From Thermus sp. CCB_US3_UF1 (GTDB lineage: Bacteria > Deinococcota > Deinococci > Deinococcales > Thermaceae), in NCBI RefSeq assembly GCF_000236585.1, contig NC_017278.1:372001-436000 (forward strand): DNA of 64,000 nt. Reading direction: 5' to 3'. Position 1 is the stretch's first letter; each line of letters opens with the position of its first letter. A model generated the notes under the pieces. That model was not told the DNA's origin. It ran no database searches and was given only the letters and a program-made list of their open reading frames with translations. The translations under genes were made by a program, and so were the position numbers. This document shows, piece after piece, positions 1 to 64,000 of this stretch.

Positions 1-269
1 GGATCGCCCGGGGGCATTTCATCCTGGCCCGGGCGGAGGTGGACTTTAAGCGGCCCATCCACCTCGAGGACCCGGTGGAGGTGGGGGTGCGGGTGGTGCG
101 CCTGGGGCGCTCCAGCTTTGAGATGGAATACCAGGTGGTGGCGGGCGGGGAGGTGGCGGCCACGGGGCGGACGGTCCAGGTCTGGCTGGAAGAGGGGCGG
201 CCCGCCCCCCTGCCCGAGGCCATACGGGCCCGGATCCAGGCCCTGGAGGGCCGCCCCTTAGCCCCTTAG
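1..269 (+). CDS. Acyl-CoA thioesterase, 4-hydroxybenzoyl-CoA thioesterase type (3' part)
   Basis: The gene enters from the left edge. Reading from base 3, the frame runs through residues ARGHFILARAEVDFKRPI and then a stretch with repeated 'VEVGVRVVRLGRSSFEMEY' character, which is the central strand region of hotdog-fold thioesterases; this family hydrolyses acyl-CoA thioesters in the cytoplasm. About 88 residues are present; the N-terminal part, including the catalytic Asp/Glu region, is missing. A GTG at 39 is in frame but is internal, because the fold continues upstream of it. The 3' end overlaps the convergent mutS2 gene by 12 bases. Substrate cannot be judged from this fragment. Confidence 0.75.
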   Translation, partial: IARGHFILARAEVDFKRPIHLEDPVEVGVRVVRLGRSSFEMEYQVVAGGEVAATGRTVQVWLEEGRPAPLPEAIRARIQALEGRPLAP

Positions 270-2489
270 GGCCACCACCGTGACCCCGTGCCCCCCCTCG
301 TGGGGGGGAGCGTCGGCGAAGCCCTCCACCCGCTTGTCCCGGCGCAGGAACTCCCGGATGGCCTGCCTGAGGGCCCCCGTGCCCTTGCCGTGGAGGAGGC
401 GGAGGGTGGAAAGGCCCAGGGCCTTGGCCTCCTCCAGGGCGTCGTCCACCTCCAAAAGGGCTTCCTCCACCGTAAGCCCCCGCAGGTCCACCTCCTTGGC
501 CTCCCGCCTGGGTTTGGCCAGGAGGGGCTTGGGGGCCTCCTCCCCTGGCAGGGGCTTAAGCTCCTTGGCCTTGAGGTTGAGCTTGACCGGGCCCACCTGG
601 ACCAGGGCCTCTTCCCCCCGGAGCTCCACCACCCGCCCCCGCTTCCCCAGGGAGGGGACCTCCACCAAGGCCCCCGGGGAAAGCCCGGGTGGGGGCGGCG
701 GGGGCGGGGCTTTTTTGGCGTATTTTTCCTTTAGGGCCATCAGTTCCCGCAGGGCATCCCGCTTGCCTTCGCTGCGGGCCTTCTCCTTGAGGGCCTTGAG
801 CTCGGCCTCCACCTGGAGGAGCCGCCCGCGCACCTCCTCCTCCAGGGCCCTAAGCCGCTCGGCCCTTTCCTCCTGGTAGCGGGCCTCCCGGGCCTCGAGG
901 CGGGCCCTTAGGGCCTCGGCCTGGGCCAGCTCGGCGGCCAGCCTCCGCCTTTCCTCCTCCATGGCCAGCCGCTCCCCCTCCAGGCGCTCCAGGAGGTCTT
1001 CCAGGCGGTTTCCCCCTTGGAGGGCCTCAGCCCGCCGGAGCACCTCTTCGGGTAGGGAAAGCCTTCTGGCGATGGCCAGGGCGTAGCTCCGCCCCGGCAC
1101 CCCCAGGACCAGCTCGTAGGTGGGGCGTAGCCTCTCCAGGTCAAAGCGCATGGAGGCGTTCTGGATCCCCTCCCCCCCCTGGGCGAAGGCCTTGAGGGGG
1201 GAGAGGTGGGTGGTGACCATCCCCTTGACCCCTCGCTCCAGGAGGGCCTCCAGGATGGCCTGGGAGAGGGCCGCCCCTTCCTCGGGGTCGGTGCCGCTTC
1301 CCAGCTCGTCAATGAGGACCAGGCTTTGGGCGGTGGCCTCCAGGAGCATCGCCTTGAGGCGCTGGAGGTGCCCGGCGAAGGTGGAGAGGTTCTCCTGCAG
1401 GGACTGCTCGTCCCCGATGTCGGCGAAGACCCGGTCGGGCCAGGCCAAAAGGGCCCTTTCCGCACCCACGAAAAGCCCCGACTGGGCCATGAGAACCGCC
1501 AGCCCCAGGGTCTTCAGGAGGGCGGTCTTTCCCCCCATGTTGGGGCCGGAGATGAGGATGAGGCGGGTCTTTTCGTCCAGGGTGAAGGTGTTGCGCACCG
1601 GGTGGGGGATCAAGGGGTGGAAGGCCCCCTGGAGCCGGTAGGCCTCGCCGAACCGGGGGCGGGTGAGGGAGAGGTCCTTGGCCAGGGCGGCCTGGGCCTG
1701 TACCAGGTCTAAAAGGCCCAGGGCCTCCAGGGTACCCGGCACCCCGGGGTCTTGGGCCAGCCGTTCGGAGAGCTCCCGCAGGATGCGGCCCACCTCCTCC
1801 TCTTCCTGCAGCCTCAGGGCCTGGAGGCGGTTGTTGAGCTTGACCACGGAAAGGGGTTCCACGAAGAGGGTGGCCCCGGACTCGGACTCGTCCAGGAGGA
1901 TCCCCGGCACCTTGTGGGCCATCCCCGCCTTGACGGGAACGCAGTAGCGCTCCCGCTTAAAGGCCACGAAGCGGTCCTGGAAGGCTTCCCGCTGGCGGTC
2001 CATGAGGGCGTAGAGGCGGTCCAGGATCTCCTGGCGCAGGGGTTTGAGCTCGCGGCGGATGGCCAGGAGGCGGGGGCTGGCCTCGTCCTTGACCGCCCCT
2101 TCCTCGTCCAGGGCCTTTCTCACCCGGCCAAGGAAGGGGGCGTGGTCCCCAATGCCCTCGGCCACCCGGCTCAAGGCGTTTTCCAAGGGCAGGAGCTCGG
2201 CCTTGAGGGCCATGGCCCCTTCCAGGGCCTGGGCGGCCCTTAGGAGCTCCGGGCCCGAAAGCCTTCCCCCGGCCAGGGCCTTACGGTAGGCCTCCCGCAG
2301 CTCCCCCGCCGGGGGGAGGGCGTAGGGGTAGCTCTGGGCTTCCTGGGTGAGCTGGTGGCGGGTTTCCGCCTCCTCCCGGGAAAGGGGCCCAAGGCCTAAG
2401 GCCAGCTCCCGCCCCAGGGGGGTTTGGGCCCGTTCGGCCAGGAGGGCGCGCACCCTGGGGAACTCCAGGACCTCGAGGACATCCCGCAC
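258..2489 (-). CDS. mutS2: MutS2 family ATPase/endonuclease
   Basis: 743 residues, the usual length for MutS2. MutS2 lacks the mismatch-binding domains of MutS; it binds branched DNA, suppresses recombination or acts on stalled ribosomes, depending on the species studied. Visible parts: an N-terminal core, a Walker A motif GPNMGGKT near residue 315, a Walker B-type LVLIDELGSGTDPEEG segment, a long charged coiled coil near 500-600, and a C-terminal Smr nuclease domain starting with VDLRG near 665, followed by LHGKGTGALR. The start is a GTG with no Shine-Dalgarno sequence; a TATACT box 8 bases upstream suggests leaderless expression. It lies downstream of the small gene at 2515. Confidence 0.96.
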   Translation of the reverse strand: MRDVLEVLEFPRVRALLAERAQTPLGRELALGLGPLSREEAETRHQLTQEAQSYPYALPPAGELREAYRKALAGGRLSGPELLRAAQALEGAMALKAELLPLENALSRVAEGIGDHAPFLGRVRKALDEEGAVKDEASPRLLAIRRELKPLRQEILDRLYALMDRQREAFQDRFVAFKRERYCVPVKAGMAHKVPGILLDESESGATLFVEPLSVVKLNNRLQALRLQEEEEVGRILRELSERLAQDPGVPGTLEALGLLDLVQAQAALAKDLSLTRPRFGEAYRLQGAFHPLIPHPVRNTFTLDEKTRLILISGPNMGGKTALLKTLGLAVLMAQSGLFVGAERALLAWPDRVFADIGDEQSLQENLSTFAGHLQRLKAMLLEATAQSLVLIDELGSGTDPEEGAALSQAILEALLERGVKGMVTTHLSPLKAFAQGGEGIQNASMRFDLERLRPTYELVLGVPGRSYALAIARRLSLPEEVLRRAEALQGGNRLEDLLERLEGERLAMEEERRRLAAELAQAEALRARLEAREARYQEERAERLRALEEEVRGRLLQVEAELKALKEKARSEGKRDALRELMALKEKYAKKAPPPPPPPGLSPGALVEVPSLGKRGRVVELRGEEALVQVGPVKLNLKAKELKPLPGEEAPKPLLAKPRREAKEVDLRGLTVEEALLEVDDALEEAKALGLSTLRLLHGKGTGALRQAIREFLRRDKRVEGFADAPPHEGGHGVTVVALRG

Positions 2490-2497
2490 AAAGGAAG

Positions 2498-2503
2498 AGT
2501 ATA
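2498..2503 (-). promoter_or_regulatory. -10 box TATACT of mutS2, leaderless
   Basis: TATACT on the minus strand ends 8 bases before the mutS2 GTG, where no ribosome binding site is visible. No clear -35 was found 17 bases upstream. Confidence 0.5.
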
Positions 2504-2514
2504 CCCTAGGGGCG

Positions 2515-2850
2515 CTAGCGTTTTAGGCGGAGGAGGAGGGCAAGGAGGTCTGGGTCCCCAAGGCTTGCCGCCCGCTTCAGCAGGGAGCCCAAGCGGCCAA
2601 GCCTCCCTAGGGGCAGGAGGAGGACCAGGCCCTTAAGGAGGTGGAAAAGCCTTTGCCGCTCCTCGGGGGAAAGGTTTTCCCAGCGCTCCTTGGCCAGCTG
2701 GGCCAGGGTCAGAAGCCTTTCCCGGAACCGGGGGGCCTTGGGGTCTTCCCCCCGGAGGTCCTCGGCCAGCTGCCAGAGCTTTTCCGTGGCCTGCTGGCCA
2801 GTTCCTTTCACCACCCGCCGCACCCGGCCAGAAAAGCGTTTTAGGCGCAT
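2515..2850 (-). CDS. Small basic protein of unknown function
   Basis: 111 residues from the ATG at 2850 (MRLKRFSGRV), which is preceded by GAGGGAAGG and begins 7 bases after the stop of the GH13 gene; a longer reading from 2922 would overlap the hydrolase and has no better start. The protein is rich in Arg, Lys and Leu, is predicted mostly helical, and contains a hydrophobic stretch LLKGLVLLLPLGRLGRLGSLL near residues 70-90 that could contact the membrane. I do not recognise a family. Position suggests co-transcription with the maltodextrin operon, but the content gives no hint of a role in sugar use. Confidence 0.6.
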   Translation of the reverse strand: MRLKRFSGRVRRVVKGTGQQATEKLWQLAEDLRGEDPKAPRFRERLLTLAQLAKERWENLSPEERQRLFHLLKGLVLLLPLGRLGRLGSLLKRAASLGDPDLLALLLRLKR

Positions 2851-2857
2851 CCTTCCC

Positions 2858-4570
2858 TCAGGATAGGGGCTGGAAGAGGAGATGGGAAGCCTCCACCTCC
2901 CCCCCCACCTCCTCCCCGGCAAGGAGGTCTACCCCCCGGGGGAGGCGTAGCCGGGCCCCTTGGGGGGCGAAGAAGGCCCAGACCTCCTCCCCCCCGTAGC
3001 GGCGGCGGAAGGCCAGTACCCCCTTGGGGGCCTTTAGGGGCCAAAGCCCCCCCAGGCGCAGGGCGGGGTGGCGCTTCTTCAGGGCCACCAGGCGCTTGAC
3101 GAAGGAGAGGATCTCCCGCTTCCAGGCCCCCTCGTCCCAGGGGAAGGGGGCGCGGCAGTAGGGGTCCCCCCGCCAGAGGCTATGGGGGTTGGCTTGGGAA
3201 AGCCCAACCTCGTCCCCGTAGTAGATGGCGGGGCTTCCCGGGAAGGCGAAGAGCAGGGCGTAGGCCAGCTTGAACCTTGCCTCATCCCCCCGAAGCCGCC
3301 AGAGGGCCCGGGGGATGTCGTGGGAGGAAACGAAGGTGTACATGGCCGGGCGGAGCTGGAGGGGAAGGGCCTGGTAGTGGTCCCAAAGGGCCTGCCAGGC
3401 CTCTTCCGCCCCCAGGGCCACCGCCCTCCCCTGCACGTCCCGCCCCGAGAGCCACTCCATCACCGGGTGGGCGAAGCCGGCGTAGTGCATGGCCCCGTCC
3501 AGGGTGTGGGCCCGCAGGGTGGGGGTGGGGTCGTAGGAAAGCTCCCCCAGGACCAGGGCCTCCTCCCGCGCCTCCTTGGCCGCCCGGGCCAGGGCGCGGA
3601 GCCAGTGGGCGTTTTTGCGGTTGGTCCCCCCTTCCCCGAGGGAGTGGGCCACGTCCAGGCGCCAGCCGTGGGCCAGGCGCAGCCAGCGGCGGATGGGGGC
3701 CTCCTTCCCGAAGACGAAGCGCTCCTGGACCAGGGGGGAGGCGTAGTCCAGCTTGGGCATGGACTTTACCCCCCAGAAGCTGGCGTAGGTGCCGTCCGGG
3801 TAGAAGGTGAACATTCCCCGTTCCGGGCTTTCTGGGTCCTGGAGGGCCTTTTGGAACCAGGGGTGGGTGGCCCCCACGTGGTTGAAGACCCCGTCCAGCA
3901 CAAGCCGCATCCCCCGGGCCTCCAGGGCGGCGTAGAGGGCCTGGAGGGCCTCCTCCCCCCCCAGGTGGGGGTCCACCCGCAGGTAGTGCTCGGTGTCGTA
4001 GCGGTGGCTGGAGGGGCTTTGGAAGATGGGCGTGAGGTAGAGGACCTCCACCCCCAGGGCCTCCAGGTAGGGGAGAGCCTCGAGGATCCCCCAGAGGTCC
4101 CCCCCGTAGAACTCATGGGCGCCTTCCGGGCCCGGGGGCTCGTGCCAGGCCTTGGTGCGGATGGGCTTCCCCCCCAGGCGCCAGGCCCCTTCCTTGGGGG
4201 CTAGCCCTGGCCGCCCCCGGCGGAAGCGGTCGGGGAAGATCTGGTAGTAGACCGCCCCCAGGGCCCAAGGAGGGGGCAAGGGCCCCGCCAGGAGGTGGAA
4301 GAAGCGGTCGTAGCGGGGAAGGGTCTTCTCCAGGCCGTGGCTCCCCAGGTAGCCCTGGGGGAGGCGGAAGGCGTAGCGGAAGGGGCTGGCGTGCACCGCC
4401 ACCCGCGCCCGTAGGCCCCCCGGGACCCGGGTCAGGGGCTCTTGGTGCAGCTCCCCGTCCTTCTCGTAGAGCAAAACCCCTTCCCGGGCCCGGGTTTCCA
4501 GGAATAGCTCCACCACCTCCCCAAGCTCGGGGAAGGGGGGGTGGACGTGTTCCAGGTCGTGGCGGTTCAT
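2858..4570 (-). CDS. GH13 alpha-amylase family hydrolase (neopullulanase/cyclomaltodextrinase type)
   Basis: 570 residues from the ATG at 4570, which overlaps the malG stop as ATGA. No signal peptide, so it should act in the cytoplasm on maltodextrins brought in by the adjacent importer. An N-terminal beta domain (about 1-110) is followed by the catalytic barrel: conserved region I reads DGVFNH, the nucleophile region GWRLDVAH, the acid/base region LGELSYD, and the transition-state Asp region SSHD (usually NHD). Length and the N-terminal domain fit the neopullulanase/cyclomaltodextrinase/maltogenic amylase group. Exact specificity (alpha-1,4, alpha-1,6, cyclodextrins) is not decidable here. 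The longer reading to 4864 is an out-of-frame overlap with malG and is rejected. Confidence 0.92.
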   Translation of the reverse strand: MNRHDLEHVHPPFPELGEVVELFLETRAREGVLLYEKDGELHQEPLTRVPGGLRARVAVHASPFRYAFRLPQGYLGSHGLEKTLPRYDRFFHLLAGPLPPPWALGAVYYQIFPDRFRRGRPGLAPKEGAWRLGGKPIRTKAWHEPPGPEGAHEFYGGDLWGILEALPYLEALGVEVLYLTPIFQSPSSHRYDTEHYLRVDPHLGGEEALQALYAALEARGMRLVLDGVFNHVGATHPWFQKALQDPESPERGMFTFYPDGTYASFWGVKSMPKLDYASPLVQERFVFGKEAPIRRWLRLAHGWRLDVAHSLGEGGTNRKNAHWLRALARAAKEAREEALVLGELSYDPTPTLRAHTLDGAMHYAGFAHPVMEWLSGRDVQGRAVALGAEEAWQALWDHYQALPLQLRPAMYTFVSSHDIPRALWRLRGDEARFKLAYALLFAFPGSPAIYYGDEVGLSQANPHSLWRGDPYCRAPFPWDEGAWKREILSFVKRLVALKKRHPALRLGGLWPLKAPKGVLAFRRRYGGEEVWAFFAPQGARLRLPRGVDLLAGEEVGGEVEASHLLFQPLS

Positions 4571-5886
4571 TCCTTGACCGCCCCTGCGGTGTAGCCGGAG
4601 ACGAAGTACTGCTGGAAGCCGTAGAAGAGGAAGAGGATGGGCAAGGAACCCAGGACGCTGGCCGCGGCGAAGACCCCCCACTTGGTCTGGAACTGCCCGG
4701 TGGTGAAGCTCCTGAGCCCCACCCCCACGTTCCAGCTCTCCACGCCGGTGAGGACCAGGTTGGCCAGGACGAACTCCGAGTAGGTGCCCACGAACTGCAG
4801 CAGGAAGATGAAGACGAACATGGGGGCGGAAAGGGGGAGGAGGATCTGGGTGAAGACCTGCCACTTGCTGGCCCCGTCCACCATGGCCGCCTCCTCGAGG
4901 CTCGGGCTGATGCTCTCCAGGTAGCCCTTGTACACCCAGGTGCCGAAGCTGATGATCCCCCCAGAGTAGGCCAGGACCAGCCCGGTGAAGGTGTTCAGCA
5001 GGTCCAGCCGGGAAAGCAGGTAGTAGATGGCCACCAGGGCCAAAAAGCCCGGGAACATCTGCACGAAGATGAAAAAGAGGAGCATGGGGTAGCGGCCCGG
5101 CAGGTGGCGGAAGCGGGCAAAGGCGTAGCCCGCGGTGGCGGTGAGGAGCACGGCCAGAAGCCCCGTGAGCCCGGAGATGAGGAAGGTGTTCCGCACCCAG
5201 AGGAGGAACTTGGCCTCCGTCCCCTGGCCGGTGAACTGCCTGGGAGAGAGGAGGAGGGCCAGGGCGAAGACGCTAAGGGTCAGGAGGAGGAGGAAACGCC
5301 CCTGCCACAGGTTCACCCATCCCTCCTCGGCCAGGAGGCGGCGCAAGAGGCCCATCACCCCCACCCCCAGGAGGGAAAGCCCCGCGAGGAGGAGGAGGGC
5401 CACCTGGTAGGGGTAAAGCACCACCCCCTCCACCAGCTTGGCGTAGTTCTCCAAGGAGGGCTCGGGCAGGTAGGGGATCACCTTGGCGTCCAGGAGGAGG
5501 AAACCGGTGTCCGGCCGGCGGAAGCTGAAGAGGTTGTTGGTGGGGTCAAAGCTGGCCGCCACCACCTGGACCACGGGGTAGTAGACCAGGAGGATGAGCA
5601 CCCAGAGGAAGAGGTGGGTGAGGCCCTGGCCAAAGAGGGGCCAGGGGCTCCGCTTCCGCCCCTGCAGGCGGTTGGCCAGGGCCGTGTACACCAGGCTGTA
5701 GAGGAGCACCAGGAGCACGAGGCCCAAGAGGAGGCCCAGGGCATAGGCCCAGCCATAGGGTACGAAGACGCTGCCAAAGGCCACCTGCTTGCGGTAGGAG
5801 GCCGCGTCAAAAAGCCGGTGGGCCGCAAACCAGTAGACCCCGTAAAGGAGAAGCCCCAAGAGGAGGAAACCAGCTAGCCGCCGCAT
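4567..5886 (-). CDS. malG: Maltose/maltodextrin-type ABC transporter permease MalG
   Basis: 439 residues, roughly 150 longer than a typical MalG. The C-terminal half carries the permease domain with the cytoplasmic coupling (EAA) loop EEAAMVDGASKWQVFTQILLP. The extra N-terminal part holds several predicted membrane spans (near 5-25, 45-70, 92-112, 165-185, 200-215) separated by a soluble segment. It starts directly after the malF stop (no gap) and its own stop overlaps the GH13 start, so malF, malG and the hydrolase are translationally coupled. No MalK-type ATPase lies nearby; a shared ATPase encoded elsewhere is expected. Confidence 0.9.
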   Translation of the reverse strand: MRRLAGFLLLGLLLYGVYWFAAHRLFDAASYRKQVAFGSVFVPYGWAYALGLLLGLVLLVLLYSLVYTALANRLQGRKRSPWPLFGQGLTHLFLWVLILLVYYPVVQVVAASFDPTNNLFSFRRPDTGFLLLDAKVIPYLPEPSLENYAKLVEGVVLYPYQVALLLLAGLSLLGVGVMGLLRRLLAEEGWVNLWQGRFLLLLTLSVFALALLLSPRQFTGQGTEAKFLLWVRNTFLISGLTGLLAVLLTATAGYAFARFRHLPGRYPMLLFFIFVQMFPGFLALVAIYYLLSRLDLLNTFTGLVLAYSGGIISFGTWVYKGYLESISPSLEEAAMVDGASKWQVFTQILLPLSAPMFVFIFLLQFVGTYSEFVLANLVLTGVESWNVGVGLRSFTTGQFQTKWGVFAAASVLGSLPILFLFYGFQQYFVSGYTAGAVKE

Positions 5887-7215
5887 CTACCTCACCTCCC
5901 GCAGGGCCCCCGTGGCCCGGAAGTTGACCAGGCTGATGGCCACGGTGATGGCGAAGATGATCAGGCTGATGGCCGCCCCCAGGCCGTAGGCCGACTGCCC
6001 CTCGGCGCTGAAGGCCGTCTTGTAGGCCCAGGAGATGAGGATGTCCGTGGCCTGGGCCGTGGCCAGGCGGCCCTCCTGGGCCGGCCCCCCGCCGGTGAGC
6101 AGGTAGATGATGTAGAAGTTGTTGAAGTTGAAGGCGAAGGAGGAGAGAAGGATGGGCACCATGGGCTTTTCCAAAAGGGGCAGGGTGATCCCCCAAAGGG
6201 CCTGCCAGGGGGTGGCCCCGTCCACCCTGGCCGCCTCGTAGAGCTCGTCGGGGATGGTGGAAAGGGCCCCCAAGGTGGCGGTCATCATGTAGGGAAACCC
6301 GAGCCAGAGGTTCACCAGGAGGATGGCCACCTTGGCCCAGTCGGGGTCGTTGAGCCAGGGGATGGGGTAGACCCCCAGAACCCCCAAGAGGCGGTTGATG
6401 GCCCCGAAGTTGTAGTTGAGGAGGGCTACCCAGACCTGGACGGTGATCACCCCGGGCAGGGCCCAGGAGACGATGAGCACCGTGCGGTAGAAGTTACGCA
6501 GCTTCAGGGCCTTGTTGTGGAGGATAAGCCCCAGCACCAGGCCCAACAGGGCGTTGAGGAGGACGGTGCTGCCGGCAAAGACCACGTTCCAAAGGAAGAC
6601 GGGAAGGAGGGCCTGGCCCGCTTGGGAAAGGATGAAGGCGAAGTTCCTAAGCCCCACAAAGTGGAAGGCGTTCACCTTGGCCACGAAGGCCGCGGGGAAA
6701 GGGGGGGTGCGGTCCAGGAGCAGGGTGGGGCCTTCGGCCTCGAGGATCCGCGCCCGCATCCGGTGCCCCTCGGCGTAGACCTCCACCGGTTCTCCCTGGC
6801 AGGGCTGGCAGCGGAGAGCTTCCTCCACCGGCGCCTCCAGGACCAGTTCGGCCCCCTCCTGCTTCAGCACCCGGGTTTCCGTGGAACGGTCCGGGAAGCC
6901 GTTTCTGGCCCCGGAATAATCGGTGAAGGCCAGGTAGACGGTGAGGCCGATGGGGTAGAGGGTGAAGACCAGAAGGAAGGACAGGGCGGGCAGGAAGTAG
7001 TACCAGTCGGACAGCCACGGGAAAAGGCGGGTGAGGAGGATGGCCCCCGGCACCAGGACCAGCAGGGCCAGGCCCAAGATGGTCCAGCCCGGGAGGGCGT
7101 AACGGGCTTCCAAGGCCAGATACCCCAGGATCCCCACCCCCGTGGCCAGGACCAGGAGGCCCAGGAGGAGGGCAAGGGCCAGGAGGAAGCCTTTGAGGCC
7201 AGGTGGGTGTCTCAT
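5887..7215 (-). CDS. malF: Maltose/maltodextrin-type ABC transporter permease MalF
   Basis: 442 residues. N-terminal membrane segments near 10-30, 40-60 and 72-93 are followed by a soluble, presumably external domain (about 95-200) and then the permease core; the coupling loop reads ELYEAARVDGATPWQALWGITLPLL. This is the MalF arrangement with a periplasmic insertion. The ATG has no Shine-Dalgarno sequence; a TATCGT box lies 6 bases upstream, just after a strong hairpin that separates it from malE, so malFG may have its own leaderless promoter. The stop codon abuts the malG ATG. Confidence 0.91.
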   Translation of the reverse strand: MRHPPGLKGFLLALALLLGLLVLATGVGILGYLALEARYALPGWTILGLALLVLVPGAILLTRLFPWLSDWYYFLPALSFLLVFTLYPIGLTVYLAFTDYSGARNGFPDRSTETRVLKQEGAELVLEAPVEEALRCQPCQGEPVEVYAEGHRMRARILEAEGPTLLLDRTPPFPAAFVAKVNAFHFVGLRNFAFILSQAGQALLPVFLWNVVFAGSTVLLNALLGLVLGLILHNKALKLRNFYRTVLIVSWALPGVITVQVWVALLNYNFGAINRLLGVLGVYPIPWLNDPDWAKVAILLVNLWLGFPYMMTATLGALSTIPDELYEAARVDGATPWQALWGITLPLLEKPMVPILLSSFAFNFNNFYIIYLLTGGGPAQEGRLATAQATDILISWAYKTAFSAEGQSAYGLGAAISLIIFAITVAISLVNFRATGALREVR

Positions 7216-7221
7216 GGTCTA

Positions 7222-7227
7222 ACGATA
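7222..7227 (-). promoter_or_regulatory. Candidate -10 box TATCGT of malF, leaderless
   Basis: TATCGT sits 6 bases before the malF ATG, which lacks a ribosome binding site. It lies immediately downstream (in malE transcript order) of the hairpin at 7229-7262. Confidence 0.4.
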
Positions 7228-7228
7228 C

Positions 7229-7262
7229 GCCCCCCACGGGGGAGGATGGTCCCGTGGGGGGC
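7229..7262 (-). terminator. malE-malF intercistronic hairpin
   Basis: The arms at 7229-7240 and 7251-7262 are perfect 12-base complements (GCCCCCCACGGG and its reverse complement) with a 10-base loop. There is no T-run, so it may be an RNA-stabilising or partial terminator element that keeps binding-protein mRNA in excess over permease mRNA. Confidence 0.65.
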
Positions 7263-7273
7263 CGGCATGGGCC

Positions 7274-8470
7274 TTAGCGCCCGATGGCCTTGCGGATCTC
7301 GGCCACCATGTCCTCCACGATCTTTTTCACGTTGGCGTCGGGCCGCTGGATGGCCAGGTTGATGGCGTTCCCCCAGGGCCCCCAGACCTTGCCCATCTCG
7401 GGGATGTTGGGCATGGGGGTGCCCAGGGCGAAGACCCGGGAGAAGCCGGCCACCACGGGGTCCTTCTCCAGGGTCTTGGCCGCGCTCTTGGAAACGGGGA
7501 TGCGGCCCCCCGCCTGGTTGAAGGAAACCAGGTTCCGGCCCGTGATCAGGGTCTTGGCGAAGTTCACCGCGGCGGTCTTGTTCTTGGAGTAGGCGTTGAC
7601 CACCACCCCTTGCACCCCGAGGAAGGGCCCCCAGGGGTTCTTGGCCCCGGGCGGGGTGGGGAAGGGGGCGATGCCGAAGTCGATCTTGGCCTTCTTGTAA
7701 TCCCCCAGGGCCCAGGGGCCGTTGATGATCATGGCCAAGGCCCCGTCCTTGAAGGCCCCGTCGGCCACCCCATAGTCCACGCCCTCGGGCACCAGGTTGT
7801 GGCGGAAGCGGAGGTCCTTGATGAAGCTAAGGGCCCTCTCCCCCACCTCCCCGCCCAGGAGGAGCTTGCTCGGGTCCAGGTTCCCCTTGGCGTCCTTGGC
7901 GAAGACGTTATCCGCGCCAAAGGCCCGGAAGAAGCCGAAGTTGAAGTAGGGGTCGCCGATGTTGTAGAGGAAGCCGAAGGTGGCGCCCGTGGTGTGCTGC
8001 CGGGCCAGGGCCAGGAACTCCTCCCAGGTCTTGGGGGCTTCCTTCACGTATTTTTTGTTGTAGATGAGGGCCACGCTCTCCGCGAAGGCGGGAAGGCCAA
8101 AAAGCCGTCCCCCGAAGGTGAAGGCCTCCACCGCCACGCCCTGGAGGTCGGCCAGATAGCCCTGGGTCACGTACTTGCCCATGGGCTCCAGCACCCCAGC
8201 CTGGGCCATCTCCCCCAGCCAGTCGTGGGGGATGGTGACCACCAGGTCCGCGGCCTGCCCCTGGGGGGCCCCCAGGATGAACTTCTGCTTGATGTCCCCA
8301 AAGGGGACCTCCACCACCTCCACCTTGGTGCCCGCGGCCTTCTCAAAGGCCTGGGCCTGGGCCTTGAGCCATTCCAGCTCGGGGCCCCCGAAGTGGGTCC
8401 ATACCGTGATCTTTCCCTGGGCCAAGGCCAGGGAAAGCCCAAGAGCCAGTGCCGCCAGCGCTTTCTTCAT
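7274..8470 (-). CDS. malE: Maltose/maltodextrin-type ABC transporter substrate-binding protein
   Basis: 398 residues with an 18-residue Sec signal peptide (MKKALAALALGLSLALAQ, cleavage likely after AQ or LALA). The mature part starts KITVWTHFGGPELEWL, and contains blocks typical of MalE: AADLVVTIPHDWLGEMAQAG, LPAFAESVALIYNKK, a GALAMIINGPWALGDYKKA segment and LGVQGVVVNAYSKNK. There is no lipobox Cys. In Thermus, MalE-type proteins bind trehalose, maltose, sucrose or palatinose, so the ligand is open. Shine-Dalgarno GGAGGTG precedes the ATG. It heads the operon malE-malF-malG-GH13. Confidence 0.93.
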   Translation of the reverse strand: MKKALAALALGLSLALAQGKITVWTHFGGPELEWLKAQAQAFEKAAGTKVEVVEVPFGDIKQKFILGAPQGQAADLVVTIPHDWLGEMAQAGVLEPMGKYVTQGYLADLQGVAVEAFTFGGRLFGLPAFAESVALIYNKKYVKEAPKTWEEFLALARQHTTGATFGFLYNIGDPYFNFGFFRAFGADNVFAKDAKGNLDPSKLLLGGEVGERALSFIKDLRFRHNLVPEGVDYGVADGAFKDGALAMIINGPWALGDYKKAKIDFGIAPFPTPPGAKNPWGPFLGVQGVVVNAYSKNKTAAVNFAKTLITGRNLVSFNQAGGRIPVSKSAAKTLEKDPVVAGFSRVFALGTPMPNIPEMGKVWGPWGNAINLAIQRPDANVKKIVEDMVAEIRKAIGR

Positions 8471-8531
8471 ATCCCACCTCCGGGCGCGTGGTAGCGTTTC
8501 CGCCTAAACTTTTTCCGCGCCCTGCGCCCCA

Positions 8532-8558
8532 AGCATACCACTTCCTAAGGGGACGCAA
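8532..8558 (-). promoter_or_regulatory. Possible malE promoter
   Basis: On the minus strand TTGCGT (8553-8558) and TATGCT (8532-8537) are 15 bases apart, shorter than ideal. Downstream, the leader contains two GCGGAAA copies, one within GTTT-N6-AAAC dyad context, which could be part of an operator; this is weak. Confidence 0.35.
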
Positions 8559-8562
8559 GTCC

Positions 8563-9594
8563 CTAGTGCAGGGCCCGCACCACCTCAAAGGCGATCAGGG
8601 CCAGGATGGCCATCTCCACCGCCTGGGTGCGCAGGTGGGCCACCTCTTCCGTCACCATCTCGTAGGTGGCCTCCAGGACCCTAAGCTTCTCCTCCACGCT
8701 CCTTTCCAGCTCGTGGGCCCCGTAGAGTTCCAGGGCGGCCCGGTAGATCTTGGCGTAGAAGAGGTCCTCGGTGATGCGCAAGGCCCCCTCCATCCGGGCC
8801 CGCACGTCGGCGATCTCCGCGTGGCGGGCCATGAGGCGGCGGCGCAGGCGCTGTAGCCTCCCGTACCCCCAAAGCCCCCGGTGGCGGAGCACCTCGGGCA
8901 CCGCCTCCAGCTCCTCGGTGAGCACCCGGTCGTAGTAGGAGAGCTCCAGGAGCTGGGCGTGGACGAACTCCACCAGGTCGGCCACGTCCCAGATCCCCTC
9001 GGAGTCCAGGATGAGCACCCGGTCAAAGCCCAGAAGGGCCAGGTCCTCGGTGGAGTAGCTGTAGCGGTAGCGCTCCATCTCCCGCCGCACCTCGGGGGCG
9101 AACTCCTCCTTGGCCCCCATCCACAAGGGGGTGAGGTCCACGGAGGGGGCGTGGGCCTTTTCCCCCTCGAGGCCCAAGGCGTGGTAGACGGTGAACTCCT
9201 CGGAAAGCCGCTTCTCCTCGGGGCGCAAGAGGGCCCCTTCCAGGTAGGGCTCGAGGGCCGCCAGCTCTGCCAGGAAGAAGCCCTCCCAAAAGGGCAGCTC
9301 CGGCAGGGCCAGGGCCCGTTCCACGAAGGCCTCCCAGGGAAGCCTTTCCCCCAGATGGATGCGAAAGGATAAGGCGGCCACCCCGAACTCGTAAAGCCGG
9401 GCGGTGAGGAGGCCGGAGAGGCCTTCCACGCTCCGGGCCCCCAGTTCCAGCTGGGCGGGGGGGCTTTGGAAGCGCACCGCCCCCAGGCGGGGCCGGGAAA
9501 GGCGGAGCCTGGGGGTGGAGAGGCGGGAGAGGTCGATCTCGTCCGCCAGGTCGTAGAGGCGGTAGAGGGCGATGTGGGGGGAAAGGAGGTTCAT
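8563..9594 (-). CDS. RMD1/YagE family protein (DUF155)
   Basis: 343 residues. The central block DRVLILDSEGIWDVADLVEFVHAQLLELSYYDRVL and the C-terminal run KIYRAALELYGAHELERSVEEKLRVLEATYEMV, ending in a single hydrophobic helix (EMAILALIAFEVVRALH, about 325-343), match the RMD1/YagE pattern, in which a soluble domain is anchored by C-terminal membrane helices. The yeast homologues are mitochondrial and needed for meiotic division or translation; the bacterial function is unknown. Its ATG overlaps the rdgB stop as ATGA, so it is the last gene of a LOG-rdgB-RMD1 run. Confidence 0.6.
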   Translation of the reverse strand: MNLLSPHIALYRLYDLADEIDLSRLSTPRLRLSRPRLGAVRFQSPPAQLELGARSVEGLSGLLTARLYEFGVAALSFRIHLGERLPWEAFVERALALPELPFWEGFFLAELAALEPYLEGALLRPEEKRLSEEFTVYHALGLEGEKAHAPSVDLTPLWMGAKEEFAPEVRREMERYRYSYSTEDLALLGFDRVLILDSEGIWDVADLVEFVHAQLLELSYYDRVLTEELEAVPEVLRHRGLWGYGRLQRLRRRLMARHAEIADVRARMEGALRITEDLFYAKIYRAALELYGAHELERSVEEKLRVLEATYEMVTEEVAHLRTQAVEMAILALIAFEVVRALH

Positions 9595-10202
9595 TCCAGC
9601 TTGGAGACCTCCCGGGGCGGGGGTCCGTGTTCGTAGGCCTTCAGGAGCGCCTGCAGGGCCTTGCCCCGGTGGGAGTAGCGGGCCTTCTCCTCCAGGCTCA
9701 TCTCCGCGAAGGTCTTCCCCGCCTCGGGCACCAGGAAGAGGGGGTCGTAGCCGAAGCCGCCCTCCCCCCGAGGGGCTTCCAGGATGTACCCCTCCACGCT
9801 CCCCTCGTAGCGCTCCACATGCCCGTCGGGGTAGGCCAGGACCAGAACGGCCACGAAGCGGGCCTTCCGCTCCTCTCCCTTGAGGTGGCGCATCCTTTCC
9901 AGGAGGTAGACGTTGCGCTCCCGGTCGGTCTCCCGTCCCCCGTAGCGGGCGGAGTAGACGCCCGGTTCCCCGCCCAGGGCGTAGACCTCGAGGCCCGAGT
10001 CATCGGCCAGGGCGGGAAGCCCCGTGGCCTTGGCCACGTGGGCTGCCTTGAGGAGGGCGTTGTCCAGGAAGGTGGCCCCTTCCTCCTTGGGCATGCGCAA
10101 GGGGAAGTCGGCCAGGGAAAGGAGGGTCCAGCCCAGGGGGGCCAGGCCCTCCTTGAGCTCCCGCACCTTGCCGGGGTTGGAGGTGGCCAGGACCAGGCGC
10201 AT
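9591..10202 (-). CDS. rdgB: Non-canonical purine NTP pyrophosphatase (RdgB/HAM1)
   Basis: 203 residues from the ATG at 10202 ([20 protein letters not shown]), preceded by AAGGGG. The enzyme removes ITP, dITP and XTP from nucleotide pools by hydrolysis to monophosphate and pyrophosphate. Family signatures: SNPGKV at the N-terminus, a [12 protein letters not shown] block, [10 protein letters not shown], and [12 protein letters not shown] near residue 150. The length is normal. A longer reading to 10319 would run into the LOG gene and is not supported. It starts 5 bases after the LOG-family stop and overlaps the next gene. Confidence 0.95.
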
Positions 10203-10207
10203 CCCCT

Positions 10208-10852
10208 TCAGGATACTCCTTTCAGGGCCGCCACCACCTCCTCCGGCGTTTCCATGGGGGTAAGGAGGGAGAGGTCCTGGGGGTCTATGGCCCCTTGGGC
10301 CTTGAGAAACTCCATCCACCCCAAGAGCCCTTGCCAGTAGGCCCGGTCCAGGACGAAGACGGGAAAGGGGTGAACCTTTTCCGTCTGGATCAGGACCAGC
10401 ACCTCGGAGAGCTCGTCCAAGGTGCCCAGCCCCCCGGGCAGGAAGACGAAGGCATGGGCGTAGCGCACGAAGAGCACCTTGCGCACGAAGAAGTAGCGAA
10501 AGGAGAGGGCGTGGGTCTGGTAGGGGTTGGGCTTCTGCTCGTGAGGGAGCTCAATGTTGAGCCCCACGCTCACCCCTCCGGCCTCAAAAGCCCCCCGGTT
10601 GGCCGCCTCCATCACCCCCCCGCCGCCCCCCGTGACCACCCCGTAGCCGGCCTCCGCCAGGGCCCGCCCCAGGCGGTAGCCCAGGGCGTAGGCCGGATGG
10701 CCCTCGCCGAAGCGGGCCGAGCCGAAGACCGAGACCAGGGGCACCCCAATCCCCGCCAAGGCTTCGAACCCCTCCACGAACTCCGCCAGGATGCGGAAAA
10801 GCCGCCAGGCGTCCTCGTGGTGGAGCTGGTCGATCAGGGGCTTCCTCGCCAT
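10208..10852 (-). CDS. LOG family nucleotide 5'-monophosphate phosphoribohydrolase
   Basis: 214 residues. The motif PGGLGTLDE near residue 140 is the LOG family PGGxGTxxE signature, and [17 protein letters not shown] near 75 is the nucleotide-binding loop. LOG proteins, often mis-annotated as lysine decarboxylases, cleave the N-glycosidic bond of cytokinin or other nucleoside monophosphates. The N-terminal 35 residues ([27 protein letters not shown]) match the TIGR00730-type extension common in bacteria. Start ATG has AAAAAGGGG upstream. It lies 36 bases downstream of murI and 5 bases before rdgB. Confidence 0.88.
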
Positions 10853-10888
10853 GCCCCTTTTTACCCCAGGGCGGGCCTTCCCCGGGGA

Positions 10889-11662
10889 TCAAAGCTCTTC
10901 CAGGCTGACCCGCCGCAACCTTTCCACCTTTACCCCCAGGCGTTCGGCCAGGTTGCGGTAGCTCTCCGGGTCCCCGGTGACGAAGTGGGCCACCCTGCCC
11001 CGCCCCTCCGGGTTCAGAAGCCCTTCCCGGGCCAGGGTTTCCGCCACCTTCCTGGCTGTGGCCTCGGCGGAGTCGATGAGCTTCACCCCGGGCAGCACCT
11101 TCTTCAGGGTGCCCTTGAGGAAGGGGTAGTGGGTGCAGCCCAGGATCAGGGCCTCGAGGTCCTGGGGGGCCTCCTCCAGGTAGTGCCGGGCCACCAGAAG
11201 GGCCACGGGGTCGTCCCAAAGGCCTTCCTCCACCAGGGGGACAAAAAGCGGGCAGGCCTTGGCCCAGGCCAGGGGCAGGTGGCGCTCGTAGGCCCGGCTC
11301 TCCACCGTGGCCTCGGTGCCGATGAGGCCCACCCGGGCAAAGCCCCGGGCCACCTCGGCTGCCGGCTCCAGCACCCCGAAGACGGGTACCGAGAGGTCCT
11401 CCGCCAGGTCGGGCAGGGCGGCAGAGCTGGCGGTGTTGCAGGCCACCACGATGGCCTTGACCCCTTGCCGGAGGAGGAAGCCCGCGATCTCCCAGGCGAA
11501 CCGCCGCACCATGGGGAGGGGCTTACCCCCGTAGGGCACCCGGGCGGTGTCTCCGAAGTAGAGGAAGTCTTCTTGGGGCAGGGCCTGGCGCAGGGCTTCC
11601 AGCACGGTGAGCCCGCCCACCCCCGAGTCAAAGACGCCGATGGGCCTCCTGGGGTCCTTCAC
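10889..11662 (-). CDS. murI: Glutamate racemase
   Basis: 257 residues. Interconverts L- and D-glutamate for peptidoglycan. The N-terminus [18 protein letters not shown] and the two catalytic cysteines, in VACNTASSA near residue 75 and [11 protein letters not shown] near 175, are all present. The GTG start has no ribosome binding site; TATGAT lies 8 bases upstream, so a leaderless transcript is likely. It is divergent from metK across 90 bases. Confidence 0.95.
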
Positions 11663-11670
11663 GAGCCGCC

Positions 11671-11676
11671 ATCATA
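11671..11676 (-). promoter_or_regulatory. -10 box TATGAT of murI, leaderless
   Basis: TATGAT, one mismatch from consensus, ends 8 bases before the murI GTG. The gap contains no Shine-Dalgarno sequence. Confidence 0.5.
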
Positions 11677-11678
11677 CC

Positions 11679-11705
11679 TGGACGGACCAGGGGGGGTGCT
11701 ATACT
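11679..11705 (+). promoter_or_regulatory. Possible metK promoter
   Basis: TATACT at 11700-11705 is a good -10; the best -35 is TGGACG at 11679-11684 with a short 15-base spacer. A leader of about 40 bases with AAGGAGG at 11738-11744 then precedes the TTG start. No SAM riboswitch would fit in this leader. Confidence 0.5.
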
Positions 11706-11752
11706 ATCAGGGTTGCCCCAGAGGGGGCGGGTCCTGTAAGGAGGTGCGCAAG

Positions 11753-12931
11753 TTGCGGCTGGTCACGTCCGAGTCGGTTACGGAAGGGCACCCGGATAAG
11801 CTAGCGGACCGGATTTCCGACGCCATCCTGGACGCCCTCATCGCCCAGGACAAAAAGGCCAGGGTGGCGGCGGAAACCCTGGTCACCACCGGGCTCGTGT
11901 TCGTGGCGGGAGAGATCTCCACCGAAGGCTATGTGGACATCCCTGGCCTGGTGCGCAAGACGGTGCGGGAGGTGGGCTACACCCGGGCCAAGTACGGCTT
12001 TGATGCCGACACCTGCGCGGTCCTCACCGCCATTGACGAGCAGTCCCCGGACATCGCCGGGGGGGTGAACCTCTCCTACGAGTGGCGGGTGCTCAAGTCC
12101 ACCGATCCCCTGGACCGCACCGGGGCCGGGGACCAGGGGCTAATGTTCGGCTACGCCACCGACGAAACCCCCGAGTTCATGCCCCTGCCCATCACCCTGG
12201 CCCACCGCCTCACCATGCGCCTGGCCGAGGTGCGCAAAACCGGCCTCCTCCCCTACCTGCGCCCCGACGGCAAGGCCCAGGTCACCGTGGTCTACGACGG
12301 GGATAAGCCCCTCTACGTCAAGACCGTGGTGGTCTCCGCCCAGCACTCCCCGGAGGTGGACCAAGACCAGCTTCGCGAGGACCTCATCCGCGAGGTGGTG
12401 CGCCAGGCCATCCCCGCTGAGTACCTGAAGGAGGGGGAGACGGAGTACCTCATCAACCCCTCGGGCCGCTTCATCCTGGGCGGACCCCATGCGGACACCG
12501 GCCTCACGGGGCGCAAGATCATCGTGGACACCTACGGGGGGGCGGTGCCCCACGGCGGGGGGGCCTTCAGCGGCAAGGACCCCACCAAGGTGGACCGCTC
12601 CGCCAGCTACTACGCCCGGTACATGGCCAAGAACCTGGTGGCGGCGGGCCTAGCCCGGCGGGCCCTGGTGGAGCTGGCCTACGCCATCGGCAAGGCCAGG
12701 CCGGTTTCCCTGCGGGTGGAGACCTTTGGCACCGGGCTTCTTCCCGACGAGAAGTTGACGGAGATCGCCAAGCGGGTCTTTGACCCCAGGCCCCTGGCCA
12801 TCATTGAGGAGCTGGACCTCCTCCGGCCCATCTACACCCCCACCAGCGCCTACGGCCACTTTGGCCGCCACGGCTTCCCCTGGGAGGAGACGGACCGGGC
12901 GGAGGCCCTAAGGCGGGAAGCGGGTCTCTAA
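11753..12931 (+). CDS. metK: S-adenosylmethionine synthetase
   Basis: 392 residues from a TTG start ([20 protein letters not shown]), chosen because AAGGAGG ends 8 bases upstream; a GTG at 11744 overlaps that Shine-Dalgarno sequence. The enzyme makes S-adenosylmethionine from methionine and ATP. Visible motifs: TEGHPDK (ATP site), [28 protein letters not shown] (phosphate and metal binding) and ARYMAKN. Length is normal. It is divergent from murI and followed by a hairpin. Confidence 0.97.
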
Positions 12932-12949
12932 AAGCTTCCTATGGGATTT

Positions 12950-12977
12950 CCCCGCAAGGGCAGGGCCCTTGGCGGGG
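12950..12977. terminator. Hairpin between metK and the diguanylate cyclase gene
   Basis: CCCCGC-AAGGGC, loop AGG, GCCCTT, one bulged G, then GCGGGG form a near-perfect stem between two convergent genes. T-runs on either side are poor, so termination strength is uncertain. Confidence 0.45.
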
Positions 12978-12978
12978 G

Positions 12979-14043
12979 TTATCCCACCTCCACCCGGTTT
13001 TTGCCCTGGCGCTTGGCCCGGTAGAGGGCCTCGTCGGCCCGCTTGAGGAGGGAGAGGGGGGAGTCGGTGGGGCTGGCCTGGGCCACCCCGAAGCTGGCGG
13101 TGAGGGGGCCCGCCGGGGGGACCTTGAGGCGGGCCACCGCCTGGCGGAGCCTTTCCGAAAGGGCCAGGGCGTGGGCCAGGTCCGTTTCCGGCAGGAGCAC
13201 GGCGAACTCCTCCCCGCCCAGGCGCACCGCCCGGTCGCTCTGGCGGATGTGGCCCTCGAGGCAAGTGGCCAGCGCCTTCAGCACCCGGTCTCCGGCCTCG
13301 TGCCCGTGGGTATCGTTCACCGCCTTGAAGCCGTCCAGGTCCAGGACCACCAGGGAAAGGGGGCGGCCATAGCGCTGCACGCGGAAAAGCTCCCTTTCCA
13401 GCGCCAGCTCCAGGTAGCGCCGGTTGCGGAGGCCGGTGAGGAAGTCGGTGTAGGCGTCCAGTTGCGCCTCCATGTACCCTTCCTTGATGCGCACCAGCAT
13501 GTAGAGGAGGCCCACGTAGGCCAGGTTGGCCCCAAAGAACTGGGCCAGGGCGTTGAGGTGGGCGGGCTGGAAATGCCCCCGTAGCCCCCCCAGGAGGGAG
13601 AGGAAAAGGAGGAGGCCCAGGTAGAGGAGGGCGAGGCGCACGGCCCGCTGGCTCTGGAAGAACAGGAAGCCGGAAAAGTAGACGAAGGGCACCCAGAAGG
13701 CCGCGGGGGAAAGGCCCATGGGGTTGGGGCGGAAGAGGAGCTGGTAGGCCAGGGTGCTCAGGAGGTAAAGGGCCACCAGGGCGTGGGCCGCGGGCAGGAC
13801 CCAGGAGGCCGCCCGGGGCAGGCGCCAGAGGACCAGGGCCAGCCCAAAAAACCCTACGGCCAAGAGGGGCAGCAACACCCGGTCCACCGGGTCCAGTCCC
13901 GTGGCCAGGGAGGTGCCCAAGGCCACCAGGGCCAAGACCCCCCCCAGGGGCAGAAGCCAGAGGGCGGTCCGCCTGCGGAGGGGGTGCAAGGGGTCCAGGA
14001 GCTCCAGGGTAGGGCGCAAGCTATCTCCAGGGTACACCAACAC
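12979..14043 (-). CDS. Membrane-anchored diguanylate cyclase (GGDEF)
   Basis: 354 residues. Residues 1-180 hold about six hydrophobic spans forming a membrane sensor-like module of no recognised family; residues 190-354 are a GGDEF domain that makes cyclic di-GMP from two GTP. The signature loop is GGEEF, a catalytically competent variant, and RQSD five residues before it is the RxxD inhibitory site for product feedback. DxLTGLxNRR reads DFLTGLRNRR. The start is uncertain: GTG at 14043 or a second GTG two codons later lie next to GGGGG. The upstream 49 bases contain a tandem 9-base repeat with an 11-base period. Confidence 0.93.
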   Translation of the reverse strand: MLVYPGDSLRPTLELLDPLHPLRRRTALWLLPLGGVLALVALGTSLATGLDPVDRVLLPLLAVGFFGLALVLWRLPRAASWVLPAAHALVALYLLSTLAYQLLFRPNPMGLSPAAFWVPFVYFSGFLFFQSQRAVRLALLYLGLLLFLSLLGGLRGHFQPAHLNALAQFFGANLAYVGLLYMLVRIKEGYMEAQLDAYTDFLTGLRNRRYLELALERELFRVQRYGRPLSLVVLDLDGFKAVNDTHGHEAGDRVLKALATCLEGHIRQSDRAVRLGGEEFAVLLPETDLAHALALSERLRQAVARLKVPPAGPLTASFGVAQASPTDSPLSLLKRADEALYRAKRQGKNRVEVG

Positions 14044-14070
14044 CCCCAGGCCCTATCTTGCCCGGGGGGA

Positions 14071-14090
14071 CCTTAACGGGGCCTTAACGG
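14071..14090. repeat. Tandem CCTTAACGG repeat upstream of the diguanylate cyclase gene
   Basis: CCTTAACGG occurs at 14071-14079 and 14082-14090, exactly 11 bases apart, in the 49-base gap between speA and the cyclase gene. On the coding strand it reads CCGTTAAGG twice. An 11-base period is typical of OmpR/PhoB-type operators; no such role is shown. Confidence 0.5.
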
Positions 14091-14092
14091 CC

Positions 14093-15985
14093 TTAGTCCT
14101 CCAGGTAGGTGTAGCCCTGCAGCTCCCGCACGTACCGCTCCAGGAAGGCGCCCTTCTCCGCTGGGGAAAGGCGGCTTTGCCGCACCAGGCGCTCCACCCC
14201 CTGGAAGAGCTCCCGGGCGGTGAAGCCCATCTTCTCAATGACCTTCTCCGCCGTTTCCCCAGGGACGAAGCGCTCGATGGCGAACCCTTCCTCGTCCACG
14301 GCCACGTGGGCCTCCCCCACCTGGCCGAAGAGGTTGTGGCTGGAGCCCAGCACGTCCTGGTAGGCCCCCACCAGGAAGACCCCCAGGTAGTAGGGTTCCC
14401 CTGGCCGCACCGCATGGACGGGAAGGCTTTGCCGCACGTCGTGCAGGTCAATGAAGCGGTCGATCTTGCCGTCGGAGTCGCAGGAGATGTCCACCAGGGT
14501 GGCCTGGCGGGTGGGGGGTTCGTGGAGGCGGGAAAGGGGGACGATGGGGAAGAGCTGGTGGATGGCCCAGGCGTCGGGGAGGCTCTGAAAAATGGAAAAG
14601 TTACAGATAAGTTTGTCGGCCAGGAGCTTTTCCAGGTCCTCAAACTCGTCGGGGGCGTAGGGGAGTTCCCGCACGATGGCGTAGACCCGGCGGGCGATGT
14701 GGTAGAAGATCTCCTCCCCCAGGGCCCGGTCCTTGAGGGAAACCAGGCCTAGGTCGTAGAGGGTCTGCAGGGTTTCCTTGTCGGCGAAGGCGTCGTGGTA
14801 GACCTCGCGGAAGTTCTTTGGGGAGAGGCCTTGCAGGCCTTCCCAGAGCTCCTTCACCAGGGGGTGGGCTCCCTCCGAAGGGGCCTGGGGCCGTTCCTCC
14901 CCGGGCGGGGTGATGACGTCGATCACCTCCAGGACCAGGACCTCGTGGTAGGCGGTCACCGCCCGACCCGACTCCGTGACCAGGGTGGGGTGGGGCTCCC
15001 CCTGGGCCTCCACCACCTCCTTGGTCACGTAGACCAGGTCCTCGGCGTACTCGGGGAGGGTGTAGTTGGCGGAGGCGTAGAAGTTGGTCTTGGAGCCGTC
15101 GTAGTCCACGGCCAGCCCTCCGCCCAGGTTCAGGTAGGTGAGGGGGGCGCCGAGCTTGCGCAGCTGCACGTAGGTCTGGGCGGCCTCCCGCACCGCGGCC
15201 TTGATCTTGCGGATGTCCGTCACCTGGCTGCCGATGTGGGCGTGGACCATGACCAGGGTGTCCAGGAGGCCCTCTTCCTTGAGGATCTCCACCGCCCTCA
15301 CGATCTCCGGGGTGGTGAGGCCGAACTTGGCGTTCTCCCCCCCGCTGGCCTCCCACTGCCCCGCCCCCTTGGCCTTCAGCTTGTAGCGGATCCCGATCTG
15401 GGGCCGCACCCCCAGTTCCCGGGAAAGCCGCACCACCCGGGGGAGCTCGGCGAACTTCTCCAGGGTGATGACCACGTTCCGCCCCAGCTTCCGCCCCATG
15501 AGGGCCAGGCGGATGAAGTCGTCGTCCTTGAAGCCGTTGGTGGTGATGAGGGCCTCGGGGGATAGGTTCTGGGCCAGGATCAGGGCCAGTTCCGCCTTGC
15601 TGCCGGCCTCGAGGCCGTAGTGGTAGGGCCTTCCCGCCCGGGCCACCGTCTCCAGCACCAGCCGCCGCTGGTTCACCTTGACCGGGTAGACCCCCCGGTA
15701 GCCTCCCGTGTAGCCGTACTTCTCCATGGCCCTTTGGAAGGCCTCGTTCAGCTCCCGGACGCGGGCTTCCAGGATCTGGGGAAAGCGGAGCACCAGGGGC
15801 AGGGGCCGGCCCTCGTCCCTAAGGGCCTCCACGATCTCCAAGAGGGAGGCCGCGGGCCCCTCGGGGCCCAGGGGGGTTACCTCCAGCTCCCCGTTCCGCC
15901 CCACCCGGAAAAACCCCGCACCCCAGTAGGGCACCAGGTAGATCTCCTCGGCTTCTTTGGGGGAAAAGCGCCTGGCCGTCTTCAA
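14093..15985 (-). CDS. speA: Biosynthetic arginine decarboxylase
   Basis: 630 residues, the normal length for the PLP-dependent alanine-racemase-fold arginine decarboxylase, which makes agmatine; in Thermus this leads via aminopropylagmatine to the long polyamines important at high temperature. The PLP lysine lies in GVYPVKVNQRR, a glycine-rich phosphate loop in NLGGGLAVDYDGS, and the catalytic Cys in DISCDSDGKIDRF near residue 505. The TTG start overlaps the DUF72 stop as TTGA and has GGAGG upstream at about 10 bases. No SpeB-type gene is adjacent. Confidence 0.96.
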   Translation of the reverse strand: MKTARRFSPKEAEEIYLVPYWGAGFFRVGRNGELEVTPLGPEGPAASLLEIVEALRDEGRPLPLVLRFPQILEARVRELNEAFQRAMEKYGYTGGYRGVYPVKVNQRRLVLETVARAGRPYHYGLEAGSKAELALILAQNLSPEALITTNGFKDDDFIRLALMGRKLGRNVVITLEKFAELPRVVRLSRELGVRPQIGIRYKLKAKGAGQWEASGGENAKFGLTTPEIVRAVEILKEEGLLDTLVMVHAHIGSQVTDIRKIKAAVREAAQTYVQLRKLGAPLTYLNLGGGLAVDYDGSKTNFYASANYTLPEYAEDLVYVTKEVVEAQGEPHPTLVTESGRAVTAYHEVLVLEVIDVITPPGEERPQAPSEGAHPLVKELWEGLQGLSPKNFREVYHDAFADKETLQTLYDLGLVSLKDRALGEEIFYHIARRVYAIVRELPYAPDEFEDLEKLLADKLICNFSIFQSLPDAWAIHQLFPIVPLSRLHEPPTRQATLVDISCDSDGKIDRFIDLHDVRQSLPVHAVRPGEPYYLGVFLVGAYQDVLGSSHNLFGQVGEAHVAVDEEGFAIERFVPGETAEKVIEKMGFTARELFQGVERLVRQSRLSPAEKGAFLERYVRELQGYTYLED

Positions 15986-16548
15986 CCCGGGTCAACCTCC
16001 GCCCTTGAGTGTAGGGCGGACGGGGCGGCTTGTGAAGGGTGGCGGCGGTAGAGGTACCCCTCTCCCTCGGGCAAGGGGCCTTCGGGGTCCACCAGGTACA
16101 GGAAAGGCCCTCCGGCCTCGTTCACCAGGGCGTACCCGCGCCCCCGGACCAGGGGCTTCAGGGCCTCCGCCACCTGGAAGGCCAGGGCCACCGGCCCCAC
16201 CTCCTTCAGGACCTCCTCCAGGAGGTCCAGCCAGGAGGCGAAGGCTTCCGGCTCCACCCCCTCGGGTACCTCCAGGCGCACCGCCCCCGCCTTGGGGCCG
16301 AAGAGGCGGAAGCGGCGCAGGAAGCGCCTTAGGACCCGCCGTTCCTCCCCGGAGGGGCGGTAGCTGAGGTGCTTGTGCCCGTGGACGCTGAAGCGGAAGC
16401 CTGTAGGGGCTAGGGCCTTGAGGCGGCCAATTGTTCTTGGGTCCCCCACCCGGTGCCACCAGGAGAGTTCCACCGTGGGGAAGGCCCGGCGGTAGGCCCG
16501 GAAGCCACCCGGGTAGCCCCGGTATCCCCTAAGCCCCTCCAGGAGCAA
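15982..16548 (-). CDS. Short DUF72 family protein
   Basis: 188 residues, clearly shorter than the 230-300 usual for DUF72. Recognisable parts are YPGGFRAYRRAFPTVELSWWHR (normally 'FxxVElNsTFY') and PTGFRFSVHGHKHLSY (normally 'PxxFxFxvKa'), then a region corresponding to the middle of the barrel. The function of the family is unknown. The reading is intact and lies in an operon: its start overlaps the end of the alpha/beta hydrolase gene by 20 bases and its stop overlaps speA. Thus it is probably a compact variant, not debris. Confidence 0.7.
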   Translation of the reverse strand: MLLEGLRGYRGYPGGFRAYRRAFPTVELSWWHRVGDPRTIGRLKALAPTGFRFSVHGHKHLSYRPSGEERRVLRRFLRRFRLFGPKAGAVRLEVPEGVEPEAFASWLDLLEEVLKEVGPVALAFQVAEALKPLVRGRGYALVNEAGGPFLYLVDPEGPLPEGEGYLYRRHPSQAAPSALHSRAEVDPG

Positions 16549-17257
16549 GGCCTCCCTCCAGCCAGCCTTCCAGGAAGGCCCGCCCCATGCGGGCCATCAG
16601 GGGGGTGATGGTATGCCCCGCCCCTTCCTCCACGAAGCGGGCCAGGCGGCCTTCGGGGTAGTGGGGCCTCAAGGCCTTCAGGGTTTCCTCCATGCGGGCT
16701 AGGGGCACGATCAGGTCCTCGGTGCCGTGGAGGTGCAGGAGGGGTACGCCGCCGTAGGCCTCGCCCCGGAGGGCCGGGGGGTGTTGGTAAAGGGCCTGGA
16801 CCCGGGGGTCCCGCACCCTTTGCCCTTGGGGGAGCTTCATGGGGAAGCCGGAGCCGATGAAGGCCAGGGCGGCCCTGGGCCGGAAGCCTTGGGCCAGGAG
16901 GAGGTGGACCACGAAGGCCCCCAGGCTCCCCCCGGCCAGGAAGAGGGGGAGGCCGAAGCGCCTTTGGGCCTCCTCTGCCACCCCCAGGGCCTCCTCGGCG
17001 AAGCCCAGGGCCACCTGGTAAACGCTTTCCACATAGAAGGGGTCCTTGGCCGAGGGGGGTGGGCCCGGGCGCTCCCCGTGCCGGGGGGCGTCGGAGGCTA
17101 AGAGGAGGAAGCCGGCCTCGAGGTAGCCGGGAAGGAGGGAGAGGATGTGCTCTTTGGACCCCTGGAGGCCGTGGAGGGCGAGGAGGAGGGCCTTGGGCCT
17201 TGCGGGGATCTCGGCCAAGACGGGAAGGCCGGCGAGTTCCAGGCGCTCCGTCCCCAT
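16529..17257 (-). CDS. Alpha/beta hydrolase (prolyl oligopeptidase/YitV-type esterase)
   Basis: 242 residues, no signal peptide. The oxyanion region LLALHGLQGSKEH near residue 32, the nucleophile elbow GGSLGA near 108, an Asp in LHGTEDLIVPL near 177 and a His in GAGHTITP near 214 form a complete Ser-Asp-His set. It hydrolyses esters or related bonds in the cytoplasm; substrate unknown. It starts 2 bases after the prs stop, so prs, hydrolase, DUF72 and speA form one transcription unit by spacing. Confidence 0.85.
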   Translation of the reverse strand: MGTERLELAGLPVLAEIPARPKALLLALHGLQGSKEHILSLLPGYLEAGFLLLASDAPRHGERPGPPPSAKDPFYVESVYQVALGFAEEALGVAEEAQRRFGLPLFLAGGSLGAFVVHLLLAQGFRPRAALAFIGSGFPMKLPQGQRVRDPRVQALYQHPPALRGEAYGGVPLLHLHGTEDLIVPLARMEETLKALRPHYPEGRLARFVEEGAGHTITPLMARMGRAFLEGWLEGGLAPGGA

Positions 17258-17259
17258 GG

Positions 17260-18192
17260 CTAGGTGAAGAGGCTGGAGACCGACTCCCCCCGGTGGATGC
17301 GCCAGATGGCCTCGGCGAAGAGGGGGGCCACGGTCAGGGTCTTGAGCTTGGGGCCTTCCTTGGGGAGGCAGGTGTCGGTGGCCGCCACCTCCCGCACCGG
17401 GCTCTTGGCGATCCGCTCCAGGGCCGGCCCCACGTAAACCCCGTGGGTAGCGGCGGCGTACACCTCCTTGGCCCCGGCCTGGAGGAGGGCCTCCACCGCC
17501 TCCACCAGGCTCCCGGCGGTGGAGATCTCGTCGTCCACGATCAGGGCCGTCTTGCCCTCCACCTCCCCCACCAGCATCCGTACCCGTACCTCGGTGTCGG
17601 AAACCCGCTCCTTGTCAATGAAGGCCAGGGGTAGGCCCAGGCGGCGGGCCAGGGAGCTGGCCCGCTTGATGTCCCCGGCATCGGGGGCCACCACCACCGC
17701 GTTTTCCAGGTCCACCCGGGTGGCGAAGTGGTTGGCGATCACCGGCTCGGCAGAGAGGTGGTCCACGGGGATCTTGAAGAAGCCGTGCACCTGGGGGGAG
17801 TGGAGGGTCATGGTGAGGACCCTGTCCGCCCCGGCGGTTTGCAAGAGGTCGGCGATAAGCCTGGCGGCGATGGAGATGCGGGGGGCGTCCTTCTTGTCGC
17901 TGCGGGCGTAGGAGAAGTAGGGGATGACGGCCGTGACCCGGGCGGCGCTGGCCCCCTTGGCGGCGTCGATCATCATGAGGAGCTCCATGAGGTGGTCCTG
18001 TACCGGGGGGGTCAGGGACTGGACGAGGAACACGTCGCCTTCCCGAAGGCTCTCCTCAAAGCGCACGAAGAGGTTGTCGTTGGCGAAGCGCACCGTGGTG
18101 CTCCTCCCCAAGGGGAGGCCCAGGGCCTCGGCGATGGCCTGGGCCAGGGGGCGGTTGGACTGGCCGGAAAAGATCAGGAGGGGGCGGTCCAT
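17260..18192 (-). CDS. prs: Ribose-phosphate pyrophosphokinase (PRPP synthetase)
   Basis: 310 residues from the ATG at 18192 ([18 protein letters not shown]). A TTG at 18204 is in frame but overlaps the TATCTT box at 18203-18208, which argues for the ATG. The enzyme makes PRPP from ribose 5-phosphate and ATP. Motifs: [35 protein letters not shown] (flexible catalytic loop and ATP binding), [13 protein letters not shown], and the PRPP-binding [14 protein letters not shown] near residue 215. Normal length. Confidence 0.96.
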
Positions 18193-18202
18193 GCCGTTCC
18201 CC

Positions 18203-18208
18203 AAGATA
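18203..18208 (-). promoter_or_regulatory. -10 box TATCTT of prs
   Basis: TATCTT lies 10 bases before the prs ATG; with initiation about 7 bases downstream the leader would be 3-4 bases. Confidence 0.45.
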
Positions 18209-18227
18209 CCACGCCCCCCGGGTATGC

Positions 18228-19358
18228 CTAGAGGGGGGTGATTTCCCGCTGCAGGGGGGTGGTGACCTCCGGGCCCTCCCGGTGGAGGTAGACGTCCACC
18301 TCGGTGCGCACGCCAAACCCTGGCAGGTAGACCCCAGGCTCCACGGTGAAGGCCAGGCCCGGCACCAGGGGGCGGAAATCGTGGGTTTCCAGGTCGTCCA
18401 GGTGGGGGCCAGAGCCGTGCACCTCCTCCCCCAGGTTGTGCCCCGTGCGGTGGCGGACGTAGGCCCCATACCCCTCGGCCTCCAACACCCCCCGGGCCAC
18501 CCGGTCCACCTCAAAGCCCAAGGGGAAGCGCCCCTCCCGGTACCGTTCCGCCACGAAGCGCAGGGCCTCGTCCCGGGCCTTGGCCACGGCCTGGAAGGCG
18601 CGGTGGGCGGCCTCGAGGGGCCCCAGGCCCGCCATCCAGGTGAGGTCGGCGTAGACCCCACCCGGTTCCTTGGCCCAGAGGTCCAGGAGGACCACCTCCC
18701 CCTCCTCCAGGCGCTTTTCCCCCGGCTCGTGGTGGGGGTTGGCGGCGTTGGGGCCAAAGGCCACCATGGGGGGGTGGTCAAAGACCAGGCTCGAGGCCCG
18801 CAAGGAGCTCACCAGCACCGCCTGCACCTCCCTTTCCGTGGCCCGGGGATGGGCCTTTAGGAAGGCCAGGGCCTCTTCCTTGGCGGCCACCAGGCCCTTG
18901 GCTGCCCGGCGGTGGCGCTGCAACTTCTCCTCCCCCCAGGTCTGGAAGAGGAGGAGGAGGGGCCAGGAGGAGACGAGTTCCAAGCCCATCCCCCGGAGCA
19001 GGTCCAAGGTGCCCCCGTCCACCCGGGAAAGGTAGGGGATCTGCCCCCCGGGCACGTACTCCAAGGCGATGCGCCGCAGGCCCCTTAGGGCCTGGGAAAG
19101 CCCCTCCAAAAGGCCTTGCCAGGAGTGGTAGGTTCGCCGCCTTCCCGGTAGGGGAGGGAAGAGGCTTTCCTCAATGGCGTGGCAAAGGAGGAGGGGCTCT
19201 CCCTCCTTGGGGAGGAGGTAGGCGAAGCGGCGGGTGAGGTGGAGGTGGCCCAGGGAGAGGACTTCCAGGGCCAGGGGGTTGCCCCTCCCAAAGGAAAAGA
19301 GGAGCCAGCCGTCCACCCCCTCTTCCCGCAGGGCTTCCTGAACGCGGGGTAGGTCCAT
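18228..19358 (-). CDS. M24 family metallopeptidase (Xaa-Pro aminopeptidase type)
   Basis: 376 residues: an N-terminal creatinase-like domain (1-145) and a C-terminal pita-bread domain. The five metal ligands are recognisable: Asp in [10 protein letters not shown], Asp in [10 protein letters not shown], His in [14 protein letters not shown], Glu in [11 protein letters not shown] and Glu in VRTEVDVYL. Such enzymes remove N-terminal residues preceding proline, in the cytoplasm. The gene is monocistronic by spacing (35 bases before prs) and starts at an ATG preceded by TAGGAT, with no strong ribosome binding site. Confidence 0.88.
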
Positions 19359-19364
19359 GCCCCC

Positions 19365-19370
19365 ATCCTA
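19365..19370 (-). promoter_or_regulatory. -10 box TAGGAT of the M24 peptidase gene, leaderless
   Basis: TAGGAT ends 6 bases before the ATG at 19358; the gap is GGGGGC. Confidence 0.4.
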
Positions 19371-19408
19371 TCCCCTGCAACCTGATGCACGTTTGCCTGC
19401 CCCTTCCG

Positions 19409-19417
19409 TGCTAGGGT
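19409..19417 (+). promoter_or_regulatory. Extended -10 element TGCTAGGGT of the iron-sulfur carrier gene
   Basis: TG-C-TAGGGT is an extended -10. The 12 bases CTTCCGTGCTAG around it (19403-19414 region) recur before the VanW-type gene at 52198-52209. A leader of about 15-20 bases with TAAGGAGG follows. Confidence 0.4.
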
Positions 19418-19439
19418 AGGGGGTAAGGAGGTTTGGGGC

Positions 19440-19817
19440 ATGGTCGAGACCCAGGAAGTCATCCGCATCACCCCCCTGGCGGCGGAAAAGGCCAAGGAGA
19501 TCCTGGCCCGCTACGGCAAGGAGCACGCGGCCATCCGGGTGTACATCAAATCCGGTGGCTGCTCGGGCTTCCAGTACGGCATGGCCGTGGACGAGCGGGA
19601 ACTGGAGGGGGACACCTTCGTGGAGATGCACGGGGTGCGGCTGGTGGTGGACCCCATGTCCCTCCCCTACCTGGTGGGCTCGGAGATCGACTGGGTGGAA
19701 AGCCTCATGGGGGGCGGTTTCACCGTGCACAACCCCAACGCCGCCAGCACCTGCGGCTGCGGCCATTCCTTCCGCACCAAGGACCAGGAGGGGGAGGCCC
19801 GCACCTGCGGCCACTAG
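19440..19817 (+). CDS. erpA: A-type iron-sulfur cluster carrier/insertion protein (HesB/IscA/ErpA)
   Basis: 125 residues. The three ligand cysteines are in GGCSGF near residue 38 and CGCGHSF near 103-105, with the usual 'NPxAxxxCGCG' context ([11 protein letters not shown]). These proteins hold Fe-S clusters and deliver them to apoproteins. ATG has TAAGGAGG 9 bases upstream. The C-terminal tail ([14 protein letters not shown]) is about 15 residues longer than the minimal family and adds a Cys. Monocistronic, followed by a strong hairpin terminator. erpA versus iscA cannot be separated by sequence alone. Confidence 0.9.
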
Positions 19818-19836
19818 CTCCTCCTAAGGGCTTCCC

Positions 19837-19868
19837 AAGGGGCCTGAAACCAGGCCCCTTAGCCTTTT
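19837..19868 (+). terminator. Terminator after the iron-sulfur carrier gene
   Basis: A perfect 10-base stem, AAGGGGCCTG (19837-19846), AAAC loop, CAGGCCCCTT (19851-19860), followed by AGCCTTTT. Confidence 0.8.
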
Positions 19869-19872
19869 CCCA

Positions 19873-19900
19873 TTGACCTTCAGAAGGGCAAGCGTATAAT
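19873..19900 (+). promoter_or_regulatory. Strong promoter of the peptide-type ABC operon
   Basis: TTGACC (19873-19878), a 16-base spacer and a perfect TATAAT (19895-19900). This is one of the two best sigma-A promoters in the window and fits high expression of a binding protein. Confidence 0.88.
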
Positions 19901-19943
19901 AGCCTCGGCCACTAAGGGAGTGCCGCACACGAAAGGAGGCCAT

Positions 19944-21812
19944 ATGAGGAAACTAGGCAAGCTGGCTGTACTCGGTTTAACCGCTCTGGGCCTGGCCTTG
20001 GCGGGGCCCCAGGACAACAGCCTGGTCATTGGGGCTTCCCAGGAGCCCAGGGTGCTGGCCGGGGACTTCCTCAACGTCATCTCCAACCAGGCCATCAAGA
20101 GCGAGATCCAGCAGTACCTCTTCGCCCCCCTGATCGGCTTCAACGCCGACAGCCAGAACTTCCCCGTTCTGGCCACCGAGGTGCCCACCCAGCAGAACGG
20201 ACGCCTGCGGGTGCGGGACATCGGCGGGGGCAAGAAGCGCCTGGAGATGGACCTCACCATCCGTCCCGATGCCCGCTGGTCCGACGGCCGCCCCATCACC
20301 ACCGAGGACGTGGCCTTCTACTACGAGGTGGGCAAGGCCAAGGGCATGCCCGTCCTGAACCCGGACTACTGGGACCGGGTGCAGCTCCAGGTAAGGGACG
20401 TCCGCAACTTTACCGTGATCTTTGAGCCCGCCTACTACTACGACACCTACGGCTCCCCCATCGGCTACGCCCCCAAGCACGTGATGGGCCCCGAGTGGGA
20501 GAAGGTGAAGGCCGCGGCCCGCAACCTGGATCCCGACAAGGACGCCCAGCGCCTCAACGAGCTTTACCGCAACTTCTTCCTCAAGTTCTCCACCCCGGCC
20601 GAGCTCAACAAGGGCGCCATGGTCTACTCCGGGGCCTTTACCCTGAAGCGCTGGGTGCCCGGCAACTCCATTGAGATGGAGCGGAACCCCAACTTCCCCA
20701 TCAAGCCGGAAGGCGGGGAGAGCCGCTACGTGCAGAAGGTGGTCTACCGCTTCATCCAGAACACCAACTCCCTCCTGGTGGCGGTGATCGGCGGCTCCAT
20801 CGACGCCACCTCCAGCGTGGCCCTCACCTTTGACCAGGGCCGCTCCCGCCAGCTCACCTCCCGCGCCCCTGGCCGCTTTGACATCTGGTTCGTGCCCGGG
20901 GCCATCTGGGAGCACATCGACATCAACAAGTTTGAGAACTGCCAGGCCGTGCGCGACCTGGGCCTGAACGACGTGCGCACCCGCCGGGCCCTGCTCCACG
21001 CCATGAACCGCGAGGGCCTGGTGAAGGCTTTCTTTGACGGCCTCCAGCCCGTGGCCCACACCTGGATCGCCCCCGTCAACCCCCTCTTCAACCCCAACGT
21101 CAGGAAGTACGAGTTTGACCTGCAGAAGGCCGAGGCCCTCCTGGCGGAGATGGGCTGGCGCAAGGGGCCGGACGGCATCCTGCAACGCACCGTGGGCGGC
21201 CGTACCGTGCGGTTTGAGATCGAGTTCGTGACCACCGCCGGCAACGCCATCCGCGAGCGCACCCAGCAGTTCTTCGCCGAGGACCTCAAGAAGATCGGCA
21301 TCGCCGTCAAGATCAACAACGCTCCCTCCGCCGTGGTCTTCGCCGACGACTACATCCAGCGCGCCTCCGAGTGCAAGTGGACGGGGATGTTTGAGTTCGC
21401 CTGGGTCTCCAACCTGCAGGAGGACGGTGGCCTCTTCCAGTACAAGAACCTGAACACCGGGGCCATCATGGTCCCCACCAAGGAGAACAACTACCAGGGC
21501 CAGAACATCGGCGGCTGGCGGAACGACGAGTTTGACCGCCTGACGAGCCAGGCCGTCCTGGAGTTTGACGAGGCCAAGCGCAAGGCCCTCTTCGCCCGCG
21601 CCCAGGAGATCTGGGCCGAGGAGCTTCCCGCGCTTCCCCTCTACTTCCGCGCCAACCCCTACGTGGTGCGGAAGGGCCTCGTGAACTACGTGGCCAGCGC
21701 CTACTCCGGCGGCTACGGCTACCCCGGCTGGAACGCCTGGGAGATCGGCTGGGAGAGCCGCGGGGCCGTGAAGAAGTGGGACCAGGCGAAGTACGCCCTT
21801 TCCGTCAAGTAG
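19944..21812 (+). CDS. Peptide/nickel-type ABC transporter substrate-binding protein (SBP_bac_5)
   Basis: 622 residues from the ATG at 19944 with AAAGGAGG 7 bases upstream; an upstream in-frame GTG at 19920 lacks a ribosome binding site. A Sec signal peptide (MRKLGKLAVLGLTALGLALAG) is cleaved near residue 21; no lipobox Cys. The mature part has the OppA/DppA-type features ARWSDGRPITTEDVAFYYEV, GAFTLKRWVPGNSIEMERNPNF and KAEALLAEMGWRKGPDGI. It captures peptides or related solutes outside the membrane. About 60-100 residues longer than E. coli DppA. A strong terminator separates it from the permease genes. Confidence 0.92.
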   Translation: MRKLGKLAVLGLTALGLALAGPQDNSLVIGASQEPRVLAGDFLNVISNQAIKSEIQQYLFAPLIGFNADSQNFPVLATEVPTQQNGRLRVRDIGGGKKRLEMDLTIRPDARWSDGRPITTEDVAFYYEVGKAKGMPVLNPDYWDRVQLQVRDVRNFTVIFEPAYYYDTYGSPIGYAPKHVMGPEWEKVKAAARNLDPDKDAQRLNELYRNFFLKFSTPAELNKGAMVYSGAFTLKRWVPGNSIEMERNPNFPIKPEGGESRYVQKVVYRFIQNTNSLLVAVIGGSIDATSSVALTFDQGRSRQLTSRAPGRFDIWFVPGAIWEHIDINKFENCQAVRDLGLNDVRTRRALLHAMNREGLVKAFFDGLQPVAHTWIAPVNPLFNPNVRKYEFDLQKAEALLAEMGWRKGPDGILQRTVGGRTVRFEIEFVTTAGNAIRERTQQFFAEDLKKIGIAVKINNAPSAVVFADDYIQRASECKWTGMFEFAWVSNLQEDGGLFQYKNLNTGAIMVPTKENNYQGQNIGGWRNDEFDRLTSQAVLEFDEAKRKALFARAQEIWAEELPALPLYFRANPYVVRKGLVNYVASAYSGGYGYPGWNAWEIGWESRGAVKKWDQAKYALSVK

Positions 21813-21830
21813 CCTGGGTGGTATAGTGGG

Positions 21831-21861
21831 GCCCGCTGGGCTAAAGCCCAGCGGGCTTTTT
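21831..21861 (+). terminator. Terminator/attenuator between binding-protein and permease genes
   Basis: A perfect 11-base stem GCCCGCTGGGC, loop TAAA, GCCCAGCGGGC, then TTTTT. It lies inside the operon, so read-through must supply the permeases, giving excess binding protein. Confidence 0.88.
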
Positions 21862-21887
21862 GAGTGCCATAAACGGGAGGTACAAGG

Positions 21888-22898
21888 GTGTTTGCCTACA
21901 CGGTGCGCAGGCTTTTGCAGATGGTCCCTTTGCTCCTGGCGGCCAGCGTGGTCATCTACGCGCTTTTGGCCCTGCAGCCTGGGGACCCTTTGGACGAGCT
22001 CAGGCGGCAGAACCCCCGCATGACCGCCGAGCAGTTTGAGGCCTTGAAGCGGGCCTACGGCCTGGACCAGCCGATCCACATCCGCTACTTCAAGTGGCTT
22101 TCCCGGGCGGTCCAGGGGGATCTGGGTTACAGCCGTACCTACGGCATCCCGGCGGCGGAGTACATCTTCGTGCAGCGCCTGCCCAAGACCCTCCTCCTCT
22201 CTGGGCTGGCCTTGACCTTGGCCCTCTTGGTGGCCATCCCCGTGGGGGTGTTCTCGGCGGTGCGCCAGTACTCCTTGGCGGACTACGCCATCACCTTCCT
22301 CTCCTTCGTGGGCTTTTCCATGCCGGTCTTCTTCCTGGGCATCCTCCTCCTCTACCTCTTCGCCATCTGGCTTCCCGACCATATCCCCGGTTTCCCCCGC
22401 TTCCCCACCGGGGGGGTGCCGGGCATCCTCTGGGAGGACGTGCGCTCGGGGAACATCGGCTTGGGCCAGTTCCTGGGGCAGTGGGCCTGGCACCTGATCC
22501 TGCCCGTTTTGGCCCTCTCCTCCTTGCAGATGGCGGAGTGGACCCGGTTCATGCGGGCCTCTTTGCTGGAGGTGCTTTCCCAGGACTACATCCGCACCGC
22601 CCGGGCCAAGGGGCTTGCCGAGCGGGTGGTGCTCTACAAGCACGCCCTGCGCAACGCCCTCATCCCCATCGTGACCCTGGTGGGCCTGGCCATCCCTGGG
22701 GTTCTGGGCGGGGCCACCATCACCGAGACCATCTTCAGCTACCCGGGGATGGGCCGGGCCATCTTTGACGCCCTGGTGGAGAAGGACTACAACGTGGCCA
22801 TGGCGGCCCTGGCCTTTTTGGCCCTGATGACCGCCCTCTTCAACCTTTTGGCGGACCTGGCCTACGCGGTGGTGGACCCCCGCATCCGTTACAGCTAG
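21888..22898 (+). CDS. Peptide-type ABC transporter permease (DppB/OppB)
   Basis: 336 residues, GTG start with CGGGAGGT upstream. Six predicted membrane spans; the first lies at 8-28 (QMVPLLLAASVVIYALLALQPGDP), and the cytoplasmic coupling loop reads YIRTARAKGLAERVVLYKHALRNALIPI near residue 230. This is the first membrane half of a dipeptide/oligopeptide importer. Nine bases separate it from the dppC-type gene. The ATPase subunits are not in this window. Confidence 0.92.
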   Translation: MFAYTVRRLLQMVPLLLAASVVIYALLALQPGDPLDELRRQNPRMTAEQFEALKRAYGLDQPIHIRYFKWLSRAVQGDLGYSRTYGIPAAEYIFVQRLPKTLLLSGLALTLALLVAIPVGVFSAVRQYSLADYAITFLSFVGFSMPVFFLGILLLYLFAIWLPDHIPGFPRFPTGGVPGILWEDVRSGNIGLGQFLGQWAWHLILPVLALSSLQMAEWTRFMRASLLEVLSQDYIRTARAKGLAERVVLYKHALRNALIPIVTLVGLAIPGVLGGATITETIFSYPGMGRAIFDALVEKDYNVAMAALAFLALMTALFNLLADLAYAVVDPRIRYS

Positions 22899-22907
22899 AG
22901 GTGAACC

Positions 22908-24095
22908 GTGGCGACGGCAACCGCTTCCCCTAAGCCCCGTACCTTTTTGGGCCTCTTCTGGCGCCGCCTTAGGCGGCACAAGATGGCCATGGCGGGCCTG
23001 GTGGTCATCGTTCTCCTGATCCTGATGGCCCTCCTTGCCCCCTGGATCGCCCCTTACGACCCCACGGCCCAGCCCACGGGGGAGGACGTGGGCCAGTACT
23101 ACTTCAACCCCCCCTCCCGGGAGCACCTCTTGGGCACGGACGACCTGGGGCGGGACGTGCTCTCCCGCATCATCTACGGTTCCCGCATCTCCTTGCTGGT
23201 GGGCTTTGCCGTGGCCCTTTCCAGCGTGATCCTGGGGACCATCATGGGCACCCTGGCCGGGTACTTTTCCGGCCGGCCCCTCCGCTTCTACCTGGGCCCC
23301 TTGCGCCGGGAGCGGGAGGGGTTTTACCCTTGGGGCTTCGCCTTGTGGCGGGTGGTTTCCTGGTTCCTCTACTACGGGGTTTTGTACCTGGTGGTCTCCA
23401 TCGCCTGGGCCTTGGCCCGGGATGGGATCCAGGCGGGGAGCCTGGGGAGCTACCTGGGCTTTGGGCTTACCCTGGCCTTGGCCCTTTGGGCGGCCTGGTA
23501 CGGGCTTTGGGGCCAGATCCGCCTGGACCTGGACATCCTCATCAGCCGCCTCATTGACTTCATGCTCACCATCCCCACCCTGCCCCTGCTCCTGGTGCTT
23601 TCCGCCCTCCTGCGCGACCCCGGGGTGAAGGTGGGGCAGTGGGCCCAAGGGGTCTTCGGCGATGCCGCCAGCGTCTTCATCATCATCACCATCCTGGTCC
23701 TCTTCGGCTGGCTGGGCACGGCCCGGCTGGTGCGGGGCAACATCCTTTCCCTGAGGGAGCAGGACTACGCCACCGCCGCCCAGGCCCTGGGGGCCACGGA
23801 TGGGCGCATCATGTTCCGCCACCTGGTGCCCAACACCATCGCCCCCCTCGTCGTCCAGGCCACCCTGCAGGTGGGTGGGGCCATCCTCACCGAGGCCGCC
23901 CTCTCCTTCCTGGGCTTTGGCATCCAGCCCCCGGTGGCCACCTGGGGCAACATGCTCACCAACGCCCAGGAGTACATCTTCACCGCCCCCTGGCTGGCCC
24001 TGCCCCCGGGCTTCATGATCTTCATCACCGTCTTGGCCTTCAACTACCTGGGGGACGGCCTGCGGGACGCCCTGGACCCCAGGAGCCGGCTCTAA
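22908..24095 (+). CDS. Peptide-type ABC transporter permease (DppC/OppC) with internal insertion
   Basis: 395 residues, about 100 more than a usual DppC. The N-terminal helix (MAMAGLVVIVLLILMALLAPW) and the DppC block REHLLGTDDLGRDVLSRIIYGSRISL are standard; the coupling loop DYATAAQALGATDGRIMFRHLVPNTIAPL is near residue 285. Between about residues 117 and 210 lies an inserted segment rich in Arg/Tyr/Trp followed by two extra hydrophobic stretches (ALWRVVSWFLYYGVLYLVVSIAW and LGFGLTLALALWAAWYGLW). The GTG start is preceded by GAGGTGAACC. Together with the previous gene it forms the translocation pore. Confidence 0.9.
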   Translation: MATATASPKPRTFLGLFWRRLRRHKMAMAGLVVIVLLILMALLAPWIAPYDPTAQPTGEDVGQYYFNPPSREHLLGTDDLGRDVLSRIIYGSRISLLVGFAVALSSVILGTIMGTLAGYFSGRPLRFYLGPLRREREGFYPWGFALWRVVSWFLYYGVLYLVVSIAWALARDGIQAGSLGSYLGFGLTLALALWAAWYGLWGQIRLDLDILISRLIDFMLTIPTLPLLLVLSALLRDPGVKVGQWAQGVFGDAASVFIIITILVLFGWLGTARLVRGNILSLREQDYATAAQALGATDGRIMFRHLVPNTIAPLVVQATLQVGGAILTEAALSFLGFGIQPPVATWGNMLTNAQEYIFTAPWLALPPGFMIFITVLAFNYLGDGLRDALDPRSRL

Positions 24096-24110
24096 CCCCT
24101 TCCTGGAAGA

Positions 24111-24133
24111 GGCGGCCCCCCCGGGGGGCCGCC
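24111..24133. terminator. GC-rich hairpin between convergent dppC-type and truA genes
   Basis: GGCGGCCCCCC and its complement GGGGGGCCGCC are separated by one C, allowing a stem of about 9 pairs. No T-run follows on either strand, so termination would rely on other factors. Confidence 0.5.
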
Positions 24134-24139
24134 CTTGGC

Positions 24140-24901
24140 CTAGGGGAGGAGTTTTTCCCGGGGGTAGGCGGCCTCGAGGAAGTAAAGCCCCTGGGCCGGG
24201 GCCGAGGGGCCGGCCAGGCGACGGTCCGCGGTTTCCAGGATGGCCTTGAGGCTTTCCGGAGGGCGCTTGCCCAGGCCCACCTCCAAAAGGGTGCCCACCA
24301 TCCCCCGCACCTGGCCGCGGAGGAAGCTCGTTCCCCGGAAGTAGAAGCGAAGCTCTGGCCCCGCTTCCCCTTCCACCCGCTCCAGCCGGGCCTCCAGAAG
24401 TTCCCTTGTCCCTTCCCGCACCTCCTCCTTGGCGAAGCCCAGGAAGTTGTGCCGCCCCAGGAGGAGGGGAAGGGCCTCCTCCATGGCCTCAAGGTCCAGG
24501 GGGTGGCGCAGCCAGAGGGCCCGGTGGCGCAGGAGGGGGGAGGGGTGGGGCCTGAGGAGGACCCGGTAACGGTAGGCCCGCCAGAGGGCATCCTTGCGGG
24601 CGTGGAAGTCCTGGGCCACCTCCTGGGCCCTAAGGACCTTCAGGTCCTCGGGGAGGAGGCGGTTGAGGGCCTCAGGGATCCTTTCCGTGGGGATCCTCCC
24701 GGGGAGATCCACGTGGAAGGGCATGGCCAGGGCGTGGACCCCGGCGTCGGTGCGGCCTGCGGCCACCGCCTTGGGGATGGCCCCGATGCGGGCCAGGGCT
24801 CCTTCCAGCTCTCCCTGGACGGTGCGCAGCCCTGGTCTTTGCCGCTGTAGGCCAGCGAACCCGGTCCCGTCGTACTCGGCGAGGATGAGGATGCGGCGCA
24901 C
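24140..24901 (-). CDS. truA: tRNA pseudouridine synthase A
   Basis: 253 residues, GTG start. TruA modifies U38-U40 of tRNA anticodon stems. The catalytic Asp lies in [12 protein letters not shown] near residue 52; other family blocks are [15 protein letters not shown] at the N-terminus, HDFxxF-type HNFLGFAK and [21 protein letters not shown] near 190. The start lies 9 bases after the stop of the iron ABC ATPase gene, so it is the last gene of that unit. Confidence 0.94.
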
Positions 24902-24910
24902 GGGAAAAGC

Positions 24911-25969
24911 TTAATCCGTGCCCACGGGGGTTCTGGGCGGGGGCCCCTCGAGGGCCACCCCCGTCCCGGCCACCCCCACCCAGACCTGGTCCCCCGGGCG
25001 GAAAGGGCTTTCCGGCCCCTCCTGCACCAATAGCTCCCGTTCCGGGGCCAGGAGGCGTACGCGGTAGGTGAGGTCGTGCCCCTTGAACTCCCGGGCCACC
25101 ACCACCCCCAGGGCCCCCGGCCCGGGCCCGGCCCCAGGAGGAAAGAGCCTTAGGGCCTCGGGGCGGAGGGAGAGGAGAAGGGGCCCAAAGGCGGGTTCCG
25201 CCAGGGGCACGGGGCCTAGGCAGGTCTCCGCCTGCCGGCCCTTGCCTTCCCCAGGGAGGAGGTTGGTGCGCCCCAGGAACTGGGCCACAAAGGGGGTCCG
25301 GGGCCGCAGGTAGACCGCCTCGGGCGTGCCCACCTGCTCCAGCCGCCCTCCCCGCATCACCCCCAGGCGGTCGGCGAAGGAGAGGGCCTCCTCCTGGTCG
25401 TGGGTGACCAGGAGGGCGGTGGTCCCGGTCTCCTTGAGGATCTTGCGCACCTCCTCCCGGGTGGCCGCCCGCAGGCTGGCATCCAGGCTGGAGAAGGGCT
25501 CGTCCAGGAGCACCAGCTTGGGCCCGGGAGCCAGGGCCCGGGCCAGGGCGATGCGCTGCTGCTGCCCTCCCGAGAGCTCCCCGGGCCTGCGGTCCTGGAA
25601 GAGGGTCATGCCCACCCGCTCCAGGGCCTTCCTGGCCCGCTCCCAGCGGTCCTTGCCCTTAAGGCCAAAGGCCACGTTGCCCAAGGCGGTGAGGTGGGGG
25701 AAGAGGGCGTAGTCCTGGAAGACAAAGCCTATCCCCCGCCGCTCGGGGGGCAGGGGGGTGATCTCCCGTCCCTCCAGGACCACCCGGCCCTCCTCCGGGC
25801 TTTCCAGCCCAGCCACCACCCGCAACAGGGTGGTCTTGCCGCACCCCGAGGGGCCCAGGAGGGCCAGGATCTCCCCCGGGTAGACCTCGAGGTCAATCCC
25901 CTTGAGCACCTCGTGCTCCCCGAAGCGCTTCCGGACCCCCTCCAGTTTTAGAAGCGGCGCTCGCTCCAA
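24911..25969 (-). CDS. fbpC: Iron(III)-type ABC transporter ATP-binding protein
   Basis: 352 residues from a TTG at 25969 (LERAPLLKLEGVRKRFG) with GGGGGTG upstream; readings further upstream overlap the permease frame and are not supported. Walker A GPSGCGKTT near residue 43, Q-loop FQDYALFPH, signature LSGGQQQR, Walker B KLVLLDEPFSSLD and the switch His in VTHDQEEA are complete. The C-terminal 110 residues form a TOBE-type regulatory domain. It powers the FbpAB importer and overlaps fbpB by 22 bases. Confidence 0.93.
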   Translation of the reverse strand: MERAPLLKLEGVRKRFGEHEVLKGIDLEVYPGEILALLGPSGCGKTTLLRVVAGLESPEEGRVVLEGREITPLPPERRGIGFVFQDYALFPHLTALGNVAFGLKGKDRWERARKALERVGMTLFQDRRPGELSGGQQQRIALARALAPGPKLVLLDEPFSSLDASLRAATREEVRKILKETGTTALLVTHDQEEALSFADRLGVMRGGRLEQVGTPEAVYLRPRTPFVAQFLGRTNLLPGEGKGRQAETCLGPVPLAEPAFGPLLLSLRPEALRLFPPGAGPGPGALGVVVAREFKGHDLTYRVRLLAPERELLVQEGPESPFRPGDQVWVGVAGTGVALEGPPPRTPVGTD

Positions 25970-27498
25970 AGCAACACCCCCACGAAGGCCGCCGAAAGGA
26001 GGGCGATGAGGAGGGCGAAGGGGGCGGCCTCGGCGAACATGGCTTCCTGAGTGTAGCTGAAAACCCGGGTGCTCAGGGTGGCGTAGCCCATGGGGGCCAG
26101 GAGGAGGGTGAGGGGGAGCTCCTTCACCGCCCCGATGAAGGCCAGGGCCCCCCCGGCCACCGCCCCCCGCCACAGCAAGGGGAAGGTCACGCGGAAGAAG
26201 GCCCCCGTGGGGGTTTCCCCCAGGGTGCGGGCGGCCTCCTCGAGGCGCCGCGGCACCTGGTGCAGGGCTCCCCGGATGGGCCCCAGGCTTTCCGCCAGGA
26301 AGTGGAAGCCCAGGACCAGGACCAAAAGGGGTAGGGTGCCGTACAGGAAGGGCAGGCTCCGCAGGCTGAAGAAGATCCAGGCCAGGGCGAAGGCCAAAGG
26401 GGGGATGGCATAGCCCAGGTAGGCCAGCCTCTCCAGGGCCCGGGAGGCCGGGGAGGGGTGGCGCACGGCCAGGTAGGCCAGGGGCAGGGCCATCCCCACG
26501 GCCAGGAAGGCGGCGGGCCCCGCGGCCAAGGCGGAGTGGAGGAAGGCCTCCCCTAGGCCCAGGAAGCCCTCCCTGGGGAAGCGGCTCGCCAGGTGGAACA
26601 GGGCGGAAAAGGGCAGGACCAGGGCCAGAAGGAGCGGCAGGAGGACCAGGAGGTAGGCCAGGGGGGCCCAGGGGCCTAAGGGGATGGCCCGGGCCCGCCG
26701 CCCTGCCCCTTTCCCGGTGCGGGCCAGGCTGGGGCGGCGCAGCAGCCAGCCCTCTAGGAGGAGGAGCCCCCCGGTCAGCCCCAGGAGGAAAAGGGCCAGC
26801 CAGGCGGCGTACACCCGGTCAAAGGCTGCGTTGTACTGCAGGTAGATGGCATAGGAAAAGGTCTCGTAGCGCAGGAGGCTCACGGTGCCGAAGTCCCCCA
26901 GGACGTGGAGCCCCACCACCAGGTAGCCGGAAAGCAGGGCCGGGAGAAGCTGGGGGAAGGTGGCCTGGAAGAAGGCCCGCCATGGGCCCAGGCCCAGGGT
27001 GCGCGCCGCCTCCTCCAAGGAGGGATCCAGGCCCAGAAAGGCGGCCCGCAGGGAGAGGAAAAGGTAGGGGTAGGTGAGGAGGGAGAGGACCAGCAAGGCC
27101 CCCCAGTACCCTTCAGGCCGGGGGAGGGGCAAAAGCCCCCCAGGTCCCGTGGCCGCCAGAAGGACGTAGGCCCCCACGTAGCCGGGAAGGGCCAGGGGCA
27201 GGGTGAGGAGGACGGAAAGGAGGCGCTTGCCCCTCAGGTCGGTGCGGGTGGTGAGGAAGGCCAGGGGCAAGGCCAGGAGGGTAGTGAGGAGGAGGACACC
27301 CAGGAGAAGGCCCAGGGTGTTCCCCAGGAGCTCCAGGTTTTTGGGACGGAAGAGGATCTCCCCCAAGGCGGCTCCCTCCGCTTCCAAGGCCCGCAGGAGC
27401 AGGTAAAGGAGGGGCAGGGCCACCCCGCCCCCCGTGAGGAGGGCGGGTACCAGGAAGGGCAGAAGCCCGGGGAAGTGGGAAAGCCGCCTTTGGAGCAT
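25948..27498 (-). CDS. fbpB: Iron(III)-type ABC transporter permease (two fused permease halves)
   Basis: 516 residues with about twelve membrane spans, the fused-permease layout of FbpB/SfuB/AfuB. Two coupling loops can be seen: LEEAARTLGLGPWRAFFQATFPQLLPAL near residue 170 and LEEAARTLGETPTGAFFRVTFPLLWRG near 430. It transports iron across the inner membrane. The ATG lies 1 base after the fbpA stop, and its end overlaps fbpC. Confidence 0.93.
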   Translation of the reverse strand: MLQRRLSHFPGLLPFLVPALLTGGGVALPLLYLLLRALEAEGAALGEILFRPKNLELLGNTLGLLLGVLLLTTLLALPLAFLTTRTDLRGKRLLSVLLTLPLALPGYVGAYVLLAATGPGGLLPLPRPEGYWGALLVLSLLTYPYLFLSLRAAFLGLDPSLEEAARTLGLGPWRAFFQATFPQLLPALLSGYLVVGLHVLGDFGTVSLLRYETFSYAIYLQYNAAFDRVYAAWLALFLLGLTGGLLLLEGWLLRRPSLARTGKGAGRRARAIPLGPWAPLAYLLVLLPLLLALVLPFSALFHLASRFPREGFLGLGEAFLHSALAAGPAAFLAVGMALPLAYLAVRHPSPASRALERLAYLGYAIPPLAFALAWIFFSLRSLPFLYGTLPLLVLVLGFHFLAESLGPIRGALHQVPRRLEEAARTLGETPTGAFFRVTFPLLWRGAVAGGALAFIGAVKELPLTLLLAPMGYATLSTRVFSYTQEAMFAEAAPFALLIALLSAAFVGVLLWSERRF

Positions 27499-27499
27499 G

Positions 27500-28495
27500 C
27501 TAGAGGATGCCCAGCTCCCTCAAGAGCTTTAGGGCCTGCTCCAGGGGGAGTTTCTCAAAGTCCAGGCGGGGGCTCTTCTTGAGGGCTTCCTCCAGGGGAA
27601 GGAGGTTGGCATCGGCCACCACCCCCTTGACCAGGGGGTACTCCCCCACGTTGCCCACAAAGTACTGTTGCCCCTTGGCCGAAAGGAGGTGGGTGAGGAA
27701 GCGGTTGGCGGCCACCAGGTTCTTGGAGGTCTTGAGGATGCCCGCCCCGGTCACCAGGGCCAGGTTGCCCACATCCCCTTCCTTGAAGTGGTGGAGGCCC
27801 AGGCTGTACCCCGCCCGGCGGAAGCGCACCACGTAGTAGTGGTTGGTGGAGCCCAGATCGATCTCCCCGGCCCGGATGGCCTCCAGCATGGCGGGGTTGG
27901 AGGCGTAGGCCTTGGGGTTCAGGGCCTTCATGGCCAGAAGCCACTCCCGGGCCTTGGCCTCCCCGTGGAGGGCGATGATCCCCGCCACCATGTCCTGGAA
28001 GCTGGAATAGGTGGGGGTCCAGCCCACCCGGCCCAGTAGGCCCTTTTCCTGGGCGAAGCGGGGCAGGTCCAGGAGGCTTTGGGGAAGCTCTTCCGGCTTG
28101 AACCTCTGCGGGTTGTAGGCCAGCACCCGGAGGCGCACCGTGACCGGGACCCAGGCCTGGGAGGTGGGCACGAAGGCCAAGGGTTGCTTGAGGAGGGTGG
28201 CCCCCAGGGGGCGGAGGAGGCCTTTGGCCGCCGCCTGGCCCAAGGCCCCGGCGGTGTTGGCCCAGAAGAGGTCGGCGGGGGAGCGGCTGCCCTCCTCCTG
28301 CAGGGTGGCCAGGATCTGGGCATCGGTGCCGTAACGCACCTGGACGCGGATCCCGGTCTCCTCCTGGAACTGCCGCACCAGGGGTTCCACCAGGCTCTGC
28401 CCGCGCCCGGAATAGATCACCAAGGTGGGCTGCTGGGCTAGGCTCAGGCCGAGGGCCGCCGTGCCGATCAGGGTGAGAAGCTGCCTGCGTCGCAT
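27500..28495 (-). CDS. fbpA: Iron(III)-type ABC transporter substrate-binding protein
   Basis: 331 residues. The N-terminus MRRRQLLTLIGTAALGLSLAQ has a twin-arginine followed by a moderately hydrophobic stretch, so it may use Tat instead of Sec. The mature protein starts PTLVIYSGRGQSLVEPL and has FutA/FbpA-type features: RYGTDAQILATLQEEG, ADLFWANTAGAL, and the paired tyrosines GSTNHYYVVRF that normally bind Fe(III). Shine-Dalgarno AAGGAGG precedes the ATG. A promoter and an AT-rich, Fur-box-like element are found upstream. Confidence 0.91.
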   Translation of the reverse strand: MRRRQLLTLIGTAALGLSLAQQPTLVIYSGRGQSLVEPLVRQFQEETGIRVQVRYGTDAQILATLQEEGSRSPADLFWANTAGALGQAAAKGLLRPLGATLLKQPLAFVPTSQAWVPVTVRLRVLAYNPQRFKPEELPQSLLDLPRFAQEKGLLGRVGWTPTYSSFQDMVAGIIALHGEAKAREWLLAMKALNPKAYASNPAMLEAIRAGEIDLGSTNHYYVVRFRRAGYSLGLHHFKEGDVGNLALVTGAGILKTSKNLVAANRFLTHLLSAKGQQYFVGNVGEYPLVKGVVADANLLPLEEALKKSPRLDFEKLPLEQALKLLRELGIL

Positions 28496-28508
28496 CGTGC
28501 CTCCTTCC

Positions 28509-28528
28509 TGGCCCCCCTTGGGGGGCCA
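28509..28528 (-). other. Hairpin in the fbpA leader
   Basis: TGGCCCCCC-TT-GGGGGGCCA folds into an 8-9 pair stem between the promoter and the Shine-Dalgarno sequence, ending about 7 bases before AGGAAGGAGG. It may stabilise the mRNA or affect ribosome access. Confidence 0.55.
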
Positions 28529-28545
28529 AGGGTTTCCGCTTGGCT

Positions 28546-28574
28546 ACCCTAACCCAGCCCCGGGATAAAGTCAA
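28546..28574 (-). promoter_or_regulatory. fbpA promoter
   Basis: TTGACT (28569-28574) and TAGGGT (28546-28551) on the minus strand, with a 17-base spacer. It overlaps the 3' end of the upstream phosphatase-superfamily gene. Confidence 0.75.
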
Positions 28575-29347
28575 GTATTCCGGTCGGATTTTCTAAGTTT
28601 AGAAGTGATAATCGTTTGCAACCAGGGCAGGACCCCTGTGAGGTCCTGGGGTCCCTCGGGACCCTGGCCGGTGTAGACCAGGGGCACGGGGTTGCGGGTG
28701 TGCTGGGGGTGCCAGGGTTCCTCGGCGTTGCCGTGGTCCGAGGTGAGGAGGAGGGTTCCCCCTTCTGCCAGGAAGCCCTTGAGGAAGAGGGAAAGCTCCT
28801 GGAAGCGCTGGGGAAGGGTTTCGGGAAAGCGGTGGGCGGCCAGGTCCAAGGCCCAGTACTCCAGCACCACCAGGGGGAAGGCCCGGGCCAGGGCCGCGGC
28901 CCGGGCCCCCATTCCGTAGGGGTCCTCCCAAAAGGCCGGGGGCAGGGCCAGGGGATGGCCCAGGGGGAGGAGGGGAAGGCCGGCCAGGCGGGCGGCCTGG
29001 GCGAAGGCGGAGAGGAGGAGCCTCCGCCCCTCCGTGGCCCGCCTCAGGTACTCCGGTCGGTAGGCGTTGGCGTGGAGCACCTTCAGGCCCTGAGCCCGGG
29101 CCCAGGCGTATAGGCTTTGCCGCAGGAGGGGCCGTAGCCTGGGGCTGGGGAAGGGGCCTTGGTGGTACCCGAGGAGGCGGGGGGCGTTGGCCCCGGTGAG
29201 GAGGGCGGTCTGGCCCGTGCCCGACTGGGGCAGCCCCTCCACCCCCAGGGTGGCGTCCAGGGGTTTGGGGTCCAGTTCCAGGAGGAGGGGAAAGAGGCTT
29301 TCTAAGGTTTCCCCGAGGCCTAGGCCGTCCACGAAGAGGAAGAGCAC
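28571..29347 (-). CDS. Alkaline-phosphatase-superfamily metalloenzyme (phosphoglycerate mutase/phosphopentomutase type)
   Basis: 258 residues from a GTG at 29347 (VLFLFVDGLGLGE), preceded by CTGAGGGC; longer readings cross the divergent OsmC gene and lack a start. Superfamily metal-binding blocks are present: FVDGLG at the N-terminus, SGTGQTALLTGANA (nucleophile loop), a YWALDLAAHR segment and TSDHGNAE near the C-terminus. The length is about half that of the 2,3-bisphosphoglycerate-independent mutase, so it is a compact family member of unknown substrate. Divergent from the OsmC gene; its AT-rich 3' end overlaps the fbpA promoter. Confidence 0.75.
   Translation of the reverse strand: MLFLFVDGLGLGETLESLFPLLLELDPKPLDATLGVEGLPQSGTGQTALLTGANAPRLLGYHQGPFPSPRLRPLLRQSLYAWARAQGLKVLHANAYRPEYLRRATEGRRLLLSAFAQAARLAGLPLLPLGHPLALPPAFWEDPYGMGARAAALARAFPLVVLEYWALDLAAHRFPETLPQRFQELSLFLKGFLAEGGTLLLTSDHGNAEEPWHPQHTRNPVPLVYTGQGPEGPQDLTGVLPWLQTIITSKLRKSDRNT
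28606..28620. promoter_or_regulatory. Fur-box-like sequence
   Basis: TGATAATCGTTTGCA matches the 7-1-7 Fur consensus TGATAAT-N-ATTATCA in 7 of 7 bases of one arm and 4 of 7 of the other. It is in an AT-rich patch at the end of the upstream gene, about 31 bases upstream of the fbpA -35. The upstream position is not ideal for simple repression. Confidence 0.35.
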
Positions 29348-29425
29348 GCCCTCAGTCTGCTCCCAGGGAAGGGGGCCGTCCAGGGCAAAGGTGCCCTTTC
29401 CCCCAGATTTTCCCCAGGGCGCAAG

Positions 29426-29431
29426 TATCCT
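29426..29431 (+). promoter_or_regulatory. Possible -10 box TATCCT of the OsmC gene
   Basis: TATCCT lies 18 bases before the ATG, leaving a short leader that consists essentially of GGAGGT and a 6-base spacer. No convincing -35. Confidence 0.35.
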
Positions 29432-29449
29432 GAAAGTGGAGGTCAGAAT

Positions 29450-29878
29450 ATGCCGGTGAGGAAGGCGCAGGCGGTTTGGGAAGGCGGTTTGCGAAGCGGC
29501 AAGGGGGTTATGCGGCTTCAGAGCCAGGCCTTTGAAGGACCCTATTCCTTTCCCTCGCGCTTTGAGGAGGGGCCGGGCACCAACCCCGAGGAGCTGATCG
29601 CCGCGGCCCACGCGGGGTGCTTCTCCATGGCCCTTTCCGCGGCCTTGGAGCGGGAGGGCTTTCCGCCCAAGCGGGTGGCCACCGAGGCCCGGGTGCACCT
29701 GGAGATGGTGGAGGGAAGGCCCACCCTGGCCCGCATTGAGCTGGTGACCGAGGCGGAGGTTCCCGGGATTTCCCCGGAGAAGTTCCAGGAAATCGCCCAG
29801 GCGGCCAAGGAGGGGTGCCCCGTTTCCCGGGCCCTGGCGGGCGTGGGGGAGATCGCCCTCGAGGCCCGCCTCCTTTAG
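29450..29878 (+). CDS. OsmC family peroxiredoxin
   Basis: 142 residues, ATG with GGAGGT 6 bases upstream. OsmC/Ohr proteins reduce organic hydroperoxides with two active cysteines, seen here in AAAHAGCFSMALS near residue 57 and EGCPVSRAL near 124. The pattern NPEELIAAAHAGCF is the OsmC rather than the Ohr type. Convergent with the zinc-ribbon gene, 4 bases apart. It lies in the iron-uptake neighbourhood, which fits oxidative stress, although a shared regulator is not shown. Confidence 0.9.
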   Translation: MPVRKAQAVWEGGLRSGKGVMRLQSQAFEGPYSFPSRFEEGPGTNPEELIAAAHAGCFSMALSAALEREGFPPKRVATEARVHLEMVEGRPTLARIELVTEAEVPGISPEKFQEIAQAAKEGCPVSRALAGVGEIALEARLL

Positions 29879-29882
29879 GGCT

Positions 29883-30617
29883 TCACTCCCCCTTCCAGAG
29901 GAGGCGGCCACAGGAGGGGCAGCGCGTGAGCTGCCCCTGCACCACCTTCTGGGCCACGTGGGTGGGCAGGACCACGTTGCACCCCTCGCAGCGGAAGGCC
30001 TGGCCCTGGCGGGTCATGCGCACGATCCCCATCCCCTTGCGGGCCCGGCGGATGGCCTCGTACTCCTTGAGGACCGCCGCGGGGACGCCCTGGGCCAGGG
30101 CCGCCCGCTCCGCCAGGCGCCGCTCCACCTCGGCCTTCAGGGCTTCCACCCGGTCCCGGTTGGCGGCCAGGAGCTCTTCCAGCCGGGGGCGCAGGGCGGA
30201 AAGCTCCTCCTCCACCCGGGCGATCTCCGCCTCCAGGTTCTCCATGGCCTCCATGAGGGGGGTGGAGAGTTCCAAAAGCTCCCGGATGCGGTCCTTGATC
30301 TGCTGGATGCGGTTTTCGTACTGGGTCTGCTCCCTGGCGCTTTGCGCCTGGCGTTGCTCCGCCTCCGCCTGCTTCTCCTTGGCGGTGAGGTCCTCAATGT
30401 CCAGGCTGTGGCGGTTGTACTCCTTGCGCAGCTCCGCTTGGCGCTCCAGAAGGTCCTCAAGCTCCTCCTCCAGGGCTTCCACCTGGGCCTTGACCGCGAG
30501 GAGCTCCTCGGGGAGGCTCTCCACTTCTTTTTGCAATCGGTCTATTTCCAGGTCCTTCTCCTGGAGCCCGTAGAGGGCCTTGAGCGCTTCGTGTCCCGCC
30601 CCGTTCACGCCTCCCAT
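29883..30617 (-). CDS. Coiled-coil protein with C-terminal C4 zinc ribbon
   Basis: 244 residues. Residues 10-175 are a long charged coiled coil, and the C-terminus carries FRCEGCNVVLP and TRCPSCGRLLW, a four-cysteine zinc ribbon (PF02591 type). Similar proteins occur widely; a role in nucleic-acid transactions is proposed but not established. Start: ATG at 30617 with AAGGG 7 bases upstream; an alternative GTG at 30608 overlaps the metallo-hydrolase stop as GTGA. It is the last gene of a rhodanese-MBL-zinc ribbon run. Confidence 0.85.
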   Translation of the reverse strand: MGGVNGAGHEALKALYGLQEKDLEIDRLQKEVESLPEELLAVKAQVEALEEELEDLLERQAELRKEYNRHSLDIEDLTAKEKQAEAEQRQAQSAREQTQYENRIQQIKDRIRELLELSTPLMEAMENLEAEIARVEEELSALRPRLEELLAANRDRVEALKAEVERRLAERAALAQGVPAAVLKEYEAIRRARKGMGIVRMTRQGQAFRCEGCNVVLPTHVAQKVVQGQLTRCPSCGRLLWKGE

Positions 30618-31237
30618 TCTAAACCCTTGAGGAAGGGGTTCGCCCGGGCCTCGAGGCCCAGGGTGGTGGGGGGCCCGTGCCCCGGGTAGACCTGGGTTTC
30701 CGGGGGCAGGGTGAGAAGGCGTTTCAGGGAGCGGAAAAGGGCCTCCCGGCTGGCCCCGGGAAGGTCATACCGGCCGATGCTTCCCCGGAAGAGGAGGTCC
30801 CCCGAGAATACCTGGGGCGGGCCCTCCTCTTTGCGGTACAGGAAGGCCACGTGGCCAGGGCTGTGGCCGGGGAGGTGCCAAACCTCTAGGCCAAAGGCCT
30901 GCCCTCCCTCCGCCAGGGGCTCCACGGGAAGGGGGGGCTGGGGGATGGCGAGGCCCCAGCTCCGCGCCGCTTCCGCCGCGTGGCGGTAAAGGGGAAGGTC
31001 CAGGGGATGGAGGAAGACGGGGAGGGCGAGCCTCTCCACCAAGGGGGCCACCGCCCCCACGTGGTCAAAATGGGCGTGGGTGAGGAGTATGGCCTTGGGG
31101 GTGAGGCCCGTGGCCTCCAGGAGGCCTAAAATCCGCTCGGGCTCGTCCCCCGGGTCAATAAGGAGGGCCCCTTCCGGCCCCTCCACCAGGTAGGCGTTCT
31201 CCTCCAGGGGGCCAAGGGTGAGGCGGAAGACCCTCAT
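30605..31237 (-). CDS. MBL-fold hydrolase, glyoxalase II-like
   Basis: 210 residues from the ATG at 31237, which overlaps the rhodanese stop as ATGA. The metal site motif THAHFDHVGAV near residue 54, LPGHSPGHVAFLY near 126, GDLLFRGSIGRYDLPG near 150 and the final PGHGPPT near 190 match the small glyoxalase II-like group. It hydrolyses thioesters or persulfides in the cytoplasm. Linkage to a rhodanese suggests a persulfide dioxygenase or sulfur-related role, but the Fe-dioxygenase signature cannot be confirmed by eye. Confidence 0.88.
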   Translation of the reverse strand: MRVFRLTLGPLEENAYLVEGPEGALLIDPGDEPERILGLLEATGLTPKAILLTHAHFDHVGAVAPLVERLALPVFLHPLDLPLYRHAAEAARSWGLAIPQPPLPVEPLAEGGQAFGLEVWHLPGHSPGHVAFLYRKEEGPPQVFSGDLLFRGSIGRYDLPGASREALFRSLKRLLTLPPETQVYPGHGPPTTLGLEARANPFLKGLEWEA

Positions 31238-31926
31238 GGCTCGGTGGGCAGGCCCTCCCCCAGCCACTCGTGCATGGAGCCCAGGTAGTTCCGGGCCCGC
31301 ACCCCCAGGCTCCGTAGGACGAAGAAGGCCACGGCGCTCCGGGCCCCCGAGTGGCAGTAGACCCCCACCTCCTGGCCCGGGGCGAGCCCCAGCCGTTCCA
31401 GCACCCTTCCCGGCTCCAAGAAGACCTCCAAGGGGGCGTTGCGGCTTCCGGGGATCCGCCCGCCCCGGGGGCAGCAGGGGGGGTGGACCTTGCCCTGGAA
31501 CTCCTCGGGGCTGCGCACGTCCAGGAGGAGGGGGTGGCGGGCGGCCTCGTCGGCGGTGAGAAGCCAGTCCCGGCGGAGGCGGGCCTCCACCTGGGTCCGC
31601 TCGGGCTTGGGCTCCTCCTTTTCCGTGGCGTAGGCTTCCCAGCCCTCGGTCCAAAGCTCCACCTCCAGCCCCCCCAGGCCCAGGAAGAAGGCGGTGCGGC
31701 AGAGGCGGCTGGTGAGGCCCTCGTCGTAGAGGACCACGGGGCTTTCCAGGCCCAGGGTTTGGAAAAGCTCGGTGAGCCCGGCCTCCAGGGCCTTGAGTTC
31801 GCCCTCCTCCCGCAGGCGGAGCCGGGGGGCGGAAAGGTCCAGGTGGCGGGCCCCGGGCAGGTGGCCCGCCTCGTAGGCGGCCCTGGGGCGGGTATCCACC
31901 AGAACCGCACCTTGCGGCAGCTCCAT
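31234..31926 (-). CDS. Two-domain sulfurtransferase (rhodanese)
   Basis: 230 residues. The N-terminal inactive domain begins LVDTRPRAAYEAGHLPGARHLDL; the C-terminal domain has LLDVRSPEEFQGKV and the active-site loop VYCHSGARSA with the catalytic Cys near residue 187. The CHSGAR loop (six residues) fits thiosulfate or 3-mercaptopyruvate sulfurtransferases. The CPRGGRIPGS segment is typical of the TST family. Start ATG has no ribosome binding site; a perfect TATAAT sits 7 bases upstream, so it is probably leaderless. Divergent from hsp20. Confidence 0.9.
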   Translation of the reverse strand: MELPQGAVLVDTRPRAAYEAGHLPGARHLDLSAPRLRLREEGELKALEAGLTELFQTLGLESPVVLYDEGLTSRLCRTAFFLGLGGLEVELWTEGWEAYATEKEEPKPERTQVEARLRRDWLLTADEAARHPLLLDVRSPEEFQGKVHPPCCPRGGRIPGSRNAPLEVFLEPGRVLERLGLAPGQEVGVYCHSGARSAVAFFVLRSLGVRARNYLGSMHEWLGEGLPTEP

Positions 31927-31933
31927 GCCCCTG

Positions 31934-31939
31934 ATTATA
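31934..31939 (-). promoter_or_regulatory. -10 box TATAAT of the rhodanese gene, leaderless
   Basis: A perfect TATAAT ends 7 bases before the ATG at 31926. The upstream region shares AT-rich sequence with the divergent hsp20 promoter, including an imperfect dyad AGCTTA-N6-TAAGGCT at 31955-31973. Confidence 0.65.
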
Positions 31940-31975
31940 GGCGGCGCCAGGGTAAGCTTAACCTGATAAGGCTAC

Positions 31976-32004
31976 TTGACAAAACTAGGCGCATATGTTA
32001 TAAG
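31976..32004 (+). promoter_or_regulatory. hsp20 promoter
   Basis: Perfect TTGACA (31976-31981), 17-base spacer, TATAAG (31999-32004). No CIRCE element (TTAGCACTC-N9-GAGTGCTAA) is present, so HrcA control is not supported. Confidence 0.88.
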
Positions 32005-32024
32005 CGAAACTGGAGGTGATAGCC

Positions 32025-32489
32025 ATGGCCCTGGTGCGTAGGGAAACCCGCCCTGCTGAGATCACGCCCTTCCGGACCTGGGGTCCTTTCTCCCTGCTGG
32101 AGGAGGCCAACCGGCTCTTTGAGGAAGTGTTGGGGGAGTTTGCCCGGCCGGGGGTGGCCTATGTGGCCCCTGCTGACCTCTACGAGACCGACGAGGCCTT
32201 GGTTCTTGAGATGGCGGTTCCCGGCCTGGCCCCTGAGGACCTGGAGGTGAGCCTCGAGGGGCAAAAGCTCACGGTTCGCGGCCAGGTGAAGCCCGCAGAG
32301 GAGGCCAAGGCCCGCCGTTACTACCTGCAGGAGATCCCCCACGGCTCCTTCGTGCGCTCCTTCAGCCTGCCGGTGGAGGTCAAGGCCGAGGAGGCCAAGG
32401 CGGAGTTCCGCCACGGCGTCCTGCGCCTTACCCTGCCCAAGGTGGCCGAGGCCCGGGCCAAGCGCATCCCCATTGAGGTGGTGCGCTAG
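32025..32489 (+). CDS. Hsp20/alpha-crystallin small heat shock protein
   Basis: 154 residues from the ATG at 32025, with GGAGGTG 7 bases upstream; a GTG at 32016 overlaps that site. ATP-independent chaperone that binds unfolding proteins as an oligomer. The alpha-crystallin domain spans about 48-142: YVAPADLYETDEALVLEMAVPG, DLEVSLEGQKLTVRG and the RHGVLRLTLPK strand. The C-terminal IxI/V motif is present as IPIEV. A hairpin follows. Strong promoter, monocistronic. Confidence 0.95.
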   Translation: MALVRRETRPAEITPFRTWGPFSLLEEANRLFEEVLGEFARPGVAYVAPADLYETDEALVLEMAVPGLAPEDLEVSLEGQKLTVRGQVKPAEEAKARRYYLQEIPHGSFVRSFSLPVEVKAEEAKAEFRHGVLRLTLPKVAEARAKRIPIEVVR

Positions 32490-32492
32490 CCC

Positions 32493-32520
32493 CCTGGCCC
32501 CCGGGAAACCGGGGGTCAGG
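32493..32520 (+). terminator. hsp20 terminator
   Basis: CCTGGCCCCCGG, loop GAAA, CCGGGGGTCAGG, a 12-pair stem with one G-U pair, followed by CCTTGTT. It overlaps the end of the convergent aminotransferase gene. Confidence 0.6.
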
Positions 32521-33586
32521 CCTTGTTCAGGGCCCTGGCCATCCGGGCCAGGGCCTCTTCCAGCACCTCGGGGTAGGTGGCGAAGTTGAGGCGCACGAAG
32601 CGCTCGTACCCCTCGCCAAAGCTCTCCCCCGGGTTCAGGGCCACCCGGGCCTCCCGGAGGAAGAAGGCCCCGGCCCTGGGGATGGGGGTCTTGAGCCAGG
32701 CCAGGTAGGTGCCCTCCGGGGGAAAGTGGCCGAGCCCCACCTCCTGGGCCCAGGCCGCCACCCGGTCCCGGTTGGCCTTAAGCCGCTTCAGGGTTTCCCC
32801 AAGCCAAGCCCCGCCCTCCTTCAGGGCGGCCTTCCAGGCGGCCATGGCCAGGACGTTGGGGAAGGTGTGGGGCAGGTGGCGCCTCAAGGCCTCCACCAGG
32901 GGTTTAGGACCCACCGCGGCCCCGATGGGCAAGCCCGCCAGGTTGTAGGCCTTCCCCGGGCCCAGGAGGGTCAGGGTGCGCTCGGGGAGGAGGCGGGCCA
33001 GGGGAAGGTGGCCCCCCTCGTAGGTCAGGGGGGCGTGGAGCTCGTCGGAGACCACGATGAGGTCGTGCTTGCGGGCGATGGCGGCCAGGGCGGCCAGCTC
33101 CTCCTCGGTGAAGACCCGGCCCGTGGGGTTATGGGGGTGGCAGAAGAGGAGGAGGCGGCTGGCGTAGGCCAGGCGCTCCAGGCCCTGGAGGTCCAGGCGG
33201 TAGCCGGCCTCCGTTTCCTGCAAGGGGTTGGCCAGGACCGTGCGCTTTTGCTCCCGGATGGCGGCCAGAAAGGGGGGGTAGATGGGCACCTGGGTCAGGA
33301 CCCCTTGCCCGGGGGCGGTGAAGGCGGCCACCGCGGCGTAGAGCCCCACCACCACCCCGGGCATGAAGGCCACCTCCCCCTCGAGGCCGCTTCCTTCCAG
33401 GAGGAGGTCCCTAAGCCCTTCATCCCCTTCCCGGGGCGGGTAGCCCAAAAAGCCTTCCGCCCGCTCCGCGATGGCCTTCCGGATGGGCTCGGCCACGGGG
33501 AAGTCCATGTCGGCCACCCAGAGGGGGAGCACATCCTCGGGGTAGGCGCTCCACTTTAGGGAGTCTTTGCGGGGAGGAAGCCCCAT
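32516..33586 (-). CDS. MalY/PatB-type PLP aminotransferase or cystathionine beta-lyase
   Basis: 356 residues, fold-type I. The N-terminus [26 protein letters not shown] is the MalY/PatB hallmark; [21 protein letters not shown] and the PLP lysine in [13 protein letters not shown] near residue 222 are present, as is the C-terminal Arg in FVRLNFA. Family members cleave cystathionine or transaminate; MalY of E. coli also represses the maltose regulon, but nothing here connects it with the mal genes. The gene is about 30 residues shorter than average. ATG preceded by TAAGAT and no ribosome binding site. Confidence 0.85.
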
Positions 33587-33592
33587 GGGGCC

Positions 33593-33598
33593 ATCTTA
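33593..33598 (-). promoter_or_regulatory. -10 box TAAGAT of the MalY-type gene, leaderless
   Basis: TAAGAT ends 6 bases before the ATG at 33586 (gap GGCCCC). Confidence 0.45.
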
Positions 33599-33611
33599 CC
33601 CCGCCTGGGCC

Positions 33612-34547
33612 TCAGGTGTGGTCCTGGACCACCTCGAGCCCCAAGGCGGTCAGGCGGGCCACCAGGGCCCGCACGGCCGCCTTCACTCCCTCGGTGAGGA
33701 GGGGGCTGGCGAACCGGCTGGCCCCGGCGTAGATCCCGTGGGCGCTTGGGCGCACCTCCAGGAGAAGGTCCTGGGTGAGCTCCTCCTCCTCCACATGGGT
33801 CAGGATGTAAAAGCCCGTCTCCCCCCGGGCCACCTCCAGGAAAACCGCCACCCCTCCGGGGAAGGGGATGGGTTCCTTGCCTAGGGGTAGGGACTCGGGC
33901 AGATCGCCGGCCAGAAGGGCATGGGCCATGGGGTACCTCCGCGTGGGGGGCCAGGGGGTGGGGTCCTCGGCCACCTTGGTGAAGACCGCGTGGAAGAAGG
34001 GCCGGCCCGCCTCCTTCCACTTTAGGGCGTATTTGGTGCGCAGGTGGGCCTCCGGGGGGGGCTCCACATGGATGCGGTAGAGCCCCGTGCGCTCCGCCTC
34101 CTCCAGGGCGAAGCGGAAGTAGGCCTCGTGGTCGGTGGTAAGGCGGAGGGAGCCTCCTTCCTCCAGCCGGGTGGAAAGCCGGCGGAAAAACCCCTCCTGC
34201 AGGAGGCGTTTCCGCTGGTGGCGCTTTTTGGGCCAGGGATCGGGGAAGTTGACGATGACCTGATGAAGGCCCCTGGGGGGCACCAGGTTCCTCAGGGCAA
34301 AGGGCCCTTCCCCATGGTACAGGCGCACGTTGGCCAGGCCGGCCCGGCGCAGGCGCTTTAGGGCCCTAAGGACACTGGCCGCCGAAACCTCGGCCCCCAG
34401 GATGAGCCAGCCGGGGTGGGTTTGGGCCAGCTCGGCGGTGAAGCGGCCGTCGCCAAAGCCCACCTCCAGCACCAAGGGGCCTTCCCGGCCAAAGAGGTCC
34501 GAGGGGCTTGGGGGCCAGGAGGGAAGGAGGGCGGGGCGGACCAGCAC
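33612..34547 (-). CDS. trmB: tRNA (guanine-N7-)-methyltransferase, long form
   Basis: 311 residues from a GTG at 34547 ([13 protein letters not shown]), chosen because TAGAAT with a 17-base-spaced TTGTGA lies just upstream; a TTG at 34571 would be inside that promoter. Methylates G46 in the variable loop of tRNA using S-adenosylmethionine. Motifs: [17 protein letters not shown] near residue 30 (AdoMet loop), [20 protein letters not shown]-like [11 protein letters not shown] near 105, and TTDHEAYF. About 100 C-terminal residues beyond the usual catalytic core match the extended TrmB of thermophiles (Aquifex, Thermus). Confidence 0.93.
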
Positions 34548-34555
34548 GGAAGGGG

Positions 34556-34584
34556 ATTCTACCTTTTTCAAAGCCTTTTCACAA
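34556..34584 (-). promoter_or_regulatory. trmB promoter, leaderless
   Basis: TTGTGA (34579-34584), 17-base spacer, TAGAAT (34556-34561); the GTG start follows after 8 bases. The spacer lies exactly under the tandem repeat at 34565-34583, so a protein bound there could block trmB. Confidence 0.65.
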
Positions 34585-34598
34585 GGAGGGGCTAGGGT
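34565..34598 (+). promoter_or_regulatory. Tandem-repeat operator and -10 box of the DUF4388/HD-GYP operon
   Basis: TTTTCAAAGCCTTTTCACA (34565-34583) contains TTTTCA twice with an 11-base period. Nine bases later comes TAGGGT (34593-34598). This is the layout of class II promoters activated by PhoB/OmpR-type regulators, where the box replaces the -35. A 17-of-19 match lies upstream of pilA at 52102-52120 in the same orientation and at nearly the same distance from the ATG. Confidence 0.6.
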
Positions 34599-34620
34599 GA
34601 GGGGAGAAGGAGGTGGGTGG

Positions 34621-35214
34621 ATGTCCCTATTCGGCAACCTCCGTTCCCTCCCCTTGGAGGAGCTGCTTCAGTTATTGGCGCAGAAGGAGGGGGCGCTGGA
34701 GATTTGGAACGTCCGGGGGGTGCCCGCCACCACCCTGTACCTCAAGCCAGGCCGCCTTCGCTCCCTGGACCAGGGGGGGAAGCCCCTGGACCCCGTGGAC
34801 GCCAAGGCGGCCCTCCAGGCCCTGCTCCTGGCCCGGGAAGGAAGTTTTGAGTTCTGCCCTGGGGCCAGGCCCCCGCACGCCTTCCGCCTCAACTGGCCCT
34901 TGGAGCGGCTTCTCCTAGGCCTCATCACCTTTTCCGACGAGCTCGCCCACCTCCGTCCCCACCTGCCTCCTCCCCGGGCGGTCTTCCGCGTGGAGAGGCC
35001 AGCCCCAGGGCCAGGGGGCCTCGAGGGGCAGGCCTTCTGGGAAAAGGCCCTCCCCCACCTGCGGCAGGGGACCACCCCCGAGGCCTTGGCCCGGCTTTTG
35101 GGGATGCCTTTGGACCTGGTGCGCTACCGGCTTTACCAGCTGGAGGGGCAGGGCCTGGTGCGGCGCACCGGGCAGGTGAAGGGGCTTGGGCGGTCTGGGG
35201 GGGTGGGGTCGTGA
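34621..35214 (+). CDS. DUF4388 domain protein (PatA-like N-terminal domain)
   Basis: 197 residues, ATG with AAGGAGG 8 bases upstream. Residues 1-95 fit DUF4388 ([24 protein letters not shown], then a [17 protein letters not shown] strand-turn region). The C-terminal 60 residues, [33 protein letters not shown], resemble a winged-helix or Roadblock-partner type helix-turn-helix. DUF4388 proteins often accompany two-component and motility genes and act in signalling through protein contacts. Its stop overlaps the response regulator GTG (GTGA), so the two are co-expressed. Confidence 0.75.
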
Positions 35215-36173
35215 GGGGCCCGGCTCTTCCCCGGGTGCTGGTGGCCGAGGACGACCCCGGGCAACGCTTCCTCCTGGCCCGGGCCATGGCCCCCCTGGGG
35301 GTGGAGGTGTGGCAGGCCCCCAACGGCCAGGAGGCCCTGGGCCTCCTGCGCCAGGGCCTGCCCCACGTGGTCCTCGCCGACCTGCACATGCCCCTTATGG
35401 ACGGCTTGGAGCTTACGCGTCGCCTCAAGGCCCTGGACCCCTTGCTGCCCGTGATCCTCCTCACCGCCGATGCGGAGCGGGAGGTGCGCCTCCAGGGAAT
35501 CCAGGCCGGGGCGGACGATTTCCTGCACAAACCGGTGGACCTGACCGAGCTCCGCCTGCGGGTGGGCGGGCACCTGGAGCGGCGGAGGCTGCAGGAAAAG
35601 CTGGAAGACCTGGAACGGGCCCTTTTGGCCCTGGTGCGGGCGGTGGAGGCCAAGGACGCCTACACCGCCGGGCACGGGGAACGGGTGGCCACCTACGCCC
35701 TGTACGCGGCGGGAGAACTGGGGGCGGGGGAGGAGGAGCTCGCGGATCTGCGCCTGGGGGCCCTGCTGCACGACGTGGGCAAGATCGCCCTTCCCGACCC
35801 CATCCTGCGGGGGGGGTATCCCCTGACGGAGGCCGAGTGGCGCGCCATCCGCGAGCACCCGGTCAAGGGGGACGAGATCCTCAAGCCCCTGCGGGCCCAC
35901 CCCCGCCTCCGCCCCTACGTGCGCTGGCACCACGAGCGCCTGGACGGCTCCGGCTACCCCGACGGCCTCACCGAGGTTCCCCCCCTGGTGCAGGCGGTGG
36001 CCGCCGCCGACATCTACGACGCCCTGACCAGCGGGCGCACCTACCGCCAGGCCTTGCGGCCGGAGGAGGCCCTGGAGGCCCTGGAGGCCGAGGTCCGTCA
36101 GGGCAGGCTTTCCCGGGAGGTGGTGCGGGCCTTCCGAAGCGGCATGGCGCGGAACCGCTTCCGGCTCACCTAA
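35211..36173 (+). CDS. Response regulator with HD-GYP c-di-GMP phosphodiesterase domain
   Basis: 320 residues. Receiver domain at 8-125: acidic pair DD at 14-15, phospho-acceptor Asp57 in LADLHMP, Thr in ILLTAD and Lys in HKPVD. The HD-GYP domain (about 145-315) has HDVGKIALPD, the EHPVKGDEIL block, WHHERLDGSGYPDGL and AAADIYDALTSGRTY, that is, all metal-binding and GYP residues. It should hydrolyse cyclic di-GMP under control of an unidentified sensor kinase, opposing the GGDEF enzyme at 12979. Convergent with ubiD (4-base overlap). Confidence 0.95.
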   Translation: MRGPALPRVLVAEDDPGQRFLLARAMAPLGVEVWQAPNGQEALGLLRQGLPHVVLADLHMPLMDGLELTRRLKALDPLLPVILLTADAEREVRLQGIQAGADDFLHKPVDLTELRLRVGGHLERRRLQEKLEDLERALLALVRAVEAKDAYTAGHGERVATYALYAAGELGAGEEELADLRLGALLHDVGKIALPDPILRGGYPLTEAEWRAIREHPVKGDEILKPLRAHPRLRPYVRWHHERLDGSGYPDGLTEVPPLVQAVAAADIYDALTSGRTYRQALRPEEALEALEAEVRQGRLSREVVRAFRSGMARNRFRLT

Positions 36174-37957
36174 AGGCCATACTCCGCCCAACGGGCCTCC
36201 ACCAGGGCCTGGACGCCGGGGTCCATGCGGATGCGCTCGGGCCATACCCGGGCGAAACCCTCCTCGGGGAGCTTGCGCGTGCCGTCCAGGACCAGGACCG
36301 GCCCCTCGGCCCCCGGGAGGACCCGGGCGTCCCGCTCGGGGTCAATGTTGTTGAGCACGGCCCAAAGGAGCTCCTCCGGGGTGAGGGCGGTGTCGTGATC
36401 GGCCAGGAGGAGGAGGCGGATGCCGGCGCTTTGGGGGGTGCCGAGGAGCCTTTCCGCCACCTCCCAGGCCTGGTGGGGCCGCCGCTTGGCCAGGGTTGCC
36501 CCCCAGAGGCCGGGCCACTGCCTCTGGGCCAGGACCTCGAGGTCCTGGGGGAGGTCGGGGTGGGCCCGGGGGGTAAAGGCCACCTCCCCCCCCTCCTCGG
36601 GGAGCTTGCGGGTGCCGTCAATGAGGAGTTTCCCGCCAAAGGCGAAGCCCCGGGAGCTATGGTCCAGGACGTCTATGGGCCCCCGGAGGAGGAGGGTGTC
36701 CCGGCCAGGGAGGGCGTGCTCCAGGGCCTTGAGCAGGGCAGCCCAGCCCGGGCGCACCGGCACCCCTGCGTCCACGGCCACGATCACCTTGGCGAACATC
36801 ATCTGTCCCAGGCCCAGCATGCCGTAGGCCACCTTGTAGGCCTGGCCCGGGTACTCCTTCTTCAGGGCCACGTTCACCCAGTTGTGGGCCACCCCCTCGG
36901 GGGGCATGTGGTAGTCGGCCACCTCGGGAAGGATGAGGCGCAAGGGGGGGAGGAAGAGCCTTTCCGAGGCTTCGATCAGGTAAGCGTCCTCCATGGGGGG
37001 GACTCCCACGATGGTGGCGGGGTAGATGGCCCCGCGGCGGTGGGTGAGGGCGGTGACGTGGAAGCGGGGGTAGAGGTCGGGGGGGGTGTAGAAGCCGGTG
37101 TGGTCCCCGAAGGGGCCTTCCACCACGGGGGGCTCCTCGGGGTCAATGTACCCCTCCAGGACGAACTCGGCCTCCGCGGGCACCGGCAGGTCCACGGTCA
37201 CCCCCTGGGCCAGCTCCACGGGCGCTCCCCGGAGGAAGCCCGCCAGGTGGAACTCGCTCACCCCCGGCAGGGGGGGCAGGGGGGCGGTGGCCGCATAGGT
37301 GAGGACCGGGTCCCCCCCCAGGGCCACGGCCACCTCCAGCCGCTTCCCCAGCTTGCGGGCCTTTTCCAGGTGGCGGCGGCCCACCTTGTGCAGCTGCCAG
37401 TGCATGGCCGTGCTCCGCCGGTCCAGGACCTGCATCCGGTACATGCCCAGGTTCAGCTCCCCCGTCTCCGGGTCCTTGGTGATGACCAGGGGCAGGGTGA
37501 GGAAAGGCCCCCCGTCCAGGGGCCAGCACCTGAGGACGGGAAGGCGGGAGAGGTCCACCGCCTCCCCCCGGTAGACCACCTCCTGCACCGGGGCCCGGCC
37601 CACCCGCCTGGGGAAGAACCCCTTGAGGAGGGGGAGCTTGGGCAGGAGGCCCAGGAGGGCGGAAAGCCCGCCTTTCCCGGGATGGAGCGCCAGGAGGTGC
37701 TCCACCTTCCTCGCTAGCTCGTCCAGGTCCTTCACCCCCAGGGCGAAGGCCGTCCGCTCCCGGGTGCCGAAAAGCCCTATGGCCACGGGGAAATCCTTCC
37801 CCACCACCTGCTCAAAGAGGAGGGCTGGCCCTCCCCGCTTCACCATGCGGTCGGCGATCTCGGTGATCTCCAGCTCGGCGCTCACGGGTACCCGCACCCG
37901 CTTGAGCTCCCCGCGCCGCTCTAGGGCATCCAGGTAAGCCCGGAGGTTCCTAAACAC
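36170..37957 (-). CDS. UbiD family decarboxylase
   Basis: 595 residues from a GTG at 37957 (VFRNLRAYLDALERRGELKRV); a TTG two codons earlier overlaps the TAAGCT box. UbiD enzymes use prenylated FMN made by UbiX to decarboxylate aromatic or unsaturated acids; in menaquinone producers the homologue is MqnP/MenD-pathway linked or a 3-octaprenyl-4-hydroxybenzoate type. Family blocks: GTRERTAFALGVK, LPVLRCWPLDGGPFLTLPLVITKDPETG, GPFGDHTGFYTPPD and a histidine-rich MPPEGVAHNW region. Function in menaquinone (futalosine) biosynthesis is plausible in Thermus but not shown by neighbours. Confidence 0.9.
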   Translation of the reverse strand: MFRNLRAYLDALERRGELKRVRVPVSAELEITEIADRMVKRGGPALLFEQVVGKDFPVAIGLFGTRERTAFALGVKDLDELARKVEHLLALHPGKGGLSALLGLLPKLPLLKGFFPRRVGRAPVQEVVYRGEAVDLSRLPVLRCWPLDGGPFLTLPLVITKDPETGELNLGMYRMQVLDRRSTAMHWQLHKVGRRHLEKARKLGKRLEVAVALGGDPVLTYAATAPLPPLPGVSEFHLAGFLRGAPVELAQGVTVDLPVPAEAEFVLEGYIDPEEPPVVEGPFGDHTGFYTPPDLYPRFHVTALTHRRGAIYPATIVGVPPMEDAYLIEASERLFLPPLRLILPEVADYHMPPEGVAHNWVNVALKKEYPGQAYKVAYGMLGLGQMMFAKVIVAVDAGVPVRPGWAALLKALEHALPGRDTLLLRGPIDVLDHSSRGFAFGGKLLIDGTRKLPEEGGEVAFTPRAHPDLPQDLEVLAQRQWPGLWGATLAKRRPHQAWEVAERLLGTPQSAGIRLLLLADHDTALTPEELLWAVLNNIDPERDARVLPGAEGPVLVLDGTRKLPEEGFARVWPERIRMDPGVQALVEARWAEYGL

Positions 37958-37962
37958 CCCCA

Positions 37963-37968
37963 AGCTTA
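37963..37968 (-). promoter_or_regulatory. Possible -10 box TAAGCT of ubiD, leaderless
   Basis: TAAGCT ends 5 bases before the GTG at 37957. It supports that start over the TTG at 37963. Confidence 0.35.
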
Positions 37969-37999
37969 CCGGAACCCCTTTCCCCAGGGAGGGAGCGGC

Positions 38000-38329
38000 C
38001 TACACTTCCAGGGGGAGGTGTTCCAAGCGGAAGGCTTCCGGGGTGCCGTGGACCAGGACGGCCTCCAGGCGCACGGGCAGGTCGTCCCGCCCCAGGAGGT
38101 GGCGGGCGCAGGCCAGGAGGCGGGCCACCTTCCTGGGGGTGATGGCCTCGAGGGGGGTGCCAAACCGCCCCGTGCGCCGCTGCTTCACCTCCACCACCAC
38201 ATAAACCCCGTCTTTTTCCAGGAGAAGGTCCACCTCGCCAAAGGGGGTGCGGCGGTTTCTTCCCAGAAGCCGGTACCCCTGGGCCAGAAGGTGGGCCAGG
38301 GCCGCCTCCTCGGCCCAGCCTCCCCTCAT
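38000..38329 (-). CDS. YraN family protein (UPF0102), endonuclease-like
   Basis: 109 residues from the ATG at 38329, overlapping the PASTA gene stop as ATGA, with GGAGTGGAG upstream; a GTG at 38338 is possible. The family has a restriction-endonuclease-like core. The Asp, Glu and Lys are visible in [30 protein letters not shown], and [12 protein letters not shown] is the standard 'GNxRxxxGEIDLI' pattern. Biological role unknown; often next to rnhB or processing genes, here next to a PASTA protein. Confidence 0.88.
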
Positions 38330-39651
38330 GGGCTCCACTCCTGAAAGAGGTCCCCGTCCAGGTAGAGGCGGAAGCGGGCTTCCCCTTGGGCCTGGTAGCT
38401 TCCTTCCAGCCTAAGGCCCTCCTGGCCTTCCCCCTCGTAGAGGACGTGCTCCCCCCGGGCATCCAAGAGGACGAGGCGGACCCTGCGGCCCTGGGCCTCC
38501 GCGGGCAGGTCCAGGGAGAAGGAAACCGCGCGGGTTTCCGGCTCCGGCGGGGCGGAGGGCAGGGCCACCTCCCCCCGCACCGCCACCCTCAGGCGCACCC
38601 CGCTCCCCGGGGGCATGGGGGTCCCGGGGGCCGGGTCCTGGGCCAGGACCAGATCCGGCGGGGCCCCCGAAGGGACCTCCACCACCTCGGCCTGGAGCCC
38701 GGCGGCGTTCAGGAGAAAAAGGGCCTCCTGCCGGGAGAGGCCGGTGAGCTTAGGCAGGGGGAGGGTGGGGCCAGGGCCTGCGCCCCGGGAGAGGAGAAGC
38801 CGCACCCCGCCCCCCGGGGCCAGGGGGGTGCCCGCAGGAGGGAAGGTGGCCAGTACCCGGCCCAAGGGCTCCTGACTTTCCACCTGGGCGAGGCCCTCCA
38901 GGCGGTAGCCCAGTTCCTTCAGCCGGGCCTCGGCCTCCTCCCGCCGCAGGCCCGTCAGGTTGGGGAGGGGGTTGAGCCGGGCCTGGTTCAGGGTGAGGCG
39001 GACGGTGCGCCCCGCCCGAAGCCGGGTTCCCGGCGGCGGGTCCTGGGCCAGGACCTCCTCCTTGGGCCGGCTGGGGTCGTTTCCCTCCGCCACCTCCAGG
39101 ACCAGACCCGTGTCCTTGAGGAGGAGGAAGGCCTCCCGGGCGCTTTTGCCCACCAAGTTGGGCACCGTGTACTCCGGGGGGTTGAAGTAGCGGTAAAGGC
39201 CCTGGGAGAGGAGCCAAAGGCCCAAGGCGGCCAGGAGGAGGCCCGGGGCCACCCCCACCAGGAAGCCCGGCCGGGGGCGGGGGGAGCGGGCGGGCTTCCC
39301 CAGGGGCCAAGGGGAGAGGTAGGCCACCCCCTCCTCGGCCATGGCCAGGTGTTCCCGGCCAAACCCCAGGGGGGCCAGGGCCTCGAGGGCCGCCCTGGGC
39401 GGAGGCTTGGGGGCCAGGGGCTTTTCGGGAAAGAAAGCGTAGTACCGCCCCGGCTTGGCGGAGACCACCGCCTCTAGGAGGCCAAGCTCCTCCAAACGCC
39501 TCAGGGCCGTCCGGTAGCGGTAGAAGCGCTCCCGCCCCTCGGGGGTATGCACCTGGAAGAAGAAGACCACCCCCCCCTCCACCCGGTAAAGGGTAATCCC
39601 GTCCCGCTCCTCCAGGGTTTCCAGCACCGGGTAGCGGTCGTCCAGGATCAT
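38326..39651 (-). CDS. Membrane protein with three PASTA domains and a degenerate kinase-like N-terminus
   Basis: 441 residues. The N-terminus [24 protein letters not shown] resembles the first strands of Ser/Thr kinases (PknB type: 'RYxxxxxLGxGGMxxVY'), but only about 130 cytoplasmic residues follow, with no VAIK lysine, HRD or DFG. One membrane helix lies near 130-152 ([21 protein letters not shown]). Outside are three PASTA repeats (about 162-230, 231-297, 300-365: [59 protein letters not shown]) and a C-terminal beta-rich tail. PASTA domains bind peptidoglycan or muropeptides. ATG is preceded by TATAAT with no ribosome binding site. Confidence 0.88.
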
Positions 39652-39660
39652 GCGCCGCCG

Positions 39661-39666
39661 ATTATA
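39661..39666 (-). promoter_or_regulatory. -10 box TATAAT of the PASTA gene, leaderless
   Basis: A perfect TATAAT ends 9 bases before the ATG at 39651; the gap CGGCGGCGC has no ribosome binding site. Confidence 0.6.
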
Positions 39667-39694
39667 CCCTTCCTCCCCGCCCGGGCCCCGCCCC

Positions 39695-39700
39695 TATACT
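39695..39700 (+). promoter_or_regulatory. -10 box TATACT of the flavoprotein gene
   Basis: TATACT ends 9 bases before the ATG at 39710. The gap TGAGGAGGT would itself be a good Shine-Dalgarno sequence, but it lies where the transcript should begin, so the site may be a leaderless or near-leaderless start. Confidence 0.5.
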
Positions 39701-39709
39701 TGAGGAGGT

Positions 39710-40252
39710 ATGTGGGACGTTCTCGTGGTGGGCGGCGGTCCTGCGGGCCTTTCCGCGGCCCTTTTCCTGGCCCGCGCGGGGCTTAAGGTCTTGGTCTTGG
39801 ACGGGGGCCGTTCCCAGGTGGCCCAGGTGAGCCAGGTGCCCAACTACCCGGGGCTTCTGGACGAACCCTCAGGGGAGGAGCTTCTGGCCCGGATGCGGGA
39901 GCACGCCCGCCGCTACGGGGCGGAGATCCGGGAGGGGGTGGTGAAGGGGGTGCGGGACCTGGGCGGGGTCTTTGAGGTGGAGACGGGGGAAGGCCTGGTA
40001 GAGGCCGAACGCCTCCTCCTTTGCACCCACAAGGACCCCACCCTGCCCTCCCTGTTGGGCCTGGCCCGCAAGGGGAACTTCGTGGACACCGACGAGGGGG
40101 GGCGGACCAGCTACCCCCGGGTCTACGCCGCCGGGGTGGCCCGGGGCAAGGTGCCGGGCCACGCCATCGTGAGCGCCGGGGACGGGGCCTACGTGGCCGT
40201 GCACCTGGTTTCTGACCTTCGCGGCGAGCCCTACAAGGACCACGCCAAGTGA
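39710..40252 (+). CDS. Single-domain FAD-dependent oxidoreductase, thioredoxin-reductase-like
   Basis: 180 residues, about 60% of a thioredoxin reductase. FAD-binding GGGPAGLSAALFLARAG lies at residues 8-24, with NYPGLLDEPSGEEL near 45 and the C-terminal FAD site in VYAAGVARGKVPGHAIVSAGDGAYVAV. The NADPH-binding domain and the redox CxxC pair are absent. It may be a flavin-bound redox partner or a maturation protein acting with another reductase. The reading is intact at both ends and stop codons of this gene and the SDR gene are adjacent. Confidence 0.8.
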   Translation: MWDVLVVGGGPAGLSAALFLARAGLKVLVLDGGRSQVAQVSQVPNYPGLLDEPSGEELLARMREHARRYGAEIREGVVKGVRDLGGVFEVETGEGLVEAERLLLCTHKDPTLPSLLGLARKGNFVDTDEGGRTSYPRVYAAGVARGKVPGHAIVSAGDGAYVAVHLVSDLRGEPYKDHAK

Positions 40253-41023
40253 CTAGACCGGGCGGCCCGCCATCATGAAGCTGGCCGTCATCCCGCCGTC
40301 CACGGGGAGGATGGCCCCGGTGATGAAGCTGGCCTTTTCCGAGGCCAGGAAGAGCACGGCCTCGGCCACCTCCTCGGGACGCCCCAGCCGCCTCAGGGCG
40401 TGGAGGTCCTCCCAGTCCCTTCGGGTCCTCTCCGGATCCTCGGCCAGGGCGATGGCCTCGAGGACCGCCTCCGTGGCGATGGCCCCCGGGGCCACGGCGT
40501 TGACCCGGATGCCCAAGGGGGCCAGGTCCAGGGCCAGGGAACGGGTGAGGTTGACCAGCCCCCCCTTGGAGGCGTTGTAGGCGGCGTTTTCCTGCTCGGC
40601 AAAAAGCCCCTGGACGCTGGCCACGTTCACGATGGCCCCGCCCCCCACCCGCCTCATCTCCCGGGCCGCCAGGGCGGAGAGGTGCATGGGGGCGGTGAGG
40701 TTGACCTCCAGGACCCGCCGCCACTCGGGAAGCCGCACCGTGAGGGCCGAGCCCGGGGCGGCGATGGCGGCGTTGTTCACCAACACGTCCACGCGGCCTA
40801 GGGCCTGGGCGGCCTCTTCCACGAAGCGCACCCGGTCCCTTTCCTCCGCCAGGTCCGCTTGGACGAAGAAGCCGCCGATCCCCTGGGCCACCTCCTTCCC
40901 CTCTGGCCGCAGGTCACAAAGGGCCACCAGGGCCCCTTCCCGGGCAAAGGCCTCGGCCACCGCCCGCCCGATCCCCCTGGCCCCTCCCGTGACCAGAACC
41001 CCCTTGCCGGCAAAAAGCCCCAT
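40253..41023 (-). CDS. Short-chain dehydrogenase/reductase
   Basis: 256 residues, classical SDR. Cofactor loop TGGARGIG at 13-20, NNAA near 86, catalytic Ser in VNVASVQGL and Tyr-x-x-x-Lys in AAYNASKGG near 153-157. C-terminal [17 protein letters not shown] is typical of 3-oxoacyl-ACP reductase/glucose dehydrogenase relatives. An Asp in ALCDLRPEG near residue 37 after the second strand favours NAD over NADP. Substrate unknown. Lies 4 bases after alaX. Confidence 0.9.
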
Positions 41024-41027
41024 GCCC

Positions 41028-42152
41028 CTAGCCTAAGGGTCCCGCCAGGGCCTCGGCCACCCGTTCCCGGGGCAGGGCCCCCTGGACCACCTCCTTTCCC
41101 CCGCCCTTGGCCCCCAGGGCCTTGAGCCTCTCCAGCACCGCCTCCCGCCCGGGGCCCAAAAGGGCGAAGCGCCCTTCGGGGGAGAGGAGGAGGAAGGTGC
41201 GCTCCTTCCAGGCCAAAAGCCTCTTGGCCAGCTCCCCCAGCGCCGGCCCCGGCACCAAGAGGGTGCCCGCCTCCAAGGCCCGGGGCAGAAGGGCCTCCAC
41301 CAGGGCCTCCTTGAGGGCCAGGTTTTCCCCCTTTAAGGCCTGAAGCTCCTCCTGGAGCCGCCGCACCGGCTTCTCCAGGTCCAGGGGGTTGGTGGAGAAG
41401 CCGAGGGCCAGCCGGGAGAGGAGGGCGTGCTTGGCGTGGTAGTCCTCCAGGGCCTCCCAGCCCGCGGTGAAGTAGACCCGGCTTCCCCCCTTGTACCGCT
41501 CCCACTTGAGCACCTTGATGGGCCCGGCCTGGGCGCTGGTCTTCAGGTGGGTGCCGCCGCAGGCGGCCAGGTCAAAGTCCCCGATGCGCACCAGGCGGAT
41601 CTGGCCCTGCACCTTGGGGGGGCGCCTTAGGGGGTAGTGGCCGAGTTCCTCCTCGGTCACGAAGAAGGCCTCCACCGGGTGGTCGGCGTAGACGGCGAAG
41701 TTGGCCAGGGCCTCGGCCTGGCGGATCTTTTCCTCCTCTGCCTCCTCCTCGAGGTCCACGGTGCACACCGCCGAGTCCAGGCTCACGGCCACGGTGTGGT
41801 ACCCCCCGGCCCGGAGGAGGGCCTGGGAGAGGAGGTGCTGGGCGGTGTGGCGCTGCATGTGGCGGAAGCGCCTGGGCCAGTCAATCTCCCCCTCCACCGC
41901 CTCCCCTTCGGGGATGGGCCGCTCCAGGACGTGGACCACGTTCCCGAAGGCCTTTTCCTCCTCGTAGGCGTGGAGGACCCGCACCTCCCCGAACCCTCCC
42001 CGCAGGACCCCAGTATCCGCGGGCTGCCCCCCGGACTCGGGGTAGAAAAGGGTTTGGGAGAGCACGGCGTAGTGCCCTCGGGCGTCGCTCCAGGCCCTCT
42101 CCACCCGGGCCTGGAAATGGGTGGCGTAGCTGTCCAGCTGGTAGAGCCTCAT
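41028..42152 (-). CDS. Alanyl-tRNA editing protein (AlaX long form/AlaRS-related DHHA1 protein)
   Basis: 374 residues. Metal-binding editing motifs are present: HTAQH in [15 protein letters not shown] near residue 97-101, and CGGTH in [11 protein letters not shown] near 198-202. These hydrolyse Ser-tRNA(Ala) and Gly-tRNA(Ala). An N-terminal beta domain with [18 protein letters not shown] precedes, and after a coiled coil (250-290) there is a C-terminal DHHA1-like part, as in AlaX-L proteins. The ATG has no Shine-Dalgarno sequence but a TATCCT box 7 bases upstream. Divergent from the next gene with only 19 bases between the start codons. Confidence 0.9.
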
Positions 42153-42171
42153 GCCCCTTAGGATAAGGAGG
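42153..42171. promoter_or_regulatory. 19-base bidirectional leaderless promoter
   Basis: The entire gap GCCCCTTAGGATAAGGAGG separates two divergent ATG codons. On the plus strand TAGGAT (42159-42164) leaves 7 bases to the ATG at 42172; on the minus strand TATCCT (42160-42165) leaves 7 bases to the ATG at 42152. The two -10 boxes overlap over five bases, so only one polymerase could bind at a time. Confidence 0.55.
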
Positions 42172-42452
42172 ATGGCGCCGCTAGAGCGGGAAGCCTACGG
42201 GCCCTGGCGGGCCCAGGCCCTCCGCACCCTCCGCCCGGCGGCGGGGGACTTCCGGGAGGGGGATGGCGACTGGGCTAGCTTCAAGGCCCATCAGGCGGGG
42301 GCCTTGGGCCTGAAGGGGCTACTCCGGAGGCCCGCTTCCCCTATCTGCTTGCGGCGTTGGAGGAAGCCTTTGTTGAGGTTTCCCTGCAGGTGAGGGAGGC
42401 CTCTGGTGGCTGGAAGGAGGGCAGGAGGGGTGAGGGGCGAGCGCTTGGATAG
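42172..42452 (+). pseudogene. Small gene of unknown function with a -1 frameshift
   Basis: Frame 1 starts at the ATG at 42172 (MAPLEREAYGPWRAQALRTL) and encodes normal-looking sequence until residue 49, then runs into R/P-rich nonsense and stops at 42393. A -1 shift at the AAGGGG run (42313-42318) continues with coherent sequence (ATPEARFPYLLAALEEAFVEVS) to TAG at 42450-42452, giving a 93-residue protein. Missing one G in a homopolymer, a real mutation, or programmed frameshifting are all possible. I do not recognise the family. The end overlaps the start of the next gene by 23 bases. Confidence 0.55.
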
Positions 42453-43155
42453 GCTTTTGGCCCGCCTGGGCCTGGGAAGCCGCAAGGAGGTGGCCCGCCT
42501 GGTGCGAGGGGGTCGGGTGCGGGTGGCGGGGGAGGAGGTGCGGGACCCCGGCTGCCACGTGCCCCCTGGGGCCACGGTGGAGCTGGATGGGAAGCCCCTT
42601 CGGGTGCGGCGCCACCACCATGTCCTCCTGCACAAGCCCGCAGGATACGTCACCAGCCGCACCGAGGGGCCCTCGGTCTACGCCCTTCTGGAAGGCTTCC
42701 CCACGCGGGACCTCTCCCCGGTGGGCCGCCTGGACAAGGACACCGAGGGCCTCCTCCTCTTCACCACCCACGGCGAACTCCTCCACCGCCTTACCCACCC
42801 CCGGCACAAGGTGGCCAAGCGCTACCTGGTCCACCTCCTTCACCCGGCCACCGAGGCCGACCGCCAGGCCTTTGCCGAGGGGCTGGTTCTGGAAGGGGAG
42901 AGGCTTTTGCCCGCCCTGCTTGCCTGGGGGGAGGACCCCACCCGGGTGGAGCTTACCCTCCTCGAGGGGCGCTTCCACCAGGTGAAGCGCATGTTCGCGG
43001 CCCGGGGGAACCGGGTCTTGTACCTCAAGCGCTTGGCCCTGGGCCCCCTAGGGCTTGAGGGGCTTGCCCGGGGGGAGGCCCGCTACCTGACCCCAGAGGA
43101 GGAGGCGGCCCTTTACCGGGCGGTGGGCCTATGGGGCGAGGATGCGCAGGGTTAG
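42430..43155 (+). CDS. rRNA pseudouridine synthase of the RsuA/RluB/E/F family
   Basis: 241 residues from a GTG at 42430 (VRGERLDRLLARLGLGSRKE), preceded by GGAGG; a start at 42406 adds eight unlikely residues. N-terminal S4 RNA-binding domain (1-60), then the catalytic domain with GRLDKDTEGLLLFT carrying the catalytic Asp near residue 102, and RFHQVKRMFAARGNRVLYLKR, the family signature 'EGxxHQVRRMxxxxG'. It converts a uridine in 16S or 23S rRNA to pseudouridine; rsuA versus rluB cannot be decided. Its 3' end overlaps the convergent pilus gene by 27 bases. Confidence 0.93.
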   Translation: MRGERLDRLLARLGLGSRKEVARLVRGGRVRVAGEEVRDPGCHVPPGATVELDGKPLRVRRHHHVLLHKPAGYVTSRTEGPSVYALLEGFPTRDLSPVGRLDKDTEGLLLFTTHGELLHRLTHPRHKVAKRYLVHLLHPATEADRQAFAEGLVLEGERLLPALLAWGEDPTRVELTLLEGRFHQVKRMFAARGNRVLYLKRLALGPLGLEGLARGEARYLTPEEEAALYRAVGLWGEDAQG

Positions 43156-43602
43156 GTCCAGGGTGAGCCTCTCCCCCCGGGTTTCCGGGACCGGGGACAG
43201 GGCGTACCCTGCCACCCAAAGGGGTTTGTCCGCCTTGGGCAGGGCCTCGAGGTAAGCCAGTACCCCCAGGTAAGGACCCTCCAGGGTCAGGCCCAGGCTC
43301 CAGGCGCGCACCTCCCCCACCTGGACCGCTTCCCTTTCCGGTTGCAGGCGTTTTAGGGCTAGGCCTTTCCCTTCGGCCAAGCGGACCAGTTCCTCATAGA
43401 GGGCAGGGAGGGCCTCCGCCTTCACCGGGGCTTCGGCTAAGGCGGCGGGCAGGCCCCGGGCCAGGGCTTCACTTTCCCGCTCCAGGGCCCGCACCGCCTC
43501 TATGGCCTGCCGGTAGCCGGCGTAGGCGGAGAAAAGCCCTTGGGCGCTCCAAAGGAGCACGCCCAAGGGCAGGAGGAACCAGAGCCAGATAGGGGGCTTC
43601 AT
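43129..43602 (-). CDS. PilO/GspM-like inner membrane protein
   Basis: 157 residues, single N-terminal membrane helix (LWFLLPLGVLLWSAQGLFSAYAGY, 6-29), coiled coil (30-80), then a small alpha/beta domain with TLEGPYLGVLAYLEALPKADKPLWVAGYALSP. This is the layout of PilO and GspM, which line up the inner-membrane platform with the periplasm. Its ATG overlaps the gspF stop (ATGA). Weak sequence similarity; the assignment depends mostly on layout and position. Confidence 0.7.
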   Translation of the reverse strand: MKPPIWLWFLLPLGVLLWSAQGLFSAYAGYRQAIEAVRALERESEALARGLPAALAEAPVKAEALPALYEELVRLAEGKGLALKRLQPEREAVQVGEVRAWSLGLTLEGPYLGVLAYLEALPKADKPLWVAGYALSPVPETRGERLTLDLTLRILAP

Positions 43603-44789
43603 CGGCGTAAGATGCGGGAAAGGTCAAAGAGGGGCAGGTACAAGGCCAGGGCGACCAGGAGCATTATACCCCCTAGGAGCACGGTCAGGGCCGGTTCTAT
43701 GCTGGAGGAAAGCCGCTTGACCCCGTAGTCCACCTCCCGCTCCAGGTGGAAGGCCACCTGGTAGAGCATCCGCTCCAGGTTGCCCGCCTCCTCCCCCACC
43801 AGGGCCAGGCGGACCAGGATGGGGAGGAAAAGGGGTTCCCGGCTCATGGCCGCGCTCAGGGACTCCCCCCGTACCACCCGTTCCAGCACCCGGTCCAGGG
43901 CCTCGGCCAAGGCCGCGTTGCCCAAGACGTTACGGGTGGCCTCGAGGGCCTGGGTGATCAGCACCCCTCCCTCGTAGAGGGTGGCCAGGGTGCGGGCGAA
44001 GCGGGCCATGGCCGCCTTGTGCAGGATGGGCCCCACCAGGGGCAGGCGGAGGGAAAGCCCGTCCAGAAGCCGCGCTCCCCCAGGGGTCCGGTGGTAAGCC
44101 CGTAGGAAGTAGGCCAGGGCCAGGAGGAAAAGGAGGATCCACAGGGCGTTCTGGCGCACGAAGAGCGAGGTGCCAATCAAGAAGCGCGTGGGCCAGGGAA
44201 GCTCCGCCCCCGCCGCCCCGTAGAGCCGGGCAAAGACGGGGATGACGAAGAGGAGGAGGACGGCCACCACCAGCACCAGGACGACGACCACAAAGGAGGG
44301 GTAAAGGAGGGCGGTCCGCACCTTTTCCCGCAGATCGTGGCTTTTGTCCAGGTACTCGGCGATCCGCCGCAGGACCACCTCCAAGGCCCCTCCCACCTCA
44401 GCCGCTGCCACCAGGGCCCGCACCAGGGGGGGGAAGACCTCAGGGTAGTGGCCCATGGCCTGGGCCAGGCTTTCCCCGCCCTCCACCCGTTCCCGCACCC
44501 CTCGGGCGGCTTCCTTCAGGAGGGCATGGCGGCTTTCTAAGGATAGGGTGTGCAGGGCCTGGGCCACGGGTACCCCTGCCCCCACCAGGGTGGCCAGCTC
44601 CTCCATGAAGAGGACGAGTTCGGGCAGAGGAACCCGTCCCCGGGGGGGACGGCGCCCCGGTTCCAAGCGCAGAGGGTAGAGGCCCATCTCCCGCAGGCGC
44701 TTGCGGGCCTCCTGAGGGTTTTGGGCCTCCAGCACCCCCCTGTAGACCCGCTCTCCCCTTTCGTCGGTGGCCTCGTAGAGGAAGCGCAT
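43599..44789 (-). CDS. Type IV filament/type II secretion inner-membrane platform protein (GspF/PilC)
   Basis: 396 residues, two repeated GspF domains (about 60-185 and 265-385) and three membrane helices (near 165-190, 210-235, 365-390). MRFLYEATDERGERVYRGVLEAQNPQEARKRL is the typical N-terminus, and VPVAQALHTLS and ITQALEATRNVLGNAAL the repeat motifs. It anchors filament assembly in the inner membrane and contacts the ATPase. It lies 3 bases after gspE. Confidence 0.95.
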   Translation of the reverse strand: MRFLYEATDERGERVYRGVLEAQNPQEARKRLREMGLYPLRLEPGRRPPRGRVPLPELVLFMEELATLVGAGVPVAQALHTLSLESRHALLKEAARGVRERVEGGESLAQAMGHYPEVFPPLVRALVAAAEVGGALEVVLRRIAEYLDKSHDLREKVRTALLYPSFVVVVLVLVVAVLLLFVIPVFARLYGAAGAELPWPTRFLIGTSLFVRQNALWILLFLLALAYFLRAYHRTPGGARLLDGLSLRLPLVGPILHKAAMARFARTLATLYEGGVLITQALEATRNVLGNAALAEALDRVLERVVRGESLSAAMSREPLFLPILVRLALVGEEAGNLERMLYQVAFHLEREVDYGVKRLSSSIEPALTVLLGGIMLLVALALYLPLFDLSRILRR

Positions 44790-44792
44790 TCC

Positions 44793-46442
44793 CTACTCCC
44801 AAAGCCCAAGCACCCGCAGAAGCTCCTCCCCGGTGGTGGTCCCCGCCCGCACCTGCAAAAGCCCCACCTGGCGCAGATCCCGGTGCCCTCTTAGGGCGGC
44901 CAGCTGGCGGAGATCCCCTTCCCCGGCCCCCTGCCCCAGCTGGTAGAGGGCCTCGCGGTCGGGAGCATAGACCTCGTAAAGCCCTACCCGTCCCCTGTAA
45001 CCCGTGCCCCGGCAGTAGGGGCAGCCCTCGCCCCGCAGCTCCTCCTCCGGGGCCTCGGTCCCGAAAAAGAGGCGGGCTTCTTCGGAAAGGGGTGCGGGCC
45101 GGGCGCACTGGGGGCATACCCGGCGCACCAGGCGCTGGGCCACGGTGCCGATGAGGGTAGAGGCCAGGAGGTGGCGTTCCGCACCCATTTCCAAAAGCCG
45201 GGTAACGGCGGCCAGGGCGTCGTTGGCGTGCAGGGTAGCCAGAACCAGGTGCCCGGTGAGGGCCGCCCGCAGGGCGGTGTCCAGGGTTTCCCCGTCCCGC
45301 ACCTCCCCCACCAGGATGACGTCCGGGTCCAGGCGGAGCACGCTGCGCAGGGCCTCGGCAAAGGTAAGGCCGATTTTGGGCTGGACGGGGATCTGCACCA
45401 CCCCTTCCAGGGGGAACTCCACGGGGTCTTCAATGGTCACGAAGGTCTTGTCTTTGGTGTAGAGCTGCTCCAGGGCGGCGTAAAGGGTGGTGGTTTTACC
45501 GCTTCCCGTGGGCCCGGTGACGAAGAGAATCCCGTGTGGCCTTCGGATGAGCCTTTGGAAAAGGGCCAGTTCCTCCGGAAGCATGCCCAGCTCCAGAAGG
45601 CCCAGCCGCACCCCGGTGGGGTAGATGATGCGCAGGGTGAGTTTTTCCCCGTGGAGGCTCCCCACCGAGGCCACCCGTACCTCGTAGCGCTTCCCCTCAA
45701 AGGCAAAGGAGAAGTGCCCGTCCTGGGGGCGACGCCTTTCCGCGATGTCCATGCCCGCCAGCACCTTGTAGCGGGCGGAAAGGGGGGCCTCCAGGTCCTT
45801 GGGCAAGCGCTCCAGTTCCTGCATGACCCCATCCACCCGGGCCCGCACCACCAGCTGGGTTTCCCCTGGATCCAGGTGGAGGTCGCTGGCCAGGAGGGCA
45901 ATGGCCCTTTCCAAGAGGGCTTGGGCCAGGCGGACGGCGGGCATGGCCTCGAGGGTCAGGTCCATCTCTGCAGGGGGAGAGGCCTGGGCCTCTTCTGGCT
46001 GTCGGGGCCTGGCCTCCTCTGCTAGAAGCCGGTCCAGGGCCTCCAGGATCTCCCGGTCAGGGGCTAGGTAGGGCTGGATTTCCTTACCGGTGAGGAAGCG
46101 AAGCTCGTCCAGCAGGGCCAGGTCGGAGGGGTGGGCCATGGCCACGTGGAGGCGGTTGCCCTCCACCCGGAAGGGCAGCACCCGTTTTTCCCGGGCGAAG
46201 CGGGGGTCCAGGAGGGCCAGGGCCTTGGGGTCCGGGGAAAGCTCCCCCACCCGCACCAGGGGAGCCTTTTGCTGGTCGGCCAGGGCCCGCACCAGGTCCT
46301 CTTCCCGCACGTATCCCCGGCGGAGAAGGATCTGCCCCAGAAGGTCCCCCGTCCGGGCCTGCTCCTCCAGGGCTCCTTGCAGTTGCTCCTCCGTGAGGTA
46401 GCCTAGGCGCAGGAGGAGTTCACCGAGCTTCGGCCTTGGCAA
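44793..46442 (-). CDS. Type IV filament assembly ATPase (GspE/PilB)
   Basis: 549 residues, TTG start (LPRPKLGELLLRLGYL). N-terminal GSPII_E_N domain (about 1-150), then the ATPase: Walker A GPTGSGKTTTLYAAL near residue 312, Asp box and Walker B in VILVGEVRDGETLDTAL, His box in GHLVLATLHANDAL, and a four-Cys zinc motif (CPQCA and CPYCRG) near 440-480, which marks extension ATPases and not PilT. Overlaps the upstream PilM/N-like gene by 23 bases. One N-domain only, unlike the three-N-domain PilF known as the Thermus pilus ATPase. Confidence 0.95.
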   Translation of the reverse strand: MPRPKLGELLLRLGYLTEEQLQGALEEQARTGDLLGQILLRRGYVREEDLVRALADQQKAPLVRVGELSPDPKALALLDPRFAREKRVLPFRVEGNRLHVAMAHPSDLALLDELRFLTGKEIQPYLAPDREILEALDRLLAEEARPRQPEEAQASPPAEMDLTLEAMPAVRLAQALLERAIALLASDLHLDPGETQLVVRARVDGVMQELERLPKDLEAPLSARYKVLAGMDIAERRRPQDGHFSFAFEGKRYEVRVASVGSLHGEKLTLRIIYPTGVRLGLLELGMLPEELALFQRLIRRPHGILFVTGPTGSGKTTTLYAALEQLYTKDKTFVTIEDPVEFPLEGVVQIPVQPKIGLTFAEALRSVLRLDPDVILVGEVRDGETLDTALRAALTGHLVLATLHANDALAAVTRLLEMGAERHLLASTLIGTVAQRLVRRVCPQCARPAPLSEEARLFFGTEAPEEELRGEGCPYCRGTGYRGRVGLYEVYAPDREALYQLGQGAGEGDLRQLAALRGHRDLRQVGLLQVRAGTTTGEELLRVLGLWE

Positions 46443-47628
46443 CTTCCACCTCCCAGGTGTAGACCCTTGGCCCCCGTTCCCCCTCGCTTGAGGCCTGGAT
46501 GGGGCCGGGTCTTCCCCCCAGGCGGCGGGCTAGAAGCAAGGGGGCATAGGGATCCAGGGCCTTGCCTGCCAGGAAGAGCCGGTTTTCCTCGGCGGTGAGG
46601 GTTGTAAGCCAAAGGTTTTCGGGGCGTTCTGCAGCCACCCGGAGGATCTCCTCCAAGCTCAGGCCCCTAGGGCGCGCAGGCTGGAAGGTCTGGGCCCGGA
46701 GGAGTTCCACCTGCTGCCTTAGGGCCTCGGCCCGCCGCGCCTCCGCTGCCTTCAGGTTTTCCAAAACCCCCTTGCCCACCAGCCCCATGGCGAAGAAGAG
46801 GGCCGCCAGGAAGACCGCCACCTGGGCCTCCCGGGGAAGACCCTCCCCCAAGGCTTTTCGTCTGGGCCTCAGGTCTAGGGAAAGCTCCTTGGCTAGGGCC
46901 GCCTCCGCCAGGTTGAGGGGGGCCAGTTGCTCTACCCTTTGCGCGGGCAGACCGGGAGGCAGGGGCGGAGGGGTGGGCAGGCCCAGCACCCAGGCCTCCT
47001 CCACCTTTCCCGGATGGCCGAAGAGGGCCAGGGAACGGACCACCTCCTCGGTGAGCCGCTCGCTGCCCTCGTCCGCACCCGAGGTCAGGTAGCGGAAGCC
47101 CTTAAGCACCCCGCCCTCAAAGAGGGCCAGGGTGTGGGCCAGGTTTTCCAGCACCAAAACGCTTGTCCCCCGGCTTTGCCCCAGGGCGTAGCGCCAAAGG
47201 AGGAGGGGTAAGGGTTCCACCCTAGCAGGGCGGAGCCGATAGAGCCAGGCTGCCCTCCTCCGGGGCATGGCCCCATAGAGCACCCGCACCCGCCGTTCGT
47301 CCTCGGGGGCCACCAAGAGGTAGTCGGCAAGGAGCTCCTCTCCGGCGAAGAGGGGGCTCCGTTCCGCCTCCGCCAGGACCGCTTCTTCCAGGGGAAACCC
47401 TTGCAGGCTGGGGAAGGGTTGGAGGCGCAGGAGGGCGAACTCCGGGCCCAGGCCCAGGTAGCCGCCCCTGGCCTCGAGGCCCCGCAAGTGGTACCAGAGC
47501 CTCTCGTATCGGGGTTTCCCCTCCTCGTCCACAAGGTCCGGGGCTGGGATGACCTCCACCGCACCTTCCTTGAGGCGCAGGATCCGGTCACGGCGGGGAA
47601 ACAGGAGGTGCATGGCCAGGCTGGGCAC
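46420..47628 (-). CDS. PilM-PilN fusion or GspL-like cytoplasmic/membrane protein
   Basis: 402 residues. Residues 1-240 resemble the PilM/GspL cytoplasmic domain of actin fold (GTSVLVLENLAHTLALFEGGVLKGFRYLTSG being the phosphate-loop-like strand). A membrane helix lies near 262-280 (AQVAVFLAALFFAMGLVGKGVL), followed by a coiled coil and a small C-terminal alpha/beta domain with PENLWLTTLTAEENRLFLAGKA, as in PilN. One protein therefore combines PilM and PilN, which is how GspL is built. GTG start at 47628, no strong ribosome binding site; ATG at 47613 is possible. Confidence 0.72.
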   Translation of the reverse strand: MPSLAMHLLFPRRDRILRLKEGAVEVIPAPDLVDEEGKPRYERLWYHLRGLEARGGYLGLGPEFALLRLQPFPSLQGFPLEEAVLAEAERSPLFAGEELLADYLLVAPEDERRVRVLYGAMPRRRAAWLYRLRPARVEPLPLLLWRYALGQSRGTSVLVLENLAHTLALFEGGVLKGFRYLTSGADEGSERLTEEVVRSLALFGHPGKVEEAWVLGLPTPPPLPPGLPAQRVEQLAPLNLAEAALAKELSLDLRPRRKALGEGLPREAQVAVFLAALFFAMGLVGKGVLENLKAAEARRAEALRQQVELLRAQTFQPARPRGLSLEEILRVAAERPENLWLTTLTAEENRLFLAGKALDPYAPLLLARRLGGRPGPIQASSEGERGPRVYTWEVEVAKAEAR

Positions 47629-47631
47629 AGT

Positions 47632-48177
47632 CTAACCGCTCCGGAGGGAGATCACCAGGGGCGGGAAGGGGTAATCCCGCCCTGAAAGCCGAAGGGTAAG
47701 TCCCTTGCCGTTTAGGTCCGCTAGGGTGCAGGGGGCGTCCATCAGGGCCACGGTGCCCGGGGCGTTGGGGTCGTCGTAGCAAAAAGCCGCGAAGGGAAGG
47801 AGGGCGGGGTCTAAGGCCTTGCTAAAGGTACCCGTGGGGCTGGTGCAGCTTCCCGTCCAACTTCGCCGTTCCAACACCGAGGCTTGCAGGCGGTACTGGA
47901 CGCAGACCTTGCCGGTTCCCACCTGGACCTCGGCGATGAAGCTGGTGGCGGTTGGGCTTTGCCCCAGCAGGGCAATCACCCCGGTGCTGGTGGTGTTGCG
48001 CAGGTCCGCTCCCAGGCGGTCCCGCAGGTCCTGGGCCAGGGCCTGGGCCTGCAGGAGCGGGGTTTCCTGCTGGCTTCGCACGCCGGCTAGCAAAAGGGAG
48101 GATAGGGCCAGGGCCAAAATCCCGGCCAGGGCCAAAACCACGGCTAGCTCTATGAGGGAAACTCCCCTGGCGGTCAT
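47632..48177 (-). CDS. Prepilin-like protein (GspJ/PilW type)
   Basis: 181 residues. Class III signal MTARG|VSLIELAVVLALAGILALALSS: cleavage after Gly5, Glu at mature position 5. The pilin fold continues with QAQALAQDLRDRLGADLRNTTSTG, which is the GspJ-like pattern, and four cysteines follow (CVQY, GSCTS, AFCYDD, PCTL). Likely a minor pilin that starts or caps the filament. It starts directly after the stop of the previous gene (TGAATG). Followed 3 bases later by the PilM/N-like gene. Confidence 0.85.
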   Translation of the reverse strand: MTARGVSLIELAVVLALAGILALALSSLLLAGVRSQQETPLLQAQALAQDLRDRLGADLRNTTSTGVIALLGQSPTATSFIAEVQVGTGKVCVQYRLQASVLERRSWTGSCTSPTGTFSKALDPALLPFAAFCYDDPNAPGTVALMDAPCTLADLNGKGLTLRLSGRDYPFPPLVISLRSG

Positions 48178-48906
48178 TCACCACCCCACAGAACAGGAAA
48201 CCGTGTAAGGGGTTTGGTTGTTGCCTTGGCCTACGAAAAGCTGTAGGGTGAAGGTGTAGCTTCCTGTTTTGAAGTTTTTGTCAAAAGTGAAGTCTAAGGT
48301 TGCGTTTCCAAAGGTAAGGCTCTGGCTCAAGGAAACCTGGGAGCCCTTTTTGACGCCTTTATTGTCCGACCAAAGGGTGGTGCTTCCCTGGTATATCTCC
48401 TTGAGACGCCTTTTACCTTCCCCATTCCAAGAAAGGGAAAGAACCTTGGTAGAGATGGTAGCTCCCGTGTTGCTGATCTCCATGCGTAGCCGATTTGGGG
48501 ATACCTTTCGGCAAGAGGCGCTGAAGTTGGGGCTGGGAGGGGGAGGGGGAGGAGAGCCTTCCCAAGAAATCTGGGTGAGGAAAAAGCTCTCTCCCTGGGC
48601 AACATCCTCAAAGCGATAGGTAAAGGCTTGCAGGGTGGTGTTGCTGGGGGGGGAAAGGGAAACCCCAGCCATCTGGCGGCAGATCCGGTAGGCCTTGCCC
48701 GCCAGGGTTACCGAGGCGCTGGTAGGGCAGGTGGGCGCTGCAACCCCGGCTTCCAAAAGGGTTTCTGCCGCTTGTAGGACCTCCTCCTGGGGTCCTGTGG
48801 CCGTTCCGGCCCGTAGGGTCTGCGAAAGGGCCAACACCATGTACACCACCGCCCCCACCAGGAGCAGGGCCACGGCGGCTTCCACCAGGGTGAAGCCCTT
48901 CCTCAC
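48178..48906 (-). CDS. Prepilin-like protein (PilV/GspI type), larger minor pilin
   Basis: 242 residues from the GTG at 48906, overlapping the upstream stop as GTGA (longer readings to 49002 are not coding-like). Signal MRKG|FTLVEAAVALLLVGAVVYMVLAL with Glu5. A proline run (SPPPPPPSP) near residue 150 divides an N-terminal pilin part from a C-terminal beta domain with Cys residues. The C-terminal half has low G+C: 24 of 60 bases at 48241-48300 by hand count (40%), against about 70% in neighbouring housekeeping genes, suggesting transferred or fast-changing sequence. Confidence 0.85.
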   Translation of the reverse strand: MRKGFTLVEAAVALLLVGAVVYMVLALSQTLRAGTATGPQEEVLQAAETLLEAGVAAPTCPTSASVTLAGKAYRICRQMAGVSLSPPSNTTLQAFTYRFEDVAQGESFFLTQISWEGSPPPPPPSPNFSASCRKVSPNRLRMEISNTGATISTKVLSLSWNGEGKRRLKEIYQGSTTLWSDNKGVKKGSQVSLSQSLTFGNATLDFTFDKNFKTGSYTFTLQLFVGQGNNQTPYTVSCSVGW

Positions 48907-49343
48907 GGCAGCACCTCCCAGGAGAGCACGGTTTGGTTGGCCGTATCGTAGCTCACCCGCACCCAGCGGACGCTTCCTCCCTTGGTCTTTCCGAAGCCCC
49001 ATAGGGTTACCGTGCCCCCGCTAGGTAGGGAAGGGGCGGTGCAGTCCGTGGGTTGGGTGGTGCTATAGGTGTAACACCCCACGTATTCGGGTGAGGCGGG
49101 GGTGCACGAAGCCCCAGCCGTGCGGCAGACCTGAACAGCCTGGCCGGGGCCGTTTTGGCTATCCAGCCGGGCTATGGCCTCCCAGGCCCCGGCCTCGGCC
49201 AGATACAGGGCTTGCAAGGCGGATTGGGAAGTCAGGGTGCGCTCGGCGTTGAGGCGGGCGAGAAGGGTGGAGGGCAGGAGGAGGATCCCAAAAAACACCA
49301 AGGCCAGGGCTAAGGTGAGGACCAGGTACCCCCTCCTTCCCAT
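48903..49343 (-). CDS. PilX/GspK-like prepilin without Glu5
   Basis: 146 residues. N-terminus MGRRG|YLVLTLALALVFFGILLLPSTLLARL: possible prepilin cleavage after Gly5, but there is no Glu at +5, as in many GspK/PilX proteins that sit at the tip. Then QSALQALYLAEAGAWEAIARL, the PilX_N-type helix, and a beta domain with two pairs of Cys (VCRTAGASC, GCYTYSTTQPTDC). ATG start; the gene follows the 149-residue pilin gene after 2 bases. Confidence 0.8.
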   Translation of the reverse strand: MGRRGYLVLTLALALVFFGILLLPSTLLARLNAERTLTSQSALQALYLAEAGAWEAIARLDSQNGPGQAVQVCRTAGASCTPASPEYVGCYTYSTTQPTDCTAPSLPSGGTVTLWGFGKTKGGSVRWVRVSYDTANQTVLSWEVLP

Positions 49344-49345
49344 GG

Positions 49346-49795
49346 CTAAAACTCCCCCTGGTAGTAGTCCCCATGCCCGGAGGTGTAGGGCCGGAAGACC
49401 ACGATTTGCGCCCTGGGCTCGTTGGGGCTTCCTGCTTCCGCCAGCCCGCCCAGGGGGTTGTAGCCGTCCATGCAGTATTCCCTTCCGGGGCGGTAGCGGA
49501 GGACGATCTGATAGTTGTAGGAGCCGTATGGATTTCGTTTTAGGAAAGGTTCTTCCCAGACGTCTTTTTTATAGGGTGAATCCAGGGCTTCCCAGACCTC
49601 GTCCAGGGTGGGAGGGCGGCCTAGCCGTACCGTGAGGATCCGCACCGTGGAGTTCAAGGCCAAAAGGGTTTTCTGGGCTGCGGCCCGCTCCGCCTGTAAG
49701 GAGAGGTCCAGGAACCGGGGCACGGCCACGGCCACCAGGACCCCCACGATGAGGAGGACCAGGGCCAGTTCTATTAGGGTGAATCCCTGTCGCAT
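49346..49795 (-). CDS. Type IV prepilin-like protein (GspG/GspH type)
   Basis: 149 residues, signal MRQG|FTLIELALVLLIVGVLVAVAVPRFLDL with Glu5. The body includes TLDEVWEALDSPYKKDVWEEPFLKRNPYGS, a GspG-like pattern ('DPWGxPY'), so this could be the major pseudopilin of the set or a minor pilin. ATG preceded by AAGGAGG. C-terminal part rich in Tyr and Gly. Confidence 0.88.
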   Translation of the reverse strand: MRQGFTLIELALVLLIVGVLVAVAVPRFLDLSLQAERAAAQKTLLALNSTVRILTVRLGRPPTLDEVWEALDSPYKKDVWEEPFLKRNPYGSYNYQIVLRYRPGREYCMDGYNPLGGLAEAGSPNEPRAQIVVFRPYTSGHGDYYQGEF

Positions 49796-49805
49796 GCCTC
49801 CTCCT

Positions 49806-50237
49806 TTAGTCTAACGTTTCCGGGTGTCCCCTAAGGCACCGGATGGAGACGGTCACGGTTGTGGAGCTTAGGCCAATGAGGAAAAGAGTGCAGGCTTCAT
49901 CGGCGTACAGGTAAGCCAAACGTTCTCCGACGTTGCAGGCGGCGTTTTCGTTATGGTCCCAATAGGCTACGGTGGTGCCAGAAGGGCAGCTTGAGGAGAG
50001 CCGGAGGTTGGTAGGCTCGCCCATGAGGGTTTTTAGGGCATTCCAGGTGGGGACGGTGCGGTGCTGGGCTACGTAAATGGCATAGGTGGAGCGTAAATTC
50101 CGCAAGACCTCCTGCCTCTGGGCTTTTTGGGCCATCCCTTTAAGGTCGGTGTATCTCGGCACGGCCAAAGCGAGGATCATCGCCACAATGCCGATGGCCA
50201 CTGCCAACTCTACTAGGGTTATTCCTTCTTTAGCCAT
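49806..50237 (-). CDS. Type IV prepilin-like protein
   Basis: 143 residues from the ATG at 50237 (MAKEG|ITLVELAVAIGIVAMILALAVPRYTDL), Glu5 present. It continues QRQEVLRNLRSTYAIYVAQHRTVPTW, close to the pilA product (VRSAYAIYVAQNKDYP), and ends in a beta region with Cys pairs (SSCPSG, AACNV, EACTLF, IRCLRG). Overlaps the end of the ligase gene by 19 bases, so it is translated by coupling; no own Shine-Dalgarno sequence. Confidence 0.87.
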   Translation of the reverse strand: MAKEGITLVELAVAIGIVAMILALAVPRYTDLKGMAQKAQRQEVLRNLRSTYAIYVAQHRTVPTWNALKTLMGEPTNLRLSSSCPSGTTVAYWDHNENAACNVGERLAYLYADEACTLFLIGLSSTTVTVSIRCLRGHPETLD

Positions 50238-51664
50238 ACGGTTTCGCTGGCGAAAGAGGCGCCCAGGGCCAACAGGGCAATGGGGGTTACGTGAATGCTG
50301 TCGTACCAGGTGAACCCAAAAAGCAAGTAGCCTAGCAGGACCAAAAGGAGAGGAAATTTCGGCCAGGTTGCCTGTTTGATGGCCAGCCCCAGCCACAAAA
50401 GGTAGGAGATCCCCCCCAGGATGCCCACCGAAAGAAGCAGGTCCAAGAACAGGTTATGAGCCTTGGCATAAGGAGCTGGAGCAAGTATGCGAAGACCGTG
50501 GCGGTCTTCCAAATAAATCAGCCGATCTTCCCCGAGCACCACCTGTACCGGGGGTTTAAGTCCCTGGGGAAGCAAAGGGCGGTCTTTACCGTTCCAGTCC
50601 ACGCCATACGGGTAGGCACGAGCGTAACCGTCAAATCCCCAGCCCAAAAGGGGCCTAATGGGGAAGGCCGTCAGAGCTTTTTGCCATAAATCCAAACGGC
50701 CAGAAGTATAAGTGTTTACTTTGTCAAAAGAAGCCCCAAGTTCCCCGAAAGACCGCATCTCTGTTGGCAAAAGCTTGCCGGCTCCCCAGTAAACACCATA
50801 GGTGAGAAGGCCTATCCCCAAAAGATGCCAGGCAAGGGGGGCTAAGGCAGAGCGCTTCACGGAGAAAGCTAAGACCAGAAAAAGGAGGATGCCCCAAAGC
50901 GCCATCCATCCACCGCGGGTCTGCGTAAACCAGAGGGCAAGGGCTCCCAGGGCGAAGAGAAAAAGAAGTTTGGGGTTTGGTCTTTGGACATAGAGACCGG
51001 CAACAAAAAGGCTTAGAAGGGCTAAAGCGCCAGCCGCATGACCCCGATGGGAAGTAAGGCCTATAGGCATGTGGCTTCGGTGGATTCCAGAAGCGGTTGC
51101 GTTTGGGTTTTCTTGGCAGAAGCTTCTTTCCAAGTCAAAGCAGCGCACATAGGTTTGTCCAGAAGTTTGTGTATAGTCTAATTTCCAATCGAAAAGTTGG
51201 GGGAAAATGGCCAAAGCATGGGTTCCTAGGGCCAGGAGTAAGGCGGCCACCAAAAGCCGGGGTTTGAGAAGGCCTGTTTCCAGGGCCAAGTAAGTGCTCC
51301 AAGCAAAGGCTATCCCCAGGGCCCAAAAGCGAAGTCCGTCCCCCACGCTGGGGTAACCTGTCCAGCTCCAGATGGGTTGGGGAGAATAGACGGTGGCGGC
51401 TAACCCAAAGGCGAGGAAGCTTACGGATGCCCAAAGGGGTGCGGAAACATTCCTCTTTGGCGGATCGGGCAGGTTGTTTCTGCGGAGAAGAAGCCCCAAA
51501 AGGGCCGCAAACACAAAGGTGCCCATGCTCACTTCCCGGGGGGAATTCCATATGGCCGTGAACTCTTTACCCCAGGGGTTAAGGGCTACCAGGGCCGCCC
51601 ATAGGCCAAGAAGCATCCCCCCCTCGAGGACGGGGTGCACCGAGGGGGGGGTGCTGGGGCGCAT
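50219..51664 (-). CDS. O-antigen ligase/Wzy-like membrane protein, possible pilin glycosyltransferase
   Basis: 481 residues, about eleven membrane spans, with the Wzy_C-type loop SGRLDLWQKALTAFPIRPLLGWGFDGYARAYP near residue 325, followed by KAHNLFLDLLLSVGILGG (the His of H-N-x-x-L is conserved in O-antigen ligases and pilin O-oligosaccharyltransferases). An ARGGW-like QTRGGWMALW is at 250. It starts 2 bases after pilA and is translationally coupled to the next pilin. Thus it may transfer a glycan to pilins. G+C is low: 26 of 60 bases at 50701-50760 (43%) by hand count, suggesting transfer. Confidence 0.85.
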   Translation of the reverse strand: MRPSTPPSVHPVLEGGMLLGLWAALVALNPWGKEFTAIWNSPREVSMGTFVFAALLGLLLRRNNLPDPPKRNVSAPLWASVSFLAFGLAATVYSPQPIWSWTGYPSVGDGLRFWALGIAFAWSTYLALETGLLKPRLLVAALLLALGTHALAIFPQLFDWKLDYTQTSGQTYVRCFDLERSFCQENPNATASGIHRSHMPIGLTSHRGHAAGALALLSLFVAGLYVQRPNPKLLFLFALGALALWFTQTRGGWMALWGILLFLVLAFSVKRSALAPLAWHLLGIGLLTYGVYWGAGKLLPTEMRSFGELGASFDKVNTYTSGRLDLWQKALTAFPIRPLLGWGFDGYARAYPYGVDWNGKDRPLLPQGLKPPVQVVLGEDRLIYLEDRHGLRILAPAPYAKAHNLFLDLLLSVGILGGISYLLWLGLAIKQATWPKFPLLLVLLGYLLFGFTWYDSIHVTPIALLALGASFASETVWLKKE

Positions 51665-51666
51665 CT

Positions 51667-52062
51667 CTATTTGAAACGCAAGTTGACCTTTAAGGCATTC
51701 GTAGCCGAGTTGTAGGTCTTGGCCCCGGTGGCGTAGACGGAAATGTCCGCGTTGCCAGCCGCAGGATTTGCGTTAGCGCAGGAGACCACCACATTGCCCG
51801 CCAGGGTTACGCTGGAGGATCCGCTACCTATATTGACCCCTTCCAACCCGTTGAGCACGTCGGAGCAGTAGTCGGGATAGTCCTTGTTCTGGGCTACATA
51901 GATGGCGTAGGCCGAGCGCACGGAGCTGGCGGTGGCTTGTACCGCAGCGTCCTTTGCGTCGCCCGACAGGTCTACAAACCTGGGTACAGCGATGGCCACC
52001 AGGATGCCGATGATCACGATCACGATGGCCAGCTCGATCAGGGTAAAGCCTTTAGCCTTCAT
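51667..52062 (-). CDS. pilA: Type IV pilin PilA, probable major subunit
   Basis: 131 residues from the ATG at 52062 with AAAGGAGG 6 bases upstream. Signal MKAKG|FTLIELAIVIVIIGILVAIAVPRF, Glu5 present, then VRSAYAIYVAQNKDYPDYC and a small beta region with one Cys pair (YC and SCANANP), similar in size to T. thermophilus PilA4/PilA5. As the first and strongest-SD gene of the locus it is probably the main filament subunit. Its upstream region contains a tandem repeat operator at 52099-52120 and an inverted TTTCACA at 52074-52080. Confidence 0.92.
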   Translation of the reverse strand: MKAKGFTLIELAIVIVIIGILVAIAVPRFVDLSGDAKDAAVQATASSVRSAYAIYVAQNKDYPDYCSDVLNGLEGVNIGSGSSSVTLAGNVVVSCANANPAAGNADISVYATGAKTYNSATNALKVNLRFK

Positions 52063-52073
52063 CTTCTGCCTCC

Positions 52074-52120
52074 TTTCACAGGTCCCAGTGTGGGGCAAGG
52101 GTGTGAAAAGGGTGTGAAAA
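52074..52120 (-). promoter_or_regulatory. pilA upstream region with tandem TTTTCACACCC repeat
   Basis: On the coding strand, TTTTCACACCC occurs twice in direct tandem (plus-strand 52110-52120 and 52099-52109), and TGTGAAA, the inverse of TTTCACA, follows at 52074-52080 next to the Shine-Dalgarno sequence. After the second TTTTCACA and 9 bases lies CACACT, a weak -10. The TTCACA-N5-TTCACA pattern fits OmpR/PhoB-type boxes, and the 19-base core recurs at 34565-34583. Confidence 0.6.
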
Positions 52121-52206
52121 CTGGGCCCTAAGCCCGAAGCTACCATGGGGTTCCTGGGGCGGCAAGGGGGGTGGGGGTATGCACAGGGGATTTTCCGCTT
52201 CCGTGC

Positions 52207-52212
52207 TAGCCT
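52207..52212 (+). promoter_or_regulatory. Extended -10 box TGC-TAGCCT of the VanW-type gene, leaderless
   Basis: TAGCCT ends 6 bases before the ATG at 52219, with TG one base upstream of it. CTTCCGTGCTAG (52198-52209) is identical to the element upstream of the gene at 19440. Confidence 0.45.
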
Positions 52213-52218
52213 TGGGGC

Positions 52219-53352
52219 ATGCGGGTGGGTTTGGCCTGGGCCCTGGCCTTCCTCTTGGGGGGCATGGGGGCGAAGGGTTCCCCAATGGAAGCCCTCCTGG
52301 TTTTACAGGAAGAGGCCATAGAGGAGGGCCGCCTCCTGACCTACACCGGGGTCCAGCGCTACCCCGTGGCCTCGGAAGGGGAGCTCTTGGCCCTGCTTAA
52401 GCGGCTTGCCCGCCCCCCCCGGCCCCCCCGGTTCATCCTGCAGGATGGAAGGTGGCGGGGGGTGGAGAAGAAGGGCCTGTCCTTTGACGAGGCCGAGGTC
52501 CTGGCCGCCTACCGCCAGGCCCTGGCCGCGGGCCAGGGAAGCTTCCGCCTGCCCGTGCGTTACACCCCGCCCCAACCCAGCCTGAAGGCCCTTTACGCCC
52601 TGGGGGTGCGGGAACACCTGGCCACGGGGGAGACGGACTTTCGCGGTTCCAGCCGGGCCCGGCTGCACAACCTCCTCCTGGCCTCCAGCAAGCTGGACGG
52701 CCTCCTCATCCCCCCGGGGCCTTTTTCCTTCCACCAGGCCCTGGGCCCGGTGAGCGAAGAGGCAGGGTACCGGGAAGCCTTCGTCATCGTGGGGGACCGG
52801 ACCGAACAGGGGATTGGGGGTGGGGTCTGCCAGGTTTCCACCACCCTGTTTCGCGCCTTCTTCTTCGCGGGCCTCCCCATCCTGGAGCGCCACGCCCACA
52901 GCTACCAGGTGGCCTACTACAAGCCCACCGGTTTGGATGCCGCGGTCATCGCCCCCCACAAGGACCTTCGCGTGCTCAACGACACCCCGGGCCACCTCTG
53001 GGTCCAGCGCTCGGTGGTGGGCACCCGGCTTCGCTTCCACCTCTTCGGCACCAAGGACCGGGAAGTGCGCTGGGAAGGCCCCTTTGTCTCCGAGCGCAAG
53101 CCTCCCCTCCCCCCCAAGGAGGTGCTGGACCCCTCCCTGCCCCCGGGGGTGCGCCAGCAGGTGGACTTCGCCGCCGAGGGGGCCCGGGTGGAGGTGCGCC
53201 GCACCGTGCGCTACCGGGATGGCCGGGTGCGGGAGGAGAGGCTGCTGAGCCTTTACCGTCCCTGGGGGGCGGTCTACCGGGTGGGGCCTACCCCACCTGC
53301 AAAAGCACCGCCTTCTCCACCGGCAGGAGGCGGTGGGGCTCGCTCACCTTAG
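52219..53352 (+). CDS. VanW family protein, exported
   Basis: 377 residues. Signal peptide MRVGLAWALAFLLGGMGAKG. The VanW domain (about 130-275) is complete in its hallmarks: NLLLASSKLDGLLIPPGPFSFHQALGP, GYREAFVIVGDRTEQGIGGGVCQVSTTLFRAFFFAGLPILERHAHSYQV. A G5-like beta part follows (290-355) and a Pro/Gly-rich tail. Function unknown: named after vancomycin-resistance clusters, but widespread in spore formers and thermophiles with a presumed cell-wall role. The last 65 bases overlap the convergent cupin gene, an unusually long overlap, and the tail may be dispensable. Confidence 0.9.
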   Translation: MRVGLAWALAFLLGGMGAKGSPMEALLVLQEEAIEEGRLLTYTGVQRYPVASEGELLALLKRLARPPRPPRFILQDGRWRGVEKKGLSFDEAEVLAAYRQALAAGQGSFRLPVRYTPPQPSLKALYALGVREHLATGETDFRGSSRARLHNLLLASSKLDGLLIPPGPFSFHQALGPVSEEAGYREAFVIVGDRTEQGIGGGVCQVSTTLFRAFFFAGLPILERHAHSYQVAYYKPTGLDAAVIAPHKDLRVLNDTPGHLWVQRSVVGTRLRFHLFGTKDREVRWEGPFVSERKPPLPPKEVLDPSLPPGVRQQVDFAAEGARVEVRRTVRYRDGRVREERLLSLYRPWGAVYRVGPTPPAKAPPSPPAGGGGARSP

Positions 53353-53551
53353 CCCCCTCGCCCCGCTTCAGGTGAAGGTAGCGGCCCTCGGGCAGGTCGA
53401 TGACCAGCTCCCCCTCGAGGACCACGTAAAACACCCCCTGGCCCGAACGCGCCTCCTCCTCCCGCAGGGCGTAGGCCCGCACGGGTAGCCCCGGCACCTC
53501 CACCACCCCTTCCCGGGCCAGGCGCAGGAGGTGGAGCTTGAAGCTTTGCAT
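53288..53551 (-). CDS. Small cupin-domain protein
   Basis: 87 residues, single cupin barrel: GQGVFYVVLEGELVIDLPEGRYLHLKRGEGAKVSEPHRLLPVE, with the glycine turn and the final His of the cupin motifs (G(x)5HxH is reduced, so metal binding is doubtful). Substrate unknown. The ATG overlaps the topA stop by one base (TGATG), so it is translated with topA. Confidence 0.75.
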   Translation of the reverse strand: MQSFKLHLLRLAREGVVEVPGLPVRAYALREEEARSGQGVFYVVLEGELVIDLPEGRYLHLKRGEGAKVSEPHRLLPVEKAVLLQVG

Positions 53552-56076
53552 CAGGTGGGGGCTACCTCCTTCCTGGCCCGCCCCTTGCGCATGCGCAGCT
53601 TGAAAAGGGCGCGTTTGGCCAGCTTGGCCCCTTCCTCGGATAGGGCCTCCCCCTGGGCCAGGGCCTCCACCGCCTGGCGCTCTTCCGGGGGAAGCTCGGG
53701 CAGGAAGGGGATGAGGTCCCCCCAGTCCTGTGGGGGCTTGGGGGAGGAAGCCCTGGCCTTCCCCTTGGGCTTGCCCCCCTTGCCGGAAGCCTTGGTCCTT
53801 TCCTCCCGGGGGCTTGGCTGCAGCCTGGGGTCATGGGCGGGGCAACTGGGGTTGAGGCAGGCCCCTTCCCCCTTTCCCGCCAGGGGCCAGCCGCAGGCGG
53901 GGCAGGGTTTGTCCAGCAAGGGGTAAAAGGAGAGGAAATCGCAGCTTTCGCACCGGTAGTAGGGTTTACCCCGGCGGCTTCGCTTCTCCAGCACCCTTCC
54001 CCCGCACTTGGGACAGGTGTGGCCGGTGGCCTTCCCATCGTCCCGGGTGTAGTCGCATTCCGGATAGCCCGAGCAGGCGATGAAGCTGCCATAACGCCCC
54101 TCCTTGCGCAGGAGGGGACGGCCACACCGGGGGCAGACTTCCCCGATGGCCTCGGCCTCCTTTTTCTCCAGGGGCTCGGTGTAGGTGCACCCCGGGTAGC
54201 CGGTGCACCCCAGAAACTGCCCGAAGCGGCTCACCTTGAGCTCCAGGGGGCGGCCACACCGGGGGCAGGCCTTCTTGGGCACCTGGGCCAGCTCCCCCAG
54301 GAAGGGCTCGTAAAACTCCCACACCACCTGGGGCCAGGGGGCCTTACCCTCCTCTATCTGGTCCAGGCGGTCCTCCATGCGGGCGGTGAACTCGTAGGCC
54401 ACCACCTGGGGAAAACGTTCCTTGAGGTAACGGGTGACCTGCCGCCCCAAGAGGGTGGGGAGAAGGGTGCGGCCCTTGCGCTCCACATAGCCCCGCTTCT
54501 CCAGGGTTTCCAGGGTGGGGGCGTAGGTGGATGGCCGTCCGATGCCCAGCTCCTCCATGGCCTTGACCAGGCTGGCGTCGGTGTAGCGGGGCGGGGGCTC
54601 GGTGGTGTGGCCTTCCGGCCTCACCCCTAGGAGCCTGGCCTCAGCCCCCTGGGCCACGGCGGGCACCGGGGCCTCCTCTTCCTCCTCCCCTTCCCGGCCC
54701 CAGGCCTTCAGGTACCCCTCAAACCGCAGCACCGAGCCGGCGGCGCGGAAGGTGAAGCGGGGCTTCTCCCCTTGGTCCTGCAGCAGGACCACCGTCTGGT
54801 CGTACAGGGCTTCCCGCATCTGGCTGGCCAGGAAGCGGCGCCAGATGAGGTCGTAAAGCCGGTACTCCTCCTCGGAGAGGTAGGGGCGTACCCCCTCCGG
54901 GGTGCGCCTGGGGTCGGTGGGCCGGATGGCCTCGTGGGCGTCCTGGACCCCTTCCCGGCGGTTTTTGTAGACCCTGGGAGACTCGGGCAGGTAGGCGGGA
55001 CCGAAGGCTTGGGCGATGGCCTCCCGGGCCGCCTGGAGGGCTTCCGGGGACACCCGCACGGAGTCCGTGCGCATGTAGGTGATGAGGCCCACGGTGCCCT
55101 CGGGGAGGTCCACCCCCTCGTAGAGGCGCTGGGCGATGCGCATGGTGCGGCTGGCCGTGTAGCCCAAGCGGCTGCTGGCGGCCTGCTGCAGGGTGGAGGT
55201 GGTGAAGGGGGGTGGGGGGGCCTTGCGGCGCTCCTTGGTCTCCACCTGGGCCACGCGGAAGGGCAGGCCCCGCATGGCCTCGGCCAGGGCCTGGGCCTCG
55301 GCCTCGCTTTGCAGGTGGAGCCGGCCCTCCTTATCCCCTTGCCCCGTCCAAAGCCGCCTTCCCTCCACCTCATGGAGGCTTGCGGCCAGCTCCTGCCCCT
55401 CCACGGCGAAGCGGCCCTCCAAGGTCCAGTAGGCCTCGGGGCGGAAGGCCTCTATGGCCTCCTCCCGCTCCACCACCAGCCTCAGGGCCACGCTCTGCAC
55501 CCGGCCCGCGGAGAGGGCCCGCTTGCGGAACTCCAGGGAAAGGAGGGGGGAGAGGTTGTAGCCCAAAAGGCGGTCCAGGACCCGGCGGGCCTGCTGGGCG
55601 TCCACCAGGTTCTGGTCAATGGGGCGGGGCCTGGCCACGGCCTCCCGCACCACCTTGGGGGTGATCTCGTGGAACTCCACCCTTAGGGGTTCCTGGGGGT
55701 CGCGGCCCAGGAGCCTGGCCAGGTGCCAGCCGATGGCCTCCCCTTCTCGATCGGGGTCGGTGGCGATGAGGAGCCGCCTGCCCTGGGCGGCCCGCTTGAG
55801 CTCCTCCACCACCGGCTTCTTGTCCTTTTTCACCTCGTAGGTGGGGGCGAAGCCCCGCTCCACGTCCACCCCCAGCTCCCGCTCGGGCAGGTCGGCCACG
55901 TGGCCGCGGCTGGCCCGCACCTCGTATCCCGCCCCCAGCATCTTTTGGATGCTCTTGGCCTTGGCCGGGGATTCCACCACCACCAAGGCGGTGGCCTCCG
56001 CCTTCCCGGGGGAGGGGGTCTTGGCCCGGGGGCCTTCCGAGGACCCCCTGGCCGGTCTATTCCTTGGGGTCGGCAT
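53551..56076 (-). CDS. topA: DNA topoisomerase I (type IA)
   Basis: 841 residues. The N-terminal 30 residues are Pro/Arg/Lys-rich and lie before the TOPRIM domain (ALVVVESPAKAKSIQKML; acidic triad in IATDPDREGEA). The catalytic Tyr is in GLITYMRTDS near residue 333. C-terminally there are three Cys4 zinc ribbons (CPRCGRPLELK, CPRCGRPLLRK, CPKCGGRVLEK blocks, about 600-710) and a fourth Cys cluster CPACGWPLAG...CLNPSCPAH near 720-745, then a basic tail. Relaxes negative supercoils. ATG has TAAATA 7 bases upstream and no ribosome binding site. Confidence 0.97.
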   Translation of the reverse strand: MPTPRNRPARGSSEGPRAKTPSPGKAEATALVVVESPAKAKSIQKMLGAGYEVRASRGHVADLPERELGVDVERGFAPTYEVKKDKKPVVEELKRAAQGRRLLIATDPDREGEAIGWHLARLLGRDPQEPLRVEFHEITPKVVREAVARPRPIDQNLVDAQQARRVLDRLLGYNLSPLLSLEFRKRALSAGRVQSVALRLVVEREEAIEAFRPEAYWTLEGRFAVEGQELAASLHEVEGRRLWTGQGDKEGRLHLQSEAEAQALAEAMRGLPFRVAQVETKERRKAPPPPFTTSTLQQAASSRLGYTASRTMRIAQRLYEGVDLPEGTVGLITYMRTDSVRVSPEALQAAREAIAQAFGPAYLPESPRVYKNRREGVQDAHEAIRPTDPRRTPEGVRPYLSEEEYRLYDLIWRRFLASQMREALYDQTVVLLQDQGEKPRFTFRAAGSVLRFEGYLKAWGREGEEEEEAPVPAVAQGAEARLLGVRPEGHTTEPPPRYTDASLVKAMEELGIGRPSTYAPTLETLEKRGYVERKGRTLLPTLLGRQVTRYLKERFPQVVAYEFTARMEDRLDQIEEGKAPWPQVVWEFYEPFLGELAQVPKKACPRCGRPLELKVSRFGQFLGCTGYPGCTYTEPLEKKEAEAIGEVCPRCGRPLLRKEGRYGSFIACSGYPECDYTRDDGKATGHTCPKCGGRVLEKRSRRGKPYYRCESCDFLSFYPLLDKPCPACGWPLAGKGEGACLNPSCPAHDPRLQPSPREERTKASGKGGKPKGKARASSPKPPQDWGDLIPFLPELPPEERQAVEALAQGEALSEEGAKLAKRALFKLRMRKGRARKEVAPT

Positions 56077-56109
56077 CGCCCCCTATTTAGGGGTGTAGGG
56101 GAGGCGTTG

Positions 56110-57438
56110 TCAAGACCGGGGCTCGTCCTTGGCCGGGAGGGAGGCCCCGGGGTAGCTTCGGGGCAGGAGTTTCCGCTCCCAGGCCGCCTTCATCAGCTCT
56201 TCCCGGAAGTCGGGGTGGGCTACCCCGATGAGGGCTAAGGCCCGTTCCCGCAAGGAGCGGCCAAAGAGCTCGGCGATCCCCCACTCGGTGACCACGTAGT
56301 GCACGTCGGCCCGGGTGGTGACCACCCCGGCCCCGGGCTTCAGGTAGGGGACGATGCGGCTATGCCCCTTGGCGGTGGAGGGGAGGGCGATGATGGGCTT
56401 TCCCCCTTCGCTCCGGGCAGCCCCGCGGATGAAGTCCAGCTGGCCGCCGAAGCCCGAGTAGATGCGGGTGCCGATGGAGTCGGCCACCACCTGGCCGGTG
56501 AGGTCCACCTCGATGGCGGAGTTGATGGCCACCATCTTGCGGTTCTGGGCCACCACGAAGGGGTCGTTGACGTAGTCCGTGGGGTGGAGCTCAAAAAGGG
56601 GGTTGTCGTGGACGAAGCGGTAGAGCCTTTCCGAGCCCAGGACAAAGGTGCCGATGACCTTGCCCGGGTGCAGGGTTTTCCTGGCCCCCGTGATGAGGCC
56701 CTTCTCAAAGGCCTCGAGGACCCCGTCGGAGATCATCTCCGTGTGCACCCCGAGGTCCCGCCGGCCCGTGAGGCTGGCCAAGACGGCATCGGGAATGGCC
56801 CCGATGCCCATCTGCAAGGTGGCCCCGTCCTCAATGAGGCTAGCCACGTGCTCCCCGATTTTCCGCTCCACCTCGCCAAACCCCTCCCGCTTCAGCTCGG
56901 GTAGGGGCCAGTCCAGCTCCACGATGGCGCTGAAGCGGGAGACGTGGACGAAGGTGTCCCCCAGGGTCCTAGGCATCCTGGGGTTCACCATGGCGATCAC
57001 GATGGGGGCGGCCTCGAGGGCCGCCTTGGTGGCGATGACCTCCACCCCCAGGGAGCAGAAGCCGTGCTCGTCGGGAGGGGAGACCTGGACGATGGCCGCA
57101 TCCAGGGGCAGGACCCGCCGCTTGAAGAGCCAGGGCACCTGGTGGAGAGTGATGGGCACGTAATCGGCCCGGCCCTGGTTCACCGCTTCCCGGTCCGCAG
57201 GGCCCACGAAGAGGGAACGCCGCCGGAAGTGGCCCTCCATCTCCGGGGCGGCGAAGGGATCCTCCCCCATCTGCAGGAGGTGGACCAGTTCCACGTTCTC
57301 CAGCTCGTCCTTGCGGGCGGCCAGGGCCTTGAGAAGGGGGGTGGGGGTGGCGGCGTTGCCGGAAACGAAGACCCGCATGCCGGAGCGGATGAGCCCCACG
57401 GCGTCCTCGGGGGAGGTGAGCTTTTTGCGGTAACTCAT
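56110..57438 (-). CDS. Acetyl-CoA hydrolase/4-hydroxybutyrate CoA-transferase family protein
   Basis: 442 residues, family-I/cat1-type CoA-transferase. Substrate loop GFGGQLDFIRGAARSEGGKPI near residue 325, with VTEWGIAELFGRSLRERALALIGVAHPDFR in the C-terminal half, as in acetate, 4-hydroxybutyrate or propionate CoA-transferases. It moves CoA between short acyl groups in the cytoplasm. ATG with AAGGAGG upstream, and the start overlaps the ald stop (ATGA). With alanine dehydrogenase next to it, a role in amino-acid-derived acyl-CoA disposal is a guess only. Confidence 0.9.
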   Translation of the reverse strand: MSYRKKLTSPEDAVGLIRSGMRVFVSGNAATPTPLLKALAARKDELENVELVHLLQMGEDPFAAPEMEGHFRRRSLFVGPADREAVNQGRADYVPITLHQVPWLFKRRVLPLDAAIVQVSPPDEHGFCSLGVEVIATKAALEAAPIVIAMVNPRMPRTLGDTFVHVSRFSAIVELDWPLPELKREGFGEVERKIGEHVASLIEDGATLQMGIGAIPDAVLASLTGRRDLGVHTEMISDGVLEAFEKGLITGARKTLHPGKVIGTFVLGSERLYRFVHDNPLFELHPTDYVNDPFVVAQNRKMVAINSAIEVDLTGQVVADSIGTRIYSGFGGQLDFIRGAARSEGGKPIIALPSTAKGHSRIVPYLKPGAGVVTTRADVHYVVTEWGIAELFGRSLRERALALIGVAHPDFREELMKAAWERKLLPRSYPGASLPAKDEPRS

Positions 57439-58496
57439 TCGAGGTGGCCTCCTTTCTGGCCCAGGAGGAGGTAGGCCCCCTGGCGCAGCTCGGGCACCCG
57501 CAAGGGGTCGTCCTCCAGCTGGAGCAAAAAGGGCAAAAGGGTGGCGGTGAGGGCGTGGCTGGCGGTCCGGGGCACCAGGGCGGGCACGTTGGGCAGGCAG
57601 AAGTGGGTGATGCCCAGTTCCTGGTAGACCCCTGGCCGGCTGGTCTCGGCAATCCCTCCCTGGTCAATGGCGAAGTCCAGGAGGACCGCCCCCTTGCGCA
57701 TGCGGGCCAGGAGCTCCCGGCTCAGGAGCACCGGGGTCTTTTCCCCGGGCACGGCCACCGCCCCCACCAGCACGTCGGCGAAGCCCACATACCGCTCCAG
57801 GCGGCTTTGGGTGACCAGGGCGGTCACCGCCCCGGGGGCCTCGCGGGCGGCTTTCTCCAGGGCGGGGAGGTCCTTGTCCAGGAGGTAGACCGAGGCCCCG
57901 GCCCCCAAAAAGGCCCGGGCGGCGGCCCGGCCCAGGGTGCCCGCCCCCAGGATGACCACGTCCGCCGGGGGGATGCCGGGCAGGCCGGAGAGCAGCACCC
58001 CTGGGCCCGTGGGGGCCTCGAGGAGCCGCCCTGCCAGCTGCGGGGCCAGGCGGCCAGCGATCTCGCTCATGGCCTTGAGGACCGGGCGCTTCCCCTCATT
58101 CCCCACCAGCTCGTAGCCGATGGCCGTGAGCCCCTTGGCCGCCATGGCCTCCACCAGGGCCGACTCGGCCACCGCCAGGTGCAAAAAGGCCATGACCGCG
58201 GCCCCGGGGCGCAGGAGGGCTACCTCTTCCTGGGTGGGCCGGGCCACCTTCAGCACCACCTCGCCCCGGCGGAAGGCCTCCTCCCGGCTCACCAGCCGGG
58301 CCCCCGCCTCCTCGTAAGCGGCATCGGGAAACCCGGCGGCTTCCCCTGCTCCCCGTTCCACGTAGACCCGGTGGCCCCGGGCGGAAAGCTCCCGCACCCC
58401 CTGGGGGGTGAGGGCCACCCGGCCTTCCCGCACCTCCTCGCCGAAGGGGGGGAGGGTTTTTAGGCGCGCGCGTTCCTTGGGTAGGCCAAAGTCCAT
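57435..58496 (-). CDS. ald: Alanine dehydrogenase
   Basis: 353 residues of the AlaDH/PNT family. N-terminal domain KEREGRVALTPQGVRELSARGHRVYVERGAG-type block, NAD-binding loop VVILGAGTLGRAAARAFLGAGASVYLLDKD near residue 175-205, and FAIDQGGIAETSRPGVY near 270. Catalyses NAD-dependent deamination of L-alanine to pyruvate. The N-terminus carries a few extra residues before the usual KE motif (MDFGLPKERARLKTLPP), which differ from the canonical 'MxIGVPKExKxxExRVALTP', so substrate identity is likely but not certain. ATG with GGAGG. First gene of the pair. Confidence 0.85.
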   Translation of the reverse strand: MDFGLPKERARLKTLPPFGEEVREGRVALTPQGVRELSARGHRVYVERGAGEAAGFPDAAYEEAGARLVSREEAFRRGEVVLKVARPTQEEVALLRPGAAVMAFLHLAVAESALVEAMAAKGLTAIGYELVGNEGKRPVLKAMSEIAGRLAPQLAGRLLEAPTGPGVLLSGLPGIPPADVVILGAGTLGRAAARAFLGAGASVYLLDKDLPALEKAAREAPGAVTALVTQSRLERYVGFADVLVGAVAVPGEKTPVLLSRELLARMRKGAVLLDFAIDQGGIAETSRPGVYQELGITHFCLPNVPALVPRTASHALTATLLPFLLQLEDDPLRVPELRQGAYLLLGQKGGHLE

Positions 58497-58572
58497 ACCC
58501 GCCTCCTCGCTCCTGAGCTTACGCCCTCTGGCGGTGGCGGATGTCCCTCCTCCTTCTCATCCTGGGCCCCGT

Positions 58573-58578
58573 TAGGCT
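58573..58578 (+). promoter_or_regulatory. -10 box TAGGCT of the DUF456 gene, leaderless
   Basis: TAGGCT ends 6 bases before the GTG at 58585; gap GGCCCC, no ribosome binding site. Confidence 0.4.
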
Positions 58579-58584
58579 GGCCCC

Positions 58585-59061
58585 GTGGAGGCCTTAGCCG
58601 ACTGGCTCTTCGTGGCCTTTTGGGTGGCCGGGGTGGGCCTCACCCTCCTCCCCTTTGTGCCCGCCACCCTCATCATCCTCCTGGGGGCCTTCCTCCACGA
58701 GCTTCTCCTGGGCTTCCGGGAGCTTTCCGTGGGCGCTTGGCTGGCCCTGGGGGTCCTGGCCCTTTTGGCCATGACCCTGGACAACGTGGCGGCCCTCCTG
58801 GGGGCCAGGCGATACGGGGCGGGCCGGGCGGGGCTCTGGGGGGCCTTCCTGGGAGGGGTGCTGGGCCTTTTCCTGGGGGTGGTGGGGGTCCTGGTCCTCC
58901 CCTTCCTCCTGGCCTGGCTTTTGGAATATCTTTCGGGAAGAAGGCCGGATGAGGCCCTTAGGGCGGCCTGGGGCACCCTGGTGGGCCTCCTGGGGGGGGT
59001 GGTGGCCAAGACCCTGGTCCACGTGGCCATGGGCCTCTTGGTCCTCCGGGCCATCTTCTAG
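58585..59061 (+). CDS. DUF456 family membrane protein
   Basis: 158 residues with hydrophobic, Gly-rich membrane segments (about 8-33, 50-70, 82-115, 130-158). GVGLTLLPFVPATLIILLGAF near the N-terminus and WGAFLGGVLGLFLGVVGVLVLPFLLAWLLEYL match the DUF456 double-glycine pattern. No catalytic residue can be named and the role is unknown. Divergent from ald; 23 bases before the glutaredoxin-like gene. Confidence 0.8.
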   Translation: MEALADWLFVAFWVAGVGLTLLPFVPATLIILLGAFLHELLLGFRELSVGAWLALGVLALLAMTLDNVAALLGARRYGAGRAGLWGAFLGGVLGLFLGVVGVLVLPFLLAWLLEYLSGRRPDEALRAAWGTLVGLLGGVVAKTLVHVAMGLLVLRAIF

Positions 59062-59071
59062 CGGCATAGGG

Positions 59072-59077
59072 TATGCT
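59072..59077 (+). promoter_or_regulatory. -10 box TATGCT of the glutaredoxin-like gene, leaderless
   Basis: TATGCT ends 7 bases before the ATG at 59085, arguing against an ATG at 59073, which lies inside the box. Confidence 0.5.
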
Positions 59078-59084
59078 TCCCCCC

Positions 59085-59318
59085 ATGGAGCTGGTCTTCC
59101 TCACCCGGGAGGGGTGCGGCCTATGCGAGCGGGCGGAACGGGCCCTCTGGACCTTAGGGGTGCCCTATGTCCGCCGCCTGGTGGACCAGGAGCCCCAACT
59201 CCTGGCCCGCTACGCGTGGCGGGTGCCGGTCCTCCTTGTGGGGGAGGAGCCCCTCCTGGAGGGGGCTTTTACGGAAAAGGAGCTTCTCGCCCTTTGGCCA
59301 AACCTTGAAGGGAGGTAA
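59085..59318 (+). CDS. Glutaredoxin-like protein
   Basis: 77 residues from the ATG at 59085 (MELVFLTREGCGLCERAERALWTLGVPY). Thioredoxin fold of the DUF836/glutaredoxin type with the redox pair CGLC at residues 11-14 and a cis-Pro in WRVPVLLVGEE. It probably reduces disulfides or mixed disulfides in the cytoplasm. Lies 3 bases before lgt. Confidence 0.88.
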   Translation: MELVFLTREGCGLCERAERALWTLGVPYVRRLVDQEPQLLARYAWRVPVLLVGEEPLLEGAFTEKELLALWPNLEGR

Positions 59319-59321
59319 AGC

Positions 59322-60173
59322 GTGGATCCCACCATGATCCAGATCGGTCCCCTGCGCATCCAGTGGTACGGCTTTCTCCTCACCCTGGCCATCTTCCTGG
59401 GGTTTGAGCTGGCCAAGCGCCGCCTTAGGGCCTGGGGGCTGGATGCGGAAAAGTTTGAAACCGTGGCCTTCTGGGCGGTGGTCTTTGGGGTGGTGGGGGC
59501 CAGGCTGGGCTATGTCCTCACCTCCCCCGGGTACTTCCTGGAAAACCCCCTGGAGATCCTCTACATCTGGCACGGGGGCCTTTCCTTCCACGGGGCCATC
59601 CTGGGGGGGGCCCTGGTCTTCCTCTACTACCACCGCCGGCGGGGGTACCCCCTTTGGCCCTACCTGGACGCCGCCACCCCCGGGGTGGCCCTGGGCATCC
59701 TTGCCGGGCGCATCGGCAACCTGATGAATGGCTCCGACACCGCAGGCCGCCTCACCACCCTGCCCATCGGCTTTACCTGGCCGGAGTGGGCCAAGGGCTT
59801 CCCCGGGATCTGCCCGGGGATTGACGATATCGCCCAGGTGTACAGCTGCCAGGAGCTCCTGCGGGGCCCGGTGCACCTCACCCAGGTCTACGGGGCCCTG
59901 GTGGGCCTCATCCTCCTGCCCCTGGCCTTGGCTTGGCTGCGGAAGAGGCCCTTTGACGGCTATGCCTTCTGGCAGTTCCTCCTTTGGTACAGCGTCTTGC
60001 GCTCGGTCCTGGAGGAGCCTTTCCGCCTCAACCCCTTGTGGCTTCCCGTCTACCGGAACGACGAGCTGGGCATCGGCCTTTTCACCGCCACCCAGGTGGT
60101 GAGCCTCCCCCTCATCCTTCTTGCCCTGTACATGCTCCGGCGCCTGGGCCAAAGAGCCAAGGCCCTGGGGTAG
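59322..60173 (+). CDS. lgt: Phosphatidylglycerol-prolipoprotein diacylglyceryl transferase
   Basis: 283 residues, GTG start with AAGGGAGGT upstream. Seven membrane spans. Lgt attaches diacylglycerol to the lipobox Cys of exported lipoproteins. Signature block [17 protein letters not shown] (normally GRIGNFINGE) at about 125, with Arg and Asn retained, and an [13 protein letters not shown] motif near 88 carrying the conserved His. C-terminal [27 protein letters not shown] corresponds to the 'RSxxEFxR' region. Operon position before glmU. Confidence 0.93.
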
Positions 60174-60182
60174 CATAGCCTT

Positions 60183-61544
60183 ATGCACGCCCACGTGATC
60201 CTGGCCGCCGGGCAGGGGACTAGGATGCGGTCCCGGCTGCCCAAGGTCCTGCACCCCCTTCTCGGCAAGCCCATGCTGGCCTACGCCGTGGAGACCGCCT
60301 TGGCCCTGAACCCGGCCAAGCTGGTGGTGGTGGTGGGCCACGGCAAGGAGAAGGTCCTGGAGGCCCTGGAGGGGTATCCGGTGGAGGTGGCCTTTCAGAA
60401 AGAGCAGCTGGGCACCGCCCACGCCCTCTTGCAGGCCGAGCCCTTCCTGAAGGATTTCCCCGGTCCCACCCTGGTGACGCAAGGGGACACCCCCTTGCTT
60501 TCCCCCAGCACCCTAGGGGGCCTGCTGGAAAGGGTGGGGGAGGGGGCAGGGATGGCCCTCCTCACCGTGGAGCTCTCCGACCCCACGGGGTATGGCCGCA
60601 TCCTGCGCCAGGGGGAGGAGGTCTTGGGGAGCGTGGAGGAGAAGGACGCCACCCCCGAGGTGCGGGCCATCCGGGAGGTGAACGCCGGGGCCTATGCCTT
60701 TGACCCTTTCCTCTTCCGGGCCCTCAAGGAGGTGAGGAACGAGAACGCCGCCCGGGAGTATTACCTTCCTGACCTCATCGCCATTTACCGGGCCCACGGG
60801 AAGCGGGTGGCGGCGGTGCGGGGGGCCGCCGAGGAGGCCCTAGGGGTGAACACCCGGGAGGAGCTGGCCCGGGTGGAGGGGATCCTGCTTGCCCGGCTGC
60901 GCGCGGAGTGGATGCGAAGGGGGGTGCGGATGATCCTACCCGAGAGCGTCTACCTCGAGCCCAGCGTGGAGCTGGCCCCCGACGTGACCCTGTGGCCTGG
61001 GGTGGTCCTCAAGGGGAAGACCCGGATCGGCGAGGGGGCCGAGGTGGGGCCTTACGCCCTTCTGGAGGACACGGTGCTGGAGCCTGGGGCCAGGGTCTTG
61101 GGCCACACCGTGGCCCAAGGGGCGGTGATCGCCGGGGGGGCCGACGCCGGGCCCTTCGCCCGCCTGCGCCCGGGGGCGGTGCTCCGGGAGGGGGTGCACG
61201 TGGGCAACTTCGTGGAGGTGAAGAATAGCCTCCTCCACCCAGGGGTGAAGGCCGGCCACCTGGCCTACCTGGGGGATGCCGAGGTGGGGGAAGGGGCCAA
61301 CATCGGGGCCGGGGTGATCACCGCCAACTACGACGGCAAGCGCAAGCACCGCACCTGGATCGGCAAGGGGGCCTTCATCGGCTCCAACGCCGTCCTGGTG
61401 GCCCCGGTGCGGGTGGGGGATGGGGCCATGGTGGGGGCGGGGAGCGTGATCACCCAGGATGTCCCCGAGGAGGCCCTGGCCGTGGCCCGGGGGCGGCAGC
61501 GCAACCTCGAGGGCTACGCCCGCCGCAAGCGGGAAGGGGAGTAG
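60183..61544 (+). CDS. glmU: Bifunctional N-acetylglucosamine-1-phosphate uridyltransferase/glucosamine-1-phosphate acetyltransferase
   Basis: 453 residues. N-terminal pyrophosphorylase domain: LAAGQGTRMRSRLPKVLHPLLGKPML at 7-32, TQGDTPLLS near 100. C-terminal left-handed beta helix (about 250-430) for acetyl transfer with the catalytic His in KRKHRTWIGKGAFIGSN and VITANYDGKRKH. Makes UDP-N-acetylglucosamine for cell-wall synthesis. ATG lies 9 bases after the lgt stop; a TAGCAT sequence there is formed partly by that stop codon, so I do not count it as a promoter. Confidence 0.97.
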   Translation: MHAHVILAAGQGTRMRSRLPKVLHPLLGKPMLAYAVETALALNPAKLVVVVGHGKEKVLEALEGYPVEVAFQKEQLGTAHALLQAEPFLKDFPGPTLVTQGDTPLLSPSTLGGLLERVGEGAGMALLTVELSDPTGYGRILRQGEEVLGSVEEKDATPEVRAIREVNAGAYAFDPFLFRALKEVRNENAAREYYLPDLIAIYRAHGKRVAAVRGAAEEALGVNTREELARVEGILLARLRAEWMRRGVRMILPESVYLEPSVELAPDVTLWPGVVLKGKTRIGEGAEVGPYALLEDTVLEPGARVLGHTVAQGAVIAGGADAGPFARLRPGAVLREGVHVGNFVEVKNSLLHPGVKAGHLAYLGDAEVGEGANIGAGVITANYDGKRKHRTWIGKGAFIGSNAVLVAPVRVGDGAMVGAGSVITQDVPEEALAVARGRQRNLEGYARRKREGE

Positions 61545-61572
61545 GGCTTCATCTCCCTTTCCGTCTGGGTGC

Positions 61573-61578
61573 TAAACT
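61573..61578 (+). promoter_or_regulatory. -10 box TAAACT of tatA, leaderless
   Basis: TAAACT ends 7 bases before the tatA ATG; gap GGGGTTT. Confidence 0.45.
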
Positions 61579-61585
61579 GGGGTTT

Positions 61586-61819
61586 ATGAACCTGGGCATG
61601 CCGGAAATCCTGGTGATCCTGGTGGTGGCCCTTCTCATCTTCGGGCCCAAAAAGCTCCCCGAGCTTGGCCGCTCCTTGGGGCAGAGCATCCGCGAGTTCA
61701 AGCGGGGGGCGCAGGAGATCCGCGAGGAGCTGGAGAAGAGCGTGGAGGTGCGGGAGGAGCCCAAGCCCAAGGCCGAAACCCCGGCCAAGGCCCTCGAGGC
61801 CGAGGAGCGTAAGGCTTGA
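61586..61819 (+). CDS. tatA: Sec-independent (Tat) translocase subunit TatA
   Basis: 77 residues: membrane helix MPEILVILVVALLIFGP (6-22), the FGPKKLPELGRSLGQSIREFKRG amphipathic helix, and an acidic-basic tail. TatA forms the pore of the twin-arginine translocase. The stop overlaps the tatC TTG. A Tat substrate candidate in this window is the iron-binding protein at 27500. Confidence 0.95.
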   Translation: MNLGMPEILVILVVALLIFGPKKLPELGRSLGQSIREFKRGAQEIREELEKSVEVREEPKPKAETPAKALEAEERKA

Positions 61820-62559
61820 AGGAAGCCCCCCTGGTAGAACACCTGGAAGAGCTGAGGGCCCGCCTCCTCTGGTCCCTCCTAGCCTGGGTGGTGGGCACCG
61901 GGGTGGCCTGGAGCTTCCGCGTGGGGCTTCTGGACTGGCTCAAGCGGCCCTTGGACCTGGCGGCGGCCCAGAACGGCATCCAGGTCAACCTCATCGTCTT
62001 GGACATCACCGAGCCCTTTCTGGTCTCCCTCAAGGTGGCGGCCTTCGGCGGCCTGGTCTTGGCCCTGCCCTTCATCGTCTACCAGGTCTGGGCCTTCATC
62101 GCCCCGGGGCTTTACGAGCACGAGAAGCGCCTGGCGGCCCCCTTCCTCCTGGGGGCGGGGTTCAGCTTCGCCCTAGGGGCGCTTTTCGCCTACTACGGCT
62201 TCCTGCCCTTCGCCATCCCCTTCCTCCTGGGCTTTTTGGGGGACGTGATCACCCCCCAGATCTCCATTGGCCGCTACATGGGCCAGGTGCTCATGATGAT
62301 GAGCGTCATGGGCCTGGTCTTTGAGATGCCGGTGGTGAGCTACCTCCTGGCCCGGCTGGGGATCCTCTCCTCGGGCTTTTTGGCCCGCAACTGGCGGGTG
62401 GCCGTGGTCCTTCTCCTCACCCTGGCGGCGGTCATCACCCCCACGGTGGACATCGTCTCCCTTTCCATCGTGACCGGCCCCCTTCTCCTTCTGTACTGGG
62501 TTTCCGTCCTGGTGGCCCGCCTGGCGGAGCGGGCTAGGCCCAAGGAAGAAACCGCCTGA
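61816..62559 (+). CDS. tatC: Sec-independent (Tat) translocase subunit TatC
   Basis: 247 residues, TTG start overlapping tatA's stop (TTGA). Six membrane spans. N-terminal PLVEHLEELRARLLWSLLAWV is the TatC hallmark with the signal-binding Glu pair, and FxxE-type EPFLVSLKVAAFGGLVLALPFIVYQVWAFIAPGLYEHEKR follows. Binds Tat signal peptides in the inner membrane. Confidence 0.95.
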   Translation: MKEAPLVEHLEELRARLLWSLLAWVVGTGVAWSFRVGLLDWLKRPLDLAAAQNGIQVNLIVLDITEPFLVSLKVAAFGGLVLALPFIVYQVWAFIAPGLYEHEKRLAAPFLLGAGFSFALGALFAYYGFLPFAIPFLLGFLGDVITPQISIGRYMGQVLMMMSVMGLVFEMPVVSYLLARLGILSSGFLARNWRVAVVLLLTLAAVITPTVDIVSLSIVTGPLLLLYWVSVLVARLAERARPKEETA

Positions 62560-62564
62560 AGCCT

Positions 62565-63632
62565 ATGGACGAGCGCATCCTGGCCCTAAGGAAAGAGGTG
62601 GACCGGGTGAACCGGGAGCTTTTGCGCCTCCTCTCGGAAAGGGGGCGGCTGGTGCAGGAGATAGGCCGCATCCAGACCGAGCTGGGCCTGCCCCACTACG
62701 ACCCCAAGCGGGAGGAGGAGATGCTGGCCTACCTCACGGCGGAAAACCCCGGCCCCTTCCCCGCGGAGACCATCCGCAAGCTCTTCAAGGAGATCTTCCA
62801 GGCCAGCCTGGACCTGGAGGAGCGCCAGGACCAGAAGAAGTTCCTCTACTCCAAGGCCCACAAGCCCGAGCCCACGAGGGTGCGGGTCAAGGACGTGGTC
62901 TTTGGGGAAAAGCCCCTCCTCATTGCCGGTCCTTGTTCCATTGAGTCCGAGGCGCAGATGCTGGAGACCGCCCGCTTCCTGGCGGGGAAGGGGGTGAGGG
63001 TCCTGCGGGGTGGGGCCTTCAAGCCCAGGACCAGCCCCTACGGCTTCCAGGGCCTGGGGGTGGAGGGCCTGCGCATTGGCCGCAGGGCGGCGGACGCCTT
63101 CGGCATGGTCTTCGTCACCGAGGTCATGGACACCCGGGATGTGGAGGTGGTGGCGGAGTACGCGGACATCCTGCAGATCGGGGCCCGCAACATGCAGAAC
63201 TTTGCCCTCCTCAAGGAGGTGGGCAGGGCGGGCAGGCCCGTCCTCCTCAAGCGGGGGCTTTCCGCCACCATGGAGGAGTGGTTCTATGCCGCCGAGTACA
63301 TCCTCTCCCAGGGCAACGAGCAGGTGATCCTGGCGGAAAGGGGGATCCGCACCTTTGAGCGCTGGACCCGGAACACCCTGGACCTTTCCGCCGTGGCCCT
63401 GGCCAAGCAGGAGACCCACCTGCCCGTGATCGTGGACGTGACCCACGCCGCCGGGCGCACGGATCTCCTGGCCCCCCTGGCCCGGGCGGCCCTGGCGGTG
63501 GGGGCGGACGGGGTGCACGTGGAGGTCCACCCCAACCCCAAGGTGGCCCTTTCCGACAACCAGCAGCAACTGGACTTCCCCCAGTTCGCCCGCTTCCTCG
63601 AGGCCATACGGGACCTTCTCCCCGGGGGCTAG
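62565..63632 (+). CDS. Chorismate mutase (AroQ)/DAHP synthase fusion
   Basis: 355 residues. N-terminal about 85 residues are an AroQ-type chorismate mutase (LRKEVDRVNRELLRLLSERGRLVQEIGRIQTELG), the rest a KdsA-like type I-beta 3-deoxy-D-arabino-heptulosonate 7-phosphate synthase: VFGEKPLLIAGPCSIESEAQMLETA, RGGAFKPRTSPYGFQGLG, LLKRGLSATMEEW, and GVHVEVHPNPKVALSD with metal and phosphate ligands. It makes the first compound of the shikimate pathway. In such fusions the mutase domain mediates feedback by prephenate or chorismate. ATG 5 bases after tatC; the ferredoxin gene follows directly. Confidence 0.94.
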   Translation: MDERILALRKEVDRVNRELLRLLSERGRLVQEIGRIQTELGLPHYDPKREEEMLAYLTAENPGPFPAETIRKLFKEIFQASLDLEERQDQKKFLYSKAHKPEPTRVRVKDVVFGEKPLLIAGPCSIESEAQMLETARFLAGKGVRVLRGGAFKPRTSPYGFQGLGVEGLRIGRRAADAFGMVFVTEVMDTRDVEVVAEYADILQIGARNMQNFALLKEVGRAGRPVLLKRGLSATMEEWFYAAEYILSQGNEQVILAERGIRTFERWTRNTLDLSAVALAKQETHLPVIVDVTHAAGRTDLLAPLARAALAVGADGVHVEVHPNPKVALSDNQQQLDFPQFARFLEAIRDLLPGG

Positions 63633-64000
63633 ATGGGCTTCTTGGATAACCTGCTCCAGGCCTTCCTCAAGGCCACGGACCCCCGGCCCCGCTACACCGA
63701 GGCCCGCTGCCTCCTCTACAAGAACAGCGTGGGGGGGTGCGACCGCTGCCACCAGGCCTGCCCTAAGGGGGCGGTGCGCCTCGAGGGGTGGCGGGTGGAG
63801 CTGGACGAGGTCCTGTGCACCGGTTGCGGCCTGTGCACCGGGGTCTGCCCGGGGGTGGCCCTGGAGTTTCCCCTCGGGGGGGTGCAGGAGGCCCTTATCC
63901 GGGGCAAGGGGCAGCTGCGCTGCTCCAAGGCCGAGGGCAAGGGGGAGGAGGTCTTGTGCCTGGGCCGCCTCACCCCGGGGCTTCTGGCCGAGGCGGGAAG
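63633..64000 (+). CDS. 4Fe-4S ferredoxin-type protein (5' part)
   Basis: Starts at the ATG right after the aroQ-DAHP synthase stop and runs off the right edge after 122 codons, so the C-terminus is missing. CDRCHQACPKGAV near residue 37 and CTGCGLCTGVCPGVAL near 65 are two ferredoxin cluster-binding patterns, with one more Cys in LLYKNS/ARCLLY and two in the downstream segment (LRCSKAEG and VLCLGRL). It could be an electron-transfer subunit or a small CO- or formate-related ferredoxin; unresolved. Confidence 0.8.
   Translation, partial: MGFLDNLLQAFLKATDPRPRYTEARCLLYKNSVGGCDRCHQACPKGAVRLEGWRVELDEVLCTGCGLCTGVCPGVALEFPLGGVQEALIRGKGQLRCSKAEGKGEEVLCLGRLTPGLLAEAG

Follow-up and report, generated by a model that had tools for sequence, protein, structure and literature searches.

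Do the genes for a type IV pilin and for the turnover of c-di-GMP answer to one regulator in Thermus, and through which DNA signal? The question is raised by two nearly alike sequences in a 64,000-nucleotide stretch of the Thermus sp. CCB_US3_UF1 genome (called the window): TTTTCAAAGCCTTTTCACA (34565-34583, plus strand), 37 bases ahead of the ATG at 34621 of a DUF4388 gene, and TTTTCACACCCTTTTCACA (52120-52102, minus strand), 39 bases ahead of the ATG at 52062 of a pilin gene. Thermus is a model for natural transformation and twitching, and very little is known about the regulation of pilA4 or of the type IV pilus in this genus (PMC10507856); in addition, T. thermophilus lacks chemosensory genes of the Pil-Chp/Tax1 type (PMC12024867). 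The original prediction proposed that both sites are a tandem operator through which one OmpR/PhoB-family regulator controls pilus and c-di-GMP turnover genes together, possibly repressing the adjacent trmB gene as well.

On recheck of the sequence, the agreement of the two sites in 17 of 19 bases, the 11-bp period and gene orientation at both, and the distances to the two ATGs proved exact, and the TAGGGT said to follow the DUF4388-side repeat after 9 bases is present at 34593-34598. At the pilin-side site, CACACT (52092-52087) stands at the same 9-base distance after the repeat, and this -10 of the strain itself is weak. Both sites belong to a single promoter type, TTTTCACA-N3-TTTTCACA-N9-TAnnnT (Table 1).

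Within the operon, the GTG start of the HD-GYP gene overlaps the stop of the DUF4388 gene, and the C-terminus of the DUF4388 protein gives a weak HTH_20 match (E=5e-4) that falls below the HTH_20 cut-off. In two genomes (L022, L026) DUF4388 is lost or damaged beside the repeat, which there precedes the HD-GYP gene, and this suggests that HD-GYP is the gene that matters in the operon. The structure that best matches the window pilin, 8qqj_J, is entered as 'Type IV narrow pilus major component PilA5', so the gene that had been called pilA is identified as PilA5; the pilin at 851 kb of the same genome is of the wide-pilus PilA4 type (match 6xxd). A VanW-like gene of another genome (L048, G008), which has a repeat of its own, resembles the window gene at 52219-53352 that is divergent from pilA5.

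Within the window, TTTTCANNNCCTTTTCACA with at most 3 mismatches was found 3 times against 0.08 expected per shuffled window, one of the three being an overlapping 11-bp shift of the pilA site, and the repeat together with its -10 was matched twice against none in 100 shuffles. A looser pattern without the -10 gave 8 matches in the window against 4.25 expected, which is not significant and would suit the view that the two sites resemble each other by chance; the strong case therefore rests on genus-wide counts. A match at 48267, inside an open reading frame and with 3 mismatches, was dismissed as chance. When the search of Thermus genomes that had been proposed as a check was run, TTTTCANNNNNTTTTCACA with at most 1 mismatch gave 97 sites in 27 genomes against 2 in a reversed control, and among exact box pairs in Thermus genomes, with the gap left free between 0 and 30 bases, 16 of 17 had a gap of 5 (the 11-bp period). 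Tested for chance frequency and unrelated positions, which would have counted against it, the original prediction was not refuted; the genus-wide enrichment and ortholog conservation already refute chance, to which we assign a negligible probability.

Conservation was assessed with orthologs picked by protein alone, whose upstream regions were then read, which avoids selection by motif. The repeat is found at 8 of 8 PilA5 loci (box 2 ending ~39-54 bp before the start), at 17 of 19 PilA4 loci (~193-213 bp ahead of the start codon; a contig end cuts one of the two loci that lack it) and at all 18 DUF4388 loci whose start could be read (32-38 bp ahead of the ATG). The last count leaves aside more remote DUF4388 paralogs that lie elsewhere. 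Six genomes gave no DUF4388 match at the threshold used, so membership of the regulon varies. The sites align as YTTTCACA-N3-YTTTCACA-N9-TAnnnT, with 1.73-2.00 bits per column in the boxes and three -10 columns versus 0.48-1.37 in the flanks; the DUF4388 upstream flank is comparatively high, at 1.27 bits, because the trmB promoter and start lie there. The shared repeat occurs across nearly all Thermus species.

Outside the genus, the motif count in the largest related genus (g4) was not above control, and the sister genus g5 (genome G049) has two clean sites and no control site. With the -10 included, G049 has further sites ahead of a PilA4-type pilin, a DUF11-operon gene, a large surface protein and a PEGA-type gene. 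At two Meiothermus pilin loci (L184, L186), the 350 bp ahead of the matched pilin are free of such a repeat; this pilin is the second gene of a pair, and the promoter of its operon lies beyond that stretch.

Eight downstream gene families account for 83 of the 91 distinct sites: type IV pilins, DUF4388-HD-GYP, a leaderless receiver-like gene (two sites tallied here had the wrong reading frame from a scripted call), GGDEF diguanylate cyclases (Pfam E below 1e-39 in the four genomes tested), short and long genes of a DUF11 operon, a ~200-aa secreted protein, and receiver or HD-GYP genes. In the strain's own genome, the pattern with the -10 included and at most 3 mismatches gave 14 sites against 1 control site, and 9 of these shortly precede target genes (Table 1); the other five, inside genes or before unrelated ones, were taken as chance. 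The receiver-like protein at G000:C2:936773 has 120 aa, no Pfam match and orthologs in at least 13 other genomes; its gene is leaderless, with a GTG ~6 nt past the -10, and is among the most constant targets. Two full repeats 28 bp apart, making four boxes, precede the ~200-aa secreted protein in two genomes (L036, L064), and a weak repeat is seen at a mechanosensitive-channel-like gene (MscL-like by eye) in L111 (G010) and L073 (G018). No site of the own genome stands before a phosphate uptake gene (pst, phosphatases, phoBR) or near the phoB-phoR-phoU-like cluster, and a metallophosphoesterase carries a site in only one other genome (L072). A Pho (phosphate) regulon was ruled out as the gene content, since the own-genome phosphate-uptake genes are without boxes.

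Table 1. Features of the two window promoters, their neighbouring genes, and sites in the own genome. Positions are those of the window unless prefixed G000:C2 (own genome).
Feature	Position	Strand	Evidence
Box 1, DUF4388/HD-GYP promoter (TTTTCAAA)	34565..34572	+	1.73 bits/column, 17 distinct orthologous promoters picked by protein
Box 2, DUF4388/HD-GYP promoter (TTTTCACA), 11 bp past box 1	34576..34583	+	1.78 bits/column
Presumptive -10 TAGGGT, 9 bp past box 2	34593..34598	+	orthologs tAgGgT; 1.74 bits at T, A, T columns
DUF4388 (PATAN-type) protein, first gene of operon	34621..35214	+	Pfam PF14332 E=3.2e-9
Receiver + HD-GYP protein, presumptive c-di-GMP phosphodiesterase	35211..36173	+	PF00072, HD_5; motifs HDVGK, HHERLDGSGYP
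trmB-like tRNA methyltransferase gene, GTG start	33612..34547	-	PF02390 E=3.4e-39
Divergent trmB promoter -10 TAGAAT, 8 nt before GTG	34556..34561	-	ATTATA (= TATAAT on other strand) in most orthologs
Presumptive trmB -35 TTGTGA, 17-bp spacer, overlaps box 2	34579..34584	-	sequence
Box 1, pilA5 promoter (TTTTCACA)	52113..52120	-	1.93 bits/column
Box 2, pilA5 promoter (TTTTCACA)	52102..52109	-	2.00 bits/column
Presumptive pilA5 -10 CACACT, 9 bp past box 2	52087..52092	-	CAt.CT in orthologs
pilA5 ortholog, major pilin of narrow type IV pilus	51667..52062	-	best solved-structure match 8qqj_J, E=1.2e-21
Site before DUF4388	G000:C2 406565 (window 34565)		
Site before PilA5	G000:C2 424120 (window 52120)		
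Site before PilA4	G000:C2 851261		
Site before GGDEF gene	G000:C2 795242		
Sites before receivers	G000:C2 936773 and 1796996		
Sites in DUF11 operon	G000:C2 186844 and 190151		
Site before PEGA/DUF4384 protein	G000:C2 1995662		

From the repeat, its spacing, the linked -10, the conservation and the gene set, we infer that these sites are probably activator-dependent promoters of one Thermus regulon of surface-lifestyle genes, under an OmpR/PhoB-type regulator and with an effect on trmB included. A direct repeat of 6-8 bp boxes with an 11-bp period is present, and in the orthologous sets a sigma-A -10 appears to follow it immediately (N9, then TAnnnT), with the repeat standing where a -35 would be expected. 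In the proposed mechanism, a dimer of an OmpR/PhoB-family response regulator would bind head-to-tail on the two 8-bp boxes (YTTTCACA), 11 bp apart, occupy the -35 position and recruit sigma-A RNA polymerase to the TAnnnT -10 that lies 9 bp downstream. The regulon would switch on both major pilins, PilA4 and PilA5, the c-di-GMP enzymes (GGDEF cyclase and HD-GYP phosphodiesterase), two stand-alone receivers and secreted proteins (DUF11 and others), leading to a programme of surface attachment and twitching. Co-regulation of pilus and c-di-GMP genes makes sense, since the T. thermophilus pilus motor, PilF, is a c-di-GMP-binding protein and the binding affects twitching and attachment (PMC12024867; PMC11731258). 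The common operator of the original prediction is thus strongly supported and serves a wider set than proposed (PilA4, PilA5, HD-GYP, GGDEF, receivers and secreted proteins), while the regulator family it named is one that fits the geometry.

A fixed distance between box and -10-like element is typical of promoter elements, so the boxes might form an extended -35 of an alternative (ECF-type) sigma factor, with no operator involved. A sigma factor needs one box, however, and here there are two, nearly identical, 11 bp apart and conserved to about the same degree; in addition, box 2 ends 9 bp before the -10, too near for a -35 with a 16-18 bp spacer, and a TAnnnT -10 is of the ordinary sigma-A type. 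An alternative sigma factor is very improbable and was ruled out on account of the two boxes and their short distance to an ordinary -10. It is also improbable, if less extremely so, that the bound factor acts as a repressor and not as an activator at these promoters: sites just upstream of a -10 can serve repression, and the opposite-strand trmB promoter is probably occluded, but by eye the DUF4388 and pilA5 promoters have no canonical -35 at the proper spacing and carry the boxes in its place, as at pho-box promoters. Rather unlikely, finally, is the same operator and regulon under a direct-repeat binder of another family, such as a SARP-like/AfsR-type winged helix or a MerR/BldC-like protein. 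BldC-type proteins are reported to bind direct repeats too (PMC5859096), and in one genome (L052) a site precedes a 564-aa protein that is AfsR/BTAD-like by eye. That neighbour is found in a single genome, however, and it is for OmpR/PhoB proteins that boxes with a strict 11-bp period right before a -10 are classical. The box read by M. tuberculosis PhoP agrees with the Thermus one in its period and in its TCACA core (PMC4832192).

An activator of the OmpR/PhoB type would also bear on trmB. The claim that the repeats overlie the trmB promoter holds, and the overlap is conserved: most orthologs have TATAAT ~8 nt ahead of the GTG, and the presumptive -35 falls within box 2. Because the promoter -10 is just 8 nt ahead of the GTG, the trmB transcript is probably leaderless. 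A protein bound to the boxes would exclude polymerase from the trmB promoter, and we infer repression of trmB from this arrangement; bound between DUF4388 and trmB, the regulator would mask the presumptive -35 of trmB, with less trmB transcription as the probable result.

Which protein binds the boxes was asked of the seven OmpR-family regulators with a Trans_reg_C domain in the own genome. Near six of their genes there is no site at up to 6/19 mismatches, and the seventh has a 6-mismatch match only, so that autoregulation failed as a way to name the regulator. Regulator (a), G000:C2:1898075-1898746, has no adjacent kinase gene in the stretch read; all 27 Thermus genomes and G049 have an ortholog of it (77-90% identity), and the same threshold gave nothing in other genera except two 55-56% matches in g4. 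The distribution of (a) is that of the motif, a weak indication from a single clade, and (a) can be put forward as the regulator only tentatively. Regulator (b), G000:C2:538373-539044, is followed by a kinase gene and has the recognition helix NVVDVYIGYLRKK. M. tuberculosis PhoP reads TCACA with Asn212, Val213, Tyr217 and Tyr220 of NVVESYVSYLRRK (PMC4832192), and (b) is the only one of the seven with all four of these contacting residues (Asn, Val, Tyr, Tyr). However, nearly all Thermaceae, Meiothermus-like genera among them, have (b) at 91% identity or more, with the helix conserved wherever it was read, and the motif is unenriched outside Thermus and G049. Naming by recognition helix alone was rejected, as (b) matches PhoP yet is conserved in genera without motif enrichment, and the identity of the regulator with (b) is somewhat unlikely. 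The evidence for the two candidates conflicts.

The shared signal points to one putative master regulator of Thermus surface life. It is possible, although we would not count on it, that the clade-specific orphan (a) is this undescribed regulator, with control over both pili, c-di-GMP synthesis and breakdown, lone receivers and surface proteins, and with feedback through c-di-GMP on PilF. No prior report of the operator was found in the papers searched, whose coverage leaves out most subscription journals. The observation is real and reaches further than proposed: a new regulon with a tandem operator of OmpR/PhoB type and a gene set unrelated to phosphate. A defined operator, a target list and a short candidate list make pilus control directly testable, both pilus types become tied to c-di-GMP at the level of transcription, and a reason is offered why the pilA4 promoter, which already serves as an expression tool, responds to temperature and medium.

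In T. thermophilus HB27, temperature and medium govern the transcription of pilA4, for which no regulator is named, and a 499-bp upstream region is more active and more strongly regulated than one of 206 bp (-25 to -231) (PMC10507856). The published -35/-10 prediction lies 131-170 bp upstream (PMC10507856), nearer the start than the repeat in the genomes analysed here (~193-213 bp); by comparison with relatives, the HB27 repeat should lie near the upstream edge of the 206-bp fragment. Upstream of pilA4 (for example, in L030 and L105), a leader of ~190 nt separates the repeat-linked -10 from the pilA4 start and contains a hairpin of a C-run and a G-run. After this hairpin comes TTGAC(A/G), a candidate for a second promoter of the ordinary kind, possibly the one of the published -35/-10 prediction.

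Farther afield, a Truepera metagenome-assembled genome (L177) carries TTGTAAGA-AAC-TTGTAAGA-N9-TATACT ~150 bp upstream of a major-type pilin at 561, and weaker versions of this repeat are seen at two other Deinococcota/Trueperaceae loci (L187, L181). This TTGTAAGA-N3-TTGTAAGA-N9-TATACT arrangement, the same geometry with a different box before a pilin, suggests that pilins were controlled in this way before the genus Thermus arose.

The pho box of E. coli PhoB likewise consists of two head-to-tail boxes with an 11-bp period that replace the -35, ~9-10 bp before a sigma-70 type -10. The Thermus repeat has the same head-to-tail geometry in place of the -35 and differs in its box, YTTTCACA, and in its targets, which are pilins, c-di-GMP enzymes and surface proteins and include no phosphate genes. 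The box of M. tuberculosis PhoP is a 7-bp TCACAGC with a 4-bp spacer, TCACAGC-N4-TCACAGC (PMC4832192). Although the Thermus box is without the conserved 3' GC, its columns past TCACA varying or reading C(C/G), and has extra conserved T's before TCACA, it shares with the PhoP box the direct repeat, the 11-bp period and the TCACA core.
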